In this document: positions 1-64,000 of the stretch, piece after piece
Layout of the letters: every line of letters starts with the position of its first letter
Position numbering within the stretch: position 1 is the first letter of the stretch
Origin: Alicyclobacillus sp.
GTDB taxonomy: Bacteria > Bacillota > Bacilli > Alicyclobacillales > Alicyclobacillaceae
Direction of reading: 5' to 3'
Assembly: GCA_023511725.1 (NCBI GenBank)
Contig: JAIMAY010000006.1
Coordinates: 1 to 64,000 of the forward strand
DNA: 64,000 nt
The notes under the pieces: generated by a model
Database searches by the model: none
What the model was told of the DNA's origin: nothing
The model's input: only the letters and a program-made list of their open reading frames with translations
Program-made: the position numbers and the translations under genes

Positions 1-332
1 ATGATGGTGCCGTGCGTCGTGAAGATCTGGTCGTAGTGCTCAGCGTCCAAGAACGTGTTGTTCGGGAACGCGAGCTGCGTGCGCATCAAAAGACCATCCA
101 CGCCGCCGCGGAACAGCATCAACAGTGCGCAGACCAGGTACATGATGCCGATCCGCTTGTGGTCCGTGGTCGTGATCCACTCTTTCCACAGCCACTTCCA
201 CTTCTTGAAGTAGGTCAGCGCGGCCACGATGCCGATGACGGTGAGGAGGATCAGCGCATCCGAACCCCAGATGAGCGGCCCCTCGTTCCACATCAGGTAC
301 GTGTCCGCGAATTGCCGAAATGCTTCCGGCAT
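1..332 (-). CDS. qoxB: Quinol oxidase subunit I, copy 1 (5' part; runs off the window)
   Basis: Partial gene: only the first 110 codons lie in the window. Subunit I of a heme-copper quinol oxidase carries the low-spin heme and the heme/CuB oxygen-reducing centre in the membrane. The visible part has one membrane segment (about residues 22-40), then the conserved [12 protein letters not shown] stretch that opens the oxidase core, then the start of the helix with TTHGTIM, where the low-spin heme His sits. It is nearly identical to the first 110 residues of the second copy at 4277. The ATG at 332 follows GGGAGG and lies 30 bp after the subunit II stop, so the two genes are one operon. Family assignment is firm; quinol rather than cytochrome c use is inferred from subunit II. 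Confidence 0.93.
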
Positions 333-361
333 CCCTTCCAACCTCCCGTCCGTTCAAGCGG

Positions 362-1357
362 TCACTGACCGCTACTTTGGTTGCTGTCCGTGGATTCACC
401 CATGCCGGCCATGCCCGCCATCCCCGACATCCCGGACGTGGTGTTGGCGCCTGCGGATTGCGCTGACAGCCCGTTCGCCGACATCATGCCGGGCATATAC
501 CGGCCGCCGTCCTCCCAGACCACCTTGTCAAACAGTCCTGCCGGGAAGGAGGAATAGGACAACTCGCCCACCACGCTGGGCTGCTTGAGTGCCTGATAAC
601 CCGCCTCGGTCAGCGCGGGCGCAGTCTGCTTTACGCTCTGCACCCACTTCTGAAAATCGCTGTCCGACTTGGCCACCACGTTGAATGACATCTGCGCAAA
701 GCCCTTGCCTGTGAAATTGGCGCCGTGGCCGTAGTACGTGCCCGGCTGGTCCGCCTGCACCCACAGGCGCATCGCCATACCCGGCATGGTGTACTCCTGA
801 CCAGCCAGTTGCGGAACCCAGAACGAGTTCATCGGCGCATCCGATGTCAGGATGAACTGCACGGGGACGCCCGTCGGGATCTCGCAGTAGTTCACCGTCG
901 CGATGCCCTGGTCCGGGTACTGGAACAGCCACTTCCAGTCGAGCGAGGTGACCTCAATCGTCACGGGCTTGACATCCGCTTCCGGCGGCCGCGTCAAGGC
1001 GAATGTGGTCTTCGCCGTGTACGCGCCGAGGATGCCGACAATCACAATCGGAATCCCCCACCATACGATTTCAAGCGTCCGGTTATGAGACCACTTCGGC
1101 TGGTACGGCGCGGTGTTGCCCGGCACATCCCGGTACCGCCAGACGATGTACACCAGCAGCACCATGACCGGGACGACCACCACCAATACCAGCACCACGG
1201 ACAGGATGATAAGATCGTAAATCTGCTTAGACACCGGCCCTGCCGGGTGCAGCACGATGTACTCCGGACCGCATCCGGAGAGCGCCAACACCGCAAGCAG
1301 CGCGGTTCCTGCCAGTGCGGCCCGTGCCCGGACACCAGGTTTGGTCGGGCGCTCCAT
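362..1357 (-). CDS. qoxA: Quinol oxidase subunit II, copy 1 (lipoprotein)
   Basis: Subunit II of a heme-copper quinol oxidase, 331 aa. It starts with a lipoprotein signal peptide ending in LSGC, then two membrane helices and an outer cupredoxin-like domain (about 130-260). The CuA ligands of cytochrome c oxidases are missing: the usual Cys-rich loop reads YYGHGANFTGKGFAQM, as in QoxA/CyoA, which is why I call it a quinol oxidase. The C-terminus ends in a Met-rich run (GMSGMAGMAGMG). An upstream in-frame extension to 1480 exists, but the ATG at 1357 is preceded by AAGGGAG and directly begins the signal peptide. It is followed by subunit I. A Crp-type palindrome lies about 103 bp upstream. Confidence 0.93.
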   Translation of the reverse strand: MERPTKPGVRARAALAGTALLAVLALSGCGPEYIVLHPAGPVSKQIYDLIILSVVLVLVVVVPVMVLLVYIVWRYRDVPGNTAPYQPKWSHNRTLEIVWWGIPIVIVGILGAYTAKTTFALTRPPEADVKPVTIEVTSLDWKWLFQYPDQGIATVNYCEIPTGVPVQFILTSDAPMNSFWVPQLAGQEYTMPGMAMRLWVQADQPGTYYGHGANFTGKGFAQMSFNVVAKSDSDFQKWVQSVKQTAPALTEAGYQALKQPSVVGELSYSSFPAGLFDKVVWEDGGRYMPGMMSANGLSAQSAGANTTSGMSGMAGMAGMGESTDSNQSSGQ

Positions 1358-1459
1358 ACTCCTGCACTCCCTTCCCAGACTGCTGCCGCGCACCGCGGAT
1401 TCGCGGCTGCGCGGTCGTCGTCTTTCACCCCCAGCGTACGGCCCGCCCAGCCCAGTTCC

Positions 1460-1475
1460 TGTGCGCTTTGTCACA
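1460..1475. promoter_or_regulatory. Crp/Fnr-type operator candidate
   Basis: TGTGC, six bases, TCACA: nine of ten positions of the classical Crp-class site TGTGA-N6-TCACA. It lies 103 bp upstream of the minus-strand oxidase operon and in the same intergenic region as ctaA. The Crp-family protein encoded at 8409 carries the R-E-x-x-x-R recognition helix expected for such half-sites. The same arrangement of bases recurs at 24229. Binding is inference. Confidence 0.5.
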
Positions 1476-1548
1476 TCCACCGGCCAGCGCGCCGCGGTGT
1501 TTGCAAAGTGTTCAAAGGCTGATCCGGCGAGGCCGCGCGACAGGACGG

Positions 1549-1585
1549 GGAGACTCGTATACGGGTGAGCCCGGCTGAGAGTCCC
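1549..1585. other. Nested hairpin in the ctaA upstream region
   Basis: A seven-pair outer stem (GG/CC and GACTC/GAGTC, with one bulged A at 1551) encloses a small GGG-TGAG-CCC hairpin (1563-1572). It lies about 310 bp upstream of ctaA on the plus strand. The GGCTGAGA element resembles part of the TPP riboswitch, but the rest of that class is absent. I can assign no class; it may be a structured leader or an operator. Confidence 0.25.
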
Positions 1586-1897
1586 GACAGACTAGTCCGA
1601 TGGAAATGTATCCGTATGAGCAATCCGGGTCTCACGCACCTCGTGCAGCCATGCTATCGTCTGTGACAGCACCTCGGCCTGCTCAGGGTGAACTGTCGCG
1701 CCGGATGTCTGACCCATTGCACGCGCTTGCTCCCTTCCGAGGCCCTGCTGTGATATGTCGCACACCACGAACTGGAGACGTGTCGCAAACTGAGGCTGAG
1801 GTGCGAAGCCGCGGACAGCCCGCGCACGGGCGCGTCGGACAATCGAAGCGGGTTGTCCGTATGCTTCGACTCCAACTGCAAGGGAGATGGTGCCGTC

Positions 1898-2905
1898 ATG
1901 GCGCCGGAACAAGGAAGAAACCACCCATACATGGTGCGTACTCTGGCTTGGATGACCTTTACAGCGGTGTTTGTCATCAACATTCTTGGCTTTACGGATA
2001 CGGTCACTGGATCAGCCTTGGGGTGCGGCCGGAATTGGCCGCTCTGCAACGGAGAGTGGTGGCCCAGCACGTGGACGAAGGCCACTGCCATCGAATACAC
2101 GCACCGTGTGAGTGTCGTATTGGGTGGCGTGCTCATGATGGTATGGGCCATCATCGCATGGCGACGCTACCGCTTGTGGTGGGAAGCCCGCGCCGGCGTC
2201 ACCCTGATGCTGGGAGGTGTTCTGGTACAGGGCGTTCTCGGCGCACTGGCCGTGTTATTTGTGAACCCGACATGGGTCATGGCATTGCACATGGGTGTTG
2301 CGCTGCTGTCGTTGATAGGGGCGTACCAGTTGGCCATCGTGTCCACGAGGATAGAACAACAACTTGTTCGCTCCAGTATGGATACCGGGACCGGACACAT
2401 CTTAGCCCCATTTCAAATCCGGCCGGAACGGGTCGATCCGCGCTTCCGTCGCCTCGTCAGATGGGTTGTACCTTATGTGTTTGTCGCCGTTTATATCGGG
2501 GCCTACGTCGCCGAAAGCGGAACCGGTACGCTCGCGCTCGGTTGGCCCCTCCCGCAGGAGTCACCGGCCGTGGGGTGGCCCTTTTGGGTTGATGTCGTGC
2601 ATCGCTCTGTTGCGCTCAGTCTCTTGTTGTGGATGGCCATTCTGTACGGCCGCAGCCGAAAGTTTGCGGAGTACCCGCAATTGCGGCGTGGAGCCGGCGC
2701 AGCATTGACGCTGGTGATTCTGCAAGCATTGAGCGGAGCATATCTGATTGCAAGTCACCTGAGCGTGTTTGCGTTTCTGATTCATGCTTCCATCGTGTCC
2801 TGCTTGGTATGTGTATTGTGTCAGCTCGCTCTGGAAGTCGGCGGAGATCAACGGCCGGTGTTGTCTCCGCAGTGGAGCATCGGCCGGCGACCGGAAACAG
2901 CGTAA
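1898..2905 (+). CDS. ctaA: Heme A synthase
   Basis: CtaA/Cox15 oxidises the C8 methyl of heme O to a formyl group, giving heme A for the oxidases on either side. The 335-aa protein has eight predicted membrane helices. It shows the catalytic E-x-x-H-R motif (IEYTHR), three further conserved His (LHMGVA, VVHRSV, IHASIV) and the paired outer-loop cysteines of the Bacillus type (CGRNWPLC). The reading frame is open back to 1853, but the ATG at 1898 has a GGGAG Shine-Dalgarno sequence at the right distance. It sits alone between the two divergent quinol oxidase operons, with ctaB at the end of the second. Heme A presence would make the oxidases aa3-type. Confidence 0.93.
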   Translation: MAPEQGRNHPYMVRTLAWMTFTAVFVINILGFTDTVTGSALGCGRNWPLCNGEWWPSTWTKATAIEYTHRVSVVLGGVLMMVWAIIAWRRYRLWWEARAGVTLMLGGVLVQGVLGALAVLFVNPTWVMALHMGVALLSLIGAYQLAIVSTRIEQQLVRSSMDTGTGHILAPFQIRPERVDPRFRRLVRWVVPYVFVAVYIGAYVAESGTGTLALGWPLPQESPAVGWPFWVDVVHRSVALSLLLWMAILYGRSRKFAEYPQLRRGAGAALTLVILQALSGAYLIASHLSVFAFLIHASIVSCLVCVLCQLALEVGGDQRPVLSPQWSIGRRPETA

Positions 2906-3307
2906 GGCATCTCCGTACGCTGCGGGGTTCGGCGATTTTTCTCGAGCCATCGGCGGCAGAATCCCTCGTATTTGACCCCGCAGCTTCCGTCACCCGCTTT
3001 TACCTGCGTTCCTGCCGAGGATCCATCCTCGTGCGACCCACAGTGTGAGGCGCCGCTTCATCCCCTCCTCATGCACTAGTACCTCCGCACTATCTTCGAC
3101 TGCGCGTTTCGTGTCTTACGGAGAAGGGCGGCAGAGAGTACCATGTCGCCAGTACCTCAGGAAACAGATGAAGTTCTGTTCCCCGACCTCGCTGGGCCTG
3201 CTGGTTGACGAACACCGCAGTGCCACGAACCGCATTCCGGACAGCAGAGACGCCAGCGGGCGGGGACCTCGAGGTACGAAATTCAATGTAAGGAGGGAGA
3301 GATTGAG
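2906..3307. other. Intergenic region between ctaA and the second oxidase operon
   Basis: About 400 bases without a credible gene. I see no terminator with a T-run after ctaA and no clear promoter. The only recognisable element is the GGAGGG ribosome binding site just before 3308. The promoter of the second quinol oxidase operon probably lies here. Confidence 0.4.
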
Positions 3308-4252
3308 ATGCCCCGTAATCCAGCACGGAGGCGCATCATCAGCACAGCGGCTGTCGTCACGGGCTTGCTGTGGCTGGCGACCGGCTGTGGACCCGAGTAT
3401 TTGGTCCTGCATCCGGTCGGTCCCGTAGGTCGGCAGGAACTTAACCTCATCGTCCTGTCCACCATTCTTGTACTCGTCGTCATCGTGACGGTGTTTGGGT
3501 TGTTGTTCTACGTCGTTTGGCGCTATCGTGACAAGCCCGACAACTCGGCACCATACAGACCGGAGTGGTCTGAAAGTCGCAAGCTCGAAATCTTGTGGTG
3601 GGCCATTCCGATTGTCATTGTCGGTATTCTCGGAAGCTTTACCGTGAAAACCACGTATGCCTTGGTGCGTCCACCGGAGCAAAATGTGAAGCCGTTGACC
3701 GTTCAGGTGGTCTCCCTGAACTGGAAATGGCTGTTCCTCTATCCTGATCAACACGTGGCGACAGTGAACTACTGCGAGATTCCAACGGGCGTGCCGGTTC
3801 AATTTGAGCTAACGGCCGATGCTCCGATGAACTCGTTCTGGGTACCGCAACTCGGCGGACAGGAATATCTGATGCCGGGCATGGCCATGCAGTTGTGGCT
3901 GCAGGCTGACGAGCCGGCCACCTACTACGGCCACGGCGCCAACTTCACCGGGGAAGGGTTTGCCCACGATGAGTTCCGCGTGGTCGCCGTACCGGCGTCC
4001 GACTTCCAAGAATGGACCAAGCAGTTGCAACAAAGCGCCCCGGCGCTGACACAGGCGGGCTATGAGCAACTGAAGAAACCCGGCCTCATGGGCACTGCAT
4101 CCTACGGATCGTTCCCGCCCGAATTGTTCAAGGACATCGTGTGGACAGACGGTGGGCGATACATGCCGGGAATGATGGACATGGTGTCCAAACCGGCCGG
4201 CATGACAAATGCGGCCACCGGGATGAATGCCATGTCGGGTATGGGACATTGA
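3308..4252 (+). CDS. qoxA: Quinol oxidase subunit II, copy 2 (lipoprotein)
   Basis: Second, full-length operon's subunit II, 314 aa. A lipoprotein signal ends in LATGC; two membrane helices follow (about 42-66 and 88-110), then the outer domain. As in copy 1 the CuA cysteines are replaced (YYGHGANFTGEGFAHDEF), pointing to quinol rather than cytochrome c as donor. The C-terminus is Met-rich again (GMTNAATGMNAMSGMGH). Start ATG follows AAGGAGGGAGAG at ideal spacing. It is the first gene of qoxABCD-ctaB, 24 bp before subunit I. High similarity to copy 1 over the whole domain shows an operon duplication. Confidence 0.95.
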   Translation: MPRNPARRRIISTAAVVTGLLWLATGCGPEYLVLHPVGPVGRQELNLIVLSTILVLVVIVTVFGLLFYVVWRYRDKPDNSAPYRPEWSESRKLEILWWAIPIVIVGILGSFTVKTTYALVRPPEQNVKPLTVQVVSLNWKWLFLYPDQHVATVNYCEIPTGVPVQFELTADAPMNSFWVPQLGGQEYLMPGMAMQLWLQADEPATYYGHGANFTGEGFAHDEFRVVAVPASDFQEWTKQLQQSAPALTQAGYEQLKKPGLMGTASYGSFPPELFKDIVWTDGGRYMPGMMDMVSKPAGMTNAATGMNAMSGMGH

Positions 4253-4276
4253 AGCAAGGAAAGGAGTGAACCCTGC

Positions 4277-6247
4277 GTGCTTTCCGCGTTAAAGCAATTC
4301 GGCGACACGTATCTGATGTGGCAAGAGGGTCCGCTGATTTGGATCTCTGACATCCTCATTCTGGTCACCCTCATCGCCATTGTGGCCGCCCTCACCTACT
4401 TCAAGAAGTGGAAATGGCTGTGGAAAGAGTGGTTGACGACTGTCGATCACAAAAAGATCGGCATCATGTACCTGATCTGCGCGCTGCTGATGTTTTTCCG
4501 CGGCGGCGTCGACGGTTTGTTGATGCGTACCCAGCTCGCGTTCCCGAACAACACGTTCTTGGACGCTGAGCACTACGACCAGATCTTCACGACGCACGGC
4601 ACCATCATGATCTTGTTCATGGCGATGCCGTTCATCTTCGCGCTGTTCAATATTGCGGTACCGTTACAGATTGGCGCGCGAGACGTCGCGTTCCCGTATC
4701 TGAATGCGATTAGTTTCTGGCTGTTCTTCTTCGCAGCGCTCTTGTTCAACATTGCGTTTGTATTCGGGGGTTCCCCCGACGCAGGCTGGACGAGTTATCC
4801 GCCGTTGACGGAATTGGGATTCGATCCGGGGCCCGGTGAGAACTTCTACCTTCTGTCACTCCAGATTTCCGGCATTGGCACCATTGCAACGGGAATCAAC
4901 TTCATCGCGACCATTCTCAAGTGCCGCGCACCGGGCATGACGCTGATGCGGATGCCGCTGTTCACATGGGCGGTGTTGGCATCCAGCATTATCATCCTGT
5001 CGGTGTTTCCGGCACTGACCGTGGCGCTCGCGTTGTTGATGCTCGACCGAATCTTCGGGACGCATTTCTTCACCATCTTGCATGGTGGAAACCCCATGAT
5101 GTTCGTCAACCTCTTCTGGGTGTGGGGGCACCCTGAGGTCTATATTGTCGTGCTGGTTGCTTTCGGGGTTTACTCGGAGGTTGTAGCCACGTTCTCGCGG
5201 AAACGGATTTTCGGTTACGCTTCGATGGTTGCTTCATTGATGGCCATCACGGTGGTGGGAGATATCACCTGGGTTCATCACTTCTTCACGATGGGCGCGG
5301 GTCCTGACGTCAACTCGTTCTTTGCGGTCACCACGATGATGGTCGGCATTCCGACGGGTGTGAAGATCTTCAACTGGCTGATGACGATGTATCAAGGGCG
5401 GATTCGGCTTACGCTGCCCATGCTGTGGACGCTTGCGTTCATTGCCTGCTTCGTGATTGCGGGCGCCACAGGAGTCATGCTGGCGGCGGCTCCGGCGGAT
5501 TACCAGTTCCATAACAGTTACTTCTTGGTCGCTCACTTCCACCAGGCGCTGATTGGCGGCGTCGTGTTTGGCATGCTGGCCGGAATGTACTACTGGTGGC
5601 CGAAGATGTTCGGGTTCAAGCTCGACGAGCGGCTCGGCCGCTGGGCTTTCTGGTTGTACAATATCGGCTTCTACGTCTGCTTCATGCCGCAGTACGCGCT
5701 GGGTCTGATGGGCATGCAACGGCGCATGTACACCTATCCAGCCGGTATGGGTTGGGGCACGTTGAACTTCGTGTCGACCATCGGCGCCTACATGATGGGT
5801 GTGGCATTCCTCGTCATCGTGGCGCAGGTGCTCTACAGCATCAAGTACGGAGAACGAGACGTCACGGGCGATCCGTGGGATGGACGCACCCTCGAGTGGT
5901 CGCTGCCTTCCCCGGTTCCGCATTATAACTTTGCGGTCATCCCGACCGTCACTGGGCGTGACATGTGGTGGACCCTCAAACAGGAGGGACGCACGGAGGA
6001 ACTGCGGCCGCGGCCGGAGGACATCCGTGACGTCCATATGCCCAAGAATTCGGGCCGACCGTTCCTGATGGGCGTCGCGTTCTTTGTCGCGGGCTTGGGC
6101 TTCTGCTTCTGGTGGTACGGCCTCGCCGTCCTTGGCTTGCTGGGCGTTGCGGCATGCCTGTTGCTGCGGTCCTTCGAGTATGACGATGAACACGAAATTC
6201 CCGCGGAAGAAATTCGGCATGTGGAAGCGAGCCTAGGGAGGTTGTGA
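4277..6247 (+). CDS. qoxB: Quinol oxidase subunit I, copy 2
   Basis: Catalytic subunit (656 aa) that reduces oxygen to water while pumping protons. An extra N-terminal helix precedes the 12-helix core, and more helices follow at the C-terminus, as in QoxB/CyoB. Visible metal ligands: the low-spin heme His in TTHGTIM; the CuB His and cross-linked Tyr in GHPEVY; the CuB His pair in VHHFFTMG; the heme ligands in HNSYFLVAHFHQ. GHPEV marks an A-type heme-copper oxidase. The start is GTG at 4277, ten bases after AAAGGAG. The last codons run into the ribosome binding site of subunit III. Confidence 0.96.
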   Translation: MLSALKQFGDTYLMWQEGPLIWISDILILVTLIAIVAALTYFKKWKWLWKEWLTTVDHKKIGIMYLICALLMFFRGGVDGLLMRTQLAFPNNTFLDAEHYDQIFTTHGTIMILFMAMPFIFALFNIAVPLQIGARDVAFPYLNAISFWLFFFAALLFNIAFVFGGSPDAGWTSYPPLTELGFDPGPGENFYLLSLQISGIGTIATGINFIATILKCRAPGMTLMRMPLFTWAVLASSIIILSVFPALTVALALLMLDRIFGTHFFTILHGGNPMMFVNLFWVWGHPEVYIVVLVAFGVYSEVVATFSRKRIFGYASMVASLMAITVVGDITWVHHFFTMGAGPDVNSFFAVTTMMVGIPTGVKIFNWLMTMYQGRIRLTLPMLWTLAFIACFVIAGATGVMLAAAPADYQFHNSYFLVAHFHQALIGGVVFGMLAGMYYWWPKMFGFKLDERLGRWAFWLYNIGFYVCFMPQYALGLMGMQRRMYTYPAGMGWGTLNFVSTIGAYMMGVAFLVIVAQVLYSIKYGERDVTGDPWDGRTLEWSLPSPVPHYNFAVIPTVTGRDMWWTLKQEGRTEELRPRPEDIRDVHMPKNSGRPFLMGVAFFVAGLGFCFWWYGLAVLGLLGVAACLLLRSFEYDDEHEIPAEEIRHVEASLGRL

Positions 6248-6249
6248 CG

Positions 6250-6876
6250 ATGTCGATGACGCTTGAACGGTCTGGCGTGCGTATGGCCTCGCCAGACCGC
6301 CCTTTGGAGTATTCGCGCCCGCTGGAGTCCACGCGCATCTTTGGGTTTTGGTTGTTCATGGCAACCGATATGTTGCTGTTTGCCTGCCTGTTCGCAACAT
6401 ATCTCATCTTGGTGACGCACACAGACGGCGGGCCTACCGCTCGCGACCTGTTCGATGTGCCGGGATTCACGGCGGAAACGCTGATCTTGCTCACCAGCAG
6501 CTTTACAGGCGGGTTGGCGACCTACGCCATGCGTCGCCGCCGGCTTGGTCTGACCCTCTCGCTGCTGGCCGTCACGATGCTGCTCGGCATTGCGTTCGTC
6601 AGCTTCGAGGCATCTGAGTTCATCCACTACGCCCACATTGGAGCGACGTGGCAACGGAGTGCCTTCTTGTCAGCCTTCTTTACGCTTGTGGGCACGCACG
6701 GCAGTCACGTCTCGCTCGGAATCGTGTGGATGCTGTCCATCATGATTCAGTTGGCTCGCCGCGGTTTGACACCCGTCACAGCGCGGAAGGTATTCATCGT
6801 CAATCTGTACTGGCATTTCCTTGACGTGGTGTGGGTGTTTATCTTCACGGTTGTCTATCTGATGGGGGTGATGTGA
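6250..6876 (+). CDS. qoxC: Quinol oxidase subunit III
   Basis: Integral membrane subunit III, 208 aa with five predicted helices and family motifs FGFWLFMATDMLLFA, GTHGSHVSLG and YWHFLDVVWVFIF. It supports proton uptake and stability of subunit I. The Shine-Dalgarno AGGGAGG at 6235-6241 is eight bases from the ATG at 6250, favouring it over an in-frame GTG at 6244 that abuts the Shine-Dalgarno sequence. The gene is 2 bp from subunit I and 1 bp from subunit IV, so translation is probably coupled. Confidence 0.94.
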   Translation: MSMTLERSGVRMASPDRPLEYSRPLESTRIFGFWLFMATDMLLFACLFATYLILVTHTDGGPTARDLFDVPGFTAETLILLTSSFTGGLATYAMRRRRLGLTLSLLAVTMLLGIAFVSFEASEFIHYAHIGATWQRSAFLSAFFTLVGTHGSHVSLGIVWMLSIMIQLARRGLTPVTARKVFIVNLYWHFLDVVWVFIFTVVYLMGVM

Positions 6877-6877
6877 G

Positions 6878-7216
6878 ATGAAGGTAGCCTACAATGAGAC
6901 GCTCGCAGAAAAGCCATCTCATTCTCACGCGTCGTTGAAGAAATATGTACTGGGTTACGTTGCGTCTCTTGTTCTCACAGTCATCGCACTGTGGTTGGTC
7001 CTGACACATGGATTCAGCAGGCAACCTCTCACGCTCATGATTTTATTGCTCGCTGCATTGCAGGTGATTGTTCAACTATTCCTCTTTATGCACGTGACAG
7101 AAGGAGATGACGGACCGCCGTTTCACAGCGTGGCTGTCACCATGGGATTTCTGTTCACACTCATTTTCGTCCTCGGGTCGGTGTGGGTCATGTCCTTCCA
7201 TTCCGCCGTGTCATGA
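6878..7216 (+). CDS. qoxD: Quinol oxidase subunit IV
   Basis: Small subunit IV, 112 aa with three membrane helices and the typical LQVIVQLFLFMHV stretch of the CyoD/QoxD family; it aids assembly of the CuB site. A short polar N-terminus with His residues (SHSHASLKK) precedes the first helix. It begins one base after subunit III and is followed 27 bp later by ctaB, as in other quinol oxidase operons. Confidence 0.93.
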   Translation: MKVAYNETLAEKPSHSHASLKKYVLGYVASLVLTVIALWLVLTHGFSRQPLTLMILLLAALQVIVQLFLFMHVTEGDDGPPFHSVAVTMGFLFTLIFVLGSVWVMSFHSAVS

Positions 7217-7243
7217 ACGAAACGACGAGAGGGGAAACCAGCT

Positions 7244-8167
7244 GTGAATTCCGTCCCGGAAGGTTACGGCGTACCAGCCTACGCCGGGCAGATTCGACGA
7301 TTGCTGCAGCGCGTGCAGCCCTATGTTCAGCTCGTAAAGCCGCGGATCCTGGCGATGTTGATCTTCACCGAGTATTGCGCGATGGTGGCAGCGGTGAAAG
7401 GGGTGCCGTCACTGCGTCCGACGTTTTCCGCGGTACTTGGACTTGCGCTCACGGCAGGCGGTGCTGCCGCCATCAACATGTGGTATGAACGTGATATTGA
7501 CGCCCACATGGAACGGACAGCGCACCGACCGCTCGTAACCGGCGCCGTCGCCCCGCGCACGGCGCTGTGGCTCGGGCTGGGACTGGGTGCCCTCGGCGTC
7601 GCTTGGCTCACGGCCACGGTTGGCATCTGGCCCGCAGCCTTGGCCCTCGCAGGTTACTTCTATTACGCGGTCGTATACACGATGTGGCTGAAACGGCGCA
7701 CCCCGGCCAACATCGTGATCGGCGGCGGAGCCGGAGCTATCCCGCCGCTGATTGGGTGGGCGGCCGTCACCGGTCGGCCGGCATGGGCCGCCTGGCTGAT
7801 GTCTTTCATTATCTTCCTGTGGACGCCACCACACTTTTGGAGCCTGGCGCTGTACAGGGCCACCGACTATGCACGGGCAAAGGTGCCAATGATGCCGCAA
7901 GTGCGAGGTGCGGCGGCAACCAAGCGCCGTATGGTGGTCTATGCCACACTGCTGCTTGGCGCGTCCGCAGCACTCACTGGTACAATGCGTCACCCACTCA
8001 TGTACTTGGCTGGTGCGGCTTTGCTGGGTCTGTGGTTCTGGCTGGGCAATTGGCGGCTGTTGCGGGCGTCTGATGCGGATACAACATGGGCAAGGCGAAC
8101 GTTTGTGGCGTCTTTGCTGTACCTGCCCGCGTACTTCGCTTGGATGGCACTGTGTGCTGTGGTGTGA
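7244..8167 (+). CDS. ctaB: Protoheme IX farnesyltransferase (heme O synthase)
   Basis: CtaB/CyoE transfers a farnesyl group to heme B to make heme O, the substrate of CtaA. The 307-aa UbiA-family membrane protein has about nine helices, the first allylic diphosphate-binding motif (NMWYERDIDAHMERTAHRP) and the second conserved loop (DYARAKVPMMPQVRG). The GTG start follows GAGAGGGG. It is the last gene of the oxidase operon and is followed by a strong terminator at 8259. Confidence 0.95.
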   Translation: MNSVPEGYGVPAYAGQIRRLLQRVQPYVQLVKPRILAMLIFTEYCAMVAAVKGVPSLRPTFSAVLGLALTAGGAAAINMWYERDIDAHMERTAHRPLVTGAVAPRTALWLGLGLGALGVAWLTATVGIWPAALALAGYFYYAVVYTMWLKRRTPANIVIGGGAGAIPPLIGWAAVTGRPAWAAWLMSFIIFLWTPPHFWSLALYRATDYARAKVPMMPQVRGAAATKRRMVVYATLLLGASAALTGTMRHPLMYLAGAALLGLWFWLGNWRLLRASDADTTWARRTFVASLLYLPAYFAWMALCAVV

Positions 8168-8258
8168 GAACGCTGACCCTGTACCCATATGATAGTGTTG
8201 ACGTCCACTCGTCGCCGGATCCAAAAACGGGACATATAACCTGTCGCCAGCTACCCCG

Positions 8259-8291
8259 ACGGCGCACCCTCATAAAGGGTGCGCCGTTTTG
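8259..8291 (+). terminator. Rho-independent terminator of the qox-ctaB operon
   Basis: A perfect 12-bp stem (ACGGCGCACCCT / AGGGTGCGCCGT) with loop CATAA, followed by TTTTG. It lies 90 bp after the ctaB stop. Confidence 0.9.
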
Positions 8292-8325
8292 CACTGCCTC
8301 GCTCGAATCCCCGCGAACGTCCACG

Positions 8326-8352
8326 AAAAACGCCGGAGATCAGATCTCCGGC
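8326..8352 (-). terminator. Rho-independent terminator of the Crp-family regulator
   Basis: On the minus strand a 9-bp stem GCCGGAGAT/ATCTCCGGC with a 3-base loop is followed by GTTTTT. It sits 57 bp past the regulator's stop and faces the terminator of the oxidase operon. Confidence 0.85.
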
Positions 8353-8408
8353 TGCCCCGTTTCCCGCCATATCGATTTCGTCCGCCACCGTGCGACAGCC
8401 CCGCCGGG

Positions 8409-9086
8409 TTAGCCCCGCTTCGCCAACAGGTCTAGGCGCACTGTCCATTGGTCCTTGTCGCCGGTCAGTATACCGTCGCGGCGGAGCTGGTTCCAGATGC
8501 GGTTGACCGACTCCCGCGTCAATCCAACCATGTGCGCCATCTCGGCGTGCGTGACGGGCAGACGGAAAGTGGCCGTGCCATCCGGATGACGGGTGCCGTG
8601 TTCATCGACGAAATGGCGGATGAGCGCAATCACCCGCTCCCTCGAGTCGTACACCGCCAACTCCTGCAACTTGGCCTGGAGCTGTAGGATCTTGCTGCCC
8701 ATCACACGCATCACCTTGCGCGCAATGTCCGGATGCTCCATGAGCAGAGCGTCGAAGGCAGCGTTGCGAATGGCGAGCAGGAGGCTGGTTTCCATTGCCT
8801 GCGCGCTGGCGGGGTATGGTCCCTCCTGAAAGAAGCCGACATGCGGAAACATCTCCCCAGCCCCCAGGATGTTGACGATGTGCTCCCGTCCTTCCTCATC
8901 CACCTTGACGATTTTGATGAGACCGCGGCGAATGAAATACACGGCCTGCCGGTCTTCACCTTCCATAAACACATACGCACCGCGAGGTACGCGATGCTCC
9001 GTCGCCAAGGTCGCCACCTTGCGCAACTCATCTTCCGTCAGACCGCGAAACAGCTCGATTTCCTTGAGCACGGCCAGCGTATCCAT
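8409..9086 (-). CDS. Crp/Fnr-family transcriptional regulator
   Basis: A 225-aa regulator with an N-terminal cyclic-nucleotide-type beta barrel (about 10-120), a dimerisation helix and a C-terminal winged helix. The recognition helix reads TRESVNR, with Arg, Glu and Arg placed as in E. coli Crp (RETVGR), which bind TGTGA/TCACA; the ExxSR pattern of Fnr is absent. There is no cysteine in the protein, so it cannot carry an Fe-S cluster as Fnr does; its signal is unknown. Two matching operators occur at 1460 and 24229. The ATG at 9086 is nine bases from GGAGG; the ATG at 9092 is too close. It is divergent from the membrane protein at 9329. Confidence 0.9.
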   Translation of the reverse strand: MDTLAVLKEIELFRGLTEDELRKVATLATEHRVPRGAYVFMEGEDRQAVYFIRRGLIKIVKVDEEGREHIVNILGAGEMFPHVGFFQEGPYPASAQAMETSLLLAIRNAAFDALLMEHPDIARKVMRVMGSKILQLQAKLQELAVYDSRERVIALIRHFVDEHGTRHPDGTATFRLPVTHAEMAHMVGLTRESVNRIWNQLRRDGILTGDKDQWTVRLDLLAKRG

Positions 9087-9328
9087 ACCCATGATCCTCC
9101 TCGCGGGGACCCGCCCCGTTCGTATCCTGCACGTCAAATTGACACATCGTGTGATCTGGAACGGCCCTGGTATCCGAATCAGGGTCCGTCCCGTACAGAC
9201 CCGTAGCAAAATGGTCTATCTGAGCCTGTCGGCCTGGCCGCACCCGCGCTAGACTGAGATCAGCAGGCGGCGATGCAGGAGCGACGGGCCGGCCCCCGAA
9301 TCGCCACCATCGAAAGGAGGGAGCAGCG

Positions 9329-10015
9329 ATGTCCGCCTTGGTCTCGCGTCTCGCAGCCAAGCTGAATCAGGCAGACCGGCAGTTGTCATTATTTTGGCGC
9401 CGGCGGCCGATGTTGGCGCCCGCGGCCACGCTGCTCACGTTGGTGGTATGGGGCGGAATGGAGCATGATCCGCTGTTCGTCCTGACGCTGGCCGTCGTAG
9501 GCGCCCTTGCGTACACCACCGGGCTGGTGGTGGGCTTCGTCGCGTCGGCGCTGGGCACGGTACTGCTCGTCGCCCTCCGCTGGGGGCACACGGGCGTCCA
9601 AGTGGAGGTGGCAATGGCAAACGGGCTCGTCATGGGCCTCGGCCTGCTGCTCTCCGCCTGGATGGGATACCACCATCGGCGTGTGCGGGAGATGGCACGT
9701 AAGTGGTCAGAAGCACAGACGACTGCAGCGCTGCACCACCGTCCGCACGTCTTGCCGTGGGCTGTAGCGAACGAGATACGTACATCCCTGGCCGCCATCC
9801 GCTATCTTTTGTTCCCTGTGCACGGGCAGGCGGACCCAGAAGCGTTGCAACGGGCCACGCGGGAGCTGGCACGGCTGGAGGCGCTGTTTGACGAGTGGGA
9901 CCCGGACAAAAAGCGGGCGACGCTGTCCGTTGTGAACCCATCGGATGGGACCCAGGCCCCTCCGAATACTGCCTCCCGTTCGACCCCGTCCCCGTCCAAT
10001 CCGTACCACCGCTGA
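9329..10015 (+). CDS. Membrane protein with a HisKA-like helix lacking the phospho-accepting His
   Basis: A 228-aa protein I cannot assign to a named family. About four hydrophobic segments lie between residues 28 and 113, followed by a cytoplasmic part. Residues 145-158 read AVANEIRTSLAAIR, which mirrors the dimerisation helix of HisKA sensor kinases (HEIRNPLTAIR), with Asn148 in place of the phosphorylated His. A second helix (ATRELARLEALFDEW) matches the second strand of that hairpin. There is no ATPase domain; a Pro/Ser-rich tail ends the protein. So it looks like a kinase input and dimerisation module without catalysis, perhaps a partner or decoy for the neighbouring two-component proteins. 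The start has an AAAGGAGGGAG Shine-Dalgarno sequence. Confidence 0.75.
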   Translation: MSALVSRLAAKLNQADRQLSLFWRRRPMLAPAATLLTLVVWGGMEHDPLFVLTLAVVGALAYTTGLVVGFVASALGTVLLVALRWGHTGVQVEVAMANGLVMGLGLLLSAWMGYHHRRVREMARKWSEAQTTAALHHRPHVLPWAVANEIRTSLAAIRYLLFPVHGQADPEALQRATRELARLEALFDEWDPDKKRATLSVVNPSDGTQAPPNTASRSTPSPSNPYHR

Positions 10016-10101
10016 CCCGAGCCAGTCCATCTGCGCATCCATGCAGACGTGTAGGCGCTGAATTGCGTGATCAAGCACATGGTTATCCGTTGAAGTGCTT
10101 G

Positions 10102-10782
10102 TCAGACGTCCTCCGACGAAGGCGCGTATCCTTCACGAATCGCATACGCCGCGGCCTGCACACGGTTTGACAGATGAAGCTTCTCGAGAATATTGCGCAC
10201 ATGATTGCGCACCGTATTCTCGCTAATGTAAAGCTTGCGAGCGATATCGCGGTTGGTCGCGCCAGTGGCAAGCAAGCGAAGTACCTCGAGCTCCCGTTCC
10301 GTCAGCGCGTCCACCGGCGTACGTTCAGGGTGCGCCGGCGCCGGTCGTGAAAACTCGCTGATGATCTGCATCGCCAGATTCCCCGGCACCACCGGTTCGC
10401 CTCGGCTGACACGGCGCACGCTGTCAATCACCTCGCGCGGGCTTGCGCTTTTCAGTACATATCCGGCCGCCCCCGCCTTCACAGCCTCGAACAGTGCCTG
10501 TTCAGCGTCGGTGACAGTGAGGATGAGAACCTTAACATCAGGCATTTCCGTCTTGATGGCGCGGGTCGCGGCGAGTCCGCCCATTCCCGGCATGTTGATG
10601 TCCATCAGAACCACATCCGGGTGCGTCACCCGGCACTGCTCCACGGCCCGCCGACCGTCTTCGGCCTCTCCCGCGATTTCGATGTCGCCCGCTCTCGAGA
10701 GGATATAAATCACGCCTTCACGGAAGAGCTCATGGTCATCCACCACGAGCACGCGGATTTTGCGCTGATCCGCCTCCGTCAT
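10102..10782 (-). CDS. NarL/FixJ-type response regulator
   Basis: A 226-aa two-component regulator. The receiver domain (about 8-125) has the acidic pair VVDDHE, the phosphorylated Asp in VLMDINMPG, and the conserved Thr and Lys (ILTVTD, YVLKSASP). The output domain (about 155-220) is a LuxR-type helix-turn-helix (LTERELEVLRLL, NRDIARKLYISENTVRNHV). It is divergent from the sensor kinase at 10992, its likely partner. The ATG at 10782 is seven bases from GGGGAGG; an in-frame GTG at 10788 touches it. The exact box TAGTCCGTTTG sits between the two genes. Confidence 0.93.
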   Translation of the reverse strand: MTEADQRKIRVLVVDDHELFREGVIYILSRAGDIEIAGEAEDGRRAVEQCRVTHPDVVLMDINMPGMGGLAATRAIKTEMPDVKVLILTVTDAEQALFEAVKAGAAGYVLKSASPREVIDSVRRVSRGEPVVPGNLAMQIISEFSRPAPAHPERTPVDALTERELEVLRLLATGATNRDIARKLYISENTVRNHVRNILEKLHLSNRVQAAAYAIREGYAPSSEDV

Positions 10783-10890
10783 CTTCACGCCTCCCCGTCC
10801 TGTACCGGCACAGCGCCGGTACCCCCTGTTGCTATGTTCTTATCGTAACAGAGCGTACGCCCATTCATCATGAGAGGAATGAACCCCCGT

Positions 10891-10927
10891 GGTCGCACGT
10901 AAGATAGTCCGTTTGAACCATGCGACC
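10891..10927. promoter_or_regulatory. Box TAGTCCGTTTG inside a 7-bp inverted repeat
   Basis: GGTCGCA (10891-10897) and TGCGACC (10921-10927) form an exact inverted repeat around the box TAGTCCGTTTG (10905-10915). It lies between the divergent response regulator and sensor kinase genes. The same 11 bases recur exactly at 22718 and 33330. A role as binding site of the response regulator, or as part of a promoter, is inference. Confidence 0.45.
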
Positions 10928-10953
10928 TCACACACTTCCAAGTACGATCAGAC

Positions 10954-10975
10954 TGCACCATGTTAGAATGGTGCA
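10954..10975. promoter_or_regulatory. 8-bp inverted repeat before the sensor kinase start
   Basis: TGCACCAT, six bases, ATGGTGCA: an exact inverted repeat ending four bases before the GGAGG of the kinase gene. It could be an operator, or a hairpin in the mRNA that affects translation of the kinase. Confidence 0.4.
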
Positions 10976-10991
10976 ATCGGAGGTGTTCCGT

Positions 10992-12113
10992 GTGACGCTC
11001 ACCTCAGCGAGCACCCGTCCCCAGACCGGCCGGGCCGAGGGGAGTCCGCAGCCGGCGCCGCGGACGCCTATCGATTCGGTTCCGACCGAACTGTTCAAAG
11101 CGTTGTTCGACCATGCCGCCGACGGATTGGTGGTGATGAACGACCGTCGGGAAGTCCTATACATGAACGCCGCAGCCGTACGGCTGACCGGATGCGATCC
11201 CGCTGTGCACACCGGCGCTCATTGCGGTACGCTGTTTCATTGCCATGATGACGACCATCCGGCGCTGCGTACGGAAAACTGCTATGGCCATTGTGTGCTG
11301 GCCACGGGCGAGCCGGTGACCGATGTGGAAATGAGCATCGTGGCGCAAACCGGCGACGTGATTCCCGTGGCTGTGACGTATTCGCACATCCCCGGGCCCC
11401 ATGGACACTACCTTCTCATGTCCATCCGGGATATCAGTGATCGCAAGCGCCTCGAAAACGAGCGGCGCCAGCGTGAGGCGCTGCAGTTCACTCTGGAGGA
11501 ACGCGAACGACTGGCGCGCGACCTGCACGACGGAGCCGTACAGGACATCGCCTATGCCAACATGCAACTGAAAATGTTGCTGGATGACATTCGCGATGGT
11601 CGACCGGTCACCGAAGCCGACGTGGCCCGGATCAGCCAGGTCCTCGACGGTAGCCTCAAAGGCCTGCGCGAAGCCATTCACGACCTCACGTTCCGCGTCG
11701 AAGGTGACCTGCTTGAGCACCTGCGGCGCGCGCTTTTGGAGTTTCAAACCCGGAGCGGCATCGAGGCACACCTCGACACGGACGCGGAGACACTGCTCCT
11801 GCCCCCGCATGTCAGCAACCAGCTGGCCAAGGTGGTCCAGGAAGCATTGCACAACATTCGTAAGCATGCGCAGGCTCACCACGTTTATGTCTCCTGCCAA
11901 TTGATCCAATCGGCCAGCCAGCGACGACCGGTCGCAATGCGCCTTGTCATTGAGGACGACGGCGTGGGGTTTGACCCGCAGGCCGTCCCGGCAGACGGCC
12001 ACTTCGGAATGAAGAGCATGCAGGACAGGTGCCGTCTGGTCGGCGCTGCATTCAAAGTGGAGTCCGCCCCCGGACGGGGAACAAAGCTTCTCATTCACCT
12101 GCCGCTGCAGTGA
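10992..12113 (+). CDS. Cysteine-rich PAS sensor histidine kinase
   Basis: A 373-aa soluble kinase. The PAS domain (about 33-150) holds four clustered cysteines, Cys78, Cys84, Cys97 and Cys101 (C-x5-C-x12-C-x3-C), which suggest a metal or redox centre. The HisKA_3 box ERERLARDLHDGAVQD places the phospho-accepting His at 179, and the ATPase domain follows (QEALHNIRKHA, EDDGVGFDP, GHFGMKSMQDR). No membrane segment is seen, as in the oxygen sensor NreB. The frame is open upstream to ATGs at 10920 and 10968, but the GTG at 10992 is eight bases from GGAGG and the others lack a Shine-Dalgarno sequence. Partner: response regulator at 10102. Confidence 0.9.
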   Translation: MTLTSASTRPQTGRAEGSPQPAPRTPIDSVPTELFKALFDHAADGLVVMNDRREVLYMNAAAVRLTGCDPAVHTGAHCGTLFHCHDDDHPALRTENCYGHCVLATGEPVTDVEMSIVAQTGDVIPVAVTYSHIPGPHGHYLLMSIRDISDRKRLENERRQREALQFTLEERERLARDLHDGAVQDIAYANMQLKMLLDDIRDGRPVTEADVARISQVLDGSLKGLREAIHDLTFRVEGDLLEHLRRALLEFQTRSGIEAHLDTDAETLLLPPHVSNQLAKVVQEALHNIRKHAQAHHVYVSCQLIQSASQRRPVAMRLVIEDDGVGFDPQAVPADGHFGMKSMQDRCRLVGAAFKVESAPGRGTKLLIHLPLQ

Positions 12114-12140
12114 CACAAGGAACATTGTAAGCACAACAAA

Positions 12141-12160
12141 GCCGGGGAGGATCCCCCGGC
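12141..12160. terminator. Bidirectional terminator between kinase and DUF2249 genes
   Basis: GCCGGGG / CCCCGGC with a 6-base loop between two convergent genes. The minus strand has TTTGTT after the stem; the plus strand has only a weak T-rich tail. Confidence 0.7.
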
Positions 12161-12219
12161 CTGTCTGCTTCTTTTCGCTCCCGGCAATTCGCATTGTTCC
12201 GTACACCGCGCCCACCGCG

Positions 12220-12690
12220 TCATGATTTCCGAATCCGCACCTGAACGTATCCCTCGGCCTCGCGCTCGTCGATGTCGTATCGGAAACCACGCTCCTCCAA
12301 CTCTGGAAGAAGGAAGGCTGGTGTCCTGTCATTCCAAATCTCGAGTCCCCACTCCCCGGATTGAAGCCGAGGCTCCGTATCCAGCAGCTCCAGGGTCCGC
12401 ATCATCGGCTGCGGCGGCTCCAATCCGCGATTGTCCAGCCGCCAGTACGTAACAGCATCGTCGCCGCGCGCGAACTGGACCACAAAGTGGTCATCCTCCA
12501 ATTGCCGCACAATGCCCCGTAGTCCTTGCCGGCCGAGCACTCGAAGCAAAGGCACCGGCTCAAACGTGGCATGCAACTGGAACACGTCCTGTGGCCCTAG
12601 CGTCTTCACCGTCTCCATGATGAGCTGGAACGGCTCGCCCTTGGCCCGGAGAATCTCACGCACATCCAGGTCCACAATCCGCCGCGTCAT
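12220..12690 (-). CDS. DUF2249 protein
   Basis: A 156-aa cytoplasmic protein with two copies of a DUF2249-like fold. The first (about 6-60) reads LDVREILRAKGEPFQLI and continues to PVPLLRVL; the second, shorter copy (about 98-146) includes LEIWNDRTPAFLLPELEERG. DUF2249 proteins often accompany denitrification genes and hemerythrins, but their biochemical role is unknown to me. It directly follows nirK (70 bp) on the same strand, so it is probably co-transcribed. The ATG at 12690 follows GGAGGAG; the upstream ATG at 12720 has no such site. Confidence 0.8.
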   Translation of the reverse strand: MTRRIVDLDVREILRAKGEPFQLIMETVKTLGPQDVFQLHATFEPVPLLRVLGRQGLRGIVRQLEDDHFVVQFARGDDAVTYWRLDNRGLEPPQPMMRTLELLDTEPRLQSGEWGLEIWNDRTPAFLLPELEERGFRYDIDEREAEGYVQVRIRKS

Positions 12691-12760
12691 TCGTATCTCC
12701 TCCTCTTTCTCGACCTCCATCAGAAAGGCGCCCCGTTTTCCCGCTCAGGGGAAGACAACT

Positions 12761-13759
12761 TTATGGCGAGACCACAATCTTGCCCATGGCGCCTTTCTCC
12801 ATCTGCGCCATGCTGTGCGACACGAACGTATAGGTCCCCGCTTTATGGAACACCACCGTGATCAGCGCGCCGTCTCCGGGCGCGACAGTATACGTCTGTA
12901 CATCCCTGAGGTGGTCCTCCGGACTGCCCGAGGGCTGTACGTCCGCCAGCACCGTACCGACAATGTGGAACGCAGAAAATTCGTTGGGCCCCGCGTTCAC
13001 GAAGGCAATGCGAAAGGGCTGACCCACCTTCGCTCGGAGCGGATGATCCACGTAGCGGTTTACCTCGCCGTCGAACACCACGTATTGCGGCTGGTCATTC
13101 AGCATGGCGTTGGTGTCGTTCCCCGGATACAGCTCGCTTTGTACAATCACGGCGTCCGGTTTGGCCTCACCGGAAGCGAGGACAACGATGGCGCCGTACA
13201 TCCCGCGCGCCATATGCACCAGCATGGGTTCTGTGGCGCAGTGGTACAGATACACGCCGGGCTTCGCGGCGGTAAAGTGAACCACCCCCGTCTGGCCCGG
13301 GGCCACCTCCGTCCACGTTCCCGCCGGCGCGTCTGTCGCCGCGTGTAAGTCAATGGAGTGTGGCATCGCCGAGTCGAGATTGTGGAGCGTGAGCGTCACG
13401 TGATCGGCTTGTTGTACATACAGTACGGGTCCCGGCAGGGTGCCGTCGAACGTCCACGCGTTAAAGTTGACGCCGGACGCCGGATGAACCACTGTATCCT
13501 GCGCGGTCATCTGAATCTCCACGTCACGCCCGTGCCGGATGACCTTCACCGGTATCGGCGGGGTGTTTGGCGACGAAGTGGAGGCGGTGCTATTCATGCC
13601 CACCCTATTCATCCCAGGCATGTTGCCCATCGCGTTTAGACCGGCGCCACCTGTGGCATTTCTCGTGTTTGGCGATCCCGCCTGTACCCCGCATCCGGCC
13701 ACCAGCAGCGCCGCCGCACCGATGGCCGCCGCGCCCAGTCGCATTCGCTTCACCTTCAT
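12761..13759 (-). CDS. nirK: Copper-containing nitrite reductase (lipoprotein)
   Basis: NirK reduces nitrite to nitric oxide. The 332-aa protein begins with a lipoprotein signal (LLVAGC) and a Met-rich linker (GNMPGMNRVGMN), then two cupredoxin domains. Type 1 copper ligands are visible in YHCATEPMLVHMARGM (Cys, His and Met with short Bacillus-like spacing, plus His in MPHSIDLH). Type 2 ligands fit the second His of MPHSIDLH, the His before the Cys, and the His in VSHSMA; the catalytic Asp is in SIDLH. It is anchored outside the membrane. Start ATG follows GAAGGGAGGGAACG. With narGHJI and the NO reductase it gives the middle step of denitrification. Confidence 0.93.
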   Translation of the reverse strand: MKVKRMRLGAAAIGAAALLVAGCGVQAGSPNTRNATGGAGLNAMGNMPGMNRVGMNSTASTSSPNTPPIPVKVIRHGRDVEIQMTAQDTVVHPASGVNFNAWTFDGTLPGPVLYVQQADHVTLTLHNLDSAMPHSIDLHAATDAPAGTWTEVAPGQTGVVHFTAAKPGVYLYHCATEPMLVHMARGMYGAIVVLASGEAKPDAVIVQSELYPGNDTNAMLNDQPQYVVFDGEVNRYVDHPLRAKVGQPFRIAFVNAGPNEFSAFHIVGTVLADVQPSGSPEDHLRDVQTYTVAPGDGALITVVFHKAGTYTFVSHSMAQMEKGAMGKIVVSP

Positions 13760-13941
13760 CCTCGTTCCCTCCCTTCAGTGCGGGTGTCACGCGCCTATTA
13801 CGTGATGTCCGGCCCCCTCTCTCCGTGGCCATTGTGCCATGCCACCATGAGGTTCGGTGTGATCTACGCCACGCCTCGTCAGGCCGATTCGTCGTACGCT
13901 CACAGCGAAGCCCGTGTGCGGGCCGGAAAGGAGGAGACGCC

Positions 13942-14184
13942 ATGGCATTCGTCATCACCTCACCATGCATTGGTGAAAAGGCCGCCGACTGCGTGGAAGT
14001 GTGCCCCGTGGACGCCATTCACGACGGGGGCGAGACGTATCTGATTGACCCGGAGGTGTGCATCGACTGCGGCGCCTGTGAAGCGGTCTGCCCGGTGTCC
14101 GCAATCTTTCACGAGGACTTCGTGCCGGAAGAAGAACGGCACTGGATTGCCATCAACCGCGAATTCTTCCACGGCAAGGATTGA
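13942..14184 (+). CDS. 7Fe-type ferredoxin
   Basis: An 80-aa ferredoxin with the 3Fe-4S motif C-x7-C-x3-CP (from CIGEKAADC to VCPVDAIH) and the 4Fe-4S motif CIDCGACEAVCP. It is a soluble electron carrier and could serve the 2-oxoacid:ferredoxin oxidoreductase at 33421, though this is only inferred. The ATG at 13942 has AAGGAGGAG. It is divergent from nirK and convergent with narI. Confidence 0.93.
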   Translation: MAFVITSPCIGEKAADCVEVCPVDAIHDGGETYLIDPEVCIDCGACEAVCPVSAIFHEDFVPEEERHWIAINREFFHGKD

Positions 14185-14215
14185 CGGCGGTGATACGGCC
14201 CGTGTCCATCTACGC

Positions 14216-14245
14216 GCGGCCGCGGCCCGCGAGGGTCGCGGCCGC
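14216..14245. terminator. GC-rich hairpin between ferredoxin gene and narI
   Basis: A 12-bp stem (GCGGCCGCGGCC with GGTCGCGGCCGC, one G-U pair) with a 6-base loop, between two convergent genes. There is no T-run on either side, so termination is only likely by position. Confidence 0.45.
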
Positions 14246-14252
14246 CGCCGTG

Positions 14253-14942
14253 TCAGGCGCCCGTCGAGGGGTGACGGCGCGTTCGGTATAGAATGGGGGA
14301 ACGCGCCGGGTACCGCAGAGGCGCGCTCCAGACGTGTACCAGACGCGTGAACGGTGTTGCGGCGAAGAGGGCAAACGAAAGAATGACGTGAAGCTGCAAC
14401 AGCCCCGGCACGCCGGACATCCGGGCGACGTCCGGATGAAGGGCCAAGACGCTGCGCAGCCACGGACCGACGGTCGTTCGGTATTCATACGGACCAAATC
14501 CGGCATTGTACCCGATCGTCATGGCAGTGCCGGTCCATACCACCGCTGCCAACAGTGCGAGTGCCACCCAGTCTCCCACGGTGGAGTTCACCCGGACACG
14601 CACTACACCCGCTCGCCTCACGCCAAGCAGCAAAATCCCGATGCTCGCTGCCAGACCGGCCACGCCCCCGGCCCACATCGCAAACGCGTGGTACACTTCG
14701 TCTGACACGCCCAGCGCATGATACACCCCGATGGGCACCAACAGACCTGCGACGTGGCCGGCGAGCACGCACAGGATCCCCCAGTGAAATAACGGACTGG
14801 CGAGGCTGAGCCACCGCTTCTCGAAGAACTCGCTGGACTTCGCGGACCACCCCAGCGGACGCGTGACCCGCCGCCAGACACTGCCGATGACAAGGCATGA
14901 TATCGCCAGGTATGGGAATACACCCCACAAGAACGCGGCCAT
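14253..14942 (-). CDS. narI: Respiratory nitrate reductase, gamma subunit
   Basis: Membrane cytochrome b subunit, 229 aa with five helices. It oxidises quinol and passes electrons to NarH. Likely heme ligands are in PLFHWGILCVLAGHVAG and in LLQLHVILSF. Last gene of narGHJI. The frame is open to 14987, but the ATG at 14942 follows AAAGGAG and begins the first helix (AAFLWGVFPYLAISC), matching the family start. Confidence 0.94.
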   Translation of the reverse strand: MAAFLWGVFPYLAISCLVIGSVWRRVTRPLGWSAKSSEFFEKRWLSLASPLFHWGILCVLAGHVAGLLVPIGVYHALGVSDEVYHAFAMWAGGVAGLAASIGILLLGVRRAGVVRVRVNSTVGDWVALALLAAVVWTGTAMTIGYNAGFGPYEYRTTVGPWLRSVLALHPDVARMSGVPGLLQLHVILSFALFAATPFTRLVHVWSAPLRYPARSPILYRTRRHPSTGA

Positions 14943-14999
14943 ACATGAATGTCTCCTTTCCGTTCCGCTCTCGTTCGCACCTGGCACGAGGCACGTTCG

Positions 15000-15707
15000 T
15001 CAGCCCGTGTCATCTGGGTCCGTCACGAGCAGCGGATAGGGGACGGTGTTGTCCACCTGCGCGGGCGTCGGAGACGTCGGATTTGCCGCGGCGGCGGGCA
15101 GGTGCGCGGCCGTGAGTTGGAACGGCGGGGCGTACGGGTGGCCCGTACCGAGCGTTTCAGCAATCGCCGCCAGCACGCGCCCGAGCCGATGGGGAAGCTG
15201 GATTTGGCACGCGCCCTCCCAGTCCATCGCGATGTACTCCAGCAATGCCGGTACAAAGTCGGGAAGCTCACGCAACTCAGGCTCCCATCCTCGGCTTTGC
15301 AGTTGGTGATGCAAGAGCCACAGCGCATGTCCACGATCTCGGCTCTCCCCGCACTCGTGGGCCGTCAAATAGAGGGCACAGCCGGGATGTAAGTCAAATG
15401 ACTCCACGTACACACGGGCAAGTGCCAGCGCGTCCCCGGCCAGCCACCGATCAACGCATCGTGCGAGCTCCGGCCATCCGTCGCGCAGCGCCTGGTCGCG
15501 TAATGAGGGAAGGTCTGCCCAGAAATCCGGATCGCCCGGGTATTGCAGGAGTGCGGCCGTCAGCAGATACAACCGCCGGATTCGCCGACCGGGCGGAGGC
15601 GACGTCGCATCACCGCCATGCGATGCTCCGTGCGGCGAGCCGGATAGATGCGGGGGCACGTGCACGTGTTCCACCTTCTTCCTCGAAAATATCTCAGCGG
15701 GACGCAT
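15000..15707 (-). CDS. narJ: Nitrate reductase assembly chaperone
   Basis: NarJ (TorD-like) helps insert the molybdenum cofactor into NarG and is not part of the mature enzyme. The protein (up to 235 aa) is mostly helical with the family start LTAALLQYPGDPDFWADLP and a conserved middle (YVESFDLHPGCALYLTAHE). The C-terminal 40 residues are Pro/Ala-rich. ATG 15707 overlaps narH by 14 bp, but it has no clear Shine-Dalgarno sequence; GTG codons about 45 bp downstream, after GAAGAAGGTGG, are possible starts. narI follows 57 bp later. Confidence 0.9.
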   Translation of the reverse strand: MRPAEIFSRKKVEHVHVPPHLSGSPHGASHGGDATSPPPGRRIRRLYLLTAALLQYPGDPDFWADLPSLRDQALRDGWPELARCVDRWLAGDALALARVYVESFDLHPGCALYLTAHECGESRDRGHALWLLHHQLQSRGWEPELRELPDFVPALLEYIAMDWEGACQIQLPHRLGRVLAAIAETLGTGHPYAPPFQLTAAHLPAAAANPTSPTPAQVDNTVPYPLLVTDPDDTG

Positions 15708-17151
15708 GCGACACGCGGCCTTCGGGCGGCGCAATGCCGTCGAGGCTGCATCCGCCCTGTACCGCCGGATTCGCTTGGTTGCGGTCCGCCGTCGGGATGA
15801 CAAACCGTTCGTCATACTTCGAGACGGCAAACATCCGTGCCATGTCCGCCAAGTCCTGTTCGGTCAGGCCCACCGCTCGAGCAATCTCGGCCCCTCCGCC
15901 TTCCGCGAGCTGCACGCGCCGGGACCAGGCGCGGACGGCGGCCAAGCGCAACAACGCCCGGCGAATCACCGCGGTATCCCCCGCCGACAGGATGGAGGCG
16001 AGGTATTCCACCGGAATTCGCATCCGGTTCACTCGGTCGACAATGTCTTCCGTCTCGTCCATGCCCGCGAGAAGCGGCGACAGCGGCGGCACGTACCAGA
16101 CCATGGGCAAGGTCCGATACTCCGGATGCAGCGGCAGCGCCACTTTCCATTCCACCGCCATGCGATACACGGGAGAGCGCTGTGCAGCTCGAATCCACGC
16201 CTCGGAAATCCCCGCCTGGCGAGCGGCGGCCTGCACCTGCGGGTCATGGGGATTCAGAAACACCCCCAATTGCGCCTCGTACAGCTCCTCCTCCCGGTCG
16301 ACGCTGGCCGCCTCGCGTACCTTGTCCGCGTCGTACAGGATGGGACCCAGGTATCGGATACGGCCGACGCACGTCTCTGAGCACACCGTCGGCAGTCCCG
16401 CCTCGATGCGCGGGTAGCAGAAGTGACACTTTTCCGCCTTGTGCGTGCGCCAGTTAAAGTACACCTTTTTGTACGGGCACGCGCTGACACAAAATCGCCA
16501 TCCACGGCACGCCTCTTGATCCACCAGCACAATTCCGTCCTCGTCCCGCTTGTAGATGGCGCCGGCCGGACACGCCGCGACACATGCGGGGTTGAGGCAG
16601 TGCTCGCAGATGCGCGGCAGGTACATGAGAAACGTCTGTTCGTACGCAAGTTGGATCTCGACCGCGAGCGGGTCGATGTTTGGGTCCTGGGCAGCTGTTT
16701 CTGATCCTCCCGCGAGATCATCATCCCAGTTGGGACCACTCTCTGGCCGATCCATCGGGCGACCTGTCACGGCGGAACGGGGCCGGGCCACCGGTTGATG
16801 CGGCACCTCCGGGCTCGTCAGGAGGTTCTCGTAGTCGTAGGTCCACGGCTCGTAGTAATCATCCAACACCGGAAGGTCCGGGTTGTGAAAGATGTGAGCC
16901 AACCTCGACCAGGCGCCGCCCGCACGCAGCCGAAGTGTGCCGCCTGTCTTCACCCAACCGCCGCGATACTTCTCTTGGTCTTCCCACCGATTCGGATATC
17001 CTGGGCCGGGACGGGTCTCTACGTTGTTGAACCACGCGTATTCCACGCCCGGCCGGTTCGTCCAGGTGTTCTTACAAGTCACGCTGCACGTGTGGCAACC
17101 GATACACTTGTCAAGATTCATCACCATTGCGATTTGCGCCTTGACGTTCAA
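15694..17151 (-). CDS. narH: Respiratory nitrate reductase, beta subunit
   Basis: The 485-aa Fe-S subunit carries electrons from NarI to NarG at the inner face of the membrane. It has the four cysteine clusters of the family: CIGCHTCSVTC near the N-terminus, CEHCLNPACVAACP, CRGWRFCVSACP (Trp in place of one Cys, as in the 3Fe-4S site) and CHFCYPRIEAGLPTVCSETC. The ATG at 17151 overlaps the narG end by 41 bp and gives the usual family N-terminus with the first cysteine at residue 16. Tight overlaps on both sides support one translation unit. Confidence 0.95.
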   Translation of the reverse strand: MNVKAQIAMVMNLDKCIGCHTCSVTCKNTWTNRPGVEYAWFNNVETRPGPGYPNRWEDQEKYRGGWVKTGGTLRLRAGGAWSRLAHIFHNPDLPVLDDYYEPWTYDYENLLTSPEVPHQPVARPRSAVTGRPMDRPESGPNWDDDLAGGSETAAQDPNIDPLAVEIQLAYEQTFLMYLPRICEHCLNPACVAACPAGAIYKRDEDGIVLVDQEACRGWRFCVSACPYKKVYFNWRTHKAEKCHFCYPRIEAGLPTVCSETCVGRIRYLGPILYDADKVREAASVDREEELYEAQLGVFLNPHDPQVQAAARQAGISEAWIRAAQRSPVYRMAVEWKVALPLHPEYRTLPMVWYVPPLSPLLAGMDETEDIVDRVNRMRIPVEYLASILSAGDTAVIRRALLRLAAVRAWSRRVQLAEGGGAEIARAVGLTEQDLADMARMFAVSKYDERFVIPTADRNQANPAVQGGCSLDGIAPPEGRVSHASR

Positions 17152-20100
17152 GCCAATCCACCTCGTCTCCGAGCGGGCGGATCACGGCCAGCACATCGCG
17201 CTGGTGTCCGGTCGGCCCGTAATAGTTGAATCCGTAGCTGAGCTGCGCGTACCCGCCAATCATGTGCGTCGGCTTGGGCTGAATCCGCGTCACGCTGTTG
17301 TGCGTGCCCCCCCGTGTACCGGAGAGGCGACTGCCCGGCACGCCAATGACGCGGTCCTGTGCGTGGTACATCATCGCCACACCGCGAGGCATGCGGTAGG
17401 TCAAAACAGCTCGCGCGACGATGACCCCGTTGCGGTTGTACACTTCAACCCAATCATTGTCGCGGATACCCGTCGCCCGGGCGTCCTCTTCGTTAAGCCA
17501 GATCACCGGTCCGCCGCGGAAGAGTGTCAGCATGCGGATGTTGTCCGCGTAGGTAGAATGAATGCCCCACTTTTGGTGCGGTGTCAGATACCGCACTATC
17601 AGCTGTCCCCCTTGCGCGCCCACAGGCGCCTCTCCCGCCGCGAACGGTGGCAGGTGCAGAGGCGGGCGATAGACGGGCAATGCTTCGCCGAACTCCAGCA
17701 TCAGTTGGTGATCCACGTACAGGTGTTGGCGACCGGTAAGCGTTCGCCAAGGGATCAGGTGCTCCACGTTCGCCGTGAACGGCGCGTAGCGGCGACCACT
17801 GCTCTCGAGCCCGCTCCAGGCCGGCGCCGCGAGTGTCTGTCTGGGCTGTGCGATCAGGTCCTGGTACCGGTACATCGTCTCGCTGTGGCCTTCGGCAATG
17901 TGCCTCAATGGCAGCCCGACCGTCCCTTCCAAAGCGGCCCATTCCGCCTGCGCCAAGCGCCCATTGGTGGCACCGGAAAGGGTGAGAATCGCCTCTGCCA
18001 CGTCCCGATCCGACTCCAGGCGTACACGCGACGTACCTGTCCCGGCGTCGACCACACGGCCATTGTGCCGCGCGAGTTCCTCAATCGCGTCGGCTGTGTC
18101 GACCGTGATACCCTTGAACGTGATGGACCGCTCTGCCAGCGGCCCCAGTGTGATCAGCTGCTGTGCGACGTTCGGATAGTTGCGCCGGACAACGGTGAAT
18201 TTCGGCATGGTCTTTCCGGGAATGGCCGGAACGTCACCGCGGCGCCAGTCGCGAACCTTCCCTAACGGCTGCGCCAGCTCGTCCGGTGTGTCATGCAACA
18301 GCGGCGCCATCACCAGGTCCTCGCACGCCGGAAGGTGACGAGCAGCCAACTCGGAGAACCTCTCGGCAATGCTGCGAAAGGCATCCCAGTCCGTCCGCGC
18401 CTGCCACGGCGGATCGATCGCGGGTTGGAACGGATGGATGAAGGGATGCATGTCCGTGGTGCTCAAATCATGTTTCTCGTACCACGTCGCTGCCGGCAGA
18501 ACGATGTCCGCGTACACGCCTGTCCCCGTCATGCGAAAGTCAATATCAACCAATAAGTCCAATTTGCCGATGGGCGCATGCTCTGCCAACGTGACCTCTG
18601 CAGGTCGCCACGATACGGATTCATCCGCCCACACTTGGCCGCGCTCACGAGCTTCGCGTATCACGTCGAGCGGATTCTGTACAAATTGGGGAAAAGACGG
18701 CAGCCAGCCGAGCCGTACCGCCAGTGCGTTGAGATCCGCCGGATGCATGTGAGCGAGCTCCGTGGCCCCCGGCGCGGCGATGCCCGGAACCTGCTCTTCG
18801 TGCCGAAACTGCTCCGTAGTGAAATAGAAGAATGAAGTGCCGTTCATCTGTCGCGGCGGTCGCACCCAGTCCGTGGCGAATGCCACCGTGGACCATCCCT
18901 CCAGCGGGCGCACCTTCTCCTGCCCCACGTAGTGAGCCCAACCGCCGCCATTGACGCCTTGGCAACCCGTCACGAGCACCAGGGCGATGATGGCGCGATA
19001 CGTCGCATCGCTGTGATACCAGTGATTTGTGCCGGCCCCCAAAGCAATCATCGACCGGCCCCGGGTGCGTTCCGCATTGTCGGCAAACTCTCGCGCTACA
19101 CGAATGGCCAGCCGCCGATCAACGCCCGTTATGCCCTCCTGCCAAGCGGGGGTGCCTGGACGCGGGTCAACGTAGTCCTTCGGATAGTCTCCCGGGAGAC
19201 CGCGATCCACGCCCACCTGTGCCATTAACAAGTCGAACACTGTGGTGACGTAGACCTCCCCGTCCCCGGAGGTCACGCGCCGCACGGGCACCCCGCGTGA
19301 CACCGCACCGGCACGGCCGGTATCAAATACAGGTACCTGTACTTGAACGATGTCATCCGCATGGTTCAGCAGCGTCAGTGCAGGAGTGATGGCAGCGCCT
19401 TCCCCGTCTTCCAACCGGAGATTCCAACGTCCAGAGCCGTCCCAGCGAAACCCCACACTCCCGTTCGGGACTTTCAATTCTCCCGACGCCAAATCCCACA
19501 CCACTGTCTTCCATTCGGCATGTGCCTCACTGTCACCGATGTCACGAGCGTTCAGAAACCGGTCAGACACCCAACCCGCATCTGTCCGGCGCAAGGTCAC
19601 GAGGAACGGCAGGTCCGTGAACCGGCGGACGTAGTCCACAAAGTACGGCGTCTCCCGGTCCACGTAGAACTCCTTCAGGATCACGTGCAGCATGGCCAAC
19701 GCCAGCGCGCCATCCGTGCCGGGCTTCGCGGGGAGCCACGTATCTGCAAACTTCACGTATTCGGCGTAGTCCGGGCTGACCGCCGCTACTTTCGTCCCGT
19801 TGTACCGCGCCTCGACAAGAAAGTGCGCATCTGGCGTCCGAGTCATCGGCAGGTTGGTACCCCAGATGATGAAATACTTCGCGTTGTACCAGTCCGCGCT
19901 CTCCGGCACATCCGTTTGCTCGCCCCAGATCTGCGGAGACGCGGGCGGCAGATCGGCATACCAGTCATAGAAGCTGAGCAACGTGCCGCCGATGAGGGAC
20001 AAGAATCGCGCCCCTGCCGTGTAGCTCACCGGGGACATGGCTGGGATAGGGCTGAACCCCACCACTCTGTCCGGACCGTAGCGGCGGATGGTATGGGTAC

Positions 20101-20629
20101 AGGCCGCTGCAATCAGCGTCGTCACCTCGTCCCAGGTGGACCGCACAAAGCCGCCGTGCCCACGAGCACTTCGAATGGCCGCCATTTTCTCAGGGTCTTC
20201 CGCGATGGCGGCCCACGCCGACACCGGATCCTTGCCGGACTCGAGCCCCGCACGCCACAGCGTGAGCAACACAGCGCGTACGTACGGATATTTCACTCGC
20301 AGCGGGCTGTACTCATACCAGGAAAAACTGGCGCCGCGCGCGCACCCTCGTGGCTCGTAGTCTGGGCAGTCTCTACCCGTGGACGGGTAATCGGTGGCCT
20401 GGGTCTCAAACGTGATCAGCCCGTCCTTGACATGCACTTTCCAGCTGCACGCCCCCGTGCAATTCACCCCATGTGTGGTACGGACCTCTTTGTCATGCGC
20501 CCAGCGCCGACGGTACAAATCTTCCCAGGCGCGAGATTTGGCGCTCTCCGTGGCCCATCCGCCGGCCCAGGTCCTGCGCTGTTTCAAAAAGCGTAACCTG
20601 CTCTCCGTCCGTTCTTGCGTCTCTTTCAT
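17111..20629 (-). CDS. narG: Respiratory nitrate reductase, alpha subunit
   Basis: Catalytic molybdenum subunit, 1172 aa, near the family length. It reduces nitrate to nitrite on the cytoplasmic side. The FS0 cluster motif H-x3-C-x3-C is seen in THGVNCTGACSW, with the later Cys in YEPRGCARG, and the Mo-ligand Asp in QTDVPESADWYN. No Tat signal is present, as for NarG facing the cytoplasm. The ATG at 20629 overlaps the stop of the small gene upstream (ATGA), so translation is coupled. An upstream in-frame extension to 20698 lies inside that gene and is rejected. Confidence 0.96.
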   Translation of the reverse strand: MKETQERTESRLRFLKQRRTWAGGWATESAKSRAWEDLYRRRWAHDKEVRTTHGVNCTGACSWKVHVKDGLITFETQATDYPSTGRDCPDYEPRGCARGASFSWYEYSPLRVKYPYVRAVLLTLWRAGLESGKDPVSAWAAIAEDPEKMAAIRSARGHGGFVRSTWDEVTTLIAAACTHTIRRYGPDRVVGFSPIPAMSPVSYTAGARFLSLIGGTLLSFYDWYADLPPASPQIWGEQTDVPESADWYNAKYFIIWGTNLPMTRTPDAHFLVEARYNGTKVAAVSPDYAEYVKFADTWLPAKPGTDGALALAMLHVILKEFYVDRETPYFVDYVRRFTDLPFLVTLRRTDAGWVSDRFLNARDIGDSEAHAEWKTVVWDLASGELKVPNGSVGFRWDGSGRWNLRLEDGEGAAITPALTLLNHADDIVQVQVPVFDTGRAGAVSRGVPVRRVTSGDGEVYVTTVFDLLMAQVGVDRGLPGDYPKDYVDPRPGTPAWQEGITGVDRRLAIRVAREFADNAERTRGRSMIALGAGTNHWYHSDATYRAIIALVLVTGCQGVNGGGWAHYVGQEKVRPLEGWSTVAFATDWVRPPRQMNGTSFFYFTTEQFRHEEQVPGIAAPGATELAHMHPADLNALAVRLGWLPSFPQFVQNPLDVIREARERGQVWADESVSWRPAEVTLAEHAPIGKLDLLVDIDFRMTGTGVYADIVLPAATWYEKHDLSTTDMHPFIHPFQPAIDPPWQARTDWDAFRSIAERFSELAARHLPACEDLVMAPLLHDTPDELAQPLGKVRDWRRGDVPAIPGKTMPKFTVVRRNYPNVAQQLITLGPLAERSITFKGITVDTADAIEELARHNGRVVDAGTGTSRVRLESDRDVAEAILTLSGATNGRLAQAEWAALEGTVGLPLRHIAEGHSETMYRYQDLIAQPRQTLAAPAWSGLESSGRRYAPFTANVEHLIPWRTLTGRQHLYVDHQLMLEFGEALPVYRPPLHLPPFAAGEAPVGAQGGQLIVRYLTPHQKWGIHSTYADNIRMLTLFRGGPVIWLNEEDARATGIRDNDWVEVYNRNGVIVARAVLTYRMPRGVAMMYHAQDRVIGVPGSRLSGTRGGTHNSVTRIQPKPTHMIGGYAQLSYGFNYYGPTGHQRDVLAVIRPLGDEVDWLERQGANRNGDES

Positions 20630-20892
20630 CGATTCGAGTTCCCCCCTTGCTTCGGCAACGGAGACAGATGAATGCGAAACCCATCCCGCTGCTGCCACTC
20701 CGTCTCAAACGCATCCCAGTCCGGGGCGTTCGCCGCGACGAGGATCAACCGCTCCAACACGTCCGGATCCCGAATCTGCAGGATGCTGTTGCGCACATCG
20801 TACGGCACACCGCCGAACCGCATCTCCAGCACGGCGAGCAGGTCCTCCTTGTCCGCCGTCAGCCACTCGTCCGGCCATTGCCGCTCGTTCAT
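20626..20892 (-). CDS. Small uncharacterised protein in the nar operon
   Basis: An 88-aa acidic soluble protein between the hemerythrin-like gene and narG. The middle (LEMRFGGVPYDVRNSILQ, then PDVLERLILVAANAPDWDAFE) resembles the C-terminal helical part of DUF4351/Rpn-type proteins, where an R-F-G-x-[LV]-P segment is followed by a 'LE-L' helix; the likeness is weak and I assign no function. It overlaps both neighbours by ATGA, and GGGGAGG lies seven bases before its ATG at 20892, so it is a real coupled gene. Its place suggests a role in making or tuning nitrate reductase. Confidence 0.8.
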   Translation of the reverse strand: MNERQWPDEWLTADKEDLLAVLEMRFGGVPYDVRNSILQIRDPDVLERLILVAANAPDWDAFETEWQQRDGFRIHLSPLPKQGGNSNR

Positions 20893-21335
20893 TGCGATAC
20901 CTCCCCGAGGCTGGCTTGTTCGCAAAGCACCCGCTCTTCATCGGCGTTGTGCCACGCGGACAGTTGAAGCAACGTCTCGAACGCGCCGCACACCACCAAC
21001 TCCGTACCCGGCTCTCCGGTCAATTCCCGAATCCAGCCAACCATGCGGTGGAGGATTTCGTGATGGCGCCGAAGAGCCGCCACTTTTTCGGCCTGCTCCG
21101 GCCCGCGTGCCGCTATGGACACATACAGCCCGCCAGGCTCCTCCTCCGCCAATGCGTGGCGGAGTGTCCGCGTCTCCCACTGCTCCAAAAGCACCCGGGC
21201 CACCGCCAGAAACCGGCCCGGCTCCGCGTCGTTGAGACAGGCACGGAGCTCGTCGGTCATCTCTTCCGCTTCCAACCACGCCGCCTCGTGAATGGCATGG
21301 TGCGATCCGATGTCTCGAAGCGCGGGTCCCGACAT
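20889..21335 (-). CDS. Hemerythrin-like protein in the nar operon
   Basis: A 148-aa helical protein with His/Glu pairs placed as in the HHE cation-binding fold: HHAIHEAAWLEAEE near the N-terminus, RHALAEEE, RRHHEILHRMVGWI and SAWHNADEERVL. Such proteins bind a di-iron centre and in bacteria act in oxygen or nitric oxide handling and in Fe-S repair. It lies between narK and narG, 33 bp after narK, with an ATGA overlap to the next gene. A role in protecting nitrate reductase or sensing NO is inference. Confidence 0.75.
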   Translation of the reverse strand: MSGPALRDIGSHHAIHEAAWLEAEEMTDELRACLNDAEPGRFLAVARVLLEQWETRTLRHALAEEEPGGLYVSIAARGPEQAEKVAALRRHHEILHRMVGWIRELTGEPGTELVVCGAFETLLQLSAWHNADEERVLCEQASLGEVSQ

Positions 21336-21368
21336 CTGTCGTCTCTCCCTTCGACACGCTTTGCGCCT

Positions 21369-22597
21369 TCAGGCGACCCGCCGACCCTGCTGCATGGGCG
21401 GCACGGGGACGCCGCGCCGCGCAGAGATCCAGGCGATGCTGAAGACCAGCAAACAGGTCGCGCACAGCAGCCACAGACCCGCACTGTAGCTGCTGGTCTG
21501 CTCCTTCAAAAATCCCATCGCCAGCGGCGGGAAGAATCCGCCCACTCCGCCCACGGCCCCAACGAGCCCGGTTGCCTTACCGGTCGCATCGGGGAACTCC
21601 GTCGGCACCAGCTTGAACACAATTCCGTTGCCCAAACCGACCAGCACCGAGATGCCCAGTGCCGCCACGGTCGTCCACAGAATTCGGTCCAGTCCGACGG
21701 CAAACAGTGCAGCGAGTGCTGCCATGAAAGCGAACACGCCGACGAGCAAGCCGCGCGGAGACAGGCGATCCGCGAGCCATCCCCCCACAGGACGCATTGC
21801 CGTGGCCAACAGAACGAAACCGGAGGCCCGAAGCCCGGCATCCACCGGTGTCAGATGGAATTGGGCTTGCAACAAAGTCGGCAAGTAGTTGCCAAACGCC
21901 ATGAATCCGCCGAAGGTGACGAAATAGAACAGTGCCAACTGCCACAGCACAGGACGCGTCCAGAGGCGCGCAGCACTTTGATGGGCGGCAATTCCCGACG
22001 TGCCGAGCGACGTCGGAGAAGACGCATTCCGTTGCGATGCCGTGTCAGCCACCTGCACGGCATCCCGCGTCCCCCACCAGATGGCCGCGGCTGCCAGCAA
22101 CAGCAGGCCGGCCACCACCACGGATACGCGCCACATCCCGCCGGAGAGATACAGCGCGGGCACAGTGAACCCCGCCACGGCCGTTCCCACGTTGCCAATG
22201 GCGGTGATCCCCAACACGAGGCCCTGTTCCTGCGGCGGATACCAGCGGGACACATGGCCGATGCCGACCGCGAACGCCGTGCCGGCAATGCCTATACCTC
22301 CCACGCAATCAGTGCCGAAAAGCTGTGCGCTGTAGCTACGCCCAGCACCGGCACGATGACCGCGAGCAACAACAACGTGTATACGCGGCGGCCGCCAAAG
22401 CGGTCCACCAGCATTCCCATCGGGATCCGAAGCAAGGACCCGAGCAAAATCGGGGTTGCCACCATGACGCTTTTTTGCAATCCGGTGAGGTGGTACACCT
22501 GCTGGAGCTGCGGTGCAATCGGCGATATCATCGACCACGCCACAAACGCGACAACCATCGCCAACATCGAGAGCACCATTACGACGGTCCGGTTCAT
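21369..22597 (-). pseudogene. narK: Nitrate/nitrite transporter, frameshifted as given
   Basis: A 12-helix major facilitator protein of the nitrate/nitrite porter group, read in two frames. The ATG at 22597 (after AAAGGAGG) opens the first three to four helices with the motif RIPMGMLVDRFGGRRVY, but this frame stops at 22292 (LIAWEV-stop). The family sequence goes on in the -1 frame with GGIGIAGTAFAVGIGHVSRWYPP and runs to 21369 through GGWLADRLSPRG. So one base is missing, or two are extra, near 22295-22320. No slippery heptamer is visible there. It is either a sequence error or a recent mutation; the remainder looks intact. It is first in the narK-hemerythrin-narGHJI unit. Confidence 0.88.
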
Positions 22598-22717
22598 GCC
22601 GTCGCCCTCCTTTGCCAGGCAGAACATCGGCTCCTAACTTCACGCTATCGCCCGCCGCCGGAATCGTGGGAGATCAAGCTGGGGCATTTTCGGCCGTCCG
22701 GACGGATGAAGGCGGAA

Positions 22718-22728
22718 TAGTCCGTTTG
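22718..22728. promoter_or_regulatory. Box TAGTCCGTTTG upstream of narK
   Basis: Exact copy of the 11-bp box found at 10905 and 33330, 121 bp upstream of the narK start and downstream of the terminator of the radical SAM gene, thus in the promoter region of the nar unit. A 12-bp palindrome CCGTCCGGACGG (22695-22706) lies 11 bp away. Confidence 0.45.
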
Positions 22729-22763
22729 GGGCATGGAGGGCGGTCAGATGAGAGAGTTCGCCG

Positions 22764-22803
22764 ACAAAACAAGACGCCGTGGGCAAAGTGCCCTGCCGGC
22801 GTC
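22764..22803 (-). terminator. Terminator after the radical SAM gene
   Basis: On the minus strand GACGCCG pairs with CGGCGTC around an inner GGGCA/TGCCC stem, followed by TTGTTTTG. It separates the radical SAM gene from narK, so narK has its own promoter in 22598-22763. Confidence 0.75.
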
Positions 22804-22904
22804 GTTCAATATCCAGGGTCGCTGGGTTCCATGGTGTCAAGCCAAACAGACCCATCCGGGCGCGATCTCCAAGATGATGATGGCCGCAGCAAACCGCCGC
22901 CGGC

Positions 22905-24164
22905 CTACCTCACATTCACTGTATCCTGTCGACCCTCGCCGGATGGTGACGGATCGCGCATGGCGGCCACCTGAGGTTGGTAATTACAGGCCGGATCCTC
23001 CGCCAAGCAATCCCCGGTTACGGTATACGCCCTTGCCCTGGATCCGCCGCACACATGACGGAACTCGCAGATTCCGCAGCGGCCCTTCAGCATGTCCGGG
23101 TTACGGATTGCCTGAAATACCGGGTGATGACGATAGATGTCAGCCAACGGAGTCTGCCGCACGTTACCGGTTTTGAGCGGCAGAAATCCGCTGGGGTACA
23201 CGTCACCCGTATGCGACACGAAGACAAAGCCATTGCCGTCGTTCACCGGCCGGCGCGGCCGGCCACGTGCCGCATGCACGCCGGGGGGCGCACCTTGGGA
23301 CACCGCCGATCCCTCTTCGCCCTGCGTCCCCGCGGCGCCCGGCGTCGCCCCCGCCTGCCGTGCGTGCTGAAGGATGACGCGGCGGTAGTGCGGGGCCTCG
23401 GTTGTCTTGATCCCGTAGGGCCGGCGCTGCGCCTCGGCCCACAACCACTCCAACACGTCTTCCACCTCGTCCGCCGACACCATGTCCTGCGCTCTCGCGC
23501 GCCCCGTGGGAACGAGGAAGAATACGCTCCACAAGACGGGGCCGTATGGTTCAATCAAGTCCGCGATGTGCGGCAGATCATCCAGGTTCCTGCGCGTGAC
23601 GGTGGTGTTGACCTGCATCGGGATCTGTAGCTCGCGGAGCCACTCGAGGGCTTGTATGGTCCGTTCGAACGATCCGCGCGTGCCCCGAAACCGGTCGTGC
23701 ACCTGGGGCGTCGCCCCATCCAGGCTGAAGGCGCACCGTTTCAACCCCGCAGCCTTGGCCGCCGCCAACGCCTCGCGCGTGACGCGCGGCGTGGCACTCG
23801 GAGTCATGGCCACCTCCAGACCGCGCGCGGTCCCATGCCGAATGAAGTCAAGGAGGTCGGGGCGCTCGAGCGGATCGCCGCCGGTGAGCACGAGGAGGGG
23901 GCGTCCCATCTCGCTGATGTCGTCAATCAGGTGCAGGCCTTCCGCCGTCGTCAACTCCAGCGGATGCCTGTGCCGCTGTGCCTCGGCCCGGCAGTGCAGG
24001 CAGTGCAGTTGACAGGCACGGGTGACTTCCCAAATCACGATGAACGGATTGACCGAATAATCCGCCGGCGCCTCCCCCGCGTGGAATGTGCGAGGCGCAT
24101 CGGCAGGCGATGTGTGCATACGGAAAGGTGTGTTGTTGGAAGGCCCCTCAAGGCCGTGTGTCAT
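22905..24164 (-). CDS. Radical SAM/SPASM protein
   Basis: A 419-aa enzyme with the radical SAM cluster motif C-x3-C-x2-C (CQLHCLHC, Cys51, 55, 58), the GGDP motif and a C-terminal SPASM-type cysteine domain (GRCGICEFRHVCGGSRARAY, then CLAEDPAC). It resembles the AhbC/AhbD/NirJ group and MoaA-like proteins that modify heme or peptides. A Gly/Ala/Pro-rich stretch (about 272-307) looks like an insertion. The start at 24164 follows AGGTGG; an ATG at 24197 is possible. A Crp-type palindrome is centred about 72 bp upstream, which suits an activated promoter. The product made is unknown. Confidence 0.88.
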   Translation of the reverse strand: MTHGLEGPSNNTPFRMHTSPADAPRTFHAGEAPADYSVNPFIVIWEVTRACQLHCLHCRAEAQRHRHPLELTTAEGLHLIDDISEMGRPLLVLTGGDPLERPDLLDFIRHGTARGLEVAMTPSATPRVTREALAAAKAAGLKRCAFSLDGATPQVHDRFRGTRGSFERTIQALEWLRELQIPMQVNTTVTRRNLDDLPHIADLIEPYGPVLWSVFFLVPTGRARAQDMVSADEVEDVLEWLWAEAQRRPYGIKTTEAPHYRRVILQHARQAGATPGAAGTQGEEGSAVSQGAPPGVHAARGRPRRPVNDGNGFVFVSHTGDVYPSGFLPLKTGNVRQTPLADIYRHHPVFQAIRNPDMLKGRCGICEFRHVCGGSRARAYTVTGDCLAEDPACNYQPQVAAMRDPSPSGEGRQDTVNVR

Positions 24165-24226
24165 GGAGGTCCACCTGCCCGACGAAATTGGGTTCATGAC
24201 GATTGTCGGGCACGAGACAGCGCCGC

Positions 24227-24246
24227 GGTGTGCACAAATTCACACC
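24227..24246. promoter_or_regulatory. Crp/Fnr-type operator candidate before the radical SAM gene
   Basis: GGTGTG, eight bases, CACACC: an exact 6-bp inverted repeat that contains TGTGC-N6-TCACA (24229-24244). It is the better of two such sites in the window. With a transcription start about 41 bp away, the leader of the radical SAM mRNA would be short, as for class II activation. Confidence 0.6.
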
Positions 24247-24377
24247 TTGGCGCACAACGGTGCAAAGAGACGAGGTGCAGCCGTCCGATGAGACTAGGCG
24301 GGAGTTCCCAATCTGGCAGCACTCACAAAGAGGCCGGACGATGGGTGCCACGCCCTGCCCTGCAGCATCCCTGGTCT

Positions 24378-24404
24378 GTGAACGGAATATGAATTCGCGT
24401 TCAC
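24378..24404. promoter_or_regulatory. Inverted repeat upstream of the aldo/keto reductase gene
   Basis: GTGAACG and CGTTCAC, exact 7-bp arms with a 13-base A/T-rich spacer, in the 400-bp region between the divergent radical SAM and aldo/keto reductase genes. Possible operator; no known regulator is assigned. Confidence 0.3.
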
Positions 24405-24573
24405 TCCGGTTCTCTCTCATATCCGTGCTGTCCGATTGAACTTACGGTATAGATGAGAGAACCTCCCGTATGAGGTAGGACTGAGCCTCAGTGTAGCAGA
24501 ATCAACAGGAGACCCGCACCACGATGTCGAACAGGCCTCACAGCAAATCCGTGAAAGCGGGAGGCGAAACAGA

Positions 24574-25488
24574 ATGAAGCGGAACCGACTGGGCACGAGC
24601 GACCTGTGGGTGAGTGAAATCGGCCTCGGGTGCATGTCACTGCGGCACGACGAGCAGGAGAGCATCCGCATCATCCACGCCGCTATCGATGCGGGCGTGA
24701 ATTTCTTCGACACCGCAGACCTATACCAACAGGGTCGAAATGAAGGGTGGGTCGGCAAGGCCCTGAAAGGCAAGCGGCATGAGGTGATTCTGGCGACAAA
24801 GGTCGGCAACCACTGGGAACCAGGCAAGGAGGGCTGGTTCTGGGATCCGTCCAAGGCGTACATCAAGGAGGCCGTGAAAGGAAGTCTGCGCCGGCTGGGA
24901 ACCGACTACATTGATTTGTACCAGCTCCATGGCGGCACCATTGAAGACCCCATCGACGAAACCATCGAAGCATTCGAGGAACTGAAACAGGAGGGCGTGA
25001 TCCGCTGGTACGGCATCTCGTCCATCCGGCCCAACGTGATCCGAGAATACGTGAGACGGTCCAACATCGTCAGCGTCATGATGCAGTACAGCATCCTCGA
25101 CAGGCGGCCGGAGGAGGAAGTGCTGGACCTGCTGCATGCACACGGGATCTCCGTCATTGTCCGCGGGCCGGTGGCGCAGGGACTACTCACGGATCGGACG
25201 TGGCGAATGGACGGCCCGCCGCCATCGTACCTGGATTACACGCCGGAGGAGATCAGGTCCGTGACAGAGCAACTGCGGCCGCTGGTCCGCCCCGATAGGA
25301 CGCTGGCTCAGCTCGCCATCCGCTTTGTTCTGGCGCACCCGGCCGTGGCCACCACCGTCCCTGGGGCGAGCAGCCTGGAACAGCTGCAGGAAAACCTGGG
25401 CGCGGCCCACGTGCCACCGTTGACACAGGAGGAACTGGCTCACATCCGGGCGGTGTCCAAGGCCAACATCTACATACAACACCGTTGA
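24574..25488 (+). CDS. Aldo/keto reductase
   Basis: A 304-aa NADPH-dependent oxidoreductase with a TIM-barrel fold. The catalytic tetrad is intact: Asp46 and Tyr51 (FFDTADLYQQG), Lys76 (LATKVG) and His119 (LYQLHGG). The C-terminal part has the cofactor-binding signature AIRFVLAHPAVATTVPGASS. Substrate unknown; the sequence resembles general stress-type reductases such as YhdN/IolS. The start has a GGGAGG Shine-Dalgarno sequence. It may be followed in the same transcript by the TPR protein 75 bp downstream. Confidence 0.92.
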   Translation: MKRNRLGTSDLWVSEIGLGCMSLRHDEQESIRIIHAAIDAGVNFFDTADLYQQGRNEGWVGKALKGKRHEVILATKVGNHWEPGKEGWFWDPSKAYIKEAVKGSLRRLGTDYIDLYQLHGGTIEDPIDETIEAFEELKQEGVIRWYGISSIRPNVIREYVRRSNIVSVMMQYSILDRRPEEEVLDLLHAHGISVIVRGPVAQGLLTDRTWRMDGPPPSYLDYTPEEIRSVTEQLRPLVRPDRTLAQLAIRFVLAHPAVATTVPGASSLEQLQENLGAAHVPPLTQEELAHIRAVSKANIYIQHR

Positions 25489-25563
25489 CACGGCGGATGC
25501 AGGAAATCCAAACCCTCAAGCCGAACCTCTGGAGCAACGTCGGAATCATCGGAGGCATCCCGC

Positions 25564-26250
25564 GTGAAGTGGCTTGGACTGTATCTGATCTGGCGGCTGC
25601 TGGCCGCGCTGCTGGGGAATCCCTGGTTAGCCCTGCTGGTCATCCTTGTGGTGTTGTACGTGTTGGATCAGCGCTATGTTGGACTCACCCCCAGCTTCCT
25701 TCGGCCCATCCGCCGCATGCGCAGGCACGCAGCCGTGCGACAGGCCATCGCCCTCAACCCGCATGATGCGAACGCCCGCCACGAACTGGCGCAGATGGAG
25801 TTGGCGCGCCATCACCCGCGAGAGGCCCTGGAGCAACTTCGGCGGTTGCCAGGTTCCCTGCGAGAAACGCCGGAGATTCGTTATGAGGAAGGTGTGTGCC
25901 TGATCGAGCTGGGGCGCACTGCGGAGGGTGAAGCGCTCATCCGCGCGGCACTGGCCGAGAAACCTCGGCTTGCGTATGGCGATCCGTACCTAAAGCTTGC
26001 CGCCCTCCACGTGGGCGACGACCCGCAGCAAGCGCTGCACGACCTGGAGGCGGCCCGTACCTACAATCAGTCCTCGTGCGAGGCACTCTACAGGCTGGCC
26101 GCGCTGTATCGACGGCTGGGCAGGATGGAGGATGCGCAGGCGGCGCTGCGGGAATGCGTCGCCACCTACCGCGCCTTGCCGCGATTTCGCAAGCGGAAGG
26201 AACGGCGCTGGGCGTGGCTCGCCATGATCCGCGGCGGATTCGGTGGTTGA
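25564..26250 (+). CDS. Membrane-anchored TPR protein
   Basis: A 228-aa protein with one or two N-terminal membrane helices (LIWRLLAALLG, PWLALLVILVVLYVL) and about four helical repeats of TPR type (residues 60-200; ALNPHDANARHELAQMELAR and ALYRLAALYRRLGRMEDAQ). Such repeats bind other proteins. The GTG start at 25564 follows GGAGG. Function unknown; the aldo/keto reductase gene upstream may share a transcript. Confidence 0.82.
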   Translation: MKWLGLYLIWRLLAALLGNPWLALLVILVVLYVLDQRYVGLTPSFLRPIRRMRRHAAVRQAIALNPHDANARHELAQMELARHHPREALEQLRRLPGSLRETPEIRYEEGVCLIELGRTAEGEALIRAALAEKPRLAYGDPYLKLAALHVGDDPQQALHDLEAARTYNQSSCEALYRLAALYRRLGRMEDAQAALRECVATYRALPRFRKRKERRWAWLAMIRGGFGG

Positions 26251-26350
26251 ACCTAACCGCCACAACGGACAGGTGGTGCGTGTGCGTCGTCGGGGCGGTT
26301 TACGCTTCTGCACCCCGGCGGCATCCGCTCCACCCGGTGGAGATGGCGGC

Positions 26351-27469
26351 TCAAGCGACGCTGCGCGGCCAGGTGAATAGCGTGCTCCAGGTGCGCCAAC
26401 CATCCTGAGTGTGAACGAGCCTATCCAAGCCGCTTGCCATGTCATGCACCAGTGCGAACCCCTCTTGGCTGTTTAGCATGGCCATACTTTGCACCTCGCG
26501 AACCTCCGGCTGCCCCAGCGGCAGTGCACGCCAATCCCTGCCGCCGTCGGTGGATTGCAGGAGGGAGCCGCGGCTCTCCCAGAGGTAAACATCTTCGGGT
26601 ATGCCGGGAACGGTGCCGATGCCCTCACCATAGCCCCCGCCGCCAAACGCCGAGGATGCAGTCGCCCCCTCTGTCGTTGTCATCACGGTCCACGTCCGGC
26701 CCCCGTTGTCTGTGCGAAGCACTTCTTTCATCTGCTGGCCTGCACCCGGAACCCCGGTGACCAACAGCAGCCCGTGCGTAGCGTCTCCAAAGCTTACCCA
26801 CCTGGGAGCCCATCCATGCGTCAGCGTGGGCGGGAGGGAAACCACCGTCCACGATGCCCCGCCGTCACCGGTGTACACGAGCTGCGCGTGCACCGGGTCC
26901 CCTCCGCCTCGAACCGCCCAGCCTTCCAACGTCGACGTGAAATCGACGTCGGTCAGCGGAACACGGCTTACCACACGGAACGAGCGACCACCGTCCGCCG
27001 ACGCAAACAGCATCCCTTGCGCCGAGGGATCCTCGTTGCCGGTGGCCAACCAAACATACGGCCCATGCACAGCCATGGCCACCGTCTGGATCGATGCGGA
27101 GGCTGAGCTGGCAAACAGGCGGTGCCACGTGCGCCCGCCATCCACCGTGCCATACAACACCGCCTGGGTGGCATCTCCCTTCCCGACAAGGCCGGCCACA
27201 TAGCCCGTTTGGCTGTTCACAAACACCACCTGCTGCGGTGTGAAAGCCGTGACGAAGGTGGTCGTCACCACACCCCCGCCTCCCGCCTGATTGCCCGCTG
27301 CCGCTCCCGATGACGCGCCGGTCGCGGCCGATCCGTTGCCTGGCACTCCCGTCCCCGCCCCCGTCGCAGGCTGTCCGCACCCCGCCACGACCCACGGCAG
27401 ACAGCACCCGACGAGCACGCCCTTGACCCAACCGGGCCAATGCCCAACACCTCTGCGTACCGGCTGCAT
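26351..27469 (-). CDS. BNR-repeat (Ycf48-like) lipoprotein
   Basis: A 372-aa exported lipoprotein. The signal ends in VVAGC; a Gly/Ala/Ser-rich linker (to about 70) is followed by a beta-propeller with six sialidase-type Asp-box repeats: DGGRTWHRL, DGGRSF, DGGASWTVV, DNGGRTWTV, DGGRDWRAL and DGWRTWSTL. The repeats resemble those of Ycf48-type assembly factors, but no sialidase active site is visible. Its ligand is unknown. The ATG at 27469 is seven bases from GAGGAGG. It stands alone between convergent and divergent neighbours. Confidence 0.85.
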   Translation of the reverse strand: MQPVRRGVGHWPGWVKGVLVGCCLPWVVAGCGQPATGAGTGVPGNGSAATGASSGAAAGNQAGGGGVVTTTFVTAFTPQQVVFVNSQTGYVAGLVGKGDATQAVLYGTVDGGRTWHRLFASSASASIQTVAMAVHGPYVWLATGNEDPSAQGMLFASADGGRSFRVVSRVPLTDVDFTSTLEGWAVRGGGDPVHAQLVYTGDGGASWTVVSLPPTLTHGWAPRWVSFGDATHGLLLVTGVPGAGQQMKEVLRTDNGGRTWTVMTTTEGATASSAFGGGGYGEGIGTVPGIPEDVYLWESRGSLLQSTDGGRDWRALPLGQPEVREVQSMAMLNSQEGFALVHDMASGLDRLVHTQDGWRTWSTLFTWPRSVA

Positions 27470-27695
27470 CCCGCATCCTCCTCACGCCCTCGACCGTATC
27501 CCACAGGCCGTTGGCACCGTTTCGGTCACCTTATCCTTTCAGACGTACGAGGGGCCGCGTCATCTTACAGGGCTCCCCTCCCCGTTTTCGTCCCACGCCT
27601 CGGTTCTTGGACCGGTTTGTCTTCCATATGTCGCCTGCGGTACTGTATAGGTGAACCAGACAGGCACAGCGTCCGAGTCAAAGGAGTCCTGACAC

Positions 27696-28445
27696 ATGAA
27701 CGAAGCTGTACAGACACTGGAAGGTTGGTATGTCCTGCACCAGTTTCTGAGCGTGGATTGGCCGTCGTGGCGGGTGCTGCCTGCCAAGGAACGCGCTGCC
27801 GCAGTCGCGGAGTTCACCGCGCTGACGCGGGAGTTCGCGGAGGATGAGGATGAGCGTAAGGGCGCCTACGGCCAGTACCAGGTGGCTGGGCACAAAGCGG
27901 ATCTTCTGTTCATCCACATGCGGCCGACCATCGCCGAACTCAATGAGATCAAGACGCGCTTTCAGAAGACGAAGTTCGCCGACTTCACGAGCCCCACGTA
28001 CTCGTACGTGTCCGTCGTCGAGCTCAGCGCCTACCTGGCGAAGCCCGGCGTGGATCCCGATACGGATCCGTACCTGCAGGGTCGCCTTAAGCCGCGCCTG
28101 CCGAAAACAGCGTATGTCTGCTTCTACCCGATGAACAAGCGGCGTCGGGGGAATGACAACTGGTACACGCTCCCTATGGATCAGCGTCGTGAACTCATGA
28201 AGAGCCACGGCGAAATCGGCCGCCGCTACCACGGGAAGGTGACGCAGATCATCACCGGATCGGTCGGTCTGGACGATTGGGAGTGGGGTGTGACGCTGTT
28301 TGCGGACGATCCGCTGCATTTCAAAAAGCTGGTCTACGAAATGCGATTCGATGAGGCCAGCGCACGCTTCGGCGAGTTCGGCCCGTTCTATGTGGGTCAC
28401 CGCTTGACAACGGAGGGACTGCAGCAGCTGCTGCACTTGAGATGA
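27696..28445 (+). CDS. hemQ: Coproheme decarboxylase HemQ
   Basis: The 249-aa enzyme makes the last step of the Gram-positive coproporphyrin-dependent heme pathway, turning coproheme into heme b with peroxide. It belongs to the chlorite dismutase fold. Visible key residues: the catalytic Tyr144 in CFYPMNKRR and the proximal heme His171 in SHGEIGRRYHGKVTQII, followed by the highly conserved TGSVGLDDWEWGVTLF. It lacks the Arg of true chlorite dismutases. The start follows AAAGGAGTCC. The stop overlaps the next gene (ATGA). It supplies heme for the oxidases, NarI and the NO reductase. Confidence 0.95.
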   Translation: MNEAVQTLEGWYVLHQFLSVDWPSWRVLPAKERAAAVAEFTALTREFAEDEDERKGAYGQYQVAGHKADLLFIHMRPTIAELNEIKTRFQKTKFADFTSPTYSYVSVVELSAYLAKPGVDPDTDPYLQGRLKPRLPKTAYVCFYPMNKRRRGNDNWYTLPMDQRRELMKSHGEIGRRYHGKVTQIITGSVGLDDWEWGVTLFADDPLHFKKLVYEMRFDEASARFGEFGPFYVGHRLTTEGLQQLLHLR

Positions 28446-29284
28446 CGGACGGCATTGTCGAACTCACGCAGGCGGATGCGCCTCAGATCCAGGCCCTTGC
28501 AGAAACCGTCGGGTGGTCCTTCTCCCCCGCGCAGGCCCGCCTGCTGCTCACCGCCGGCGGACGGGTGTTCGGACTGCGCGCGGACGGCGATCTCGTCGCC
28601 ACCGCCGCGCTCTACCCGTATCCGCCGGCCCTGGCCTCGCTCGGCATCGTGATGGTTCGGCCAGATATGCAGCGGCAAGGTCTTGGCCGCCGCATGGTCG
28701 AACATTGCCTTGCATGGGCTGAAGCGAACGGATGGCCCGTGATGCTCGTGGCCACCGAGCAAGGCTTTCCGCTGTACCGAAAGCTCGGGTTCGAGACGGT
28801 CGCGACCGTGCACCGCCTGGAGTGTGTGCAGACGGCCCCAGCGTTCACAAGCCTCTTAGGCGGCATTCGGCACGCACAGCCCACGGATCTACCGGCGTTA
28901 ATCCAGTTGGACGCCGTCGCGAACGGTTCTGCGCGCCCCCGCCTGCTGGAGGCGATGATGGCCGTCTCGGATCTGGCGTTCGTAGCGGAAAGGCGCGGAC
29001 ACATCCGCGGATTCGTCTTGGCGCGCACGTATGCGCAGCGCACCAGCGCGGGACCGGTGGTGGCAGAGGATTCCGAGATCGCGGCGGCGCTGGTGACAGG
29101 CGTTCTGCGGACGGCGGGATCCGTCCGCCTGGACGTTCCGGGACACCATACGGCCTTTCTCCACCGTCTGCTCGCGATGGGGTTTCGGGAGCAGCGCCGC
29201 TCCCCGCTGATGCTTCGTCCAGGGATGTCTTTGCCAGGCGACCGCAGCCGTTGGTTCGCTCTTGCTGATCCCGCTCTCGGCTGA
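28442..29284 (+). CDS. GNAT-family N-acetyltransferase
   Basis: A 280-aa protein with an N-terminal GNAT domain (about 20-120), where the acetyl-CoA loop is seen in VRPDMQRQGLGRRMVEHCL (Q/R-x-x-G-x-G/R), and a second, more divergent GNAT-like half (about 140-270). The acceptor is unknown. Translation is coupled to hemQ by a 4-bp overlap, so it may act on the same physiological condition; nothing in the sequence shows a heme role. Confidence 0.85.
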   Translation: MTDGIVELTQADAPQIQALAETVGWSFSPAQARLLLTAGGRVFGLRADGDLVATAALYPYPPALASLGIVMVRPDMQRQGLGRRMVEHCLAWAEANGWPVMLVATEQGFPLYRKLGFETVATVHRLECVQTAPAFTSLLGGIRHAQPTDLPALIQLDAVANGSARPRLLEAMMAVSDLAFVAERRGHIRGFVLARTYAQRTSAGPVVAEDSEIAAALVTGVLRTAGSVRLDVPGHHTAFLHRLLAMGFREQRRSPLMLRPGMSLPGDRSRWFALADPALG

Positions 29285-29453
29285 CCTCCAAGCCTGCTCA
29301 CCTTCGCCTCCCCCTCCTATTTCCTTGAAGGCAGCGTAGCTCGATATCACCATGAGCCATCGTCCAAACGGGTCTGATGAGCAGGGGCGAGTCCTCCTTA
29401 CGATAAAGCTACAGAACGCTCCCCCGCCCCGGGGGATAGGGAGGGTCTCATGC

Positions 29454-30398
29454 ATGAAAAGGATCTTTTATGCGACGGATGGTTCCCCGCATTCGTTGGC
29501 CGCGCTGCCGGTCGTCAAGGCGCTTATGAAGGAATTCCCAGAGGCTCGACTGACGGCCTTATACGTGTCCGACGGACTCACGCACCTGTTTGGGCTGCGA
29601 GCAGATCACTACCTTCAGGTCGAGGAGGCCACCGCCAGTCACATCCGGGACACCATCGCTCGCGAGTTGTCGCCGCATCTCTCGGAACGCATGGACTTTC
29701 TGCACGAGTATGGGCGGCCTGCGACACTGATCTGCGATTCGGCGGAGCGGTGGAAGTCAGACATCGTCATTCTGGGAACGCATGGACGAGGTATGCCGGA
29801 TCGAGTGCTTGTTGGCAGCGTCAGCCAGGAAGTACTTCGACGCGCCGAGATACCGGTCATGGTGGTGCCGCCCGCACCCCAGACCTATGAACTACGGAAG
29901 GTCCTGTTCGCGACCGACGGTTCCAGTGGCGTATACTCAGCGGAACAGTTTGTCAGATCCCTGATGGATGCTGTACCGCACTTGGAGACCCTATCTGTTT
30001 ACGTGCTGAACGTCATGACTCACGGACCCTACACGGGGTTCTCGGAGTCCGTGTTTGAAAGGGAGCGGCAGAGGGCTGAAGCCATCGAACGGGATCTCGC
30101 AGAGCGCATCTTAGCGTATGGGGACCGTCACCGCTTTTACGCGGTGGAGGGACACCCTGTCCAGTCCATCTGCAACGTGGCCCGATCCGCCAAAGTGGAC
30201 CTCATTGTGCTCGGGTCCCACCGCCACAACACGATGGACCGCTGGATCTTGGGCAGCGTAGGCGAGGGCGTAGCCCGGATGACGCCGGTGCCCGCAGTGA
30301 TCGTCAAGGATCCGCAACTGCGCAGCCTCTTCGGCGACGCTGTCCACGACGAGACGCCGCTTAAAGCATCACGTGAGTCCGTCACACCGTTGTCGTAG
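29454..30398 (+). CDS. Tandem universal stress protein
   Basis: A 314-aa cytoplasmic protein of two UspA domains. The first starts KRIFYATDGSPHSLAAL and has the ATP-binding signature GTHGRGMPDRVLVGSVSQEV; the second starts KVLFATDGSSGVYSAE and ends with the G-S-H-R-x9-GSVGEG signature, then a short tail. Both keep the G-2x-G-9x-G pattern, or a near form, so ATP binding is likely. The frame is open upstream to 29352, but ATG 29454 is the family start and follows GGGAGG. Possibly linked to anaerobic or stress survival. Confidence 0.9.
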   Translation: MKRIFYATDGSPHSLAALPVVKALMKEFPEARLTALYVSDGLTHLFGLRADHYLQVEEATASHIRDTIARELSPHLSERMDFLHEYGRPATLICDSAERWKSDIVILGTHGRGMPDRVLVGSVSQEVLRRAEIPVMVVPPAPQTYELRKVLFATDGSSGVYSAEQFVRSLMDAVPHLETLSVYVLNVMTHGPYTGFSESVFERERQRAEAIERDLAERILAYGDRHRFYAVEGHPVQSICNVARSAKVDLIVLGSHRHNTMDRWILGSVGEGVARMTPVPAVIVKDPQLRSLFGDAVHDETPLKASRESVTPLS

Positions 30399-30450
30399 AG
30401 CAGTCTCAGCGCTGCGACGGGTTCTTCACGGGAATCTGCTGGCACACATG

Positions 30451-30483
30451 AAAATGCCCCACCCGGTTCGCCAGGGTGGGGCA
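30451..30483 (-). terminator. Terminator after the single-domain UspA gene
   Basis: A perfect 10-bp stem TGCCCCACCC/GGGTGGGGCA with a 9-base loop, followed on the minus strand by TTTT. It also lies just after the convergent tandem UspA gene and may serve both. Confidence 0.85.
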
Positions 30484-30490
30484 CGCTGTA

Positions 30491-30913
30491 TCACCGGACA
30501 AGCAGCACATTGCAGTTTGCCTCGGAGACCACCGCCCGGCTCACGGTTCCGACAGGGAGGTGGACCGGGCCTCGGTTGTGGCGGTTCATGATGATGAGGT
30601 CATAACCTTCCGTATTGGCCACCCTTAGTATGACGGCCGACGGGTCCCCCACAGCGTGCCGGAATTGCACTCGTCCATACCACGGCGTGAACCGTCGGCG
30701 CACCTCGCCTTCCAGAGCGAGCACCTGTTGCCGTTCTGGTTCGGGTAGCGTCTGCTCGACACCCAGGGGTGACCGCCGATAGAAAGATGTGCTGCCTTTC
30801 GTGACGTGCAGGATAGTCACCTGGGCATCCGGATGGTCACTGAGCAGTCGTTCTGCCACTGTAAACAGCGTCTCCGATGAACCTTTGCAGGACACAGGGA
30901 CAAGCACTTTCAT
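30491..30913 (-). CDS. Universal stress protein, single domain
   Basis: A 140-aa UspA domain protein starting KVLVPVSCKGSSETLF. The C-terminal signature reads MNRHNRGPVHLPVGTVSRAVV, so the usual GxHG is changed to NRHN while the G-S/T-V-S part is kept. ATP binding is therefore uncertain. The ATG at 30913 follows GGGGAGAG and is preferred to the in-frame start at 30964. It is downstream of the DoxX-family gene (70 bp) and probably co-transcribed. Confidence 0.88.
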   Translation of the reverse strand: MKVLVPVSCKGSSETLFTVAERLLSDHPDAQVTILHVTKGSTSFYRRSPLGVEQTLPEPERQQVLALEGEVRRRFTPWYGRVQFRHAVGDPSAVILRVANTEGYDLIIMNRHNRGPVHLPVGTVSRAVVSEANCNVLLVR

Positions 30914-30983
30914 GGTCTCTCCCCGCCTTTCCAAATGAGGCCTTCCATCGCGCAAAGGCGTCAACGCAATTCAGGTCATCCGC

Positions 30984-31541
30984 TCAAGCCGTCCGCCGCT
31001 GAGCGCCAGCCTGCGGGCCGCTGCTGCTCGGGATATCCCACTGGCCCCGCCGGAAAAGGTGGCGCAGCATCGGAATCAGCCAGCGGTCCACACCGATGGC
31101 AGCGGCATTGAAACCAGCCACCATCAGAAGCGCTTCCCAGATGAGCATGTTGGGGTTGGTGCTGGATGTGCCCGCGAGCAGATAGGCAACATTCATCACC
31201 GCGCCGAAGAACGCTGCAGCCGTGGTCAAGCAGCCTAGCACCAAGCCGATGCCGACCAACAATTCACCGTAAGAGATCACGTAGCTGAAGAGCACGGCGT
31301 GTGGAAGAGCAAAGCCCTGAATGAACGATGCATACCATCCCTGAACCTCGGCGTGCGCACCCGTGCTCAGCTTCACGGCGTTGCCAAGGAATCCACTGAT
31401 GGCAACCCCGGCCTTGTTGCCGGTCCACACTGGAGAACCAATCTTCTCCAGCGACGCCCGAATCCACTCCGCGCCCACCCACACCCGAAGCACCGTCAAC
31501 AGCCACCGCGCATATACGTTGTGTCGTAACCAGCCCACCAT
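30984..31541 (-). CDS. DoxX-family membrane protein
   Basis: A 185-aa protein with four membrane helices and family features: RVWVGAEWIRASLEKI in the first helix and SYGELLVGIGLVLGCL in the third. DoxX/DoxD relatives act as quinone-linked thiosulfate oxidoreductase subunits in archaea or in redox stress complexes in actinobacteria; most are of unknown role. The partner DoxA-like domain is not seen here. The ATG at 31541 has only a weak AAGGA next to it. Followed by the UspA gene. Confidence 0.85.
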   Translation of the reverse strand: MVGWLRHNVYARWLLTVLRVWVGAEWIRASLEKIGSPVWTGNKAGVAISGFLGNAVKLSTGAHAEVQGWYASFIQGFALPHAVLFSYVISYGELLVGIGLVLGCLTTAAAFFGAVMNVAYLLAGTSSTNPNMLIWEALLMVAGFNAAAIGVDRWLIPMLRHLFRRGQWDIPSSSGPQAGAQRRTA

Positions 31542-31700
31542 GTCCTTCGCCCCCAGGTCGGGATTCTGTCAGCGGGACTTCCGTCCGCTGCACCTTCATA
31601 TTCGCCTCGAAGCGCCGCAGACAACAGCGCCGTTTGAGTGAAACCAAGTTTGTCGTACGGACTGGTCCATCCTGCCCCAATGAACTATGCAGATCCGACG

Positions 31701-33200
31701 TCAAGCCTGCCGCATGCTCCCCGTGCGCTGGTACGCTACATGCCATGACAGTGCCTGCTCCAAGACATGCGGCGTGTGGCCGCCGCGCTTCACCGCTTCT
31801 TCGTAGTAGTCCCTGAGCAGTTCTCTGTACGCGGGATGAGCGCAGCGATCAATGATCAAGCGCGCACGCTCTCGCGGCGCCAAACCACGAAGATCCGCCA
31901 ATCCGCGTTCCGTGACGATGATGTCCACGTCATGCTCGGTGTGGTCGACATGCGACACCATGGGCACGATGGATGAGACGTGACCATGTTTGGCCGTCGA
32001 CTTGGTCATGAAGACGGAGAGCAAGGCGTTCCGAGCAAAATCACCGGACCCGCCGATGCCGTTCATGATCTGCGTCCCGGCAATGTGCGTGGAGTTCACA
32101 TTGCCGTAGATATCAGCCTCGAGGGCCGTATTCATCGCGATCACGCCCAGCCTTCGAATGACCTCCGGATGATTGGAGATCTCCTGTGGGCGCAGGATCA
32201 GGCGGTTGCGATAGCGGTCGAGGGACCGGAACACCCGCCCAGCACGCTCCGGCGACACGGTGATGGCGCAACCGGAGGCGATGTCCATCTTGCCCGCATC
32301 CATCAGGTCGAACACGCCATCCTGCAGAACCTCCGAGTACATCTGCAGGTGCTCAAAGGGAGAGTCCACGAAGGCGGACAGCACCCCGTTGGCCAACGCA
32401 CCCACACCGGACTGCAGTGGATGCAGGTTTTTCGGCAATCGTCCACGTCGAACTTCGTGCAGGAAAAATTCCACGAGCTGGCCGGCGATGGCCTTCATGT
32501 CGTCATCCACAGGCGGCAACGGAGCAAAATGATCCTCCCGTTCGGTGATGACGATACCTGCAATCTTGCGAGGGTTCACCGCGATGTAGGGCGCCCCGAT
32601 CCGGTCCGAGGCGTCGGTCAAAGGAATTGGGGAACGGTGAGGACGCGGCCCTGGCACGAAGACGTCATGCACGCCTAGCAGCAACGGAGACTGGCGCATG
32701 TTGAGCTCGACAATGATCCGCTGCGCTGTATAGGCGAAGGTGGGCGAGTTCCCCACTGAGGTCGATGGCACAATCCCACCGTTGGGCAGAATGGCAGTGG
32801 CCTCAATGATAGCCACGTCGAGCGGCCCGAGTTCTGCTGCGCGGACCCACTCCACCATTTCGCTCAGGTGCGCATCGACGTACATGACCTCCCCTTGGTT
32901 GATGGCATCCCGCATCCGCGCGTTCGATTGAAACGGCATGCGGCGCGCCACGATGCCCGCCCGCACGAGGGTATCGTCAACCTCTTCGGCCACGGAAGCG
33001 CCCGTCCACAGGTTGATTTTGAGCGGCTTCGCTTCACGCTTGACCCGCTCGGCCAATGCGAGCGGGACGACCTTGGCATCGCCGGCGCGCGTGAATCCAC
33101 TGATGCCAACCGTCATGCCATCATGTATCCAGCTGGCGGCTTCGTCCGCAGAGACGACCCTCCCGCGGAGTTCAAGATTCTGAATCCTGTCTTCCCACAT
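31701..33200 (-). CDS. Acetyl-CoA hydrolase/CoA-transferase (succinyl-CoA:acetate type)
   Basis: A 499-aa enzyme of the Cat1/AarC/Ach1 family, which moves CoA between acetate and succinate or related acids. Seen in the sequence: the CoA-binding region GISGFTRAGDAKVVP near the N-terminus, the catalytic Glu in MNTALEADIYGNVNSTH, and the oxyanion-type loop NGIGGSGDFARNA. ATG 33200 lies seven bases from AGGAGG; the ATG at 33206 directly abuts it. The gene is divergent from the KorAB-type operon, so acetyl- or succinyl-CoA exchange may be regulated together with 2-oxoacid metabolism. Confidence 0.92.
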   Translation of the reverse strand: MWEDRIQNLELRGRVVSADEAASWIHDGMTVGISGFTRAGDAKVVPLALAERVKREAKPLKINLWTGASVAEEVDDTLVRAGIVARRMPFQSNARMRDAINQGEVMYVDAHLSEMVEWVRAAELGPLDVAIIEATAILPNGGIVPSTSVGNSPTFAYTAQRIIVELNMRQSPLLLGVHDVFVPGPRPHRSPIPLTDASDRIGAPYIAVNPRKIAGIVITEREDHFAPLPPVDDDMKAIAGQLVEFFLHEVRRGRLPKNLHPLQSGVGALANGVLSAFVDSPFEHLQMYSEVLQDGVFDLMDAGKMDIASGCAITVSPERAGRVFRSLDRYRNRLILRPQEISNHPEVIRRLGVIAMNTALEADIYGNVNSTHIAGTQIMNGIGGSGDFARNALLSVFMTKSTAKHGHVSSIVPMVSHVDHTEHDVDIIVTERGLADLRGLAPRERARLIIDRCAHPAYRELLRDYYEEAVKRGGHTPHVLEQALSWHVAYQRTGSMRQA

Positions 33201-33329
33201 GGTCATCCCTCCTGCTCACAGGCTAGCAGCGACGAGCGGATGCGTCCTGATGATGGCGGCCTATCGTGCATGAGCATTGTGGACCCGTCGAAATGGCTGA
33301 TGACGGTGCGGCGTGGTTTGTACCCGACC

Positions 33330-33340
33330 TAGTCCGTTTG
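33330..33340. promoter_or_regulatory. Box TAGTCCGTTTG upstream of the 2-oxoacid oxidoreductase
   Basis: Third exact copy of the 11-bp box (also at 10905 and 22718), in the 220-bp region between the divergent CoA-transferase and 2-oxoacid oxidoreductase genes, 81 bp before the latter. Confidence 0.45.
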
Positions 33341-33420
33341 CCTGCCAAAAATGCGCCAGTTTGGCCTGCTCTGCACCTTGCGTCGCCGTTACGCTGAAGA
33401 CGAAACGGAGGTGGCGGAGG

Positions 33421-35160
33421 ATGAATGATCTGGTCTGGCGCATTGGCGGGAAGCAGGGCGAAGGGATTGAGACGGCCGGTGATCTGTTGTCATGGTGGAT
33501 GCATCGCCACGGATTTCACGTGTTCGCTTACCGTCATTTCATGTCCTTGGTGAAAGGGGGTCATACGACTTTCACCGTCAGACTGGCGGATGAGAACGTC
33601 CGGTCACTCGGCGATGGGCTCAACGTGGTGGTGGCGTTGGACCAACAGACCGTGGATGAGGCCGAAGGCGCGATGCGGAGAGGGAGTGTACTGTTTTACG
33701 ACACCACTGTCCGCCCAGGTGATGAGGGCCGCGACGGCGTCCGGCATGTCGCCCTGCCCATCTCGGAATTGGCCAAAGCTGCGGGAGGCCCTCAGTCGCG
33801 CAACATGGTTGCTCTGGGCATCAGCACCGCAGCGCTTGGGATGCCGCTAGACGCGCTTGAGCCAATGATTCGGGAACGGTTTGTAAGCAAGGGAGAAGTT
33901 GTGGTTCGGTCCAATCTCGAGGCGGTGGGCTTGGGCTTTCGTCACGCGGCTGAGCGTGTGGAACCGGTGCGGCAGTGGCAGCCCGTCCGTTCGCAGGGAG
34001 ACGGCGCACTCCTCATCACGGGCAATGACGCCATCGCTCTCGGCGCTCTCGTCGGCGGCTGTCGGTTCCTTGCTGCCTATCCTATCACGCCGGCGACCGA
34101 CATCATGTATCGCATGATTGAACTCCTGCCACGCGTCGGGGGTGCCGTCGTGCAGACGGAGGACGAGATAGCCGCCGTCAACATGGCCATCGGCGCCAAT
34201 TATGCCGGAGTGCGCGGGATGACCAGCACGTCGGGACCCGGGTTCTCCCTCATGATGGAGGCTCTCGGTCTCGCGGGAATGGCCGAAATCCCGCTGGTGA
34301 TTGTGGATGTGCAGCGCGCAGGACCATCCACGGGTCTTCCCACCAAGACGGAGCAGAGTGACGTGAATGAGGCCGTGTATGGAACGCACGGAGACATCCC
34401 GAGGATTGTCTTGGCGCCCCGCACGGTTGAAGAGTGCTTTTCCTACGCAGCCGAGGCGTTCAATCTTAGCGAGTACTATCAGTGCCCGGTAATCCTCCTG
34501 TCCGACATGTTCTTGGGCACATCCGCGCAGACCGTCCCAGACCTACCGGTGGACCACCTGGAGCTCCGGCGTGGCAAGTTGTATCGGGAGGACGCCTGGC
34601 CGAACACACCCTACCGACGGTATGATCCTGGCGCCGTAGATGGCATCTCACCACGCGCGCTGCCCGGTCAAAAGGGCGCTGCACATGTGGCGCTTGGGAA
34701 CGAACACGATCCCCAGGGACTGGAGATTGAGGATGCCATCATGCGGAGGGCTCAGGTGGCCAAGCGGAGCCGCAAACTGGCCACGTTTGCCTTGCCCAAC
34801 GCCGTTCGAGTCGAGGGTCCGCCTCACGCTCCCTTTGTCATCGTCGGATTCGGCAGTTCATATGGGGTTCTTGCCGAGGCCACCCGCAAGCTGGTCGATG
34901 CAGGCATGCAGGTGAAGCACGTGCAATTGTCGGTGCTGGAACCGTTCCCTGTGGTGCCGTTCTTGGAGGCGGTCCACAACGCCGAACGGATCCTGGTGGT
35001 GGAACAGAACGCGGGAGCGCAACTGGCAGGGTTGATAGGGCGCCATACGGGGCTCCATGAGCGCATCTTCCACCATCTGCATTTTGACGGCACGCCCATG
35101 ACCCCCTCTGAGATCGTGGACGCCGCAAGATACATCTTCCCGTTGGAGGTGATGTCGTGA
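33421..35160 (+). CDS. korA: 2-oxoacid:ferredoxin oxidoreductase, fused gamma-alpha subunit
   Basis: A 579-aa subunit of a 2-oxoglutarate (or pyruvate)-type oxidoreductase that makes acyl-CoA and reduced ferredoxin. The gamma domain comes first (about 1-185; GGKQGEGIETAGDLLS), then the alpha domain (about 200-579; GCRFLAAYPITPATDIMYRMIE and TSTSGPGFSLMMEALGLAGM). The fused order is that of KorA. The ATG at 33421 is nine bases from GGAGG. It overlaps korB by one base. No delta (ferredoxin) subunit is encoded next to it; the ferredoxin at 13942 is a possible partner. 2-Oxoglutarate as substrate is inferred from the family only. Confidence 0.9.
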   Translation: MNDLVWRIGGKQGEGIETAGDLLSWWMHRHGFHVFAYRHFMSLVKGGHTTFTVRLADENVRSLGDGLNVVVALDQQTVDEAEGAMRRGSVLFYDTTVRPGDEGRDGVRHVALPISELAKAAGGPQSRNMVALGISTAALGMPLDALEPMIRERFVSKGEVVVRSNLEAVGLGFRHAAERVEPVRQWQPVRSQGDGALLITGNDAIALGALVGGCRFLAAYPITPATDIMYRMIELLPRVGGAVVQTEDEIAAVNMAIGANYAGVRGMTSTSGPGFSLMMEALGLAGMAEIPLVIVDVQRAGPSTGLPTKTEQSDVNEAVYGTHGDIPRIVLAPRTVEECFSYAAEAFNLSEYYQCPVILLSDMFLGTSAQTVPDLPVDHLELRRGKLYREDAWPNTPYRRYDPGAVDGISPRALPGQKGAAHVALGNEHDPQGLEIEDAIMRRAQVAKRSRKLATFALPNAVRVEGPPHAPFVIVGFGSSYGVLAEATRKLVDAGMQVKHVQLSVLEPFPVVPFLEAVHNAERILVVEQNAGAQLAGLIGRHTGLHERIFHHLHFDGTPMTPSEIVDAARYIFPLEVMS

Positions 35161-36014
35161 TGTCCGTAGCTCAACTGCATTCTCCTATTCGCCCCACATG
35201 GTGTCCCGGATGCGGTGACTACTCGGTCCTGGCCGCCGTACAGAAGGCCATCGGCATGGCCGGGTTAGAACTGGAGAACACCGTCGTCGTGTCAGGCATC
35301 GGATGTTCGGGAAAGTTGGCTCAATACGCGGGAACCTATGGACTCCACACGTTGCACGGCCGTGTGTTGCCTGCGGCGCAGGGGGTCAAGCTGGCGAACC
35401 CACGGCTGACCGTGATTGCCGCTGGCGGTGACGGGGATGGCTACGGCATTGGCATGGGGCATTTCGTCCACGCGATGCGCCGCAACGTCGATATCACCTA
35501 TGTCGTCATGGACAACCACATCTACGGCCTGACGACAGGCCAGGCGTCGCCGACGTCGGATCTGGGCGCCAAAACCAAGACGTCCCCCACCGGCACCACC
35601 GAGCCGCCCGTCGTGCCGCTCTTGCTGGCTCTCTCCATGAACTGCGGTTTCGTCGCTCAGGGGTTTGCAGGAGATGTGCGGCAGCTGTCACACCTGCTGG
35701 TTCGCGCCATCCGGCACAGGGGTTTCTCCTACATTAACGTGCTTTCGCCCTGCGTGAGTTTCAATCCCGTCAACACCTATGAATACTACCGCGAGAGGCT
35801 GTTCCGTCTGGAGGATGTCGAGGGGTATGACGCACACGACCGGACGCGCGCGTTTGAGTGGCTCGTCGACCGAGGCCATCTCGTCACCGGCATCATCTAC
35901 GAAGATGAGGAGAGGCGCGCGGTGCCGGAAGGCGCGATAGTGGATCCGCTCGACGACGCGTGTCTACGGATCGACGAAGGGGCCATGGACGCCTTGCTCC
36001 ACAGTTACCGATGA
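35160..36014 (+). CDS. korB: 2-oxoacid:ferredoxin oxidoreductase, beta subunit
   Basis: A 284-aa TPP-binding subunit paired with korA. Motifs: WCPGCGDYSVLAA (Cys of the Fe-S cluster region), GIGCSGK, and the TPP/Mg site GDGDGYGIGMGHFVHAMRRN with MDNHIYGLTTGQASPTS. ATG 35160 overlaps the korA stop by one base; a GTG at 35157, slightly better spaced from GGAGG, is the alternative. The C-terminus ends before a hairpin at 36034. Confidence 0.92.
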   Translation: MSVAQLHSPIRPTWCPGCGDYSVLAAVQKAIGMAGLELENTVVVSGIGCSGKLAQYAGTYGLHTLHGRVLPAAQGVKLANPRLTVIAAGGDGDGYGIGMGHFVHAMRRNVDITYVVMDNHIYGLTTGQASPTSDLGAKTKTSPTGTTEPPVVPLLLALSMNCGFVAQGFAGDVRQLSHLLVRAIRHRGFSYINVLSPCVSFNPVNTYEYYRERLFRLEDVEGYDAHDRTRAFEWLVDRGHLVTGIIYEDEERRAVPEGAIVDPLDDACLRIDEGAMDALLHSYR

Positions 36015-36033
36015 CGACAACAGTCGCCTTACG

Positions 36034-36064
36034 GGCTCCCCATCCGTGCGCGGGTTGGGGAGCC
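36034..36064 (+). terminator. Hairpin after korB
   Basis: GGCTCCCCATCC and GGTTGGGGAGCC form an 11-of-12 bp stem with a 7-base loop, 20 bp past the korB stop. No T-run follows, so it may be a weak terminator or an mRNA-stabilising hairpin before the NO reductase genes. Confidence 0.5.
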
Positions 36065-36128
36065 TCTACATATCGCCGCGCTTCATGGAAAACATACCCT
36101 CGTCAGGTCAGTGTCAAGGAGGGTGTCC

Positions 36129-36947
36129 ATGATGCGGTATATCAAACTGTGGGTAGCACTGGGCGTGGTCTTCATCCTGTCGTTCGCCGTACTGGGATTC
36201 TACGGCGGCCGCATTTACCACACCATGCCCCCCATTCCCAAGCGAGTCGTCACGACCAGCGGGAGCGTGCTTTTCACCGGAGATGACATTCGGGAAGGAC
36301 AAAATGTTTGGCAGTCGATGGGCGGCCAGGAGGTCGGGACAGTGTGGGGACATGGCGCCTACGTGGCGCCCGACTGGACGGCGGACTGGCTGCACCGGGA
36401 ATGTCTCTGGATGCTGAATCACTGGGCCACCACCCAGTATCACCAAACGTATGACACACTGGATGCGGAAAATAAGGCGACGCTGCAGGCTCGCCTGCAA
36501 ACGGAAATGCGAACGAACACCTACAACCCCACCACGGGCGACTTGGTTATCTCGGACCTGCGCGCCCAGGCGTTCCGCGCCATAAGCCAGCACTACGCCT
36601 CCCTCTTCACGCACGATCCCGCTCTCGCTCCATTGCGCGACGCCTACGCGCTGCCGAGCGACGTCATCAAAGACCAAAGTCGAGTGGCGCCGCTCACCGC
36701 CTTTCTCTGGTGGGCCACATGGTCATGCGCCACCAACCGGCCGGGAGACGTGGTGACGTACACAAACAACTGGCCGCATGAGCCGCTGATTGGAAACAAC
36801 CTCACGGGCTCGATGGTGGTTTGGTCGGTAGTAAGTTTCGTGTTGCTGCTGGCTGGAATTGGCGCGTTGGCATGGTACTATGCGACGGAACGCCACCCGG
36901 ATGACGTGGAGGTCTATCCCGACAGAGACCCGCTACTCGCTCTGTAG
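36129..36947 (+). CDS. norB: Quinol-dependent nitric oxide reductase, N-terminal part (ends at in-frame TAG)
   Basis: This 272-aa reading frame is the N-terminal region of a qNOR: one membrane helix (about 8-27), the outer domain that resembles NorC but has no heme-binding CxxCH, with qNOR motifs GQNVWQSMGGQEVGTVWGHG and APDWTADWLHRE, and the start of the second helix. In known qNORs this region is continuous with the NorB core. Here a TAG at 36945 ends it after DPLLAL, and the core goes on in the same frame only 12 bases later. The start follows AAGGAGG. Read-through, a truly split enzyme, decay or a sequence error are all open. Confidence 0.88.
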   Translation: MMRYIKLWVALGVVFILSFAVLGFYGGRIYHTMPPIPKRVVTTSGSVLFTGDDIREGQNVWQSMGGQEVGTVWGHGAYVAPDWTADWLHRECLWMLNHWATTQYHQTYDTLDAENKATLQARLQTEMRTNTYNPTTGDLVISDLRAQAFRAISQHYASLFTHDPALAPLRDAYALPSDVIKDQSRVAPLTAFLWWATWSCATNRPGDVVTYTNNWPHEPLIGNNLTGSMVVWSVVSFVLLLAGIGALAWYYATERHPDDVEVYPDRDPLLAL

Positions 36948-36959
36948 CCTACGCCGTCG

Positions 36960-38411
36960 ATGCGGGCCACCTTGAAATACTTCTGGGTCGTCGCGGCACT
37001 GTTCGTCATCCAGATAGCGCTGGGTGCCATCACTGCACACTTTCAAGTCGAAGGTACGAGCTTTTACGGTGTTCCAATCGCGAAGTGGATTCCCTATGCC
37101 GTCACCCGCTCGTGGCACACCCAACTCGGCATCTTCTGGATTGCCACGGCGTGGTTGGCTACGGGACTGTTTATGGCACCTGCGGTATCCGGGTATGAAC
37201 CGAGAGGTCAACGCGCACTTGTGAACTTCCTGTTCATTTGCCTCGTGATCATCGTCGTGGGTGCGCTCGCCGGCCAATGGTTGGCCATCATGCAGCGCAT
37301 CCATAACCTGTCCACCAATTTCTGGTTTGGTCATCAGGGGTACGAATACACGGACATCGGCCGCTTCTGGCAGATCTTCCTGACGATAGGGCTGTTCCTG
37401 TGGTTCCTCCTGATGGCTCGCGCCCTGTGGCCTGCCTTCCGGAAGGCCAAAGAAAGCCGGCATTTACTGGCGCTGTTCCTCCTGGCCTCTCTGGCCATAC
37501 CCGTCTTTTACGTACCGGCACTCATGTGGGGTCAGCACTCGCACCTGGCCATGGCCGAATACTGGCGTTGGTGGGTAGTTCACCTGTGGGTGGAAGGGTT
37601 CTTCGAGGTTTTCGCAACGACGGTCATTGCGTTCCTCTTTACGCGGATGGGATTACTTCGTATATCGACAGCGACCTCGTCCATCCTGTTCTCGACCATC
37701 GTGTTCCTGTTCGGGGGCATCATCGGCACTTTCCACCATCTGTACTTTAGCGGAACGCCCATCGGGGTGCTGGCGTTTGGCACCGCCTTCAGCGCACTGG
37801 AGGTGGTGCCCTTGGTCCTCGTGGGATTCGAGGCATATGAGAACCTGACGCTGAGCCGCGCCCGCCCATGGGTGGCGGCTTACCGATGGCCCATCTATTA
37901 CTTCGTCGCCGTGGCCTTCTGGAACCTGGTGGGTGCTGGGCTGTTCGGCTTCTTCATCAATCCACCTGTCGCACTCTATTATATGCAGGGACTCAACACC
38001 ACCCCCGTGCACGGGCACGCTGCCCTTTTTGGCGTATACGGGATGCTCGGTATCGGGCTCATGCTATTCTGCCTACGCGGGCTCACGGCACGCAAAGCGT
38101 GGAAAGACGGATCTCTTCGATTCTCCTTCTGGGCGATGAACATTGGCTTGGGGCTGATGATCCTGCTCAGCCTGCTACCGGTCGGGATCATGCAGACGTG
38201 GGCAAGCGTGGAATACGGTACATGGTTCGCCAGGTCCGCGGAGTTCATGCAACGGCCCACTATCCACCTGTTCGTCTGGCTCCGGATTATTGGTGACACC
38301 ATTTTTGCGCTGGGTGCCCTTGTGCTCGGATGGTTCATCGTCGGGCTTAAGACGGGATGGTCCCTGACGGATCGGCCCCACTTGCCGGAAGAGGTGGAGT
38401 CGAGGGCGTGA
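36960..38411 (+). CDS. norB: Nitric oxide reductase catalytic part (NorB domain of qNOR)
   Basis: A 483-aa, 12-helix catalytic core that joins two NO molecules to N2O. Likely metal ligands: His in SWHTQLGIFW; FeB ligands in MWGQHSHLAMAEYWRWWVVH and the His pair in GTFHHLYFSG; catalytic Glu in LWVEGFFEV; heme His in VHGHAALFGVYG. It follows the N-terminal part in the same frame, after a TAG and 12 bases. The first ATG (36960) has no Shine-Dalgarno sequence, and the codons between the stop and this ATG (PTPS) match the normal qNOR linker, so the two frames were one gene. Quinol is the likely donor, since no c-type heme subunit is present. Confidence 0.92.
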   Translation: MRATLKYFWVVAALFVIQIALGAITAHFQVEGTSFYGVPIAKWIPYAVTRSWHTQLGIFWIATAWLATGLFMAPAVSGYEPRGQRALVNFLFICLVIIVVGALAGQWLAIMQRIHNLSTNFWFGHQGYEYTDIGRFWQIFLTIGLFLWFLLMARALWPAFRKAKESRHLLALFLLASLAIPVFYVPALMWGQHSHLAMAEYWRWWVVHLWVEGFFEVFATTVIAFLFTRMGLLRISTATSSILFSTIVFLFGGIIGTFHHLYFSGTPIGVLAFGTAFSALEVVPLVLVGFEAYENLTLSRARPWVAAYRWPIYYFVAVAFWNLVGAGLFGFFINPPVALYYMQGLNTTPVHGHAALFGVYGMLGIGLMLFCLRGLTARKAWKDGSLRFSFWAMNIGLGLMILLSLLPVGIMQTWASVEYGTWFARSAEFMQRPTIHLFVWLRIIGDTIFALGALVLGWFIVGLKTGWSLTDRPHLPEEVESRA

Positions 38412-38441
38412 TGCCGGGCGGTCCCCAAGAGACAGGCCCGT

Positions 38442-38470
38442 GAGTGCGGTGTGGGCCACACCGTCCACTC
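38442..38470 (+). terminator. Hairpin after norB
   Basis: GAGTG-CGGTGTG pairs with CACACCG-CACTC around a 3-base loop with a two-base bulge, 31 bp past the stop. Only ATTTCCC follows, so termination is likely but not certain. Confidence 0.5.
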
Positions 38471-38717
38471 ATTTCCCAGTACGGTGGTAGACAGCCGCGA
38501 CGAAGAGGATACTCATGCTGCTCACGGTTGGCCAATGCATGGGGGAGCGCCGGAGTGCCAAACAATCCCCGGGTGAGGTCTCGCATTCTGTCCCCCACCT
38601 TGAGCACAGGATGACACCGTAATGGCGCAGGAAGGCGTGACGTGGCGCACAACCACGCTGTCATACACGGTGGATAATCGCCATGAAAGTACACTTGCCA
38701 CACGAGGGGGCCACGCC

Positions 38718-39548
38718 ATGCAGCGATTCACACTTGAATTTCGCCATAAACCCGTACAGAGCCTGTTTCAGCGAGGCCAGAGCAAATTTGTACAGTTGTC
38801 GCTGGAACCGGGACAAGGCCTGACCAGGCATCGGGTGGCACTGACACTGGCCGTGGTCGTGGTGAGCGGCCGGATCCGCTTTACTGCGGAGGGACGGGAC
38901 GAGGTGCTCGGTATGGGAGACGTGTTGGTATTGGATCCTGATGTAGAACACGCAGTCCAGGCTGTGGAACGGAGCGTGGTGCTGCTGGTCCTGGTCCCGG
39001 ATCAAGGGGCGGAAGTCAGGCCGCAGCCCACGATGAAACTCGACCATCCGAACGCCTTTCAGAATCCTGAGCTGATGGATCAGATTGCTCCAGAGCTACG
39101 CCCACTGGTCGAAGACCACCTCCACGTCTGCAAGGTACTGGAGTCCGTCAACACGTCGATGGCCCCGCCAACGGTGAAAAACGCACTGTCGGTCATTGGA
39201 GAAGAGATAGCACACCATTTCGTAGCGGAGGAACAGATTCTCTTCCCACGCATGGCTCAACACGTGGGCGGCATGGATGTCGGTCCAGTAGCACGCCTCC
39301 TGGAAGAACATCACCATATCCGCCAACTCCATCAAGAGGCAGAGTCTTTGCTTGACGCCTGGCAAAGCGGTGGCGACGAGCATACGTGGACGTTGTTGAC
39401 CAACAAACTGACGGAGTTAGCGCCGGCCTTGCTCAACCATCTAGGAAAAGAAGACAGTCATCTGTTCCCGATGGCGAGTCGATTACTCACGCCGCAAGAA
39501 AAGTCAGTCATCGCGGAGGAGCTGAAGGCCATCACACCTCGTCCTTGA
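38718..39548 (+). CDS. Cupin-hemerythrin fusion protein
   Basis: A 276-aa soluble protein of two metal-type domains. Residues about 1-105 form a cupin barrel (LEPGQGLTRHRVALTLAVVV, GRIRF, LGMGDVLVLDPDVEHAV). Residues about 125-270 form a hemerythrin/HHE bundle with iron ligands in VEDHLHV, EEIAHHFVAEEQILFPRM, LLEEHHHIRQLH and LLNHLGKEDSHLFP. Hemerythrin proteins of the YtfE/ScdA type repair nitrosylated Fe-S or di-iron centres; its place just after the NO reductase suggests NO handling. The ATG at 38718 (GAGGGGG before it) is chosen over an upstream in-frame ATG at 38622. The 300 bases before it hold only the norB hairpin and probably its promoter. Confidence 0.85.
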   Translation: MQRFTLEFRHKPVQSLFQRGQSKFVQLSLEPGQGLTRHRVALTLAVVVVSGRIRFTAEGRDEVLGMGDVLVLDPDVEHAVQAVERSVVLLVLVPDQGAEVRPQPTMKLDHPNAFQNPELMDQIAPELRPLVEDHLHVCKVLESVNTSMAPPTVKNALSVIGEEIAHHFVAEEQILFPRMAQHVGGMDVGPVARLLEEHHHIRQLHQEAESLLDAWQSGGDEHTWTLLTNKLTELAPALLNHLGKEDSHLFPMASRLLTPQEKSVIAEELKAITPRP

Positions 39549-39597
39549 GCAGAGAACACATGGTTGGCGACTCGGTTGAACATTGGAGGGAAGACGC

Positions 39598-39909
39598 TTG
39601 ACCTGGTTTCCGGTCTGCCGCGAGACGGATGTCCCAGAATGCGACATGCGACTTTTCAAGGTGGATGACATCAACCTCCTGGTCTACCATCTCTCGGACG
39701 GCTGGTACGCCACGGGCGAGATCTGCACGCATCAGGCGTGCTCGCTCTGGGATGATGGCGAACTGGAAGAGCCGGAGATTGTGTGCACGTGCCACGGGGG
39801 CGCATTCGACATTCGCAGCGGTGCGCCGACCCGCATGCCGTGCGTGATCCCGCTAGAAACATACGATACTCGCGTTGTGGAGGGCCAGGTGGAGATTGAC
39901 CTGCCATGA
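39598..39909 (+). CDS. Rieske-type [2Fe-2S] ferredoxin
   Basis: A 103-aa protein with a complete Rieske site: C-x-H in ICTHQACSLWDD and C-x2-H in CTCHGGAFDIRSG, like NirD and dioxygenase ferredoxins. There is no signal peptide or membrane helix, so it is cytoplasmic. The start is a TTG at 39598, seven bases after GGAGGG; another TTG at 39583 would overlap the Shine-Dalgarno sequence. It lies 49 bp after the cupin-hemerythrin gene and probably shares its transcript, so it may deliver electrons to that di-iron protein. This link is inference. Confidence 0.9.
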   Translation: MTWFPVCRETDVPECDMRLFKVDDINLLVYHLSDGWYATGEICTHQACSLWDDGELEEPEIVCTCHGGAFDIRSGAPTRMPCVIPLETYDTRVVEGQVEIDLP

Positions 39910-40108
39910 GACGGCCGGCCACTCCGCACCGACGATTACGGTGAGGCGCCTCGCCGCCGCAGAAACCTCAGACCTGCAGCGAGTGCGGCGCCAGCCCAAA
40001 GCGTCAGCCACGGTTCAATGAAGACTCGCATGTTGTCCCATGCCGGAACAACAAAAAACAACACGACGTACCCAAAGACTGCGTCTGCGATGTCGGGTGG
40101 GGCGGCGT

Positions 40109-40885
40109 TTACATAGCACGGACGGCGGGCGTACGCTGCACATCTCGATGCGTTACCCCCAGGTAGCCAACGAGGAGTATGATCAACACCAGCAGAACAG
40201 CGCTGATGGTGCCGTCACCGATGCTAAGACCGCCATCGATATGCGGCTTACCCATCCAGTCGGCAAACGATGCCCCCAGTGGACGAGTCATGATATACGC
40301 GAACCAGAAGCAAAACACCTCGTGGCGTCGAAACACCGCGTAATAAAGACCCGGCACAGCAAACAGAATCAGAAAGAGAATACCTGAACTCAGATATCCC
40401 AACCGGAAGGTGGTTGCGGTGAGATCTCCCGTGGCCGTACCCATGGCAAACGTGGCCAACACTGCGGCCCAATAAAATGCCTCTCGCCGTGCAGTCAGAA
40501 TGGAATGCACCGACAAGGTGCCTTCAACGCGGTACCATGCGGTAAAGACCACAATCAACACGAGCGCAAACACCAGTGTCGATACAATGTACGGTATCCC
40601 CAACACGATGTGAATGGCGTCCGCGACCATCGTTCCAAAGACAGCCACCATGACCACAAGGAACCAATATACCCCAGCCACGTACCGGCGAACGGCAAAC
40701 TGCCAGACGAGGGCTGCGAGGAATACGATGCCTGCGGATATCACCGCCAAATATGGATTGATGTGATAGACAAGATAATCGGACGTCGATTCACCGAGCG
40801 CTGTAGACAACAGTTTGATAATCCAAAAATACGCGGTGATCTCAGGCACTTTCAGTTGTCGAAGGATAGTCCGTTCGCCCTGCAT
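40109..40885 (-). CDS. COG4705-like integral membrane protein
   Basis: A 258-aa protein with eight or more membrane helices. The two halves look like repeats: KVPEITAYFWIIKLLSTALGE then TSDYLV in the first, and FWFAYIMTRPLGASFADWMG in the second. The KVPE-FW-IK-L-T-GE-SD pattern matches the uncharacterised COG4705 group. No catalytic function is known to me. ATG 40885 follows GAGGGGG; an in-frame start at 40960 would lie across the glmS terminator and is rejected. It is convergent with the Rieske gene. Confidence 0.78.
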   Translation of the reverse strand: MQGERTILRQLKVPEITAYFWIIKLLSTALGESTSDYLVYHINPYLAVISAGIVFLAALVWQFAVRRYVAGVYWFLVVMVAVFGTMVADAIHIVLGIPYIVSTLVFALVLIVVFTAWYRVEGTLSVHSILTARREAFYWAAVLATFAMGTATGDLTATTFRLGYLSSGILFLILFAVPGLYYAVFRRHEVFCFWFAYIMTRPLGASFADWMGKPHIDGGLSIGDGTISAVLLVLIILLVGYLGVTHRDVQRTPAVRAM

Positions 40886-40901
40886 CACCAGCGACCCCCT
40901 C

Positions 40902-40938
40902 AAAAAATCTTGCCGGCGCGCCATCATCGGCGCGCCGG
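40902..40938 (-). terminator. Rho-independent terminator of glmS
   Basis: A perfect 10-bp stem CCGGCGCGCC/GGCGCGCCGG with a 6-base loop, followed on the minus strand by CAAGATTTTTT. It lies 19 bp after the glmS stop and 17 bp before the COG4705-like start. Confidence 0.9.
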
Positions 40939-40956
40939 TCTGGGTTTTTCCTCTAT

Positions 40957-42783
40957 TCACTCCACCGTGACGCTCTTGGCGAGGTTGCGCGGCTTGTCGA
41001 CGTCGTTACCGCGTGCGACGGCCGCATAATAGGCCAGAAGTTGCAACGGGACGACCGTCAGGATAGGCGCCAGCAACGGCAGTGTCTTCGGCAGATAGAT
41101 GACCTCATCCACCGACTTCTCCAGGTCATCGTCTCCAACCCAGGTGAGCCCAAGGACGAACGCGTCGCGCGCCTTGACCTCCTTGATGTTGCTGAGCGTC
41201 TTCTCGTAGAGCTCCGTCTGCGTCGCGAGTGCAATCACCGGCACGCCCTCGGTGATGAGGGCGAGCGTGCCGTGCTTCAGCTCACCCGCCGCGTACGCCT
41301 CCGCGTGGATGTACGAGATCTCCTTGAGCTTCAGCGCGCCCTCCAGCGCCACCGAGTAGTCGAGACCGCGGCCGATGAAGAAGGTGTCATGCACGCCGGC
41401 GTACCGCTTGGCAAAGCGCTCAATCTGCGGCGCCGTATCGAGCACCTGTTCGGCCAGTTGCGGAAGGTCCTGCATCGCAGACAGAATATCGCGGGCCTCG
41501 GCGGCCTGCAGCGTGCCCCGCGCCAATCCGAGGTACACCGCGACCAAGTACAGGACCACAAGCTGCGTCGTGTACGCCTTGGTCGACGCCACCGCAATCT
41601 CGGGCCCAGCCCACGTGATCAGGACGTCATCCGCCTCGCGCGCCACCGAACTCCCGACCACGTTGGTGATGGCCAACACGCGCCGGCCGCGCTGCTTCGC
41701 CATGCGCAAGGCCGCCAGGGTGTCTGCGGTCTCGCCGGACTGGCTGATCACAATCACCCAGGTGCCGTCGCTGTCTACTACATCACGGTAGCGGTACTCC
41801 GACGCGATGTCCACCTCCACGGGCAGACGGGCCAACTTCTCCATCACGGCCTTCCCCACAAGTCCCGCATGCCACGAGGTACCGCAGGCCACGATGTGGA
41901 CCCGGTCCAGCTTCTCCACGAAGCCCTCGGGTAGCGTCAGATCGTCCAACGCCACCTGGCCGTCCTCCGTCAACCGGCCGAGCAGAGTATCGCGGATGGC
42001 CTTCGGTTGCTCGTGAATCTCCTTGAGCATGAAGTGGGGATAGCCCCCGCGTTCCGCCGCCACGGCGTCCCACGTGACGTGGAGGGGCTCCTTTTCGACC
42101 GGATCGCCCGAGAGTGTGTAGAAGCTCGCGCCGTCCTTCGTAACCACCGCCAGCTCACCGTCTTCAAGCACAAACACGTCGCGCGTGTACTCGAGCAGGG
42201 CGGGGATATCCGAGGCGACAAAGTGCTCACCCTCCGCCTGGCCGACGACGAGCGGACTCGCCTTGCGCATCGCAATCAGCGTGCCCGGATGGTCCTTGGC
42301 CATCACCAACAGCGCGTAGGCGCCGCGCAGGCGCTTGCCCACCTGCACCATCGTCTGCAGAAAATCCCCGTTGTACAGCTCTTCGACAAGGTGCGCCACC
42401 ACCTCGGTGTCCGTCTCCGACGTGAACTGATGCCCCTTCGCCAACAGTTCCTCGCGCAAAGCGAGGTAGTTCTCGATGATCCCGTTGTGCACCAAGGCGA
42501 ACCTGCCGCTGCAATCGCTGTGCGGATGTGCGTTCTCATCCGACGGACGGCCGTGCGTCGCCCAGCGCGTGTGGCCGATCCCGATGTGCCCCGGCAGCGG
42601 TCGCCCGCCGAGCCGGTCTTCGAGATTGGCGAGCCGCCCCACCGACTTCTGAATCTCTATCCTGCCGCTATCCAGCACGGCGATGCCCGCCGAATCATAG
42701 CCGCGATATTCCAGCTTGCGCAGGCCGCCGATGAGGACGTTCTGCGCATCGCGAAAACCGATGTAGCCCACGATGCCGCACAT
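40957..42783 (-). CDS. glmS: Glutamine--fructose-6-phosphate aminotransferase
   Basis: A 608-aa enzyme that makes glucosamine-6-phosphate for cell wall synthesis. The N-terminal glutaminase starts MCGIVGYIG, where Cys2 becomes the nucleophile after Met removal, fixing the start at 42783. It has LEYRGYDSAG and GHTRWATHG. Two SIS sugar-isomerase domains follow (VISQSGETADTLAAL; the second includes GRGLDYSVALEGALKLKE). It ends in KSVTVE, as in the family. Expression is controlled by the glmS ribozyme in its leader. Last gene of cdaA-cdaR-glmM-glmS. Confidence 0.97.
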   Translation of the reverse strand: MCGIVGYIGFRDAQNVLIGGLRKLEYRGYDSAGIAVLDSGRIEIQKSVGRLANLEDRLGGRPLPGHIGIGHTRWATHGRPSDENAHPHSDCSGRFALVHNGIIENYLALREELLAKGHQFTSETDTEVVAHLVEELYNGDFLQTMVQVGKRLRGAYALLVMAKDHPGTLIAMRKASPLVVGQAEGEHFVASDIPALLEYTRDVFVLEDGELAVVTKDGASFYTLSGDPVEKEPLHVTWDAVAAERGGYPHFMLKEIHEQPKAIRDTLLGRLTEDGQVALDDLTLPEGFVEKLDRVHIVACGTSWHAGLVGKAVMEKLARLPVEVDIASEYRYRDVVDSDGTWVIVISQSGETADTLAALRMAKQRGRRVLAITNVVGSSVAREADDVLITWAGPEIAVASTKAYTTQLVVLYLVAVYLGLARGTLQAAEARDILSAMQDLPQLAEQVLDTAPQIERFAKRYAGVHDTFFIGRGLDYSVALEGALKLKEISYIHAEAYAAGELKHGTLALITEGVPVIALATQTELYEKTLSNIKEVKARDAFVLGLTWVGDDDLEKSVDEVIYLPKTLPLLAPILTVVPLQLLAYYAAVARGNDVDKPRNLAKSVTVE

Positions 42784-42813
42784 CGCTTGGTTTCATCCTC
42801 CTCCATGACCTGC

Positions 42814-42948
42814 GAGGCTCCTGTTCCGGCGGTCGCCCGCCGGGTTTCGAGCCATCGCTTGCGGCGCAGTCCGGCGCCGGGGGGCACCCGCCGAATGGTT
42901 CGCTTCTCCCCCTCCGCGTCAACTGGACCATCGTCCAGTCCAGGCGCT
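42814..42948 (-). ncRNA. glmS ribozyme/riboswitch
   Basis: Between glmM and glmS the minus strand carries the conserved core of the self-cleaving glmS RNA: the cleavage site A|GCGCC (A at 42948, G at 42947), a 7-bp stem CTGGAC/GTCCAG, then CAGTTGACGCGGAGGGGG (42925-42908), CGGCGGGTGCCCCCCGG, and a closing 3' arm GGCTCGAAACCCGGCGGGCG that pairs back to GAGCC at 42820-42816. Glucosamine-6-phosphate acts as cofactor for cleavage, after which the mRNA is degraded. The glmS GGAGGAGG follows at about 42803. Confidence 0.92.
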
Positions 42949-43013
42949 TCCAAGCCGGCGGTCAGCGATTGGGATTTGCCTTCCGCCATCATGGAGACGC
43001 GCGCATTCGCGTC

Positions 43014-44360
43014 TCATGACGCGCCGAGTTCCTGACGCACCGTCTCCACGATATGGGCCACGCACTTGCGCAGCACCGCTTCATCCGGACCTTCCGCCAT
43101 CACGCGCACCAACGGCTCCGTCCCTGACTCTCGAACCAGAACGCGGCCGCTGTCCCCCAGCATCCCTTCCGCGTCGCGCAGCGCCGCCAGAATGCGGGCG
43201 TTGTTTCGCCATGCCCATTTGTCGCGCACGCGGACGTTTTCAAGGATCTGTGGATACCGCTGCATAATGGTCCGCAAGTCCGCCAACGATTGGCCGCTGC
43301 CCGCGACAATGTCGAGCAGTTGCAAACCGGTCAGCATGCCATCGCCTGTGGTTGTGTGATCCAGGAAGATGATGTGGCCCGATTGTTCGCCGCCGAGCGA
43401 AAAGCCGCCCTCGCGCATGGCCTCCATCACGTACCGGTCACCCACCGAGGTGCGTTCCACCTGGATGCCCAGCTTTTGCATCGCCTTGACGAAGCCAAGG
43501 TTGCTCATCACAGTCGCGACCACGGTGTCTCCACGCAGCCGGCCCTGCTCCTTGAGCGCCTTGGCGCAGATGGCCATGATGAAATCGCCGTCGACGATCT
43601 CGCCCGTGGCATCCACGGCAATCACCCTATCCGCATCGCCGTCGAAGGCCAGCCCCACATCGGCTCCGGTGCGAAGCACTGCATCGCGCACCACATCGGG
43701 ATGCGTGGAACCACACTTCACGTTGATGTTGATGCCATTGGGCTCCGCGTGGAGGACCGTGACGTCGGCTCCAAGCCGGCGAAAGACCTCCGGCGCAATG
43801 GCCGAGGCCGCACCGTTCGCACAGTCGATGACCAGCCGCAGGCCGTCCAGGCGATGACGCACCGTGCTGATCAAGAACTGCACGTACGCTTCGCGAGCTT
43901 CACTCGCCTTATCCGTCACGCGCCCCACGTCGCCTCCGACCGGACGCGGCAACGCATCGGCCTCCTCGAGACGTCGCTCGACTTCCTCCTCGGCCTCGTC
44001 GAGAAGCTTGAAGCCATCGCCCCCGAAGAACTTGATCCCGTTGTCCTCGACCGGATTGTGCGACGCCGAAATCATCACACCCGCGTCCGCCTGCCACGCG
44101 CGCGTCAGATAAGCGACGCCCGGCGTGCTGACGACGCCCGCGCGGATCACGTCGACACCCGTGGACAGAATGCCGCTGATCAGCGCGCATTCCAGCAGAT
44201 CCCCGGAGATCCGCGTGTCACGGCCGACGATGATCCTCGGCTTGCGACCCTCGGCGGTCAGCAGACTGGCCCCCGCTCGCCCCAATCGAAAGGCCAACTC
44301 CGGGGTCAGATCCCGGTTCGCCACGCCGCGCACGCCGTCCGTGCCAAACAAACGCCCCAA
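43014..44360 (-). CDS. glmM: Phosphoglucosamine mutase
   Basis: Converts glucosamine-6-phosphate to glucosamine-1-phosphate, the step after GlmS. 448 aa, the usual length. The phosphoserine loop is ISASHNPVEDNGIK, the Mg site LAFDGDADRVIAVD, the sugar-binding loop GGEQSGHIIF, and the C-terminal phosphate loop RESGTEPLVRVMAEG. The start is TTG at 44360, eight bases after GGAGG and giving GRLFGTDGVRG as in the family; the longer frame to 44408 has no such site. In Bacilli, CdaR/CdaA and GlmM interact and c-di-AMP synthesis is restrained by GlmM. Confidence 0.95.
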   Translation of the reverse strand: MGRLFGTDGVRGVANRDLTPELAFRLGRAGASLLTAEGRKPRIIVGRDTRISGDLLECALISGILSTGVDVIRAGVVSTPGVAYLTRAWQADAGVMISASHNPVEDNGIKFFGGDGFKLLDEAEEEVERRLEEADALPRPVGGDVGRVTDKASEAREAYVQFLISTVRHRLDGLRLVIDCANGAASAIAPEVFRRLGADVTVLHAEPNGININVKCGSTHPDVVRDAVLRTGADVGLAFDGDADRVIAVDATGEIVDGDFIMAICAKALKEQGRLRGDTVVATVMSNLGFVKAMQKLGIQVERTSVGDRYVMEAMREGGFSLGGEQSGHIIFLDHTTTGDGMLTGLQLLDIVAGSGQSLADLRTIMQRYPQILENVRVRDKWAWRNNARILAALRDAEGMLGDSGRVLVRESGTEPLVRVMAEGPDEAVLRKCVAHIVETVRQELGAS

Positions 44361-44463
44361 TCCCTCTACCTCCTTTCCGGCCGCATGGGCCGAATCCCAT
44401 TGTGCCATGACCGGGGGATTCCGGCAATGGCACGGTCTCCCTTGCGCCCTCGGCGCGGGCGGT

Positions 44464-45657
44464 TCACTGGACCGTGACGGCGACGTGGTCCGCCGAGATG
44501 GAGATCACCGTGACCCACTGCGGGACCAGGACGCTGACCGGGGCGCTCGTGTCACCGGACTTCAGCGTACTGCCGTCGATCACGGCCCGCACGTCCGCCG
44601 CCGTCATCTTTTGAACGATGGTTGCGGGCCCGGACACCACCACATCGACCGTGGGTTGGCCGTTCAAGCGGGCCGTACCCTGAGCAGGCTTGCCGACGAT
44701 GGTTACCGGAATGCCGCTGAACTGCCGCGCGAGGCTCGGCTCCAAACGGACCGTGACCGAGACCCGGGCCGGGTCTGTGCCTGCCATCCCCGGCAGCAGT
44801 CGAACCGGCACGCTGACCGTGCGGCTTGCCGACCAACCGCTCACGTCCACGGGCGCCATGACACTGGCCCAACTACCGCCTGTGGGTACACCGTATGCCG
44901 TGACCACCGCCGGCGACACCTGCAGCCCCGCCACTGCGTAGCCCGCCGCCGGCTCTCCGGTGACGCTCGGCACCACAGGCAGCGTCACCTGCGGAGGTTG
45001 AACCGGGATGATCAGCGTCACCTGCGCCGGTGTGACTGTCGCGCCGGGGACGGGATCGCCATTTTGGTCAACGGCCGTGACTGGCACCACCTGTGTCAGG
45101 GTCTGCGTCGCACCGTCCAGATGCACCGTCGCCACGACCCTGTCCACGTCGTCCACCGCCGCCTTGGCGCCGCTCACCTGCACCTGCGCCGGCTGAACGG
45201 TGGGCGCACCGGCGCGATACCCCGCCGCCGGCTGACCGACCAGCGTGACATCGACGCGCTTCGTGGCCGTGGCCTTTGCTTCGATCACGACCGTGATGGC
45301 AGACGGCTGCACGCTGTAGGACACCGCCGGCATCCCCTGCGCGCTGATGCGCACCTGGTGCCGCCCGGGAGCGAGACCTCGCGCATCGGCGACAAGCTGG
45401 ACGTTCCTCATCTGGGCCGGGAGAGAAGTGAGACTGACCGGATCACCGGTGACCACCACGTCCGCGGTCGTGATGTCCTGTGCACTCACCACCTCGCCAG
45501 CATCCGTAAGCACATGGACGGGGAACGGAAACCGCTCCGTCACGCCGCCGCTGACGTTCGCGGAGCCACCGCCTGTCGCGACGGCAAACCAGAGGATGCA
45601 GGCGATGACCAACGCCAGCAGACGGAGTACGGTGTTGTTTCGCAAGAACCGGTCCAC
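44464..45657 (-). CDS. cdaR: CdaA regulator (YbbR-domain protein)
   Basis: A 397-aa protein with one N-terminal membrane helix (TVLRLLALVIACILWFAVA) and four outer YbbR repeats of about 80 residues, each with the pattern G-x-P-A-x-G-Y/G-...-V-x-P-x-V-x-V-x-G (for example GQPAAGYRAGAPTVQPAQVQ and GEPAAGYAVAGLQVSPAVV). It modulates the diadenylate cyclase CdaA. GTG start at 45657 immediately follows the cdaA stop, so translation is coupled. Confidence 0.93.
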   Translation of the reverse strand: MDRFLRNNTVLRLLALVIACILWFAVATGGGSANVSGGVTERFPFPVHVLTDAGEVVSAQDITTADVVVTGDPVSLTSLPAQMRNVQLVADARGLAPGRHQVRISAQGMPAVSYSVQPSAITVVIEAKATATKRVDVTLVGQPAAGYRAGAPTVQPAQVQVSGAKAAVDDVDRVVATVHLDGATQTLTQVVPVTAVDQNGDPVPGATVTPAQVTLIIPVQPPQVTLPVVPSVTGEPAAGYAVAGLQVSPAVVTAYGVPTGGSWASVMAPVDVSGWSASRTVSVPVRLLPGMAGTDPARVSVTVRLEPSLARQFSGIPVTIVGKPAQGTARLNGQPTVDVVVSGPATIVQKMTAADVRAVIDGSTLKSGDTSAPVSVLVPQWVTVISISADHVAVTVQ

Positions 45658-46476
45658 TCAGGATTCCGCCTTTCTGGCAAGAAATGGCCAGGTCCTCGGC
45701 CGCTTGCGCACCATCAGGTGCTCCAGCGTCTCCCGAAGGGCGTGCTCACCCAGATTCCGCCGCAGGGCACCGTCCACCGCCACGGAGATCTGTCCCGTCT
45801 CCTCCGAGACAATCACCGCCACGGCATCCGACTGCTCCGTGACACCTATCCCCGCGCGATGGCGGGTGCCCAACTGTTTGTCGAGCCGGGTGTCGTCGGT
45901 GAGAGGCAGAAAGCATCCGGCCGCGACGATGTGCGCGCCGCGGATGATCACCGCACCGTCATGGAGTGGCGTCCCGGGGATAAACGTGTGGATCAGCAGT
46001 TCGGCACTGACCAGTCCCTCGATGGCCGTGCCCGTCTCAATGTATTCGCTCAACCCCGTGGTGCGTTCGAGGACAATCAGGGCGCCGATGCGATTCTTGG
46101 CCAGGACCTGCGCCGCCTTCACCACCTCGGCCACGACCTGCAGCATGTCGGGAGCATCGCTTGTCCCAAACGACAACGAAAAGAAGCCGCCGCGTCCGAG
46201 CTGCTCCAGCGCGCGCCGGAGCTCGGGCTGGAACACCACGGGAATGGCAAAGAGGCCGATGGTGATGATCTTGTTGAGCAACCAGTTAAGCGCCTGCAGA
46301 TGCAGCATGCTGCTGACCATCGTGGCCACCAGGATCACGACCACGCCTTTCAGCAGCTGCACGGCGCGCGTGCCGCGGATCAGGAGAAGGCCCCGGTACA
46401 CGACAAACGCCACGATGAGGATATCGACCGCATCCAAGACGCCGAAGTGCCGCAGGGCGTCCAGCCACCCGTCCAT
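45658..46476 (-). CDS. cdaA: Diadenylate cyclase
   Basis: CdaA makes cyclic di-AMP from two ATP; c-di-AMP controls potassium and wall homeostasis. It has three N-terminal helices (AVDILIVAFVVYRGLLLI, LLKGVVVILVATMVSS, ITIGLFAIPVVFQ) and a DisA_N catalytic domain with TPLHDGAVIIRG and LGTRHRAGIGVTEQSDAVA. ATG 46476 matches the usual family start; the ATG at 46527 adds 17 basic residues and has no better Shine-Dalgarno sequence, so the start is uncertain. First gene of the cdaA-cdaR-glmM-glmS operon. Confidence 0.94.
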   Translation of the reverse strand: MDGWLDALRHFGVLDAVDILIVAFVVYRGLLLIRGTRAVQLLKGVVVILVATMVSSMLHLQALNWLLNKIITIGLFAIPVVFQPELRRALEQLGRGGFFSLSFGTSDAPDMLQVVAEVVKAAQVLAKNRIGALIVLERTTGLSEYIETGTAIEGLVSAELLIHTFIPGTPLHDGAVIIRGAHIVAAGCFLPLTDDTRLDKQLGTRHRAGIGVTEQSDAVAVIVSEETGQISVAVDGALRRNLGEHALRETLEHLMVRKRPRTWPFLARKAES

Positions 46477-46556
46477 CGCGTCCACCCGATTTCTGGCCTT
46501 GCTGCGCGGGCCCAGTCTCCTCCACATTGTTTCCCACCGTGCCCGCGCAGGTCAAG

Positions 46557-47240
46557 TCAGCGCACGCCGCCGAGGCGCGCCTTTTGCTTGGATACGCGCG
46601 ATCTCGCCACATGCCGCCGATACGCGCGCAGCAGCGTTTCCGCGATGGCCGCGTGTCCGGCGTCCGTGGGGTGAATCGGATTCCCGAACAGGCGAAAGTC
46701 GCGCAGTTGCCCGCGCCGAAACCCTTCGATGTACTGCGGCTCGCGTCCACGGAAGGTGGCGGACAGGTCCACCAGGACCAGGTCATGCCGGCGCGCGGCC
46801 CGCTCAATCACATCGTTCATCACGCGGATGCTCTCGCCCACAATCGCTGATTCTGGAAACGGATTGTACAGGTTGGCGATGAGGAAGGTTTGGCCGGGCC
46901 GGTGCACGCGCTCGATGATCTCATCGAGGTGCACGCGGTAACGTTCGGCCAACTTGAGCGCGTACGACAGGTTGCCGTCGATCAGCCACGGCGCCGCGCG
47001 CAGCAGGTCATTCCCGCCAATCAGCAGCGTTACCAGCCGAGCCTCATCCCATAGGCAATCAGGCACCCGCCGGAGCGACTTCATGAGCTGTTTGGAGGTC
47101 CAACCCGGCTTCGCGTGCCGATACACATTCCAGCGCTGGCCGTGGCTGAGCGCTCGCTGGATGCACGAGACAAACGTGTGCCTTTCCTCCGTCGCGCTGT
47201 ATCCGTAGGTGATGGAATCACCCAGCGCGGCATACAGCAT
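46557..47240 (-). CDS. SGNH/GDSL-family hydrolase
   Basis: A 227-aa esterase-like protein with SGNH blocks: LGDSITYG (nucleophile Ser), the Gly block GWTSKQLM, IGGNDLLRA (Asn), and FGNPIHPTDAGH (catalytic Asp/His). No signal peptide, so it is cytoplasmic. Substrate unknown. ATG 47240 follows AAGGAGG at ideal distance; the long upstream extension is rejected. It lies 80 bp before cdaA on the same strand. Confidence 0.9.
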   Translation of the reverse strand: MLYAALGDSITYGYSATEERHTFVSCIQRALSHGQRWNVYRHAKPGWTSKQLMKSLRRVPDCLWDEARLVTLLIGGNDLLRAAPWLIDGNLSYALKLAERYRVHLDEIIERVHRPGQTFLIANLYNPFPESAIVGESIRVMNDVIERAARRHDLVLVDLSATFRGREPQYIEGFRRGQLRDFRLFGNPIHPTDAGHAAIAETLLRAYRRHVARSRVSKQKARLGGVR

Positions 47241-47320
47241 CACAACCCCTCCTTGCCCGGTACCGTGCCATAACGTATTCCGCTTGGCGAAGGGGGGTGA
47301 CGGCCGGACACGGAGGGGAT

Positions 47321-47977
47321 TCAGAGGTTCGTGTGGACGTGCGCGCCCCACGACAGCAGCATGGGCGTCACAGTGCTCTCGATCACGGCCGCAATCACGA
47401 GCAGGCCCACAATGTAGGGCAGGCGCCGCAATACCCGGCGAAAGCGGCGACCGACGAACCCCTCCGGCAGGCGCGAGGAGCGCTCCGATACACGGCTGGC
47501 GATGGCATCGCTGACGACCTGCATCAGGCAGTAGCCGAGATCCATCCCCAGCACCGCACCCCAAATCACCGCCGGAATCTCAAAGATGCCGTGGGGCGCG
47601 ATACCGTAGAGCACCATCTTCCAGGCGGGTACATGCGCCGACTGGGCGGCGGACGCCACCGCAGCGCCGGTCAACACGCCGTTTTGCCACAGAGCCCAGG
47701 CGGGGTAGATACCAAAGAAAAATCCAAGAAAGGAGATCAGGATGACGGTCAGCAGATTGTGCAGGAACAAAAACAAACCCACCAGCCATGGGTTGTGCAA
47801 TTGACTCAGCCAGTCCGCAAGCTGTTTGAGAGCCTCGAGGCTGCCGATGAACCGTTGCAGGTACTGCGAAGGCCAGGTCAAGCCACACGCAAGGCCGGCG
47901 CCGAAAAGCACCAGTGCAGCGAGCGTGAATCCGAAACGTGCGGCCCTGTCCTGACGTTTCGCCATCTCCGACGACAT
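47321..47977 (-). CDS. SpoIIM-like (DUF95) membrane protein
   Basis: A 218-aa protein with about five helices and the family core SFLGFFFGIYPAWALWQNGVLTGA followed by GIAPHGIFEIPAVIWGAVLG. SpoIIM belongs to the DMP complex that remodels peptidoglycan during engulfment; DUF95 relatives have wider roles, so the exact identity is open. ATG 47977 has AAAGGAGG eleven bases upstream. It is divergent from pdaB, in a block rich in sporulation genes. Confidence 0.8.
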   Translation of the reverse strand: MSSEMAKRQDRAARFGFTLAALVLFGAGLACGLTWPSQYLQRFIGSLEALKQLADWLSQLHNPWLVGLFLFLHNLLTVILISFLGFFFGIYPAWALWQNGVLTGAAVASAAQSAHVPAWKMVLYGIAPHGIFEIPAVIWGAVLGMDLGYCLMQVVSDAIASRVSERSSRLPEGFVGRRFRRVLRRLPYIVGLLVIAAVIESTVTPMLLSWGAHVHTNL

Positions 47978-48090
47978 CCCGGGAACGTCCTCCTTTACCG
48001 CTTCGTATAGCCCATGTGCCGCACGCATACACTTTGTCCAGATTGCACCGGCAATCTTGCCGATCCAGTGAACAAGGAGGTCAGGTCTGC

Positions 48091-48825
48091 GTGCGCGAAG
48101 GCAAACGGATTGCAGCAATCACGACAGTCATTGCCTTGTTCATGGCGGTGCTATTCGCCGCGGCCGGGCAGCTCCCGGTCTATGCCGCGGAACGCAAAGC
48201 CAGCGCCATCTACAAGGTGGATACCGACAAAAAGATTGTGGCCCTCACTTTCGACATCTCATGGGGCAACAAAGTACCAGAACCCGTGCTGGACGTGCTG
48301 GAAAAGGAGGGCGTGAAGAAGGCCACCTTCTTCCTCAGCGGGCCGTGGACCCTGCGTCACCCCGAGATCGCCAAACGGATCCACCGGATGGGTTACGAAA
48401 TCGGCAGCCACGGCAACCTTCATAAGGACTTTTCCAACTACCCGGACAGTTGGATCCGCGAGCAGGTGCAACTCGCTGAGAAATCCATTTATCAGGTCAC
48501 AGGTGTGCGCACGCGGCTGATCCGCACCCCGAACGGCGACTTCAACCCCCGCGTGTTGCGCGTGCTCAACAGCATGGGTTACACGGTCATCCAATGGAAT
48601 ACGGATTCCCTGGACTGGAAGAACCCGGGCACTCAGGCGATTGTCAATCGCGTGCTGACACGCGTCGTGCCAGGCGACATCATCCTGATGCACGCCAGTG
48701 ACTCCTCCAAACAGATTGTGGATGCCCTCCCTCAGATCATCGAAGGTCTTCGCGCCAAGGGCTACCAGTTCGTGACGGTGTCCGAGCTGTTGTCCGAGGC
48801 CAACGTCAAGACCCAGGTGCAATAA
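48091..48825 (+). CDS. pdaB: Polysaccharide deacetylase, sporulation type
   Basis: A 244-aa NodB-domain protein of the PdaB (YbaN) type needed to keep spores viable. A signal or anchor helix (IAAITTVIALFMAVLFAAA) precedes the domain. Motifs: ALTFDISWGN (PdaB form of the first motif), GSHGNLHKD, LIRTPNGDFN and LMHASDSSKQIVDALPQII. GTG start at 48091 follows AAGGAGG. The order pdaB-kbaA-gerD-salA-cwlD is that of B. subtilis, which supports the name. Confidence 0.92.
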   Translation: MREGKRIAAITTVIALFMAVLFAAAGQLPVYAAERKASAIYKVDTDKKIVALTFDISWGNKVPEPVLDVLEKEGVKKATFFLSGPWTLRHPEIAKRIHRMGYEIGSHGNLHKDFSNYPDSWIREQVQLAEKSIYQVTGVRTRLIRTPNGDFNPRVLRVLNSMGYTVIQWNTDSLDWKNPGTQAIVNRVLTRVVPGDIILMHASDSSKQIVDALPQIIEGLRAKGYQFVTVSELLSEANVKTQVQ

Positions 48826-48837
48826 CCGCCTCTAGCC

Positions 48838-49470
48838 TCAGGCGCCCTGCGGCCGCCCGCTGCCGACCGTCGCCTTCGCGGCAGCGCGCGCGGCCGTGCG
48901 GCGTCGGCTGATCTCCAAAAGTTTCCCGTACACAAGCATGATATAGGCGTTGCAGAGGGTCAGCACCGCGGATGCCTGACTGACGACCGCGCCCTGGTGC
49001 GGCCAGATCACCAGCAGCCCATCGACGAATGTGAACACGTACACGTAGAACGCGGCGGGCAGAAAGCTCCCACGGCCGGACTGACGGCGCTTTAACCACC
49101 CGGTGATGACGGCCGCCACCAGAGGCAGCAACCCCTGCAGCAGATACGGCAAGTATGCGGGCGGATGTCCGGGTGTACGCGCGGCATCGCTCTGGTAACG
49201 CAACACCAGCAGGTCGTACAGCACGACCCCCATCAACAGCCACTGCGCCCACCGCCATACCCGCCGCGGCAGCGCGCTGGTGGCAACGAAGTTCAGCATC
49301 AGGTAGGCCCAGAAGCCCATCAGGCACGTGGTTGAAAAGAACGCACCGGAGATCAGCCCGGCCAACCACGACAGATGGAGAAACCAACCCGTCAGCGTGA
49401 GCAGCCATCCCATCACGGCCCCCACGCAGACCGTGGACCCGAGCAGAATCAGGAGTTGATTGAGGCGCAC
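48838..49470 (-). CDS. kbaA: KinB-signalling pathway protein KbaA
   Basis: A 210-aa protein with six membrane helices; in B. subtilis KbaA is needed for KinB to start the sporulation phosphorelay. Conserved parts include GAFFSTTCLMGFWAYLMLNF, VLYDLLVLRY and NAYIMLVYGKLLEIS. The start is a GTG at 49470, seven bases after GGGGAGG, giving RLNQLLILLGSTV; ATG 49500 lacks a Shine-Dalgarno sequence. It faces pdaB and is divergent from gerD, exactly as in Bacillus. Confidence 0.92.
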   Translation of the reverse strand: MRLNQLLILLGSTVCVGAVMGWLLTLTGWFLHLSWLAGLISGAFFSTTCLMGFWAYLMLNFVATSALPRRVWRWAQWLLMGVVLYDLLVLRYQSDAARTPGHPPAYLPYLLQGLLPLVAAVITGWLKRRQSGRGSFLPAAFYVYVFTFVDGLLVIWPHQGAVVSQASAVLTLCNAYIMLVYGKLLEISRRRTAARAAAKATVGSGRPQGA

Positions 49471-49593
49471 GAGACGTCCTCCCCGCTTTTTCTTGATCAT
49501 AGCGCACCGTCCTGGCAGCCGCCAGCATGTTCGCATAAGAGCCGAGATGGCCAGGAATACTTTGCATGAAGCGGAACGAGGGAGGTGACGCTG

Positions 49594-50250
49594 ATGCGCG
49601 CGCTCCGGAGGTGTTTGCCCCTGGCCGCCGTGCTGATGCTGACCGCAGGCTGCGGAGGTGGTCAGATGAGCGCGGAGGCCGGTGGGGCAACCGGCCAACA
49701 GGACTACAGCACCGTCAAGCAAATGGTGCTGGATATCCTCAATTCCAACGATGGTAAACAAGCTTTGCTCAGCGCCTTCAAGGACCCCACGTTCAAGTCC
49801 CAGGTGATTGTCTCCGAGACCGACATCACCAACGCTGTGGAGAAGTCGTTGCAGACCTCGGGCAATCAGTCACTGTTGGCTCAGCAGTTGAAAGATCCAA
49901 AGTTCGCGCAGGCTTTGGCCAACGCGGTGCAACCGCAACTTGTGCAAATCCAAAAGCAGCTCATGAAGGACCCGCAGTACCAAAAGGACATGCTGGTTCT
50001 TCTCAAGTCACCGGAGTTCGAGAAGAATCTTCAGGATCTCCTGCAGACCCCGGAGTATCGGGGACAGATCATGAAGATCATGACCGAAGCCCTGCAGACC
50101 CCCAGCTTCCGCATGCAGTTCCAGGACGCGCTCAAGAGTGCCGTCGCGGAGCAGATGCAATCCGCCGGCGGTCAGACCCAGCAGAAGGGCGGCAACAGCA
50201 CGGGAGGTGGAGGCGGCGGGGGCGGTGGAAGCGGCGGCGGGAGTTCGTGA
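49594..50250 (+). CDS. gerD: Spore germination lipoprotein GerD
   Basis: A 218-aa lipoprotein (signal ending LTAGC) that in Bacillus clusters nutrient germinant receptors in the spore inner membrane. The core is helical with the family pattern of short repeats (YSTVKQMVLDILNSNDGKQA, KDPTFKSQVIVSETD, LLKSPEFEKNLQDLLQTPEY, LQTPSFRMQF). It ends with an unusual Gly/Ser tail (nine Gly in a row). ATG 49594 is eight bases from GGAGG. Neighbours kbaA and salA confirm the identity. Confidence 0.94.
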   Translation: MRALRRCLPLAAVLMLTAGCGGGQMSAEAGGATGQQDYSTVKQMVLDILNSNDGKQALLSAFKDPTFKSQVIVSETDITNAVEKSLQTSGNQSLLAQQLKDPKFAQALANAVQPQLVQIQKQLMKDPQYQKDMLVLLKSPEFEKNLQDLLQTPEYRGQIMKIMTEALQTPSFRMQFQDALKSAVAEQMQSAGGQTQQKGGNSTGGGGGGGGGSGGGSS

Positions 50251-50273
50251 CGCTGACCACCGCGGAAATGCAA

Positions 50274-50305
50274 CAGGCTGCCTGAACCGAATGTCAGGCA
50301 GCCTG
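50274..50305. terminator. Bidirectional terminator between gerD and salA
   Basis: A perfect 12-bp stem CAGGCTGCCTGA/TCAGGCAGCCTG with an 8-base loop between convergent genes. T-runs are weak on both sides. Confidence 0.65.
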
Positions 50306-50319
50306 TGCTGTGTCAAGCG

Positions 50320-51402
50320 TTAACGGGCATTCTGGACTGCTTTGCGCAGCCCCAGCCGTTCCGCCACCGTCTGCGCCAGTTCGCCAAACGCCGCACCCTG
50401 CGGTGTTTCGGGACCGAACAGCGACGCCTCCTCGCCATCCATCGGTGCCACGGGAATCCTCGCCACCACATCGGTCCGAAGTTCCTGCGCCACTCGGTCG
50501 CCGCCGCCGCGGCCGAACAGATAATGCTTCTCGTGGCAGTTGCCGCATTCAAAGTACGCCATGTTTTCAACCACGCCGATGATCTCGTGATTCGTCCGCA
50601 GCCCCATCAGCCCTGCGCGCACAGCCACCTCCGCGGCGCCAGCCTGCGGCGTCGTGACAATCAACTCGCGGCTTTTCGGCAACAGTTGGTGCACGTCCAG
50701 CGCGATGTCGCCGGTGCCCGGCGGGAGGTCGAGCAGCATGACATCGAGATCGCCCCAGTGCACTTCGCCGAAGAAGTTGCGCAGCATCTTCCCCAGCATC
50801 GGGCCGCGCCACACCACCGGATTGTTGTCAGGCACGAAAAACTGCATCGACATGATCTTCACCCCGCGCGATTCGACGGGGATGATCAGGTCGTCGATCA
50901 CTGTCGGCCGCGCACCCTTCACACCGAACAGGCCAGGGATGCTGAAGCCGTAGATGTCGGCGTCAATCACACCCACGCGATAGCCGAGGCCGGCCAGCGC
51001 CACGGCGAGGTTCGCGGTGACCGTCGACTTACCCACGCCGCCTTTCCCGGACGCCACGGCGAGGAATGCCACCTGCACATCCGGACGCAGCAACGGCGGC
51101 GCCGCCTGCGGCTCGGAACGGCCGCGCAGCTTGGCGGCGAAGCGGGATCGCTCCTCGTCCGTCATGGTGCGGATGTCGACCTCCACGCTCTCCACTCCGG
51201 GTAGCGCCTCGAGCTTCTCGCGAACGGCACGCTCGATGGTCACGCGCAGCGGACATCCGGTGATGGTGAGCGCCACCTGAACCTTGACGTGGCCGCCCTG
51301 AATCTCGATATTCTGAACCATTTCGAGCTCGACGATGCTTTTATGAACCTCGGGATCCTCAACATCCCGCAGCGCATTCAGCACTTGCTCCTTGGTTATC
51401 AC
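50320..51402 (-). CDS. salA: Mrp/ApbC-family ATPase (SalA type)
   Basis: A 360-aa P-loop ATPase. The N-terminal DUF59/MIP18 domain (about 1-85; VEDPEVHKSIVELEMV) is followed by the deviant Walker A ASGKGGVGKSTVTANLA, VGVIDADIYGFSIP, LLDLPPGTGD, and the paired-Cys motif FECGNCHEKHYLFG for Fe-S carriage. In Bacillus SalA regulates scoC and Mrp relatives carry Fe-S clusters. GTG start at 51402. The place next to gerD and cwlD matches B. subtilis salA. Confidence 0.92.
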   Translation of the reverse strand: MITKEQVLNALRDVEDPEVHKSIVELEMVQNIEIQGGHVKVQVALTITGCPLRVTIERAVREKLEALPGVESVEVDIRTMTDEERSRFAAKLRGRSEPQAAPPLLRPDVQVAFLAVASGKGGVGKSTVTANLAVALAGLGYRVGVIDADIYGFSIPGLFGVKGARPTVIDDLIIPVESRGVKIMSMQFFVPDNNPVVWRGPMLGKMLRNFFGEVHWGDLDVMLLDLPPGTGDIALDVHQLLPKSRELIVTTPQAGAAEVAVRAGLMGLRTNHEIIGVVENMAYFECGNCHEKHYLFGRGGGDRVAQELRTDVVARIPVAPMDGEEASLFGPETPQGAAFGELAQTVAERLGLRKAVQNAR

Positions 51403-51485
51403 CGCGTTAGGCCCCCTGTGTATAAAAAATGACCTTCATGGTCAGTTTACATGAAATGGCCCGGGGTTGCCAAACCCGCGTTTGG

Positions 51486-51977
51486 TCAAGGTGGCACATC
51501 CTGCAGCGTCTCCCATCGCGCCTTGCCTTGGTCATCCGTCCACATGACTATCACGCTCAGCGGCGGCAGATTCGGCCCCACCAACCAAAGCGACTCGCCC
51601 GCCCTGAGGTCATGGGGCGCCGGCGCAGGGTCTCCACCAGGCTGGCGCAAGATGGGCAACGTGGAGCCGCTGCGGCTGACCACACGAATCCGCCGCAACG
51701 GTTCGCCATCTATGAGCGTCAGTTGATACACCGGCTTGCCATGCCAGAGTTGTCCTGTGTAGACCAAGCGCAGGTCCGCATGGCCCGTCTCAGGTGCGGG
51801 CGCGGCGGAGGTGGGCACCGCCGACGGCGCGGAGCGATGCGACCCGAGGCTCATCGCCACCCCCAGGATGATCACGCACCCCGCCGCGACCCAACCTGCT
51901 CGCACTTTCGACCAGGTTTCCCTCCACCGCAAGCCGCGCAACCGCATTCGCCCCCGACGAAACAAGACACGCGGCAT
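51486..51977 (-). CDS. Hypothetical single-helix membrane protein
   Basis: A 163-aa protein I do not recognise. A very basic N-terminus (RRGRMRLRGLRWRETWSK) leads into one membrane helix (AGWVAAGCVIILGVAMS), then an Ala/Pro-rich linker and an outer, beta-rich domain (LRLVYTGQLWHGKPVYQLTL, then ESLWLVGPNLPPLSVIVMW). ATG 51977 follows GGAGG. It lies between cwlD (23 bp) and salA, and may belong to the cwlD transcript. B. subtilis has no gene at this position that I know of. Confidence 0.75.
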   Translation of the reverse strand: MPRVLFRRGRMRLRGLRWRETWSKVRAGWVAAGCVIILGVAMSLGSHRSAPSAVPTSAAPAPETGHADLRLVYTGQLWHGKPVYQLTLIDGEPLRRIRVVSRSGSTLPILRQPGGDPAPAPHDLRAGESLWLVGPNLPPLSVIVMWTDDQGKARWETLQDVPP

Positions 51978-52000
51978 GACGCCACCTCCGCGGCGCGGTC

Positions 52001-52774
52001 CTACACATGCACCTCCGACAGCGATGGGCGCTGCAGTGCGCCACGCACCGGCTGAGGCTCCCCAAAGTAGCGCAGAAGAGCACAGTAAATCGCGAACGCC
52101 ACCTGCCGCTGGTACGTGGGTTTGGCCAGGTGCTCAGCCTCCACCGGGTTGGAGATGAACCCCACCTCGGCGATCACGGCCGGACAATCGAGACGTTTGA
52201 GCAGAAACAGTGTGCTCATGTCATCCGCGCCGCGTTCGGTGGGCAGGAGCGTGGAGCGGAAGGCATCCTGGATCACCTCGGCCAGGTGTTTGGAGGGCTC
52301 CCGACCGGCCATGTAGATGGTTTGCGCACCCGACCAACGCGGCGACGGGACGGCGTTGCAATGAATACTGATGAAGGCGTCTGGGTCTTTCGAGCGTGTG
52401 AATCTCAGCCTCTCCCGCAGGTCACCCTTATGCCGGCGTCCTGCGGCTCGGTCTTCCGGGGTCGCGAGGTCCGTGTCGGTGGTGCGCGTCAGATACACGA
52501 TGGCCCCGGCCTGCCGAAGCAATTGCGCCAGCTCCAGGCTTACCGGCAGCGTGATGTCCTTCTCAAGAATGCCGCCAACACCCCGCGCGCCGCCGTCCGG
52601 TCCGCCGTGACCGGGATCGATCACAATCACCCGCCCAGCCAAACCAGGTTCCGCCGCCCGCGCCCCGGGCATGGCCCCGAACAGCACGAGGAGTCCTGCA
52701 CAGATCCCGGCGAGCGACGCGAGCAGCCCACGTCGTCGTGAGTGCCAACGCCCGGCCGGTCTATGTTTACGCAT
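52001..52774 (-). CDS. cwlD: N-acetylmuramoyl-L-alanine amidase CwlD
   Basis: A 257-aa zinc amidase with a signal or anchor helix (GLLASLAGICAGLLVLFGA). CwlD makes muramic lactam in spore cortex together with PdaA. Zinc and catalytic residues: IDPGHGGPDGGARG, the first Glu in ILEKDITL, SIHCNAVPSP and the Glu in VIAEVGFISNPVE. ATG 52774 is used (the open frame reaches 52843). Next to rpsI and before salA, as in Bacillus. Confidence 0.94.
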   Translation of the reverse strand: MRKHRPAGRWHSRRRGLLASLAGICAGLLVLFGAMPGARAAEPGLAGRVIVIDPGHGGPDGGARGVGGILEKDITLPVSLELAQLLRQAGAIVYLTRTTDTDLATPEDRAAGRRHKGDLRERLRFTRSKDPDAFISIHCNAVPSPRWSGAQTIYMAGREPSKHLAEVIQDAFRSTLLPTERGADDMSTLFLLKRLDCPAVIAEVGFISNPVEAEHLAKPTYQRQVAFAIYCALLRYFGEPQPVRGALQRPSLSEVHV

Positions 52775-52913
52775 CCCTGCGCTCACCTCATTCCTTGTAG
52801 ACTGTCCTCGCGGTACAGTTTGCAACAGGGTTGCGGGATTCATGTGCCGACCGGCCGAGGGGTGAGGCTGCTCTACCCCTGCGGCGCGTGTTCACATGTG
52901 GCGAGCAGGTGCA

Positions 52914-52944
52914 TAAAAAAAGCGCGAGCCCACCTGGCTCGCGC
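52914..52944 (-). terminator. Terminator of rplM-rpsI
   Basis: GCGCGAGCC/GGCTCGCGC, 9-bp stem with a 5-base loop, followed on the minus strand by TTTTTTT. It ends the rplM-rpsI unit 18 bp past the rpsI stop. Confidence 0.92.
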
Positions 52945-52961
52945 CGTCTGTTCGGCCACCT

Positions 52962-53357
52962 TCACCGCTTCGAGAACTGCGGTGCGCGGCGTGCCGCTTT
53001 GAGGCCGTACTTCTTGCGCTCCTTCATCCGCGCATCGCGCGTCAGCAGGCCCGCCTTCTTCAGCGTCGGGCGCAGTTCGGGGTTGACGCGCAGCAGTGCG
53101 CGGGCGATACCATGACGCACCGCCCCTGCCTGACCGGTGATACCTCCGCCGTACACGTTGACGTACACATCGTAACGGCCGAGCGTATCGGTCAGCACAA
53201 GCGGTTGCTGAATCACCATCTGAAGCGTCTTCAGAGGGAAGTACTCCGTCATGTCACGGCGATTCACGATGATCTTGCCGTCGCCGGGAACGAGCCGCAC
53301 GCGCGCCACCGAGTGCTTACGCCGGCCGGTACCCCAGTACTGCAGTTGAGCAGCCAC
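52962..53357 (-). CDS. rpsI: 30S ribosomal protein S9
   Basis: A 131-aa small-subunit protein whose C-terminal tail reaches the P-site tRNA. Typical features: [19 protein letters not shown] at the N-terminus, [23 protein letters not shown], and the end APQFSKR (the family ends in S-K-R). It follows rplM by 14 bp on the same strand and ends at a strong terminator. Confidence 0.97.
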
Positions 53358-53371
53358 GGTCCATCCTCCTC

Positions 53372-53815
53372 TTACAGCAAGTTCTTCTTAAATTCCCACG
53401 GGATGGGCTGCTGAGCCTGATGCGGATGCTCCGGTCCCGCATAGATCTTCAGCTTGGTCAATTGCTTCCGGCCGAGCGAGTTGTGCGGGAGCATGCCCTT
53501 CACGGCGTTGTAGAGCACCCGCTCCGGGTGCTTCTGCAGCACGTCGATAGCGCGGGCCTCCTTGAGACCCCCGGGATATCCGGAGTGATGGCGATAGATC
53601 TTCGTGTACAGCTTGTCGCCGCTGAACACGACCTTGTCCGCATTGATCACCACAACGAAGTCGCCCGTATCCACGTGCGGCGTGAACTCGGGCTTGTACT
53701 TGCCGCGCAGAATATTGGCGATTTCCGACGCCAACCGGCCCACACGCTGTCCGGCGGCATCGATGACGTACCACTTGCGCTCCACGGCGTTCGGTTTCGC
53801 CATGTACGTCCGCAC
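53372..53815 (-). CDS. rplM: 50S ribosomal protein L13
   Basis: A 147-aa large-subunit assembly protein. Motifs: [50 protein letters not shown] and [21 protein letters not shown]. The start is a GTG at 53815, eight bases after AGGAGG, giving MRTYMAKP, close to the Bacillus N-terminus; the ATG at 53803 lacks a well-placed Shine-Dalgarno sequence. A promoter at 53958 and a leader of about 135 nt precede it. Confidence 0.96.
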
Positions 53816-53957
53816 TCTTGTTCCCTCCTGCCTCACGGCCAACCCGCGGGTTCCCGTGCGTGTATTCCGACGCCGCGATCCGCCATTCGGACCGCCGGCC
53901 ATGTTCAACAGACTTGCGGAAAAGCATAACGGGGCCAGTGGAAAAACACTGCACTCT

Positions 53958-53986
53958 AGTCTAGTACAGCCCGCGGCAAGCGTCAA
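53958..53986 (-). promoter_or_regulatory. SigA-type promoter of rplM-rpsI
   Basis: On the minus strand TTGACG (53986-53981), a 17-base spacer, and TAGACT (53963-53958). It is the clearest promoter in the window. The leader to the GTG at 53815 contains a GGGAACCCGCGGGTT stem shortly before the Shine-Dalgarno sequence and may be an L13-type autoregulatory leader, which is inference. Confidence 0.7.
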
Positions 53987-54019
53987 GGTTTGCGCCTTGC
54001 CAACTTGCTCCGCCCATCC

Positions 54020-54754
54020 TCAGTACTCCACGCTCCACAGCACGAGCCCCTGGGGCGGCGCCGTCGGCCCCGCCGCACGCCTGTCGCGAGCAGCGAGGAT
54101 GTCCGCTATTTCCGCTGCGGCACGGCGGCCTTGCCCAACCTGGACCAGCGTGCCGACGATGATCCGGACCATGTGCTGCAGAAATCCGTTGCCTGTGCAA
54201 TAGATGTGCAGCTCGCGCTCGCCCGGCTCGAAGCGGATCTCCGCGATGGTTCTGCGCTTATCCTCCACCGGCGTGGCAGCGGCGCAGAAGCTCGTGAAAT
54301 CATGCGTACCCACGAGCGCCGCGGCCGCCTGGCGCATCTCGTCCAGATTGAGCGGTCCGGGGACATGCCAGGTGAAACGGCGTCTGAAGATGTCCGGCAC
54401 CTCGCCGCGCGCAATGCTGTACCGGTAGGTTTTCCAGCGTACCGAGAACCGCGCGTGAAAGTCGTCCGGGACCGGTTCCGCTGCGACGGCCACGATGTCG
54501 GGGGGGAGCCTCCGCAGCAGGATGTACGGCCATTTTTCAGGCGGTGGTCCCTTCTCCTGCTGGAAGTGAACCACCTGGGCCCGGGCATGCACACCTGCGT
54601 CGGTCCGCCCCGAACCGAAGACTTCCACGGGATGCCCGAGCACACCGGCCAGCACCTCCTCCAAGATGCCCTGAACCGTGCGCAGCCCCTGTTGCCTGGC
54701 AAACCCGTGGAAGTCCGTTCCGTCGTACGCGATGATCAGCTTCACCTTCTGCAC
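54020..54754 (-). CDS. truA: tRNA pseudouridine(38-40) synthase
   Basis: A 244-aa enzyme that makes pseudouridine at positions 38-40 of tRNA anticodon arms. The catalytic Asp is in FGSGRTDAGVHARAQVVHF, and YDGTDFHGFARQ opens the fold, with GNGFLQHMVRIIVGTLVQVGQG near the end. GTG start at 54754. In Bacillus ecfA1-ecfA2-ecfT lie between rplQ and truA; here truA follows rplQ by only 48 bp. Confidence 0.95.
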   Translation of the reverse strand: MQKVKLIIAYDGTDFHGFARQQGLRTVQGILEEVLAGVLGHPVEVFGSGRTDAGVHARAQVVHFQQEKGPPPEKWPYILLRRLPPDIVAVAAEPVPDDFHARFSVRWKTYRYSIARGEVPDIFRRRFTWHVPGPLNLDEMRQAAAALVGTHDFTSFCAAATPVEDKRRTIAEIRFEPGERELHIYCTGNGFLQHMVRIIVGTLVQVGQGRRAAAEIADILAARDRRAAGPTAPPQGLVLWSVEY

Positions 54755-54802
54755 CGCGCATCACCATCCTGTGCGCGTGCCCATCGGTGCTGTGAAGGCT
54801 AT

Positions 54803-55162
54803 TCAGACGAGCTCGATCACGACCATCGGCGCCGCATCGCCCCGACGCGGACCAAGCTTCGTGATGCGAGTGTAACCGCCGTTCCGGCTCGCATACCGCG
54901 GCGCAATCTCGCTGAACAGCTTCTGAATCGCGTCCGGCCCCTCATCGTCGAGCCGCTCCCGACGCAGAATCGCCGCGGCCTGCCGGCGTGCGTGCAGGTC
55001 ACCGCGCTTGCCCAGCGTGATCAGCTTGTCGGCGAGCTTGCGCAGCTCCTTTGCCTTGGCCTCCGTCGTCTCGATGCGCTCATACAGGATCAGGTCCGTC
55101 GCCAGGCTCCGGAACAACGCGTTCCGCGCACCTGTCGGACGGCCCAGCTTGCGGTATGGCAC
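54803..55162 (-). CDS. rplQ: 50S ribosomal protein L17
   Basis: A 119-aa large-subunit protein with the family start [31 protein letters not shown] (seen in parts) and the end [24 protein letters not shown]. Last gene of the alpha operon, 31 bp after rpoA. Confidence 0.97.
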
Positions 55163-55193
55163 TGTCGTCCCCTCCTCTATCCAAGTCCGGCCG

Positions 55194-56132
55194 TCAGTCC
55201 TCCTGCCGCAAGGACAGCCCCAGCGCCGCCAGCTTTTCGACGACTTCCTCGAGCGACTTGCGGCCGAGGTTGCGGACCTTCATCATCTCTTCCTCCGTGC
55301 GCGAGCACAGCTCTCCCACCGTGTTGATGCCCGCGCGCTTCAAGCAGTTGTACGAACGAACCGACAGGTCCAATTCCTCGATGGGCATCTCCATTAACCG
55401 GTTGTTTCCGGCATCCTCGCGTTCGACGAGCACCTCGGCGTCCTTGCCCTGATCTGTCAGACCCACGAAGATAGACAGATGCTCCGTCAGGATCTTGGCA
55501 CCGATGCTGACCGCCTCGTCCGGACTGACGCTGCCGTCTGTCCACACTTCCAACGTCAGCTTGTCGTAGTCCGTCACCTGACCGACACGCGTGTTCTCCA
55601 CCGTGTAGTTCACCCGTTGAATGGGTGAATAGATGGAGTCGATGGGAATCACGCCGATTTCCTGTTCCTCGGGTTTATTACGCTCCGCCGGCACAAACCC
55701 GCGCCCGCGGCCCGCCCGCATTTCCACATACAGCCGGCCACCCTCGGTCAAGGTGGCGATGTGGAGATCCGGGTTGATGATGTCCACATCCGAGTCCGCG
55801 CGGATGTCCGCCGCCGTGACTTCGCCGGCGTTCTCCGCGTCGATGATCAGCACCTTCTCCTCATCCGAGTGGATCCGAAGCGCGAGCCGCTTGAGATTGA
55901 GGATGATCTGCGTCGTGTCTTCCACGACGCCCGGGATCGTCGAGAATTCGTGCAACACGCCCTCAATTTTCACGGTCCGCACCGCAGCGCCCGGAATGGA
56001 GGACAACAGGATCCGCCGGAGTGAATTTCCCAGCGTTGTGCCGTACCCCCGCTCGAGCGGCTCCACCACGAACTTGCCGTAGTGCGCGTCCTGCTCGACG
56101 ACCTCAATCCTGGGCTTCTCAATTTCGATCAT
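55194..56132 (-). CDS. rpoA: DNA-directed RNA polymerase subunit alpha
   Basis: A 312-aa subunit. The N-terminal domain starts [14 protein letters not shown] and includes [21 protein letters not shown] for dimerisation; the C-terminal domain (about 245-312) includes [20 protein letters not shown] and [17 protein letters not shown], which contacts UP elements and activators. Usual length and place between rpsD and rplQ. Confidence 0.97.
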
Positions 56133-56189
56133 CCGTAACCCTCCTCCTCGACACTCGGGGCCGGCATGCGCGCCTGGGCCGGTGCGGGA

Positions 56190-56816
56190 TTAACGCGAAT
56201 AGAACTCGATGATCATCTGCTCCGCCACAGGCGTGTCAATCTCATCCCGGGCGGGCAGCCGCAGCACCTTGCCAGTGCGTGCTGCGAGATCGCGTTCCAA
56301 CCACGCGGGCACAGCGCGACCCTCTGCGGTTTCGAGGAGTTCCTTGATTCGACCCTTGCCCTGGCTCTTCTCCCGAACCGTGATCACGTCACCCGGCTTC
56401 ACCTGGTAGGACGGGATGTCCACCCGGCGGCCGTTCACCTCGAAGTGCCCATGGCGCACCAGTTGCCGTGCCTCGGGGCGGGAGACCGCAAAGCCCAGAC
56501 GGTAGATCACATTGTCCAAACGCGTCTCGAGCAGTTGCAGCAGGTTGTCGCCCGTGATGCCCGGACGACGGGCCGCCTCCTCGTAATACTTCTCAAACTG
56601 CTTTTCCAACACACCGTAGTACCGCCGCGCCTTCTGCTTCTCACGGAGCTGCAATCCGTACTCCGTGTTCCGACGGCGAGCCTGTCCGTGTTGGCCAGGC
56701 GCCGTGCCGCGCCGGTCGATGGCGCACTTATTGCTGAAGCAGCGCTCGCCTTTGAGGAACAGCTTGATGCCCTCGCGGCGGCACAACCGACATACGGGTC
56801 CGGTATATCTTGCCAT
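56190..56816 (-). CDS. rpsD: 30S ribosomal protein S4
   Basis: A 208-aa primary 16S binder with the S4 RNA-binding domain (about 100-165; [20 protein letters not shown]). It is the zinc-binding form: C-x2-C in VCRLCRREG, then CFSNKC. It sits between rpsK and rpoA; B. subtilis has it elsewhere, while many other Firmicutes have it here. Confidence 0.97.
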
Positions 56817-56886
56817 TCTAGTCTTGACACCTCCAACTCGTTCTATACCGATTCAAGCACCGAAAGGTGCGAGCCGTTCCAAGCCA

Positions 56887-57297
56887 TCAAACCCGCCGGC
56901 GCTTTGGCGGACGGCAGCCATTGTGCGGGATGGGCGTCACATCGCGGATGCCGCTGATCTCGAGGCCAGCCGCCTGCAGCGCGCGGATAGCCGCCTCGCG
57001 GCCTGCGCCCGGGCCCTTCACCGCCACCTCCACGGTTTTCATGCCGTGCTCCATCGCCGCGCGCGCAGCGGACTCCGCCGCCATCTGCGCAGCATACGGC
57101 GTGCTCTTGCGGGAACCCTTGAAACCGACGGTACCGGCGCTCGCCCAAGAGATGACGTTGCCGGCCACGTCGGAGATGGTCACAATCGTGTTGTTGAACG
57201 TCGACTTGATGTGGGCCACGCCCGTCTCCACGTTCTTCCGATCACGCCGCTTCGTGCGAACGGGCGCACCGCCCCTACGCGTCTTCACCGGTGCCAT
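56887..57297 (-). CDS. rpsK: 30S ribosomal protein S11
   Basis: A 136-aa platform protein with the family core [35 protein letters not shown] and the basic end [19 protein letters not shown]. It follows rpsM by 15 bp, in the alpha operon. Confidence 0.97.
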
Positions 57298-57312
57298 AGA
57301 GCTTCCTCCTTA

Positions 57313-57681
57313 TCACTTCTTCTTGCCGGCAACAGTCCGGCGCGGACCCTTGCGCGTACGCGCGTTCGTCTTCGTGCGCTGACCGCGAACAGGCAGGCCG
57401 CGGCGATGGCGGAGCCCACGATAGCAGCCGATGTCCATCAGCCGCTTGATGTTCATGGCAATCTCACGGCGGAGATCACCTTCGACCTTCACGTTCTTGT
57501 CGATGTAATCACGCAGGCGCACCACTTCGTCTTCGGTCAGGTCCTTGACACGCGTGTCAGGATTGATGCCCGTGGCCTGCAGGATCTTGTTGGCGGTGGT
57601 CCGGCCAATACCGAAGATGTAGGTCAGGCCGATTTCCACTCGCTTGTCACGCGGCAGGTCCACGCCAGCGATACGTGCCAT
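57313..57681 (-). CDS. rpsM: 30S ribosomal protein S13
   Basis: A 122-aa head protein with [20 protein letters not shown], helix-two-turn-helix region and the basic C-terminus [22 protein letters not shown] 57681 follows GGAGG; the in-frame extension to 57729 is not used. An unusually long gap (204 bp) separates it from rpmJ. Confidence 0.97.
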
Positions 57682-57835
57682 AAACTCGTTCCACCTCCGT
57701 GGGAATCCGGAAATCGGTTCATTGATCAAGCATGGGTAAATCTATGGAAACACGGACGCAGTCCCGGTACACACCGGGGCAGCCGCACTGCCATCCGTGG
57801 CAGATCCTTTGTGTTCATGTCCAACAACGCCAGGC

Positions 57836-57859
57836 AAAAGCAGCCGGGAGCAAGGCTGC
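57836..57859 (-). terminator. Hairpin with T-run between rpmJ and rpsM
   Basis: On the minus strand GCAGCC/GGCTGC with an 8-base loop is followed by TTTT, 27 bp past rpmJ. It may be an attenuator or terminator in the middle of the alpha operon. The stem is only 6 bp, so it would be leaky. Confidence 0.45.
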
Positions 57860-57885
57860 CGGCAAGCCCATCGCGCTCGCTCGAA

Positions 57886-57999
57886 TCAGCCCTGGCGCTG
57901 CTTGTGCTTCGGGTTTTCGCAGATGATCATCACGTTGCCCTTGCGGCGGATGACCTTGCATTTCTCGCACATCCGCTTGACGGAAGGCCGCACTTTCAT
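57886..57999 (-). CDS. rpmJ: 50S ribosomal protein L36
   Basis: A 37-aa zinc ribbon protein. It begins [17 protein letters not shown] and ends in [11 protein letters not shown], with the C-x2-C / C-x4-H zinc ligands of the Bacillus form. Start ATG at 57999 follows GGAGGGTG. It lies between infA and rpsM as usual. Confidence 0.95.
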
Positions 58000-58083
58000 C
58001 GGTCACACCCTCCTTTGCCGGCGCGGGCGCAGACCCACACCAAGCTATCTTAGCGGATCTTCACAGATCCATCCAATGCTCAG

Positions 58084-58302
58084 TTATTTGTACCGGTAGG
58101 TAATTCTACCACGGGTCAGGTCATACGGCGAAAGTTCCACGGTCACTCGGTCACCCGGCAGGATCTTGATGTAGTGCATCCGGATCTTACCGGACACGTG
58201 CGCCAGTACCTTGTGACCGTTCTCGAGCTCTACCCGAAACATCGCGTTCGGCAGCGGCTCGATAACCCGGCCCTCAACCTCGATGACGTCATCCTTGGCC
58301 AT
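58084..58302 (-). CDS. infA: Translation initiation factor IF-1
   Basis: A 72-aa OB-fold protein that occupies the A site during initiation. Typical sequence ends: [20 protein letters not shown] and [16 protein letters not shown]. It overlaps the KOW-domain gene upstream by 14 bp. Confidence 0.97.
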
Positions 58303-58633
58303 GATCTATGCCTCCTTCCAGCTCTTCATCGGGTGTCTGGGTCCGCTGCAGGAGTTGCTGTTGGTACTGCCGGATGGCGTAGCGCAGTTTGGCGTTCGTC
58401 ACTTTGCCCCCCTGCGCCACCATGTCAGCAATCTCCTGCGCTATCTCACTCGTGCGCTTGACATGCATCGCATTCTTCTTCTTCGGGCGATCCGCCTTGC
58501 GCTTGTCACCATCGGCGATATATACAAACCGGTCGCTCTCGTGACCGACGACGACCGCGTACAGCCCCTTATCGCGTCCCCGAATCACTTCCACAATGCG
58601 GCCGATCTCGGGCAGCGTAGGATGCCTCGCCAT
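58289..58633 (-). CDS. KOW-domain RNA-binding protein (L14e-like)
   Basis: A 114-aa protein with a KOW motif near the N-terminus ([23 protein letters not shown]), then a basic [11 protein letters not shown] stretch and a Gln-rich helical tail. Such L14e/L6e-like proteins stand between map and infA in many Firmicutes; a ribosome-linked role is likely but unproven. The ATG at 58633 follows GGAGGG. Here it comes directly after adk, since map is missing. Confidence 0.85.
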
Positions 58634-58641
58634 GACCCGAT

Positions 58642-60610
<1,969 letters not shown>

Positions 60611-60611
60611 G

Positions 60612-61049
60612 TCAGATCACCTCAGCGGTACCACCGGCAGCCTCAATCTTTTCCTTGGCCGATGCCGAAAACGCATGTGCGCGGACGGTCAGTTTGACAC
60701 CGAGATCGCCATGGCCGAGCACCTTGACGCCATCCTCCAGCTCCCGGATGATACGCCGCTCGAGCAGCAGCTCCGGCGTCACCACGGTGCCGGCCTCAAA
60801 CTGCGCCAGGTCCTCCACGTTGACAATCGCGTACACCTTCTTAAACGGCGCGTTGCTGAATCCGCGCTTGGGCAGTCGGCGGAACAGCGGTGTCTGACCA
60901 CCTTCGAAGCCCGGACGGACCGTGCTGCGCGCCCACTGACCCTTCTGGCCGCGCGTCGACGTCTTGCCGTGGCCCGAGCTCACGCCACGGCCCACCCGCT
61001 TCTTCGGGCGCCGCGCGCCTTTCGGCGACTTCAGCTCGTGCAGCTGCAC
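60612..61049 (-). CDS. rplO: 50S ribosomal protein L15
   Basis: A 145-aa protein with the glycine-rich N-terminal arm ([20 protein letters not shown]) and [20 protein letters not shown]. The start is a GTG at 61049 giving [10 protein letters not shown], as in the family, eight bases after GGAGG; the frame opening at 61058 overlaps that site. Confidence 0.96.
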
Positions 61050-61087
61050 GCTTGCCACCTCCTCGAATGCCTTGCACCCAGGTGCGT

Positions 61088-61279
61088 TTACTCCACTTCC
61101 ACCTCGCGCACGTCCACCAGATGGCGGATGCGCTCGACCATACCGCGGATGGTCGGTGTATCGTCACGAATCACCGTCTGGTGCAGCTTGCGCAGCCCCA
61201 GCGCCTGAGCCGTCCGGCGCTGCACCTCCGACCGGTGGGCCGGGCTGTGCACCAGCGTGATCGACAACTTCTTAGCCAT
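61088..61279 (-). CDS. rpmD: 50S ribosomal protein L30
   Basis: A 63-aa protein of the bacterial short form: [20 protein letters not shown], then [20 protein letters not shown]. It lies between rpsE (11 bp) and rplO, in the spc operon. Confidence 0.96.
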
Positions 61280-61290
61280 TGCGCACCCTC

Positions 61291-61788
61291 CTAGCCCAGA
61301 ATCTCATGCACGTTCTTGCCGCGCAGCCGCGCCACGTCCTCGGGGCGCTTCAGCTGCTTGAGGGCAGCCATCGTGGCATGCACCACGTTGATGGGGTTGT
61401 TGGTACCCAGCGACTTGGTCACGATGTCGCGAATGCCGGCTGCCTCCACGACCGCGCGCACGGGCCCGCCTGCGATCACGCCCGACCCCTGCGGAGCCGG
61501 CTTCAACAACACCAGCCCGGAACCAAAGTGGCCCAGCACCTCGTGCGGAATTGTGCCATTCCGGAGCGGGATCTGGATCAGGTTCTTCTTCGCGTCTTCA
61601 ATACCCTTGCGAATGGCGTCCGGCACTTCCGCCGCCTTTCCGAGACCGGCGCCCACATGGCCGTTCCCGTCGCCCACGACCACCAGGGCCGAGAACGAGA
61701 AGCGGCGTCCGCCCTGGACGACCTTCGCCACGCGGTTGACCGAAACGACCTTTTCCGTCAGGTCCAACTGGTTCGGATCGATCCGCAC
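61291..61788 (-). CDS. rpsE: 30S ribosomal protein S5
   Basis: A 165-aa protein with a double-stranded RNA-binding N-terminal domain ([20 protein letters not shown]) and the C-terminal domain including [10 protein letters not shown]-like [17 protein letters not shown] and [21 protein letters not shown] start at 61788. Loop and spectinomycin-region residues look normal. Confidence 0.96.
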
Positions 61789-61805
61789 AACGACACCTTC
61801 CCTTC

Positions 61806-62174
61806 TCAGAATTCGAGGCCGGCCTCGCGCGCGGCATCCGCCAGCGCTGCGACCCGTCCGTGATAGAGGTATCCGCCACGGTCAAACACGACCTGCTTGA
61901 TGCCTTTCTCCAAGGCGCGCCGCGCCACCAACTCGCCGACCTTGCGCGCCGCCTCGACGTTGCCACCATGCTCCACCGAACCGCGCAGCTCCTTGTCAAC
62001 CGTGGACGCGCTCACGAGCGTGCGCCCTGTCGTATCATCGATGACCTGCGCGTAGATGTGCTTGTTGGACCGGAACACATTCAGCCGCGGACGCTCCGGG
62101 GTGCCCGAGACGCGCTTGCGGACGCGCAGGTGGCGCGCCTTACGCGATTCGTTCCGATCTGCCTTGGTAATCAT
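61806..62174 (-). CDS. rplR: 50S ribosomal protein L18
   Basis: A 122-aa 5S rRNA-binding protein with [37 protein letters not shown] and the end [18 protein letters not shown]. It follows rplF by 32 bp in the spc operon. Confidence 0.97.
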
Positions 62175-62206
62175 GCCGCCCGTTCACTCCTTTCCAGACG
62201 CCCGAA

Positions 62207-62746
62207 TCACTTCTTACCGGTCTTACCCACCTTGCGCCGGATGACCTCGTTCTCATACTTGATGCCCTTGCCCTTGTACGGCTCAGGCTTGCGAATGGAC
62301 CGCACCATCGCGGCATAGCGGCCGACCTGCTCCTTGTCGATGCCGCGGATCACGAGCTTGTTCGCCGCCGGAACCTCAATCTCAATGCCCTGCTCCTTCG
62401 GCAGCACCACCGGATGCGAGAAACCGAGCGACAGCGTCACCGTATCGCCCGACTTGGTCGCGCGGTAGCCGACACCCACCAGCTCGAGCGACTTCGAGAA
62501 CCCGTTGGTCACGCCCTCCACCATGTTGGCGATCACGCTGCGCGTCGTACCGTGCAGGCTGCGATGCAGCTTGTTGTCGGACGGGCGCTCCACGCGGACG
62601 GCCTGATCCTCGACCACGACTCGCATGTCGGGGTGGATGGTCCGTGTCAGTTGACCCTTGGGACCTTTCACCGTCACCGTGTTGCCTTCGCAGCGCACCT
62701 CGACACCCGCCGGGATGGCGATGGGCTTTCTCCCGATTCGAGACAT
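62207..62746 (-). CDS. rplF: 50S ribosomal protein L6
   Basis: A 179-aa protein with the start [16 protein letters not shown] and the conserved C-terminal signature [19 protein letters not shown]. The ATG at 62746 is seven bases from GGAGG; an in-frame GTG at 62752 overlaps the site. Confidence 0.97.
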
Positions 62747-62774
62747 CGTCACACCTCCTATCCGTTCACCGGCA

Positions 62775-63173
62775 TTACCACACGTAGCACAGGACTTCGC
62801 CGCCGACGCCGAGCTTGCGCGCCTCTTTGTCGGTCACGATACCCTTCGAAGTCGACAGAATGGCGATGCCGAGGCCGCCCAGCACCCGTGGAATGTTGTC
62901 CTTCGTCACGTACACCCGCAGGCCCGGCTTGCTGATCCGCTTCAGACCGGTGATCACGCGCTCCTGGTTGCGTCCGTACTTGAGGAAGATGCGGATCACG
63001 CCCTGCTTGTCGTCCGGAATGAACTCCGCATCGCGAATGAAGCCTTCGCGCTTCAGAATCTCAGCGATGGCCCGCTTGATGTTCGAGCCCGGAATGTCGA
63101 CCTTCTCATGGCCGACCGCGTTCGCGTTGCGGATGCGCGTCAGCATGTCCGCAATCGGGTCCGTCATCGTCAT
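62775..63173 (-). CDS. rpsH: 30S ribosomal protein S8
   Basis: A 132-aa protein that binds the central domain of 16S rRNA and, in other bacteria, its own operon m[23 protein letters not shown] at the start and [20 protein letters not shown] with the end VLCYVW. ATG 63173 is nine bases from AAGGAGG; a second ATG at 63167 is possible. Confidence 0.97.
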
Positions 63174-63199
63174 GTGTCAAAACCTCCTTCCGCCGCAGC

Positions 63200-63385
63200 T
63201 TACCAACTGGCCTTCTTCACGCCCGGCAACTGCCCCTTGTAGGCCAGGTTCCGGAAGCAGATACGGCAAATCCCGAACTTGCGCAGCACCGCGTGCGGAC
63301 GGCCGCAGATCCGGCAGCGCGTATAAGCGCGAACCTTGAACTTCGGCTTCCGCTGCGCCTTGATGATCAGCGCCTTTCTCGCCAC
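63200..63385 (-). CDS. rpsN: 30S ribosomal protein S14, zinc type
   Basis: A 61-aa S14 of the short zinc-binding form, with C-x2-C twice ([12 protein letters not shown] and [14 protein letters not shown]) and the end LPGVKKASW. It lies between rplE and rpsH as in Bacillus. Confidence 0.97.
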
Positions 63386-63418
63386 TGTCCTTCCCCCTCT
63401 CGCTCGTCCATCGACCCG

Positions 63419-63961
63419 TCACGCACGCCGGAACGGCATGCCCATCAGTTCCAGCAGAGCGCGCGCTTCCTCGTCCGTCTTCGCCGTGGTCACAACCACC
63501 ACTTCCAAGCCGCGCACCTTGTCCACTTTATCGTAATCGATCTCCGGGAAGATCAGTTGTTCGCGCAATCCCAGCGTGTAGTTCCCACGCCCGTCGAATG
63601 CCCGCGGAGAAACGCCGCGGAAGTCACGCACGCGCGGCAGCGCGATGTTCATCAGCTTATCCAAGAAGTGATACATCCGTTCGCCGCGGAGCGTCACCTT
63701 CACGCCAATCGGCATGCCCTTGCGCAGGCGGAAGCCCGCGATGGACTTCTTGGCCCGCGTGACGACCGGCTTCTGGCCCGCAATGGCCGTCAGGTCTTCC
63801 ATGGCCGCGTCAATCACCTTCGGGTTCTGGGTCGCTTCCCCAAGCCCCATGTTCAACACAACCTTCTCAATCCGGGGCACCTGCATCACGTTCTTGTAGT
63901 TGAACCGCTTCATCAACTCGCCAACCACGTGGTTGTAGTAATGATCACGCAAACGCGCCAT
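63419..63961 (-). CDS. rplE: 50S ribosomal protein L5
   Basis: A 180-aa 5S rRNA-binding protein with [40 protein letters not shown] and the end [17 protein letters not shown]. Start ATG at 63961 follows AAAGGAGG. Next to rplX (cut by the window end). Confidence 0.97.
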
Positions 63962-63987
63962 CGCTCACCCTCCTTTCACCTGGCGAC

Positions 63988-64000
63988 TCAGTCGATCACT
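63988..64000 (-). CDS. rplX: Last codons of ribosomal protein L24 (runs off the window)
   Basis: The minus strand reads V-I-D-stop just before rplE, as expected for the C-terminus of L24, the standard neighbour. Only four codons are visible, so the call rests on gene order. Confidence 0.5.

Follow-up and report, generated by a model that had tools for sequence, protein, structure and literature searches.

A membrane protein family of the Alicyclobacillus order with a HisKA-type hairpin and Asn at the phospho-His position

The X locus

The window analysed here is a stretch of 64,000 nucleotides from Alicyclobacillus sp. (contig JAIMAY010000006.1, positions 1 to 64,000). It carries a gene, termed X, whose ATG start codon has AAAGGAGGGAG a short way upstream (Table 1). 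The protein is arranged as a helical start, a membrane domain, a linker, a helical hairpin and a variable tail. Upstream, X is flanked by a divergent Crp/Fnr-type regulator gene. Downstream, the gene of a NarL-type response regulator converges on X across a gap of 86 bases. Next along the window comes a PAS-HisKA_3 kinase gene, transcribed away from the regulator gene; this kinase is likely the one that serves the adjacent regulator. The same three neighbours had been named in a first-pass annotation made from the sequence alone, and all are confirmed. The kinase gene is adjoined by a gene for a DUF2249 protein with a weakly TusA-like second half (12220-12720, minus strand).

Table 1. Features of the X locus (window coordinates).
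Feature	Position	Strand	Residues or basis
Gene X, membrane protein with C-terminal pseudo-DHp hairpin	9329..10015	+	228 aa
X membrane domain, residues about 29-120	9413..9688	+	hydropathy, model helices, invariant columns
DHp-like helix 1, residues 144-163	9758..9817	+	W144, N148, R151, S153, R158, F162 invariant
Asn148 codon, phospho-His position	9770..9772	+	profile alignment; Asn in 57/57
DHp-like helix 2, residues about 172-190	9842..9898	+	E179, R182 invariant
NarL-type response regulator, receiver + GerE HTH	10102..10788	-	D17, D18, D63, T91, K113 present
PAS-HisKA_3-HATPase kinase	10920..12113	+	four cysteines in PAS domain
Crp/Fnr-type regulator, divergent neighbour of X	8409..9209	-	

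The window protein has hydrophobic stretches at residues about 43-85 and 91-112, and the structure model places the helices of the membrane domain at residues 29-44, 48-64, 66-87 and 92-135. Among 57 homologues, hydropathy gives four hydrophobic peaks in 36 and three in 18. Gly58, within the membrane domain, is invariant in this set, as are Gly113 and His116, where the last hydrophobic segment ends. Lying just past that segment, His116 is a candidate ligand or cofactor site.

A HisKA-type hairpin with Asn in place of His

Residues 145-158 of X read AVANEIRTSLAAIR, with Asn at position 148. The first-pass annotation had recognized here a HisKA-like pattern with Asn as the putative phospho-acceptor and no ATPase domain behind it, and profile comparison bears this out. 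Against 11 HisKA domains from the window's genome, the 57-member X profile scored 44.6 at a probability of 95.7% (hhalign); the best of 60 column-shuffled controls reached 16.0 and the reversed profile 12.6. The alignment sets AVANEIRTSLAAIR over NVSHELKTPIAAIR and so places Asn148 on the phospho-His. When the X profile was compared to HisKA_3, the probability was 0.8% and the score 12.9 over 6 columns, which does not amount to family similarity. The window protein alone is too diverged to be matched by Pfam HisKA at E≤1, let alone at the curated cut-off. A PF00512 scan of the whole window genome at E≤0.01 gave 12 HisKA matches elsewhere, X not being among them, and the same family matched 23 of the 57 homologues at E≤0.1 (best E 2.9e-4).

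Structure prediction had been set beforehand as a check on the hairpin. An antiparallel two-helix hairpin was predicted both in the whole model (helices at residues 144-161 and 170-190) and in a hairpin-only model, each a single chain, the latter with a pLDDT of 79.4. Taken alone, the hairpin resembles the DHp domains of HK853, YycG and PhoR at low Z. Histidine kinases among its best structural matches are 4u7n (Z 7.0, 56 residues, 2.4 A) and 5uht (Z 6.7, 57 residues, 2.5 A), followed by 4zki (Z 6.5) and the PhoR DHp domain (5ukv, Z 6.4). These Z values of 6-7 fall short of what the tool itself regards as confident for helical bundles, and unrelated proteins appear among the same rows. The structural comparison is therefore taken as supporting evidence only. 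Foldseek likewise matched the hairpin to DHp structures weakly (E 1.6-3.6). With the whole model, Foldseek returned nothing informative (best E 1.9), and a whole-model structural comparison (VIA) paired only the membrane helices, and these with unrelated proteins.

The open reading frame stops 38 residues past helix 2, so no ATPase domain follows the hairpin. HATPase_c has no match in the window protein and is absent from the 25 families listed for the 57 homologues. By sequence comparison, X consists of a membrane domain and a HisKA-type hairpin sequence with Asn fixed at the phospho-His position and without an ATPase domain. The earlier description of a non-catalytic, membrane-bound HisKA-like protein is supported.

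X is conserved across the order

A single-sequence scan of the genome contigs found no relative, and a profile scan found 44 loci. At family level 30 of 41 genomes have relatives, and at order level 46 of 59; the named carriers are Alicyclobacillus species, Sulfoacidibacillus thermotolerans and Ferroacidibacillus organovorans. In a class-wide draw the profile matched 31 of 398 genomes, one match (G147) coming from outside the order; another class-level match (G158) was a spurious, transporter-like frame. A phylum-wide draw gave matches in 4 of 398 genomes, the window's own genome being the sole real one; the other three were two different membrane proteins and an ordinary histidine kinase. The 57-member set comprises 38 family matches minus G036:C24 (E 0.0016) and 23 further order matches minus G050:C154, G047:C65 and G058:C44, the last of which was treated separately (L152/L131).

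All residues marked invariant in the hairpin (Table 1) are identical in 57 of 57 members, Asn148 included, and five extra copies (L147-L150, L152) likewise have Asn. The position following Asn148 is Glu in 50, Asp in 5 and Asn in 2 members. Position +4 is Thr in 36, Asn in 18 and Ser in 3, and position +5 is Ser in 57/57. Mean column identity reaches 0.80 in helix 1 and 0.59 in helix 2, compared to 0.41 in the membrane region.

Homologues with His and an ATPase domain had been named in advance as the outcome that would make X a broken kinase. His occurs in 0 of 57, and the families listed for the homologues include no ATPase. That X is the decaying remnant of a histidine kinase can hardly be maintained: the catalytic His and the ATPase domain are indeed absent, but conservation refutes this reading, and the class-wide and phylum-wide draws, of 398 genomes each, yielded no kinase sharing the X membrane domain. 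A suspected fusion (G056:C2, a 614-residue open frame) proved to be merely an open stretch upstream of X. Judged from its sequences, X is no broken kinase: Asn is fixed in 57/57, conservation is order-wide and the frames are intact. It makes up a conserved family of the Alicyclobacillus order that apparently has no name. The earlier statement that no described family has this layout agrees with the absence of any Pfam or NCBIfam match above cut-off for the window protein.

The constant neighbour of X is one clade of response regulators

In a tree of the regulators near X, those of X loci fall in one clade, apart from the two other NarL-like matches of the window genome. A long-branched set of five unrelated regulators inside the clade was left out of the counts. 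Members of the clade lie within 6 kb of X in 36 of 57 loci and are the immediate neighbour in 26. The count was initially 42 and fell to 36 on removal of L037, L048 and L052 (long branch) and L069, L073 and L081 (receiver only); at L040 and L049 an additional, unrelated regulator was disregarded. Of the 21 loci with no clade member within 6 kb, nine run into a contig end on one or both sides. The window genome has a single member of the clade, its next full-length relative being 31% identical.

Genome-wide counts give the same association. With regulator presence defined by a cut-off of 219 bits, set at a gap in the scores, 42 of the 59 genomes have both X and the regulator, 4 have X only (G043, G045, G049, G055), 3 the regulator only (G002, G048, G054) and 10 neither. 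The Fisher value of 3.6e-6, uncorrected for kinship, overstates independence, since nine of the ten genomes with neither come from one genus. The constant neighbour of X is the regulator clade, neither the kinase nor the Crp gene. The search for homologues with the same neighbours and the same Asn, proposed beforehand, found the Asn in 57 of 57 and the regulator in 36 of 57 loci, with a kinase class that varies. The Crp/Fnr-type gene adjoins X in the window only and was rejected as a part of the X system.

Kinases and respiration genes around X

The 36 loci with a clade regulator have a HisKA_3 kinase nearby in 19 cases and a HisKA kinase in 11, and none was seen in 6. HisKA_3 kinases scoring at least 146 bits occur in 25 genomes, of which 24 have X. 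NarL-type regulators are more usually paired with HisKA_3 kinases, and the HisKA-class PAS kinases found beside clade regulators at L031, L034, L039, L057 and other loci are an unusual class pairing. The four PAS cysteines are conserved in most HisKA_3 kinase relatives that retain the PAS domain. They recall Fe-S sensors such as NreB, and this PAS domain is a possible Fe-S or redox sensor.

The proposed heterodimer of X with the neighbouring kinase is unlikely, because the profile of the X hairpin shows no similarity to HisKA_3, the class to which that kinase belongs. In a broader form, X would enter a mixed dimer or complex with some histidine kinase and tune it, as RocA does with CovS. The RocA study (PMC7028121, in excerpt) describes a membrane pseudokinase that co-precipitates with CovS and can do without its histidine, and an excerpt on truncated ChrS suggests that this protein may pair with HrrS (PMC9491836). 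Helix 1 of X is also close to that of some neighbouring HisKA kinases (RTSLAAIRFLL vs RNPLAAIKWSL). Against this stand the HisKA_3 kinases of the window and 18 other regulator loci, a class to which the X profile shows no similarity (probability 0.8%), and the small number of loci (15 of 57) with a solid HisKA-type neighbour; this count was 22 before weak or other kinases (L040, L046, L048, L049, L052, L073, L081) were removed. We consider kinase tuning of this kind unlikely.

Cta (cytochrome oxidase) or Qcr genes are present in 21 of the 57 X loci and universal stress proteins in 13; we assigned these names from sequence, save for the proteins run against Pfam. The hairpin could be a plain dimerization or signalling helix pair for a membrane domain whose partner lies outside the two-component proteins, for example in a respiratory complex. 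The Cta/Qcr genes, the invariant His116 and the 21 loci without a clade regulator within 6 kb, nine of them truncated, would fit such a partner. The near-invariant helix 1, the genome-wide co-occurrence with one regulator clade, and 71-residue soluble copies (see below) that retain the hairpin and drop the membrane part near regulator-like genes argue the other way, and make a respiratory partner quite improbable.

Probable docking and restraint of the regulator

Three options had been offered for X: a heterodimer with a kinase, the holding of a response regulator, and membrane sensing without catalysis. The second, widened to holding or dephosphorylating, is the best of the three because the regulator, and neither the kinase nor the Crp gene, is the constant neighbour. 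Weighing the evidence on phosphatase activity and docking given below, we commit to this reading over kinase tuning: on balance, X probably docks the adjacent regulator at the membrane and restrains it. The hairpin would dimerize and bind the receiver domain of the partner regulator as a HisKA DHp domain would, and docking would lower the activity of the regulator. The likeliest route would be dephosphorylation by way of the Thr or Asn four residues past Asn148; by a second route, X would simply keep the regulator membrane-bound. The membrane domain may sense something linked to respiration and thereby switch docking. X, itself no kinase, would then act alongside the true kinase as a brake or tuner.

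Docking is favoured by the conservation of helix 1 (0.80 compared to 0.41 in the membrane domain), which is the helix that contacts the regulator in HisKA kinases. For phosphatase activity counts the Thr/Asn choice of X at +4, which is that of the phosphatase residue of HisKA kinases. Excerpts of one study (PMC3510030) state that in HisKA kinases the +4 Thr/Asn is needed only for phosphatase and the +1 acid only for kinase activity, that NtrB and EnvZ need no more than the DHp domain for phosphatase activity, and that in EnvZ the His helps this activity yet is dispensable.

Other published observations point the opposite way, again in excerpt. Loss of His reduces phosphatase activity in CrdS H371A and HK853 H260A, and loss of the +5 Pro reduces it strongly in CrdS (PMC3510030, PMC5727384). 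DHp-only EnvZ in mammalian cells had no apparent phosphatase activity (PMC8971529), and ChrS cut after the DHp domain seemingly lost this function (PMC9491836). X has no His, and Ser stands at +5 in 57/57. The +1 acid, needed only for kinase activity in CrdS (PMC3510030), is nevertheless Glu in 50 of 57 X proteins, which also counts against a phosphatase. Against docking and restraint as such, X is missing from G002, G048 and G054, all of which have the regulator. The more usual service of NarL-type regulators by HisKA_3 kinases was likewise counted against docking by X. As a first guess, we place phosphatase action somewhat ahead of holding: X would be a dedicated phosphatase, because it keeps the Thr/Asn and the fold without the His and the ATPase domain.

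Comparison with known systems

X shares with HisKA (PF00512) DHp domains of the HK853, YycG, PhoR and NtrB type the two-helix hairpin, the E/D-x-x-T/N pattern after the key residue, the Arg at +3 and the E..RL pattern of helix 2, together with the profile and structure matches. It differs in having Asn for His, Ser for the +5 Pro and no ATPase domain; with neither a phospho-acceptor His (Asn in 57/57) nor a HATPase_c match, it is not a histidine kinase. Spo0B is also a DHp-like hairpin protein without kinase activity, but it keeps the His and relays phosphate, whereas X has no His.

Pseudokinases of the RocA and DivL type combine a DHp domain with a degenerate catalytic domain, which X does not have. 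RocA of group A Streptococcus, likened to X by description, is a membrane-spanning pseudokinase accessory to a two-component system, with a dispensable phospho-His (excerpt of PMC7028121); unlike X, it has kept a His as well as a catalytic-type domain, and its action runs through the kinase CovS. DivL of Caulobacter, as excerpted from PMC4211667, is a pseudokinase in whose DHp domain a non-His residue (Tyr) is fixed; it binds a response regulator and can dispense with its catalytic domain. Its architecture of PAS sensors and DHp-CA differs from the membrane domain and DHp hairpin that alone make up X. A ChrS frameshift mutant of Corynebacterium glutamicum comes close in layout, with a membrane domain and DHp but no ATPase domain, and according to an excerpt still regulates (PMC9491836); it is a laboratory-evolved kinase mutant with the His in place, whereas X is natural and order-wide. 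DHp pseudokinases are already known (RocA, DivL, truncated ChrS), and what appears new is the layout of X. No natural, order-wide membrane protein made up solely of a sensor-like membrane part and a DHp lacking the His turned up in searches of the open-licence literature. Kinases have been cut down to the DHp domain in the laboratory to part phosphatase activity or docking from kinase activity, and evolution appears to have done likewise, with Asn fixed at the catalytic position throughout an order. In X, nature provides a test of whether a DHp domain lacking both the His and the ATPase domain is able to control a regulator; X may also bear on the tuning of respiration genes in acidophiles such as Alicyclobacillus.

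Origin of X and small soluble copies

In G027 and G028, the best match of the X profile after X itself is a HisKA kinase within about 3 kb (E 3e-6 and 5e-5), and helix 1 of the HisKA kinases beside some X copies is alike at +6 to +11. As far as these sequences indicate, a kinase of this kind that shed its ATPase domain and its His may be the ancestor of X. The main specificity positions of EnvZ are given in an excerpt as +7, +11 and +12 (PMC2991266). X has A/L/S, F/L/Y and L/V there, and its HisKA neighbours mostly A, W and S, a partial likeness. The profile of these neighbours was built from the 18 of 24 HKpas rows with a recognizable H-box; four of the 18 are ordinary kinases with other H-boxes.

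Two identical soluble hairpin proteins of 71 residues with VNEVRNSLLAIRLLLF are encoded in G147 (L149:5989-6204 and L150:5995-6210). Both retain the hairpin without the membrane part and lie near or next to NarL-like genes whose receivers lack the phospho-Asp (Ala or Val instead) and the conserved Lys. These copies beside Asp-less receivers fit binding better than phosphatase action, and suggest that docking can matter without phosphate. A tentative generalization, which we consider less likely than not, is that the regulator is the fixed partner of X as a self-standing membrane DHp, with the kinase swapped between two DHp classes, and that X has been reduced in a neighbouring family to the 71-residue soluble hairpin, which with the Asp-less receivers would form a two-component-like pair acting through docking and not through phosphate. 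At L151, a third regulator is degenerate too and is followed downstream by a truncated hairpin frame. In Sulfoacidibacillus thermotolerans, a soluble hairpin protein of 108 residues or shorter (L131:5004-5330) is encoded away from the regulator, upstream of a small open reading frame of 119 residues.

Follow-up and report, generated by a model that had tools for sequence, protein, structure and literature searches.

A quinol nitric oxide reductase gene interrupted by one in-frame TAG, probably a nonsense allele or a base error

Results

Layout of the interrupted gene

The 64-kb window, i.e. the whole stretch of DNA that was analysed, carries at 36129-38411 on the plus strand a frame that translates to 272 residues, a TAG at 36945-36947, the residues PTPS, and then Met36960 and 482 further residues up to the TGA ending at 38411. 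The features of this quinol nitric oxide reductase (qNOR) gene are as follows.

36116..36123, plus strand: AAGGAGGG, the qNOR Shine-Dalgarno sequence, upstream of ATG 36132 by 8 nt and of ATG 36129 by 5 nt
36129..36947, plus strand: N-terminal part, 272 aa from 36129, comprising TM1, a cytochrome c-like domain and TM2, and ending at the TAG
36945..36947, plus strand: in-frame TAG; the nearest relative reads TCG, and the 82 relatives show 11 residues and 0 stops
36948..36962, plus strand: linker codons PTPS and Met36960; (P/A)TPSM kept in relatives
36960..38411, plus strand: catalytic NorB core, 483 aa (PF00115, COX1, E 1.3e-61)

The two parts align one after the other to single-chain qNOR structures, and the best matches of each are qNOR. 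The N-terminal part, which covers residues 3-271 of a solved qNOR in the alignment, matches the NorB cytochrome c-like domain (PF22085, E 1.9e-73), and its translation contains no CXXCH haem c motif. The core matches solved qNOR with an E value of 3.6e-155 and, in that alignment, has the histidine motifs of the haem and FeB sites, SWHTQ, VHLWVEGFFE, FHHLYF and PVHGHAALFG. That these domains share one frame is not a matter of chance. Translation of the 760-codon frame (table 11) revealed the TAG as the sole internal stop, and no further lesion. This agrees with the first-pass annotation, which had described one in-frame TAG, followed by PTPS, between an N-terminal part and a NorB core that share a frame; the 755-residue product that it gave needs correcting, as read-through would yield 759-760 residues. 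Because the TAG at 36945 prevents the two modules from lying in one uninterrupted frame, as they do in G021 and in the majority of relatives, the gene is classed as a disrupted qNOR gene and not as a proven qNOR enzyme.

Translation probably starts at ATG 36132, since the relatives align from there and AAGGAGGG lies 8 nt upstream. The duplex with the anti-Shine-Dalgarno sequence was -11.7 kcal/mol at the gene's own start but +0.9 kcal/mol upstream of ATG36960, which bears out the earlier remark that the second ATG has no Shine-Dalgarno sequence. It was the linker position of the stop that caused this gene to be noticed. Of the 247 single-base changes that would create a stop in the qNOR gene, 5 lie in the linker (codons 256-275); for a stop placed at random, this position is a coincidence of roughly 2%.

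The stop codon and the second methionine in relatives

We compared codon 36945 with its counterparts in 82 genes of at least 60% identity, each covering the codon, and a stop was found in none of them (0/82). Eleven amino acids occur at the position, i.e. Ser (the commonest, 20), Lys (15), Asn (9) and Thr (8), and also His, Glu, Arg, Gln, Ala, Asp and Val; it ranks 19th of the 760 positions for variability and is flanked by the nearly invariant DPLL and TPSM. The TAG thus falls on a linker residue that varies freely, and the first-pass annotation was right that the codons beside it match the qNOR linker. Across relatives, qNOR identity was 36-87%. The nearest relative, from the same family (G021), has an uninterrupted gene that is 86% identical over its full length and reads TCG at this codon, one base from TAG. 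The equivalent of Met36960 is invariant (81/81 relatives), so that in the alignment it is an internal residue of ancestral origin rather than a newly gained start. A sense codon in relatives, a single base separating the TAG from G021, and an invariant Met lacking a Shine-Dalgarno sequence together make up the pattern expected of a point nonsense mutation.

Wider searches gave no closer comparison: a plasmid search for a close qNOR copy returned partial matches in 32 records (60-80% identity in 30), none of which covered 80% of the query, and a phylum-wide search returned distant NorB/qNOR relatives only, which were uninformative for the TAG codon. A second qNOR or NorB was not found in the genome.

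Age of the lesion and constraint on the two halves

Synonymous sites are saturated between the interrupted gene and that of G021, and the stop therefore cannot be dated. Measured against the outgroup L017, dN was 0.304 in the N-terminal part and 0.156 in the C-terminal part for the interrupted gene, and 0.317 and 0.142, respectively, for G021. Amino-acid changes were divided 15:16 between the interrupted gene and that of G021 in the N-terminal part and 13:5 in the C-terminal part, which is not decisive. Excess change appears to be absent from the gene's own lineage, so nothing suggests that the gene has been relaxed for long or rebuilt as a split enzyme. The absence of accumulated decay implies that the lesion is recent, or that the gene still works, or that the base is wrong.

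Genetic code and read-through

Read-through of the TAG, by a suppressor tRNA, by pyrrolysine or by a leaky UAG, would give the full 760-residue enzyme; the rest of the qNOR frame is intact, and with at least 11 residues tolerated at the position, it should not matter which amino acid is inserted. However, RF1 is encoded in the genome, the best matches to PylS there scored 25 bits against a cut-off of 178 bits, and no CUA anticodon occurred among the tRNAs that ARAGORN called at 27 tRNA matches, a set that is incomplete and lacks several amino acids, so that a suppressor tRNA is still conceivable. Moreover, TAG serves as an ordinary stop in the 64-kb window, where it ends seven other ORFs of at least 100 aa. 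We consider read-through highly improbable, and this part of the first-pass annotation has no positive support.

Apparent conservation of a TAG at codon 232 in L015 and G800, a candidate recoding site, was rejected because identical match statistics indicate one genome present twice. Since stops fall at different sites in different genomes, a conserved recoding site is, on the positions observed, absent.

Breakage of qNOR genes across the class

In a sample of 399 genomes of the class, in-frame stops were found in 4 of the 17 long, close qNOR loci, and there were none among the ~160 cytochrome oxidase subunit I (CtaD-type) matches listed in the same sample. With at least ~160 CtaD matches as the control, the difference gave a Fisher p of ~6e-5, or 6e-4 when the window's gene was left out, although the control is imperfect in that oxidases are less dispensable and the counts are among the matches listed. 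Frameshifts or deletions were also present in the qNOR genes of G274, G087, G106 and G215. Some of the lesions in the class may themselves be assembly errors.

These results bear on whether the TAG is an assembly or consensus base error, the organism's own gene being intact. The genome is a draft of 76 contigs, only a single substitution is involved, and the apparently intact narGHI and nirK genes argue that a qNOR should be needed. However, lesions in the qNOR gene are frequent in the class and substitution errors are rare in deep assemblies, and we regard a base error, which is also counted within the best explanation given below, as doubtful.

Stops were scattered along the qNOR genes, at codon 232 (L015/L208), codon 195 (L083), codon 52 (L131), codon 28 (L133/L155), codons 194 and 306 (L137/L156), codon 103 (L157/L209) and codon 23 (L211). 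Eight of the nine stops, the window's own included, lie in the N-terminal part, where ~40% of all single-base changes that create a stop would fall; the excess has P ~0.009, computed post hoc for seven of eight before the last locus was added. It may hint that a core without the N-terminal part is tolerated, or it may be chance.

Two further loci are broken in other ways. Anoxybacillus sediminis (complete genome) has a qNOR copy (L014, 3264-5452) with a frame break near residue 178 that is open from TM2 through the core. In a genome of the window's own family (G009; L154, 5430-6023) only the last 145 qNOR residues occur, continuous with unrelated sequence that follows a GNAT-like ORF, and by its make-up this is a 5'-truncated remnant.

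The denitrification neighbourhood

The window also contains the following genes.

12761..13759, minus strand: NirK-type copper nitrite reductase, apparently intact, with copper ligand motifs HSIDLH, YHC, MLVHMARGM, FHIVG and SH
14253..20698, minus strand: respiratory nitrate reductase genes narI/narH/narG, apparently intact
14253-14987, minus strand: narI, respiratory nitrate reductase, no internal stops
15694-17151, minus strand: narH, respiratory nitrate reductase, no internal stops
17111-20698, minus strand: narG, respiratory nitrate reductase, no internal stops
38622..39548, plus strand: cupin and hemerythrin fusion protein, directly downstream of qNOR, weakly RIC/YtfE-like
39583..39909, plus strand: Rieske protein, with a homologue also beside qNOR in G021

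The NirK-type protein scored 182 bits, under the NCBIfam NirK cut-off of 296, but among solved structures it matches copper nitrite reductases best. The organism is predicted to make NO from nitrite, so a sink for NO is expected to be needed, and loss of the NO reductase should carry a cost given that narGHI and nirK appear intact in the same window. RIC/YtfE are iron-sulfur repair proteins, and the cupin-hemerythrin protein is possibly tied to NO damage. In G021 the qNOR, Rieske protein and NirK genes are located together.

More broadly, 3308-24197 forms a denitrification and respiration region that encodes a QoxABC-like quinol oxidase, a Crp/Fnr-type regulator, a NarL/NarX-like pair, NirK, NarI/NarH/NarG, a NarK-like transporter and a radical SAM protein of the TIGR04053 family.

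Discussion

An ordinary one-piece qnorB with a single nonsense codon, or with a consensus base error, is the best explanation and a highly probable one; that the nonsense allele is real and recent we judge to be likely, and we infer that the change to TAG is recent and probably real. A single base change would have made the TAG at a variable linker codon of a normal single-chain qnorB. The main product is then predicted to be a membrane stub of 271-272 residues without the catalytic site, NO reductase activity would be lost or strongly reduced, and reinitiation at Met36960, 12 nt past the stop, may yield a little of the core chain. Three observations count against a nonsense allele: the apparently intact narGHI and nirK in the window, which should make loss of the NO reductase costly; the place of the stop in the linker between the modules, where a split would be least harmful (~2% of possible nonsense sites); and the lack of a second accumulated lesion.

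The alternative is a two-chain qNOR, in which ribosomes stop at the TAG and restart at AUG36960, 12 nt further on, and the stub and core assemble noncovalently into a working quinol NO reductase resembling NorC/NorB. From the known topology of qNOR the linker should be cytoplasmic, and a split there would leave the membrane topology unchanged; in addition, all of the catalytic histidines are in the core, purifying constraint persists on both halves, and with NirK and NarGHI apparently intact, NO must be dealt with. Bacterial ribosomes can restart within ~40 nt of a stop and reinitiation over short gaps is common in bacteria, but a strong dependence of efficient restart on a Shine-Dalgarno sequence is reported (PMC5972666), and AUG36960 lacks one. 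Furthermore, Met36960 is ancestral, the split was found in no relative (0/82), and the N-terminal part, having no haem c motif, would functionally not be a NorC. We therefore consider a working two-chain enzyme unlikely, and it is very unlikely that this is a qNOR caught splitting, i.e. one in which stub and core, made by stop-and-restart in the cytoplasmic linker, still reduce NO alongside intact nitrate and nitrite reductases. Reinitiation could supply the core chain weakly, but the sequence comparisons do not point to an evolved two-subunit enzyme.

The first-pass annotation had offered four readings. A recent nonsense mutant and a sequence error both stand, because every close relative covering codon 36945, which it had proposed to compare, has a sense codon there (TCG in G021). 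Standing read-through is unsupported, given the presence of RF1, the lack of a PylS above the cut-off or a called CUA tRNA, and the ordinary use of TAG; a qNOR evolving into NorC/NorB-like chains fares no better, as no relative shares the split and the second Met is ancestral and without a ribosome-binding site. The suggested new architecture for NO reductase is not supported, since none of the 82 relatives has a stop at the codon.

If the gene is simply a nonsense allele, it has little significance beyond annotation, and predictions of NO reduction to N2O for the organism should await a check of the base. If two chains do work, nature would have provided a test case for the interconversion of one-chain and two-chain NO reductases. 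That qNOR is often broken in the class may bear on genome-based predictions of N2O release.

Comparison with known systems

In domain order, catalytic histidine motifs and linker, the gene is the same as single-chain qNOR (6qq5, 8bgw, 6l3h, 3ayf), except that single-chain qNOR is uninterrupted whereas here one TAG breaks the gene in the linker. The genome of Bacillus bataviensis LMG 21833, also of the Bacilli, likewise has a disrupted qNOR gene together with other nitrate/nitrite reduction genes (PMC3475470); both of its qnorB copies are corrupted, by frameshifts and truncations rather than by one nonsense codon as here. Natural nonsense alleles of qNOR are also known from Neisseria meningitidis, in which norB alleles with premature stops exist (PMC5834837), although that is a different lineage and one for which there are population data. 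The cNOR enzymes (NorB and NorC) consist of two chains, as would the enzyme here if both halves were made, but NorC carries the haem c CXXCH motif whereas the N-terminal part here is without it and has a qNOR-type sequence. The activity of qNOR enzymes is NO reduction with quinol as donor; by its domains and motifs, the gene described here is assigned to the qNOR type as a disrupted gene.
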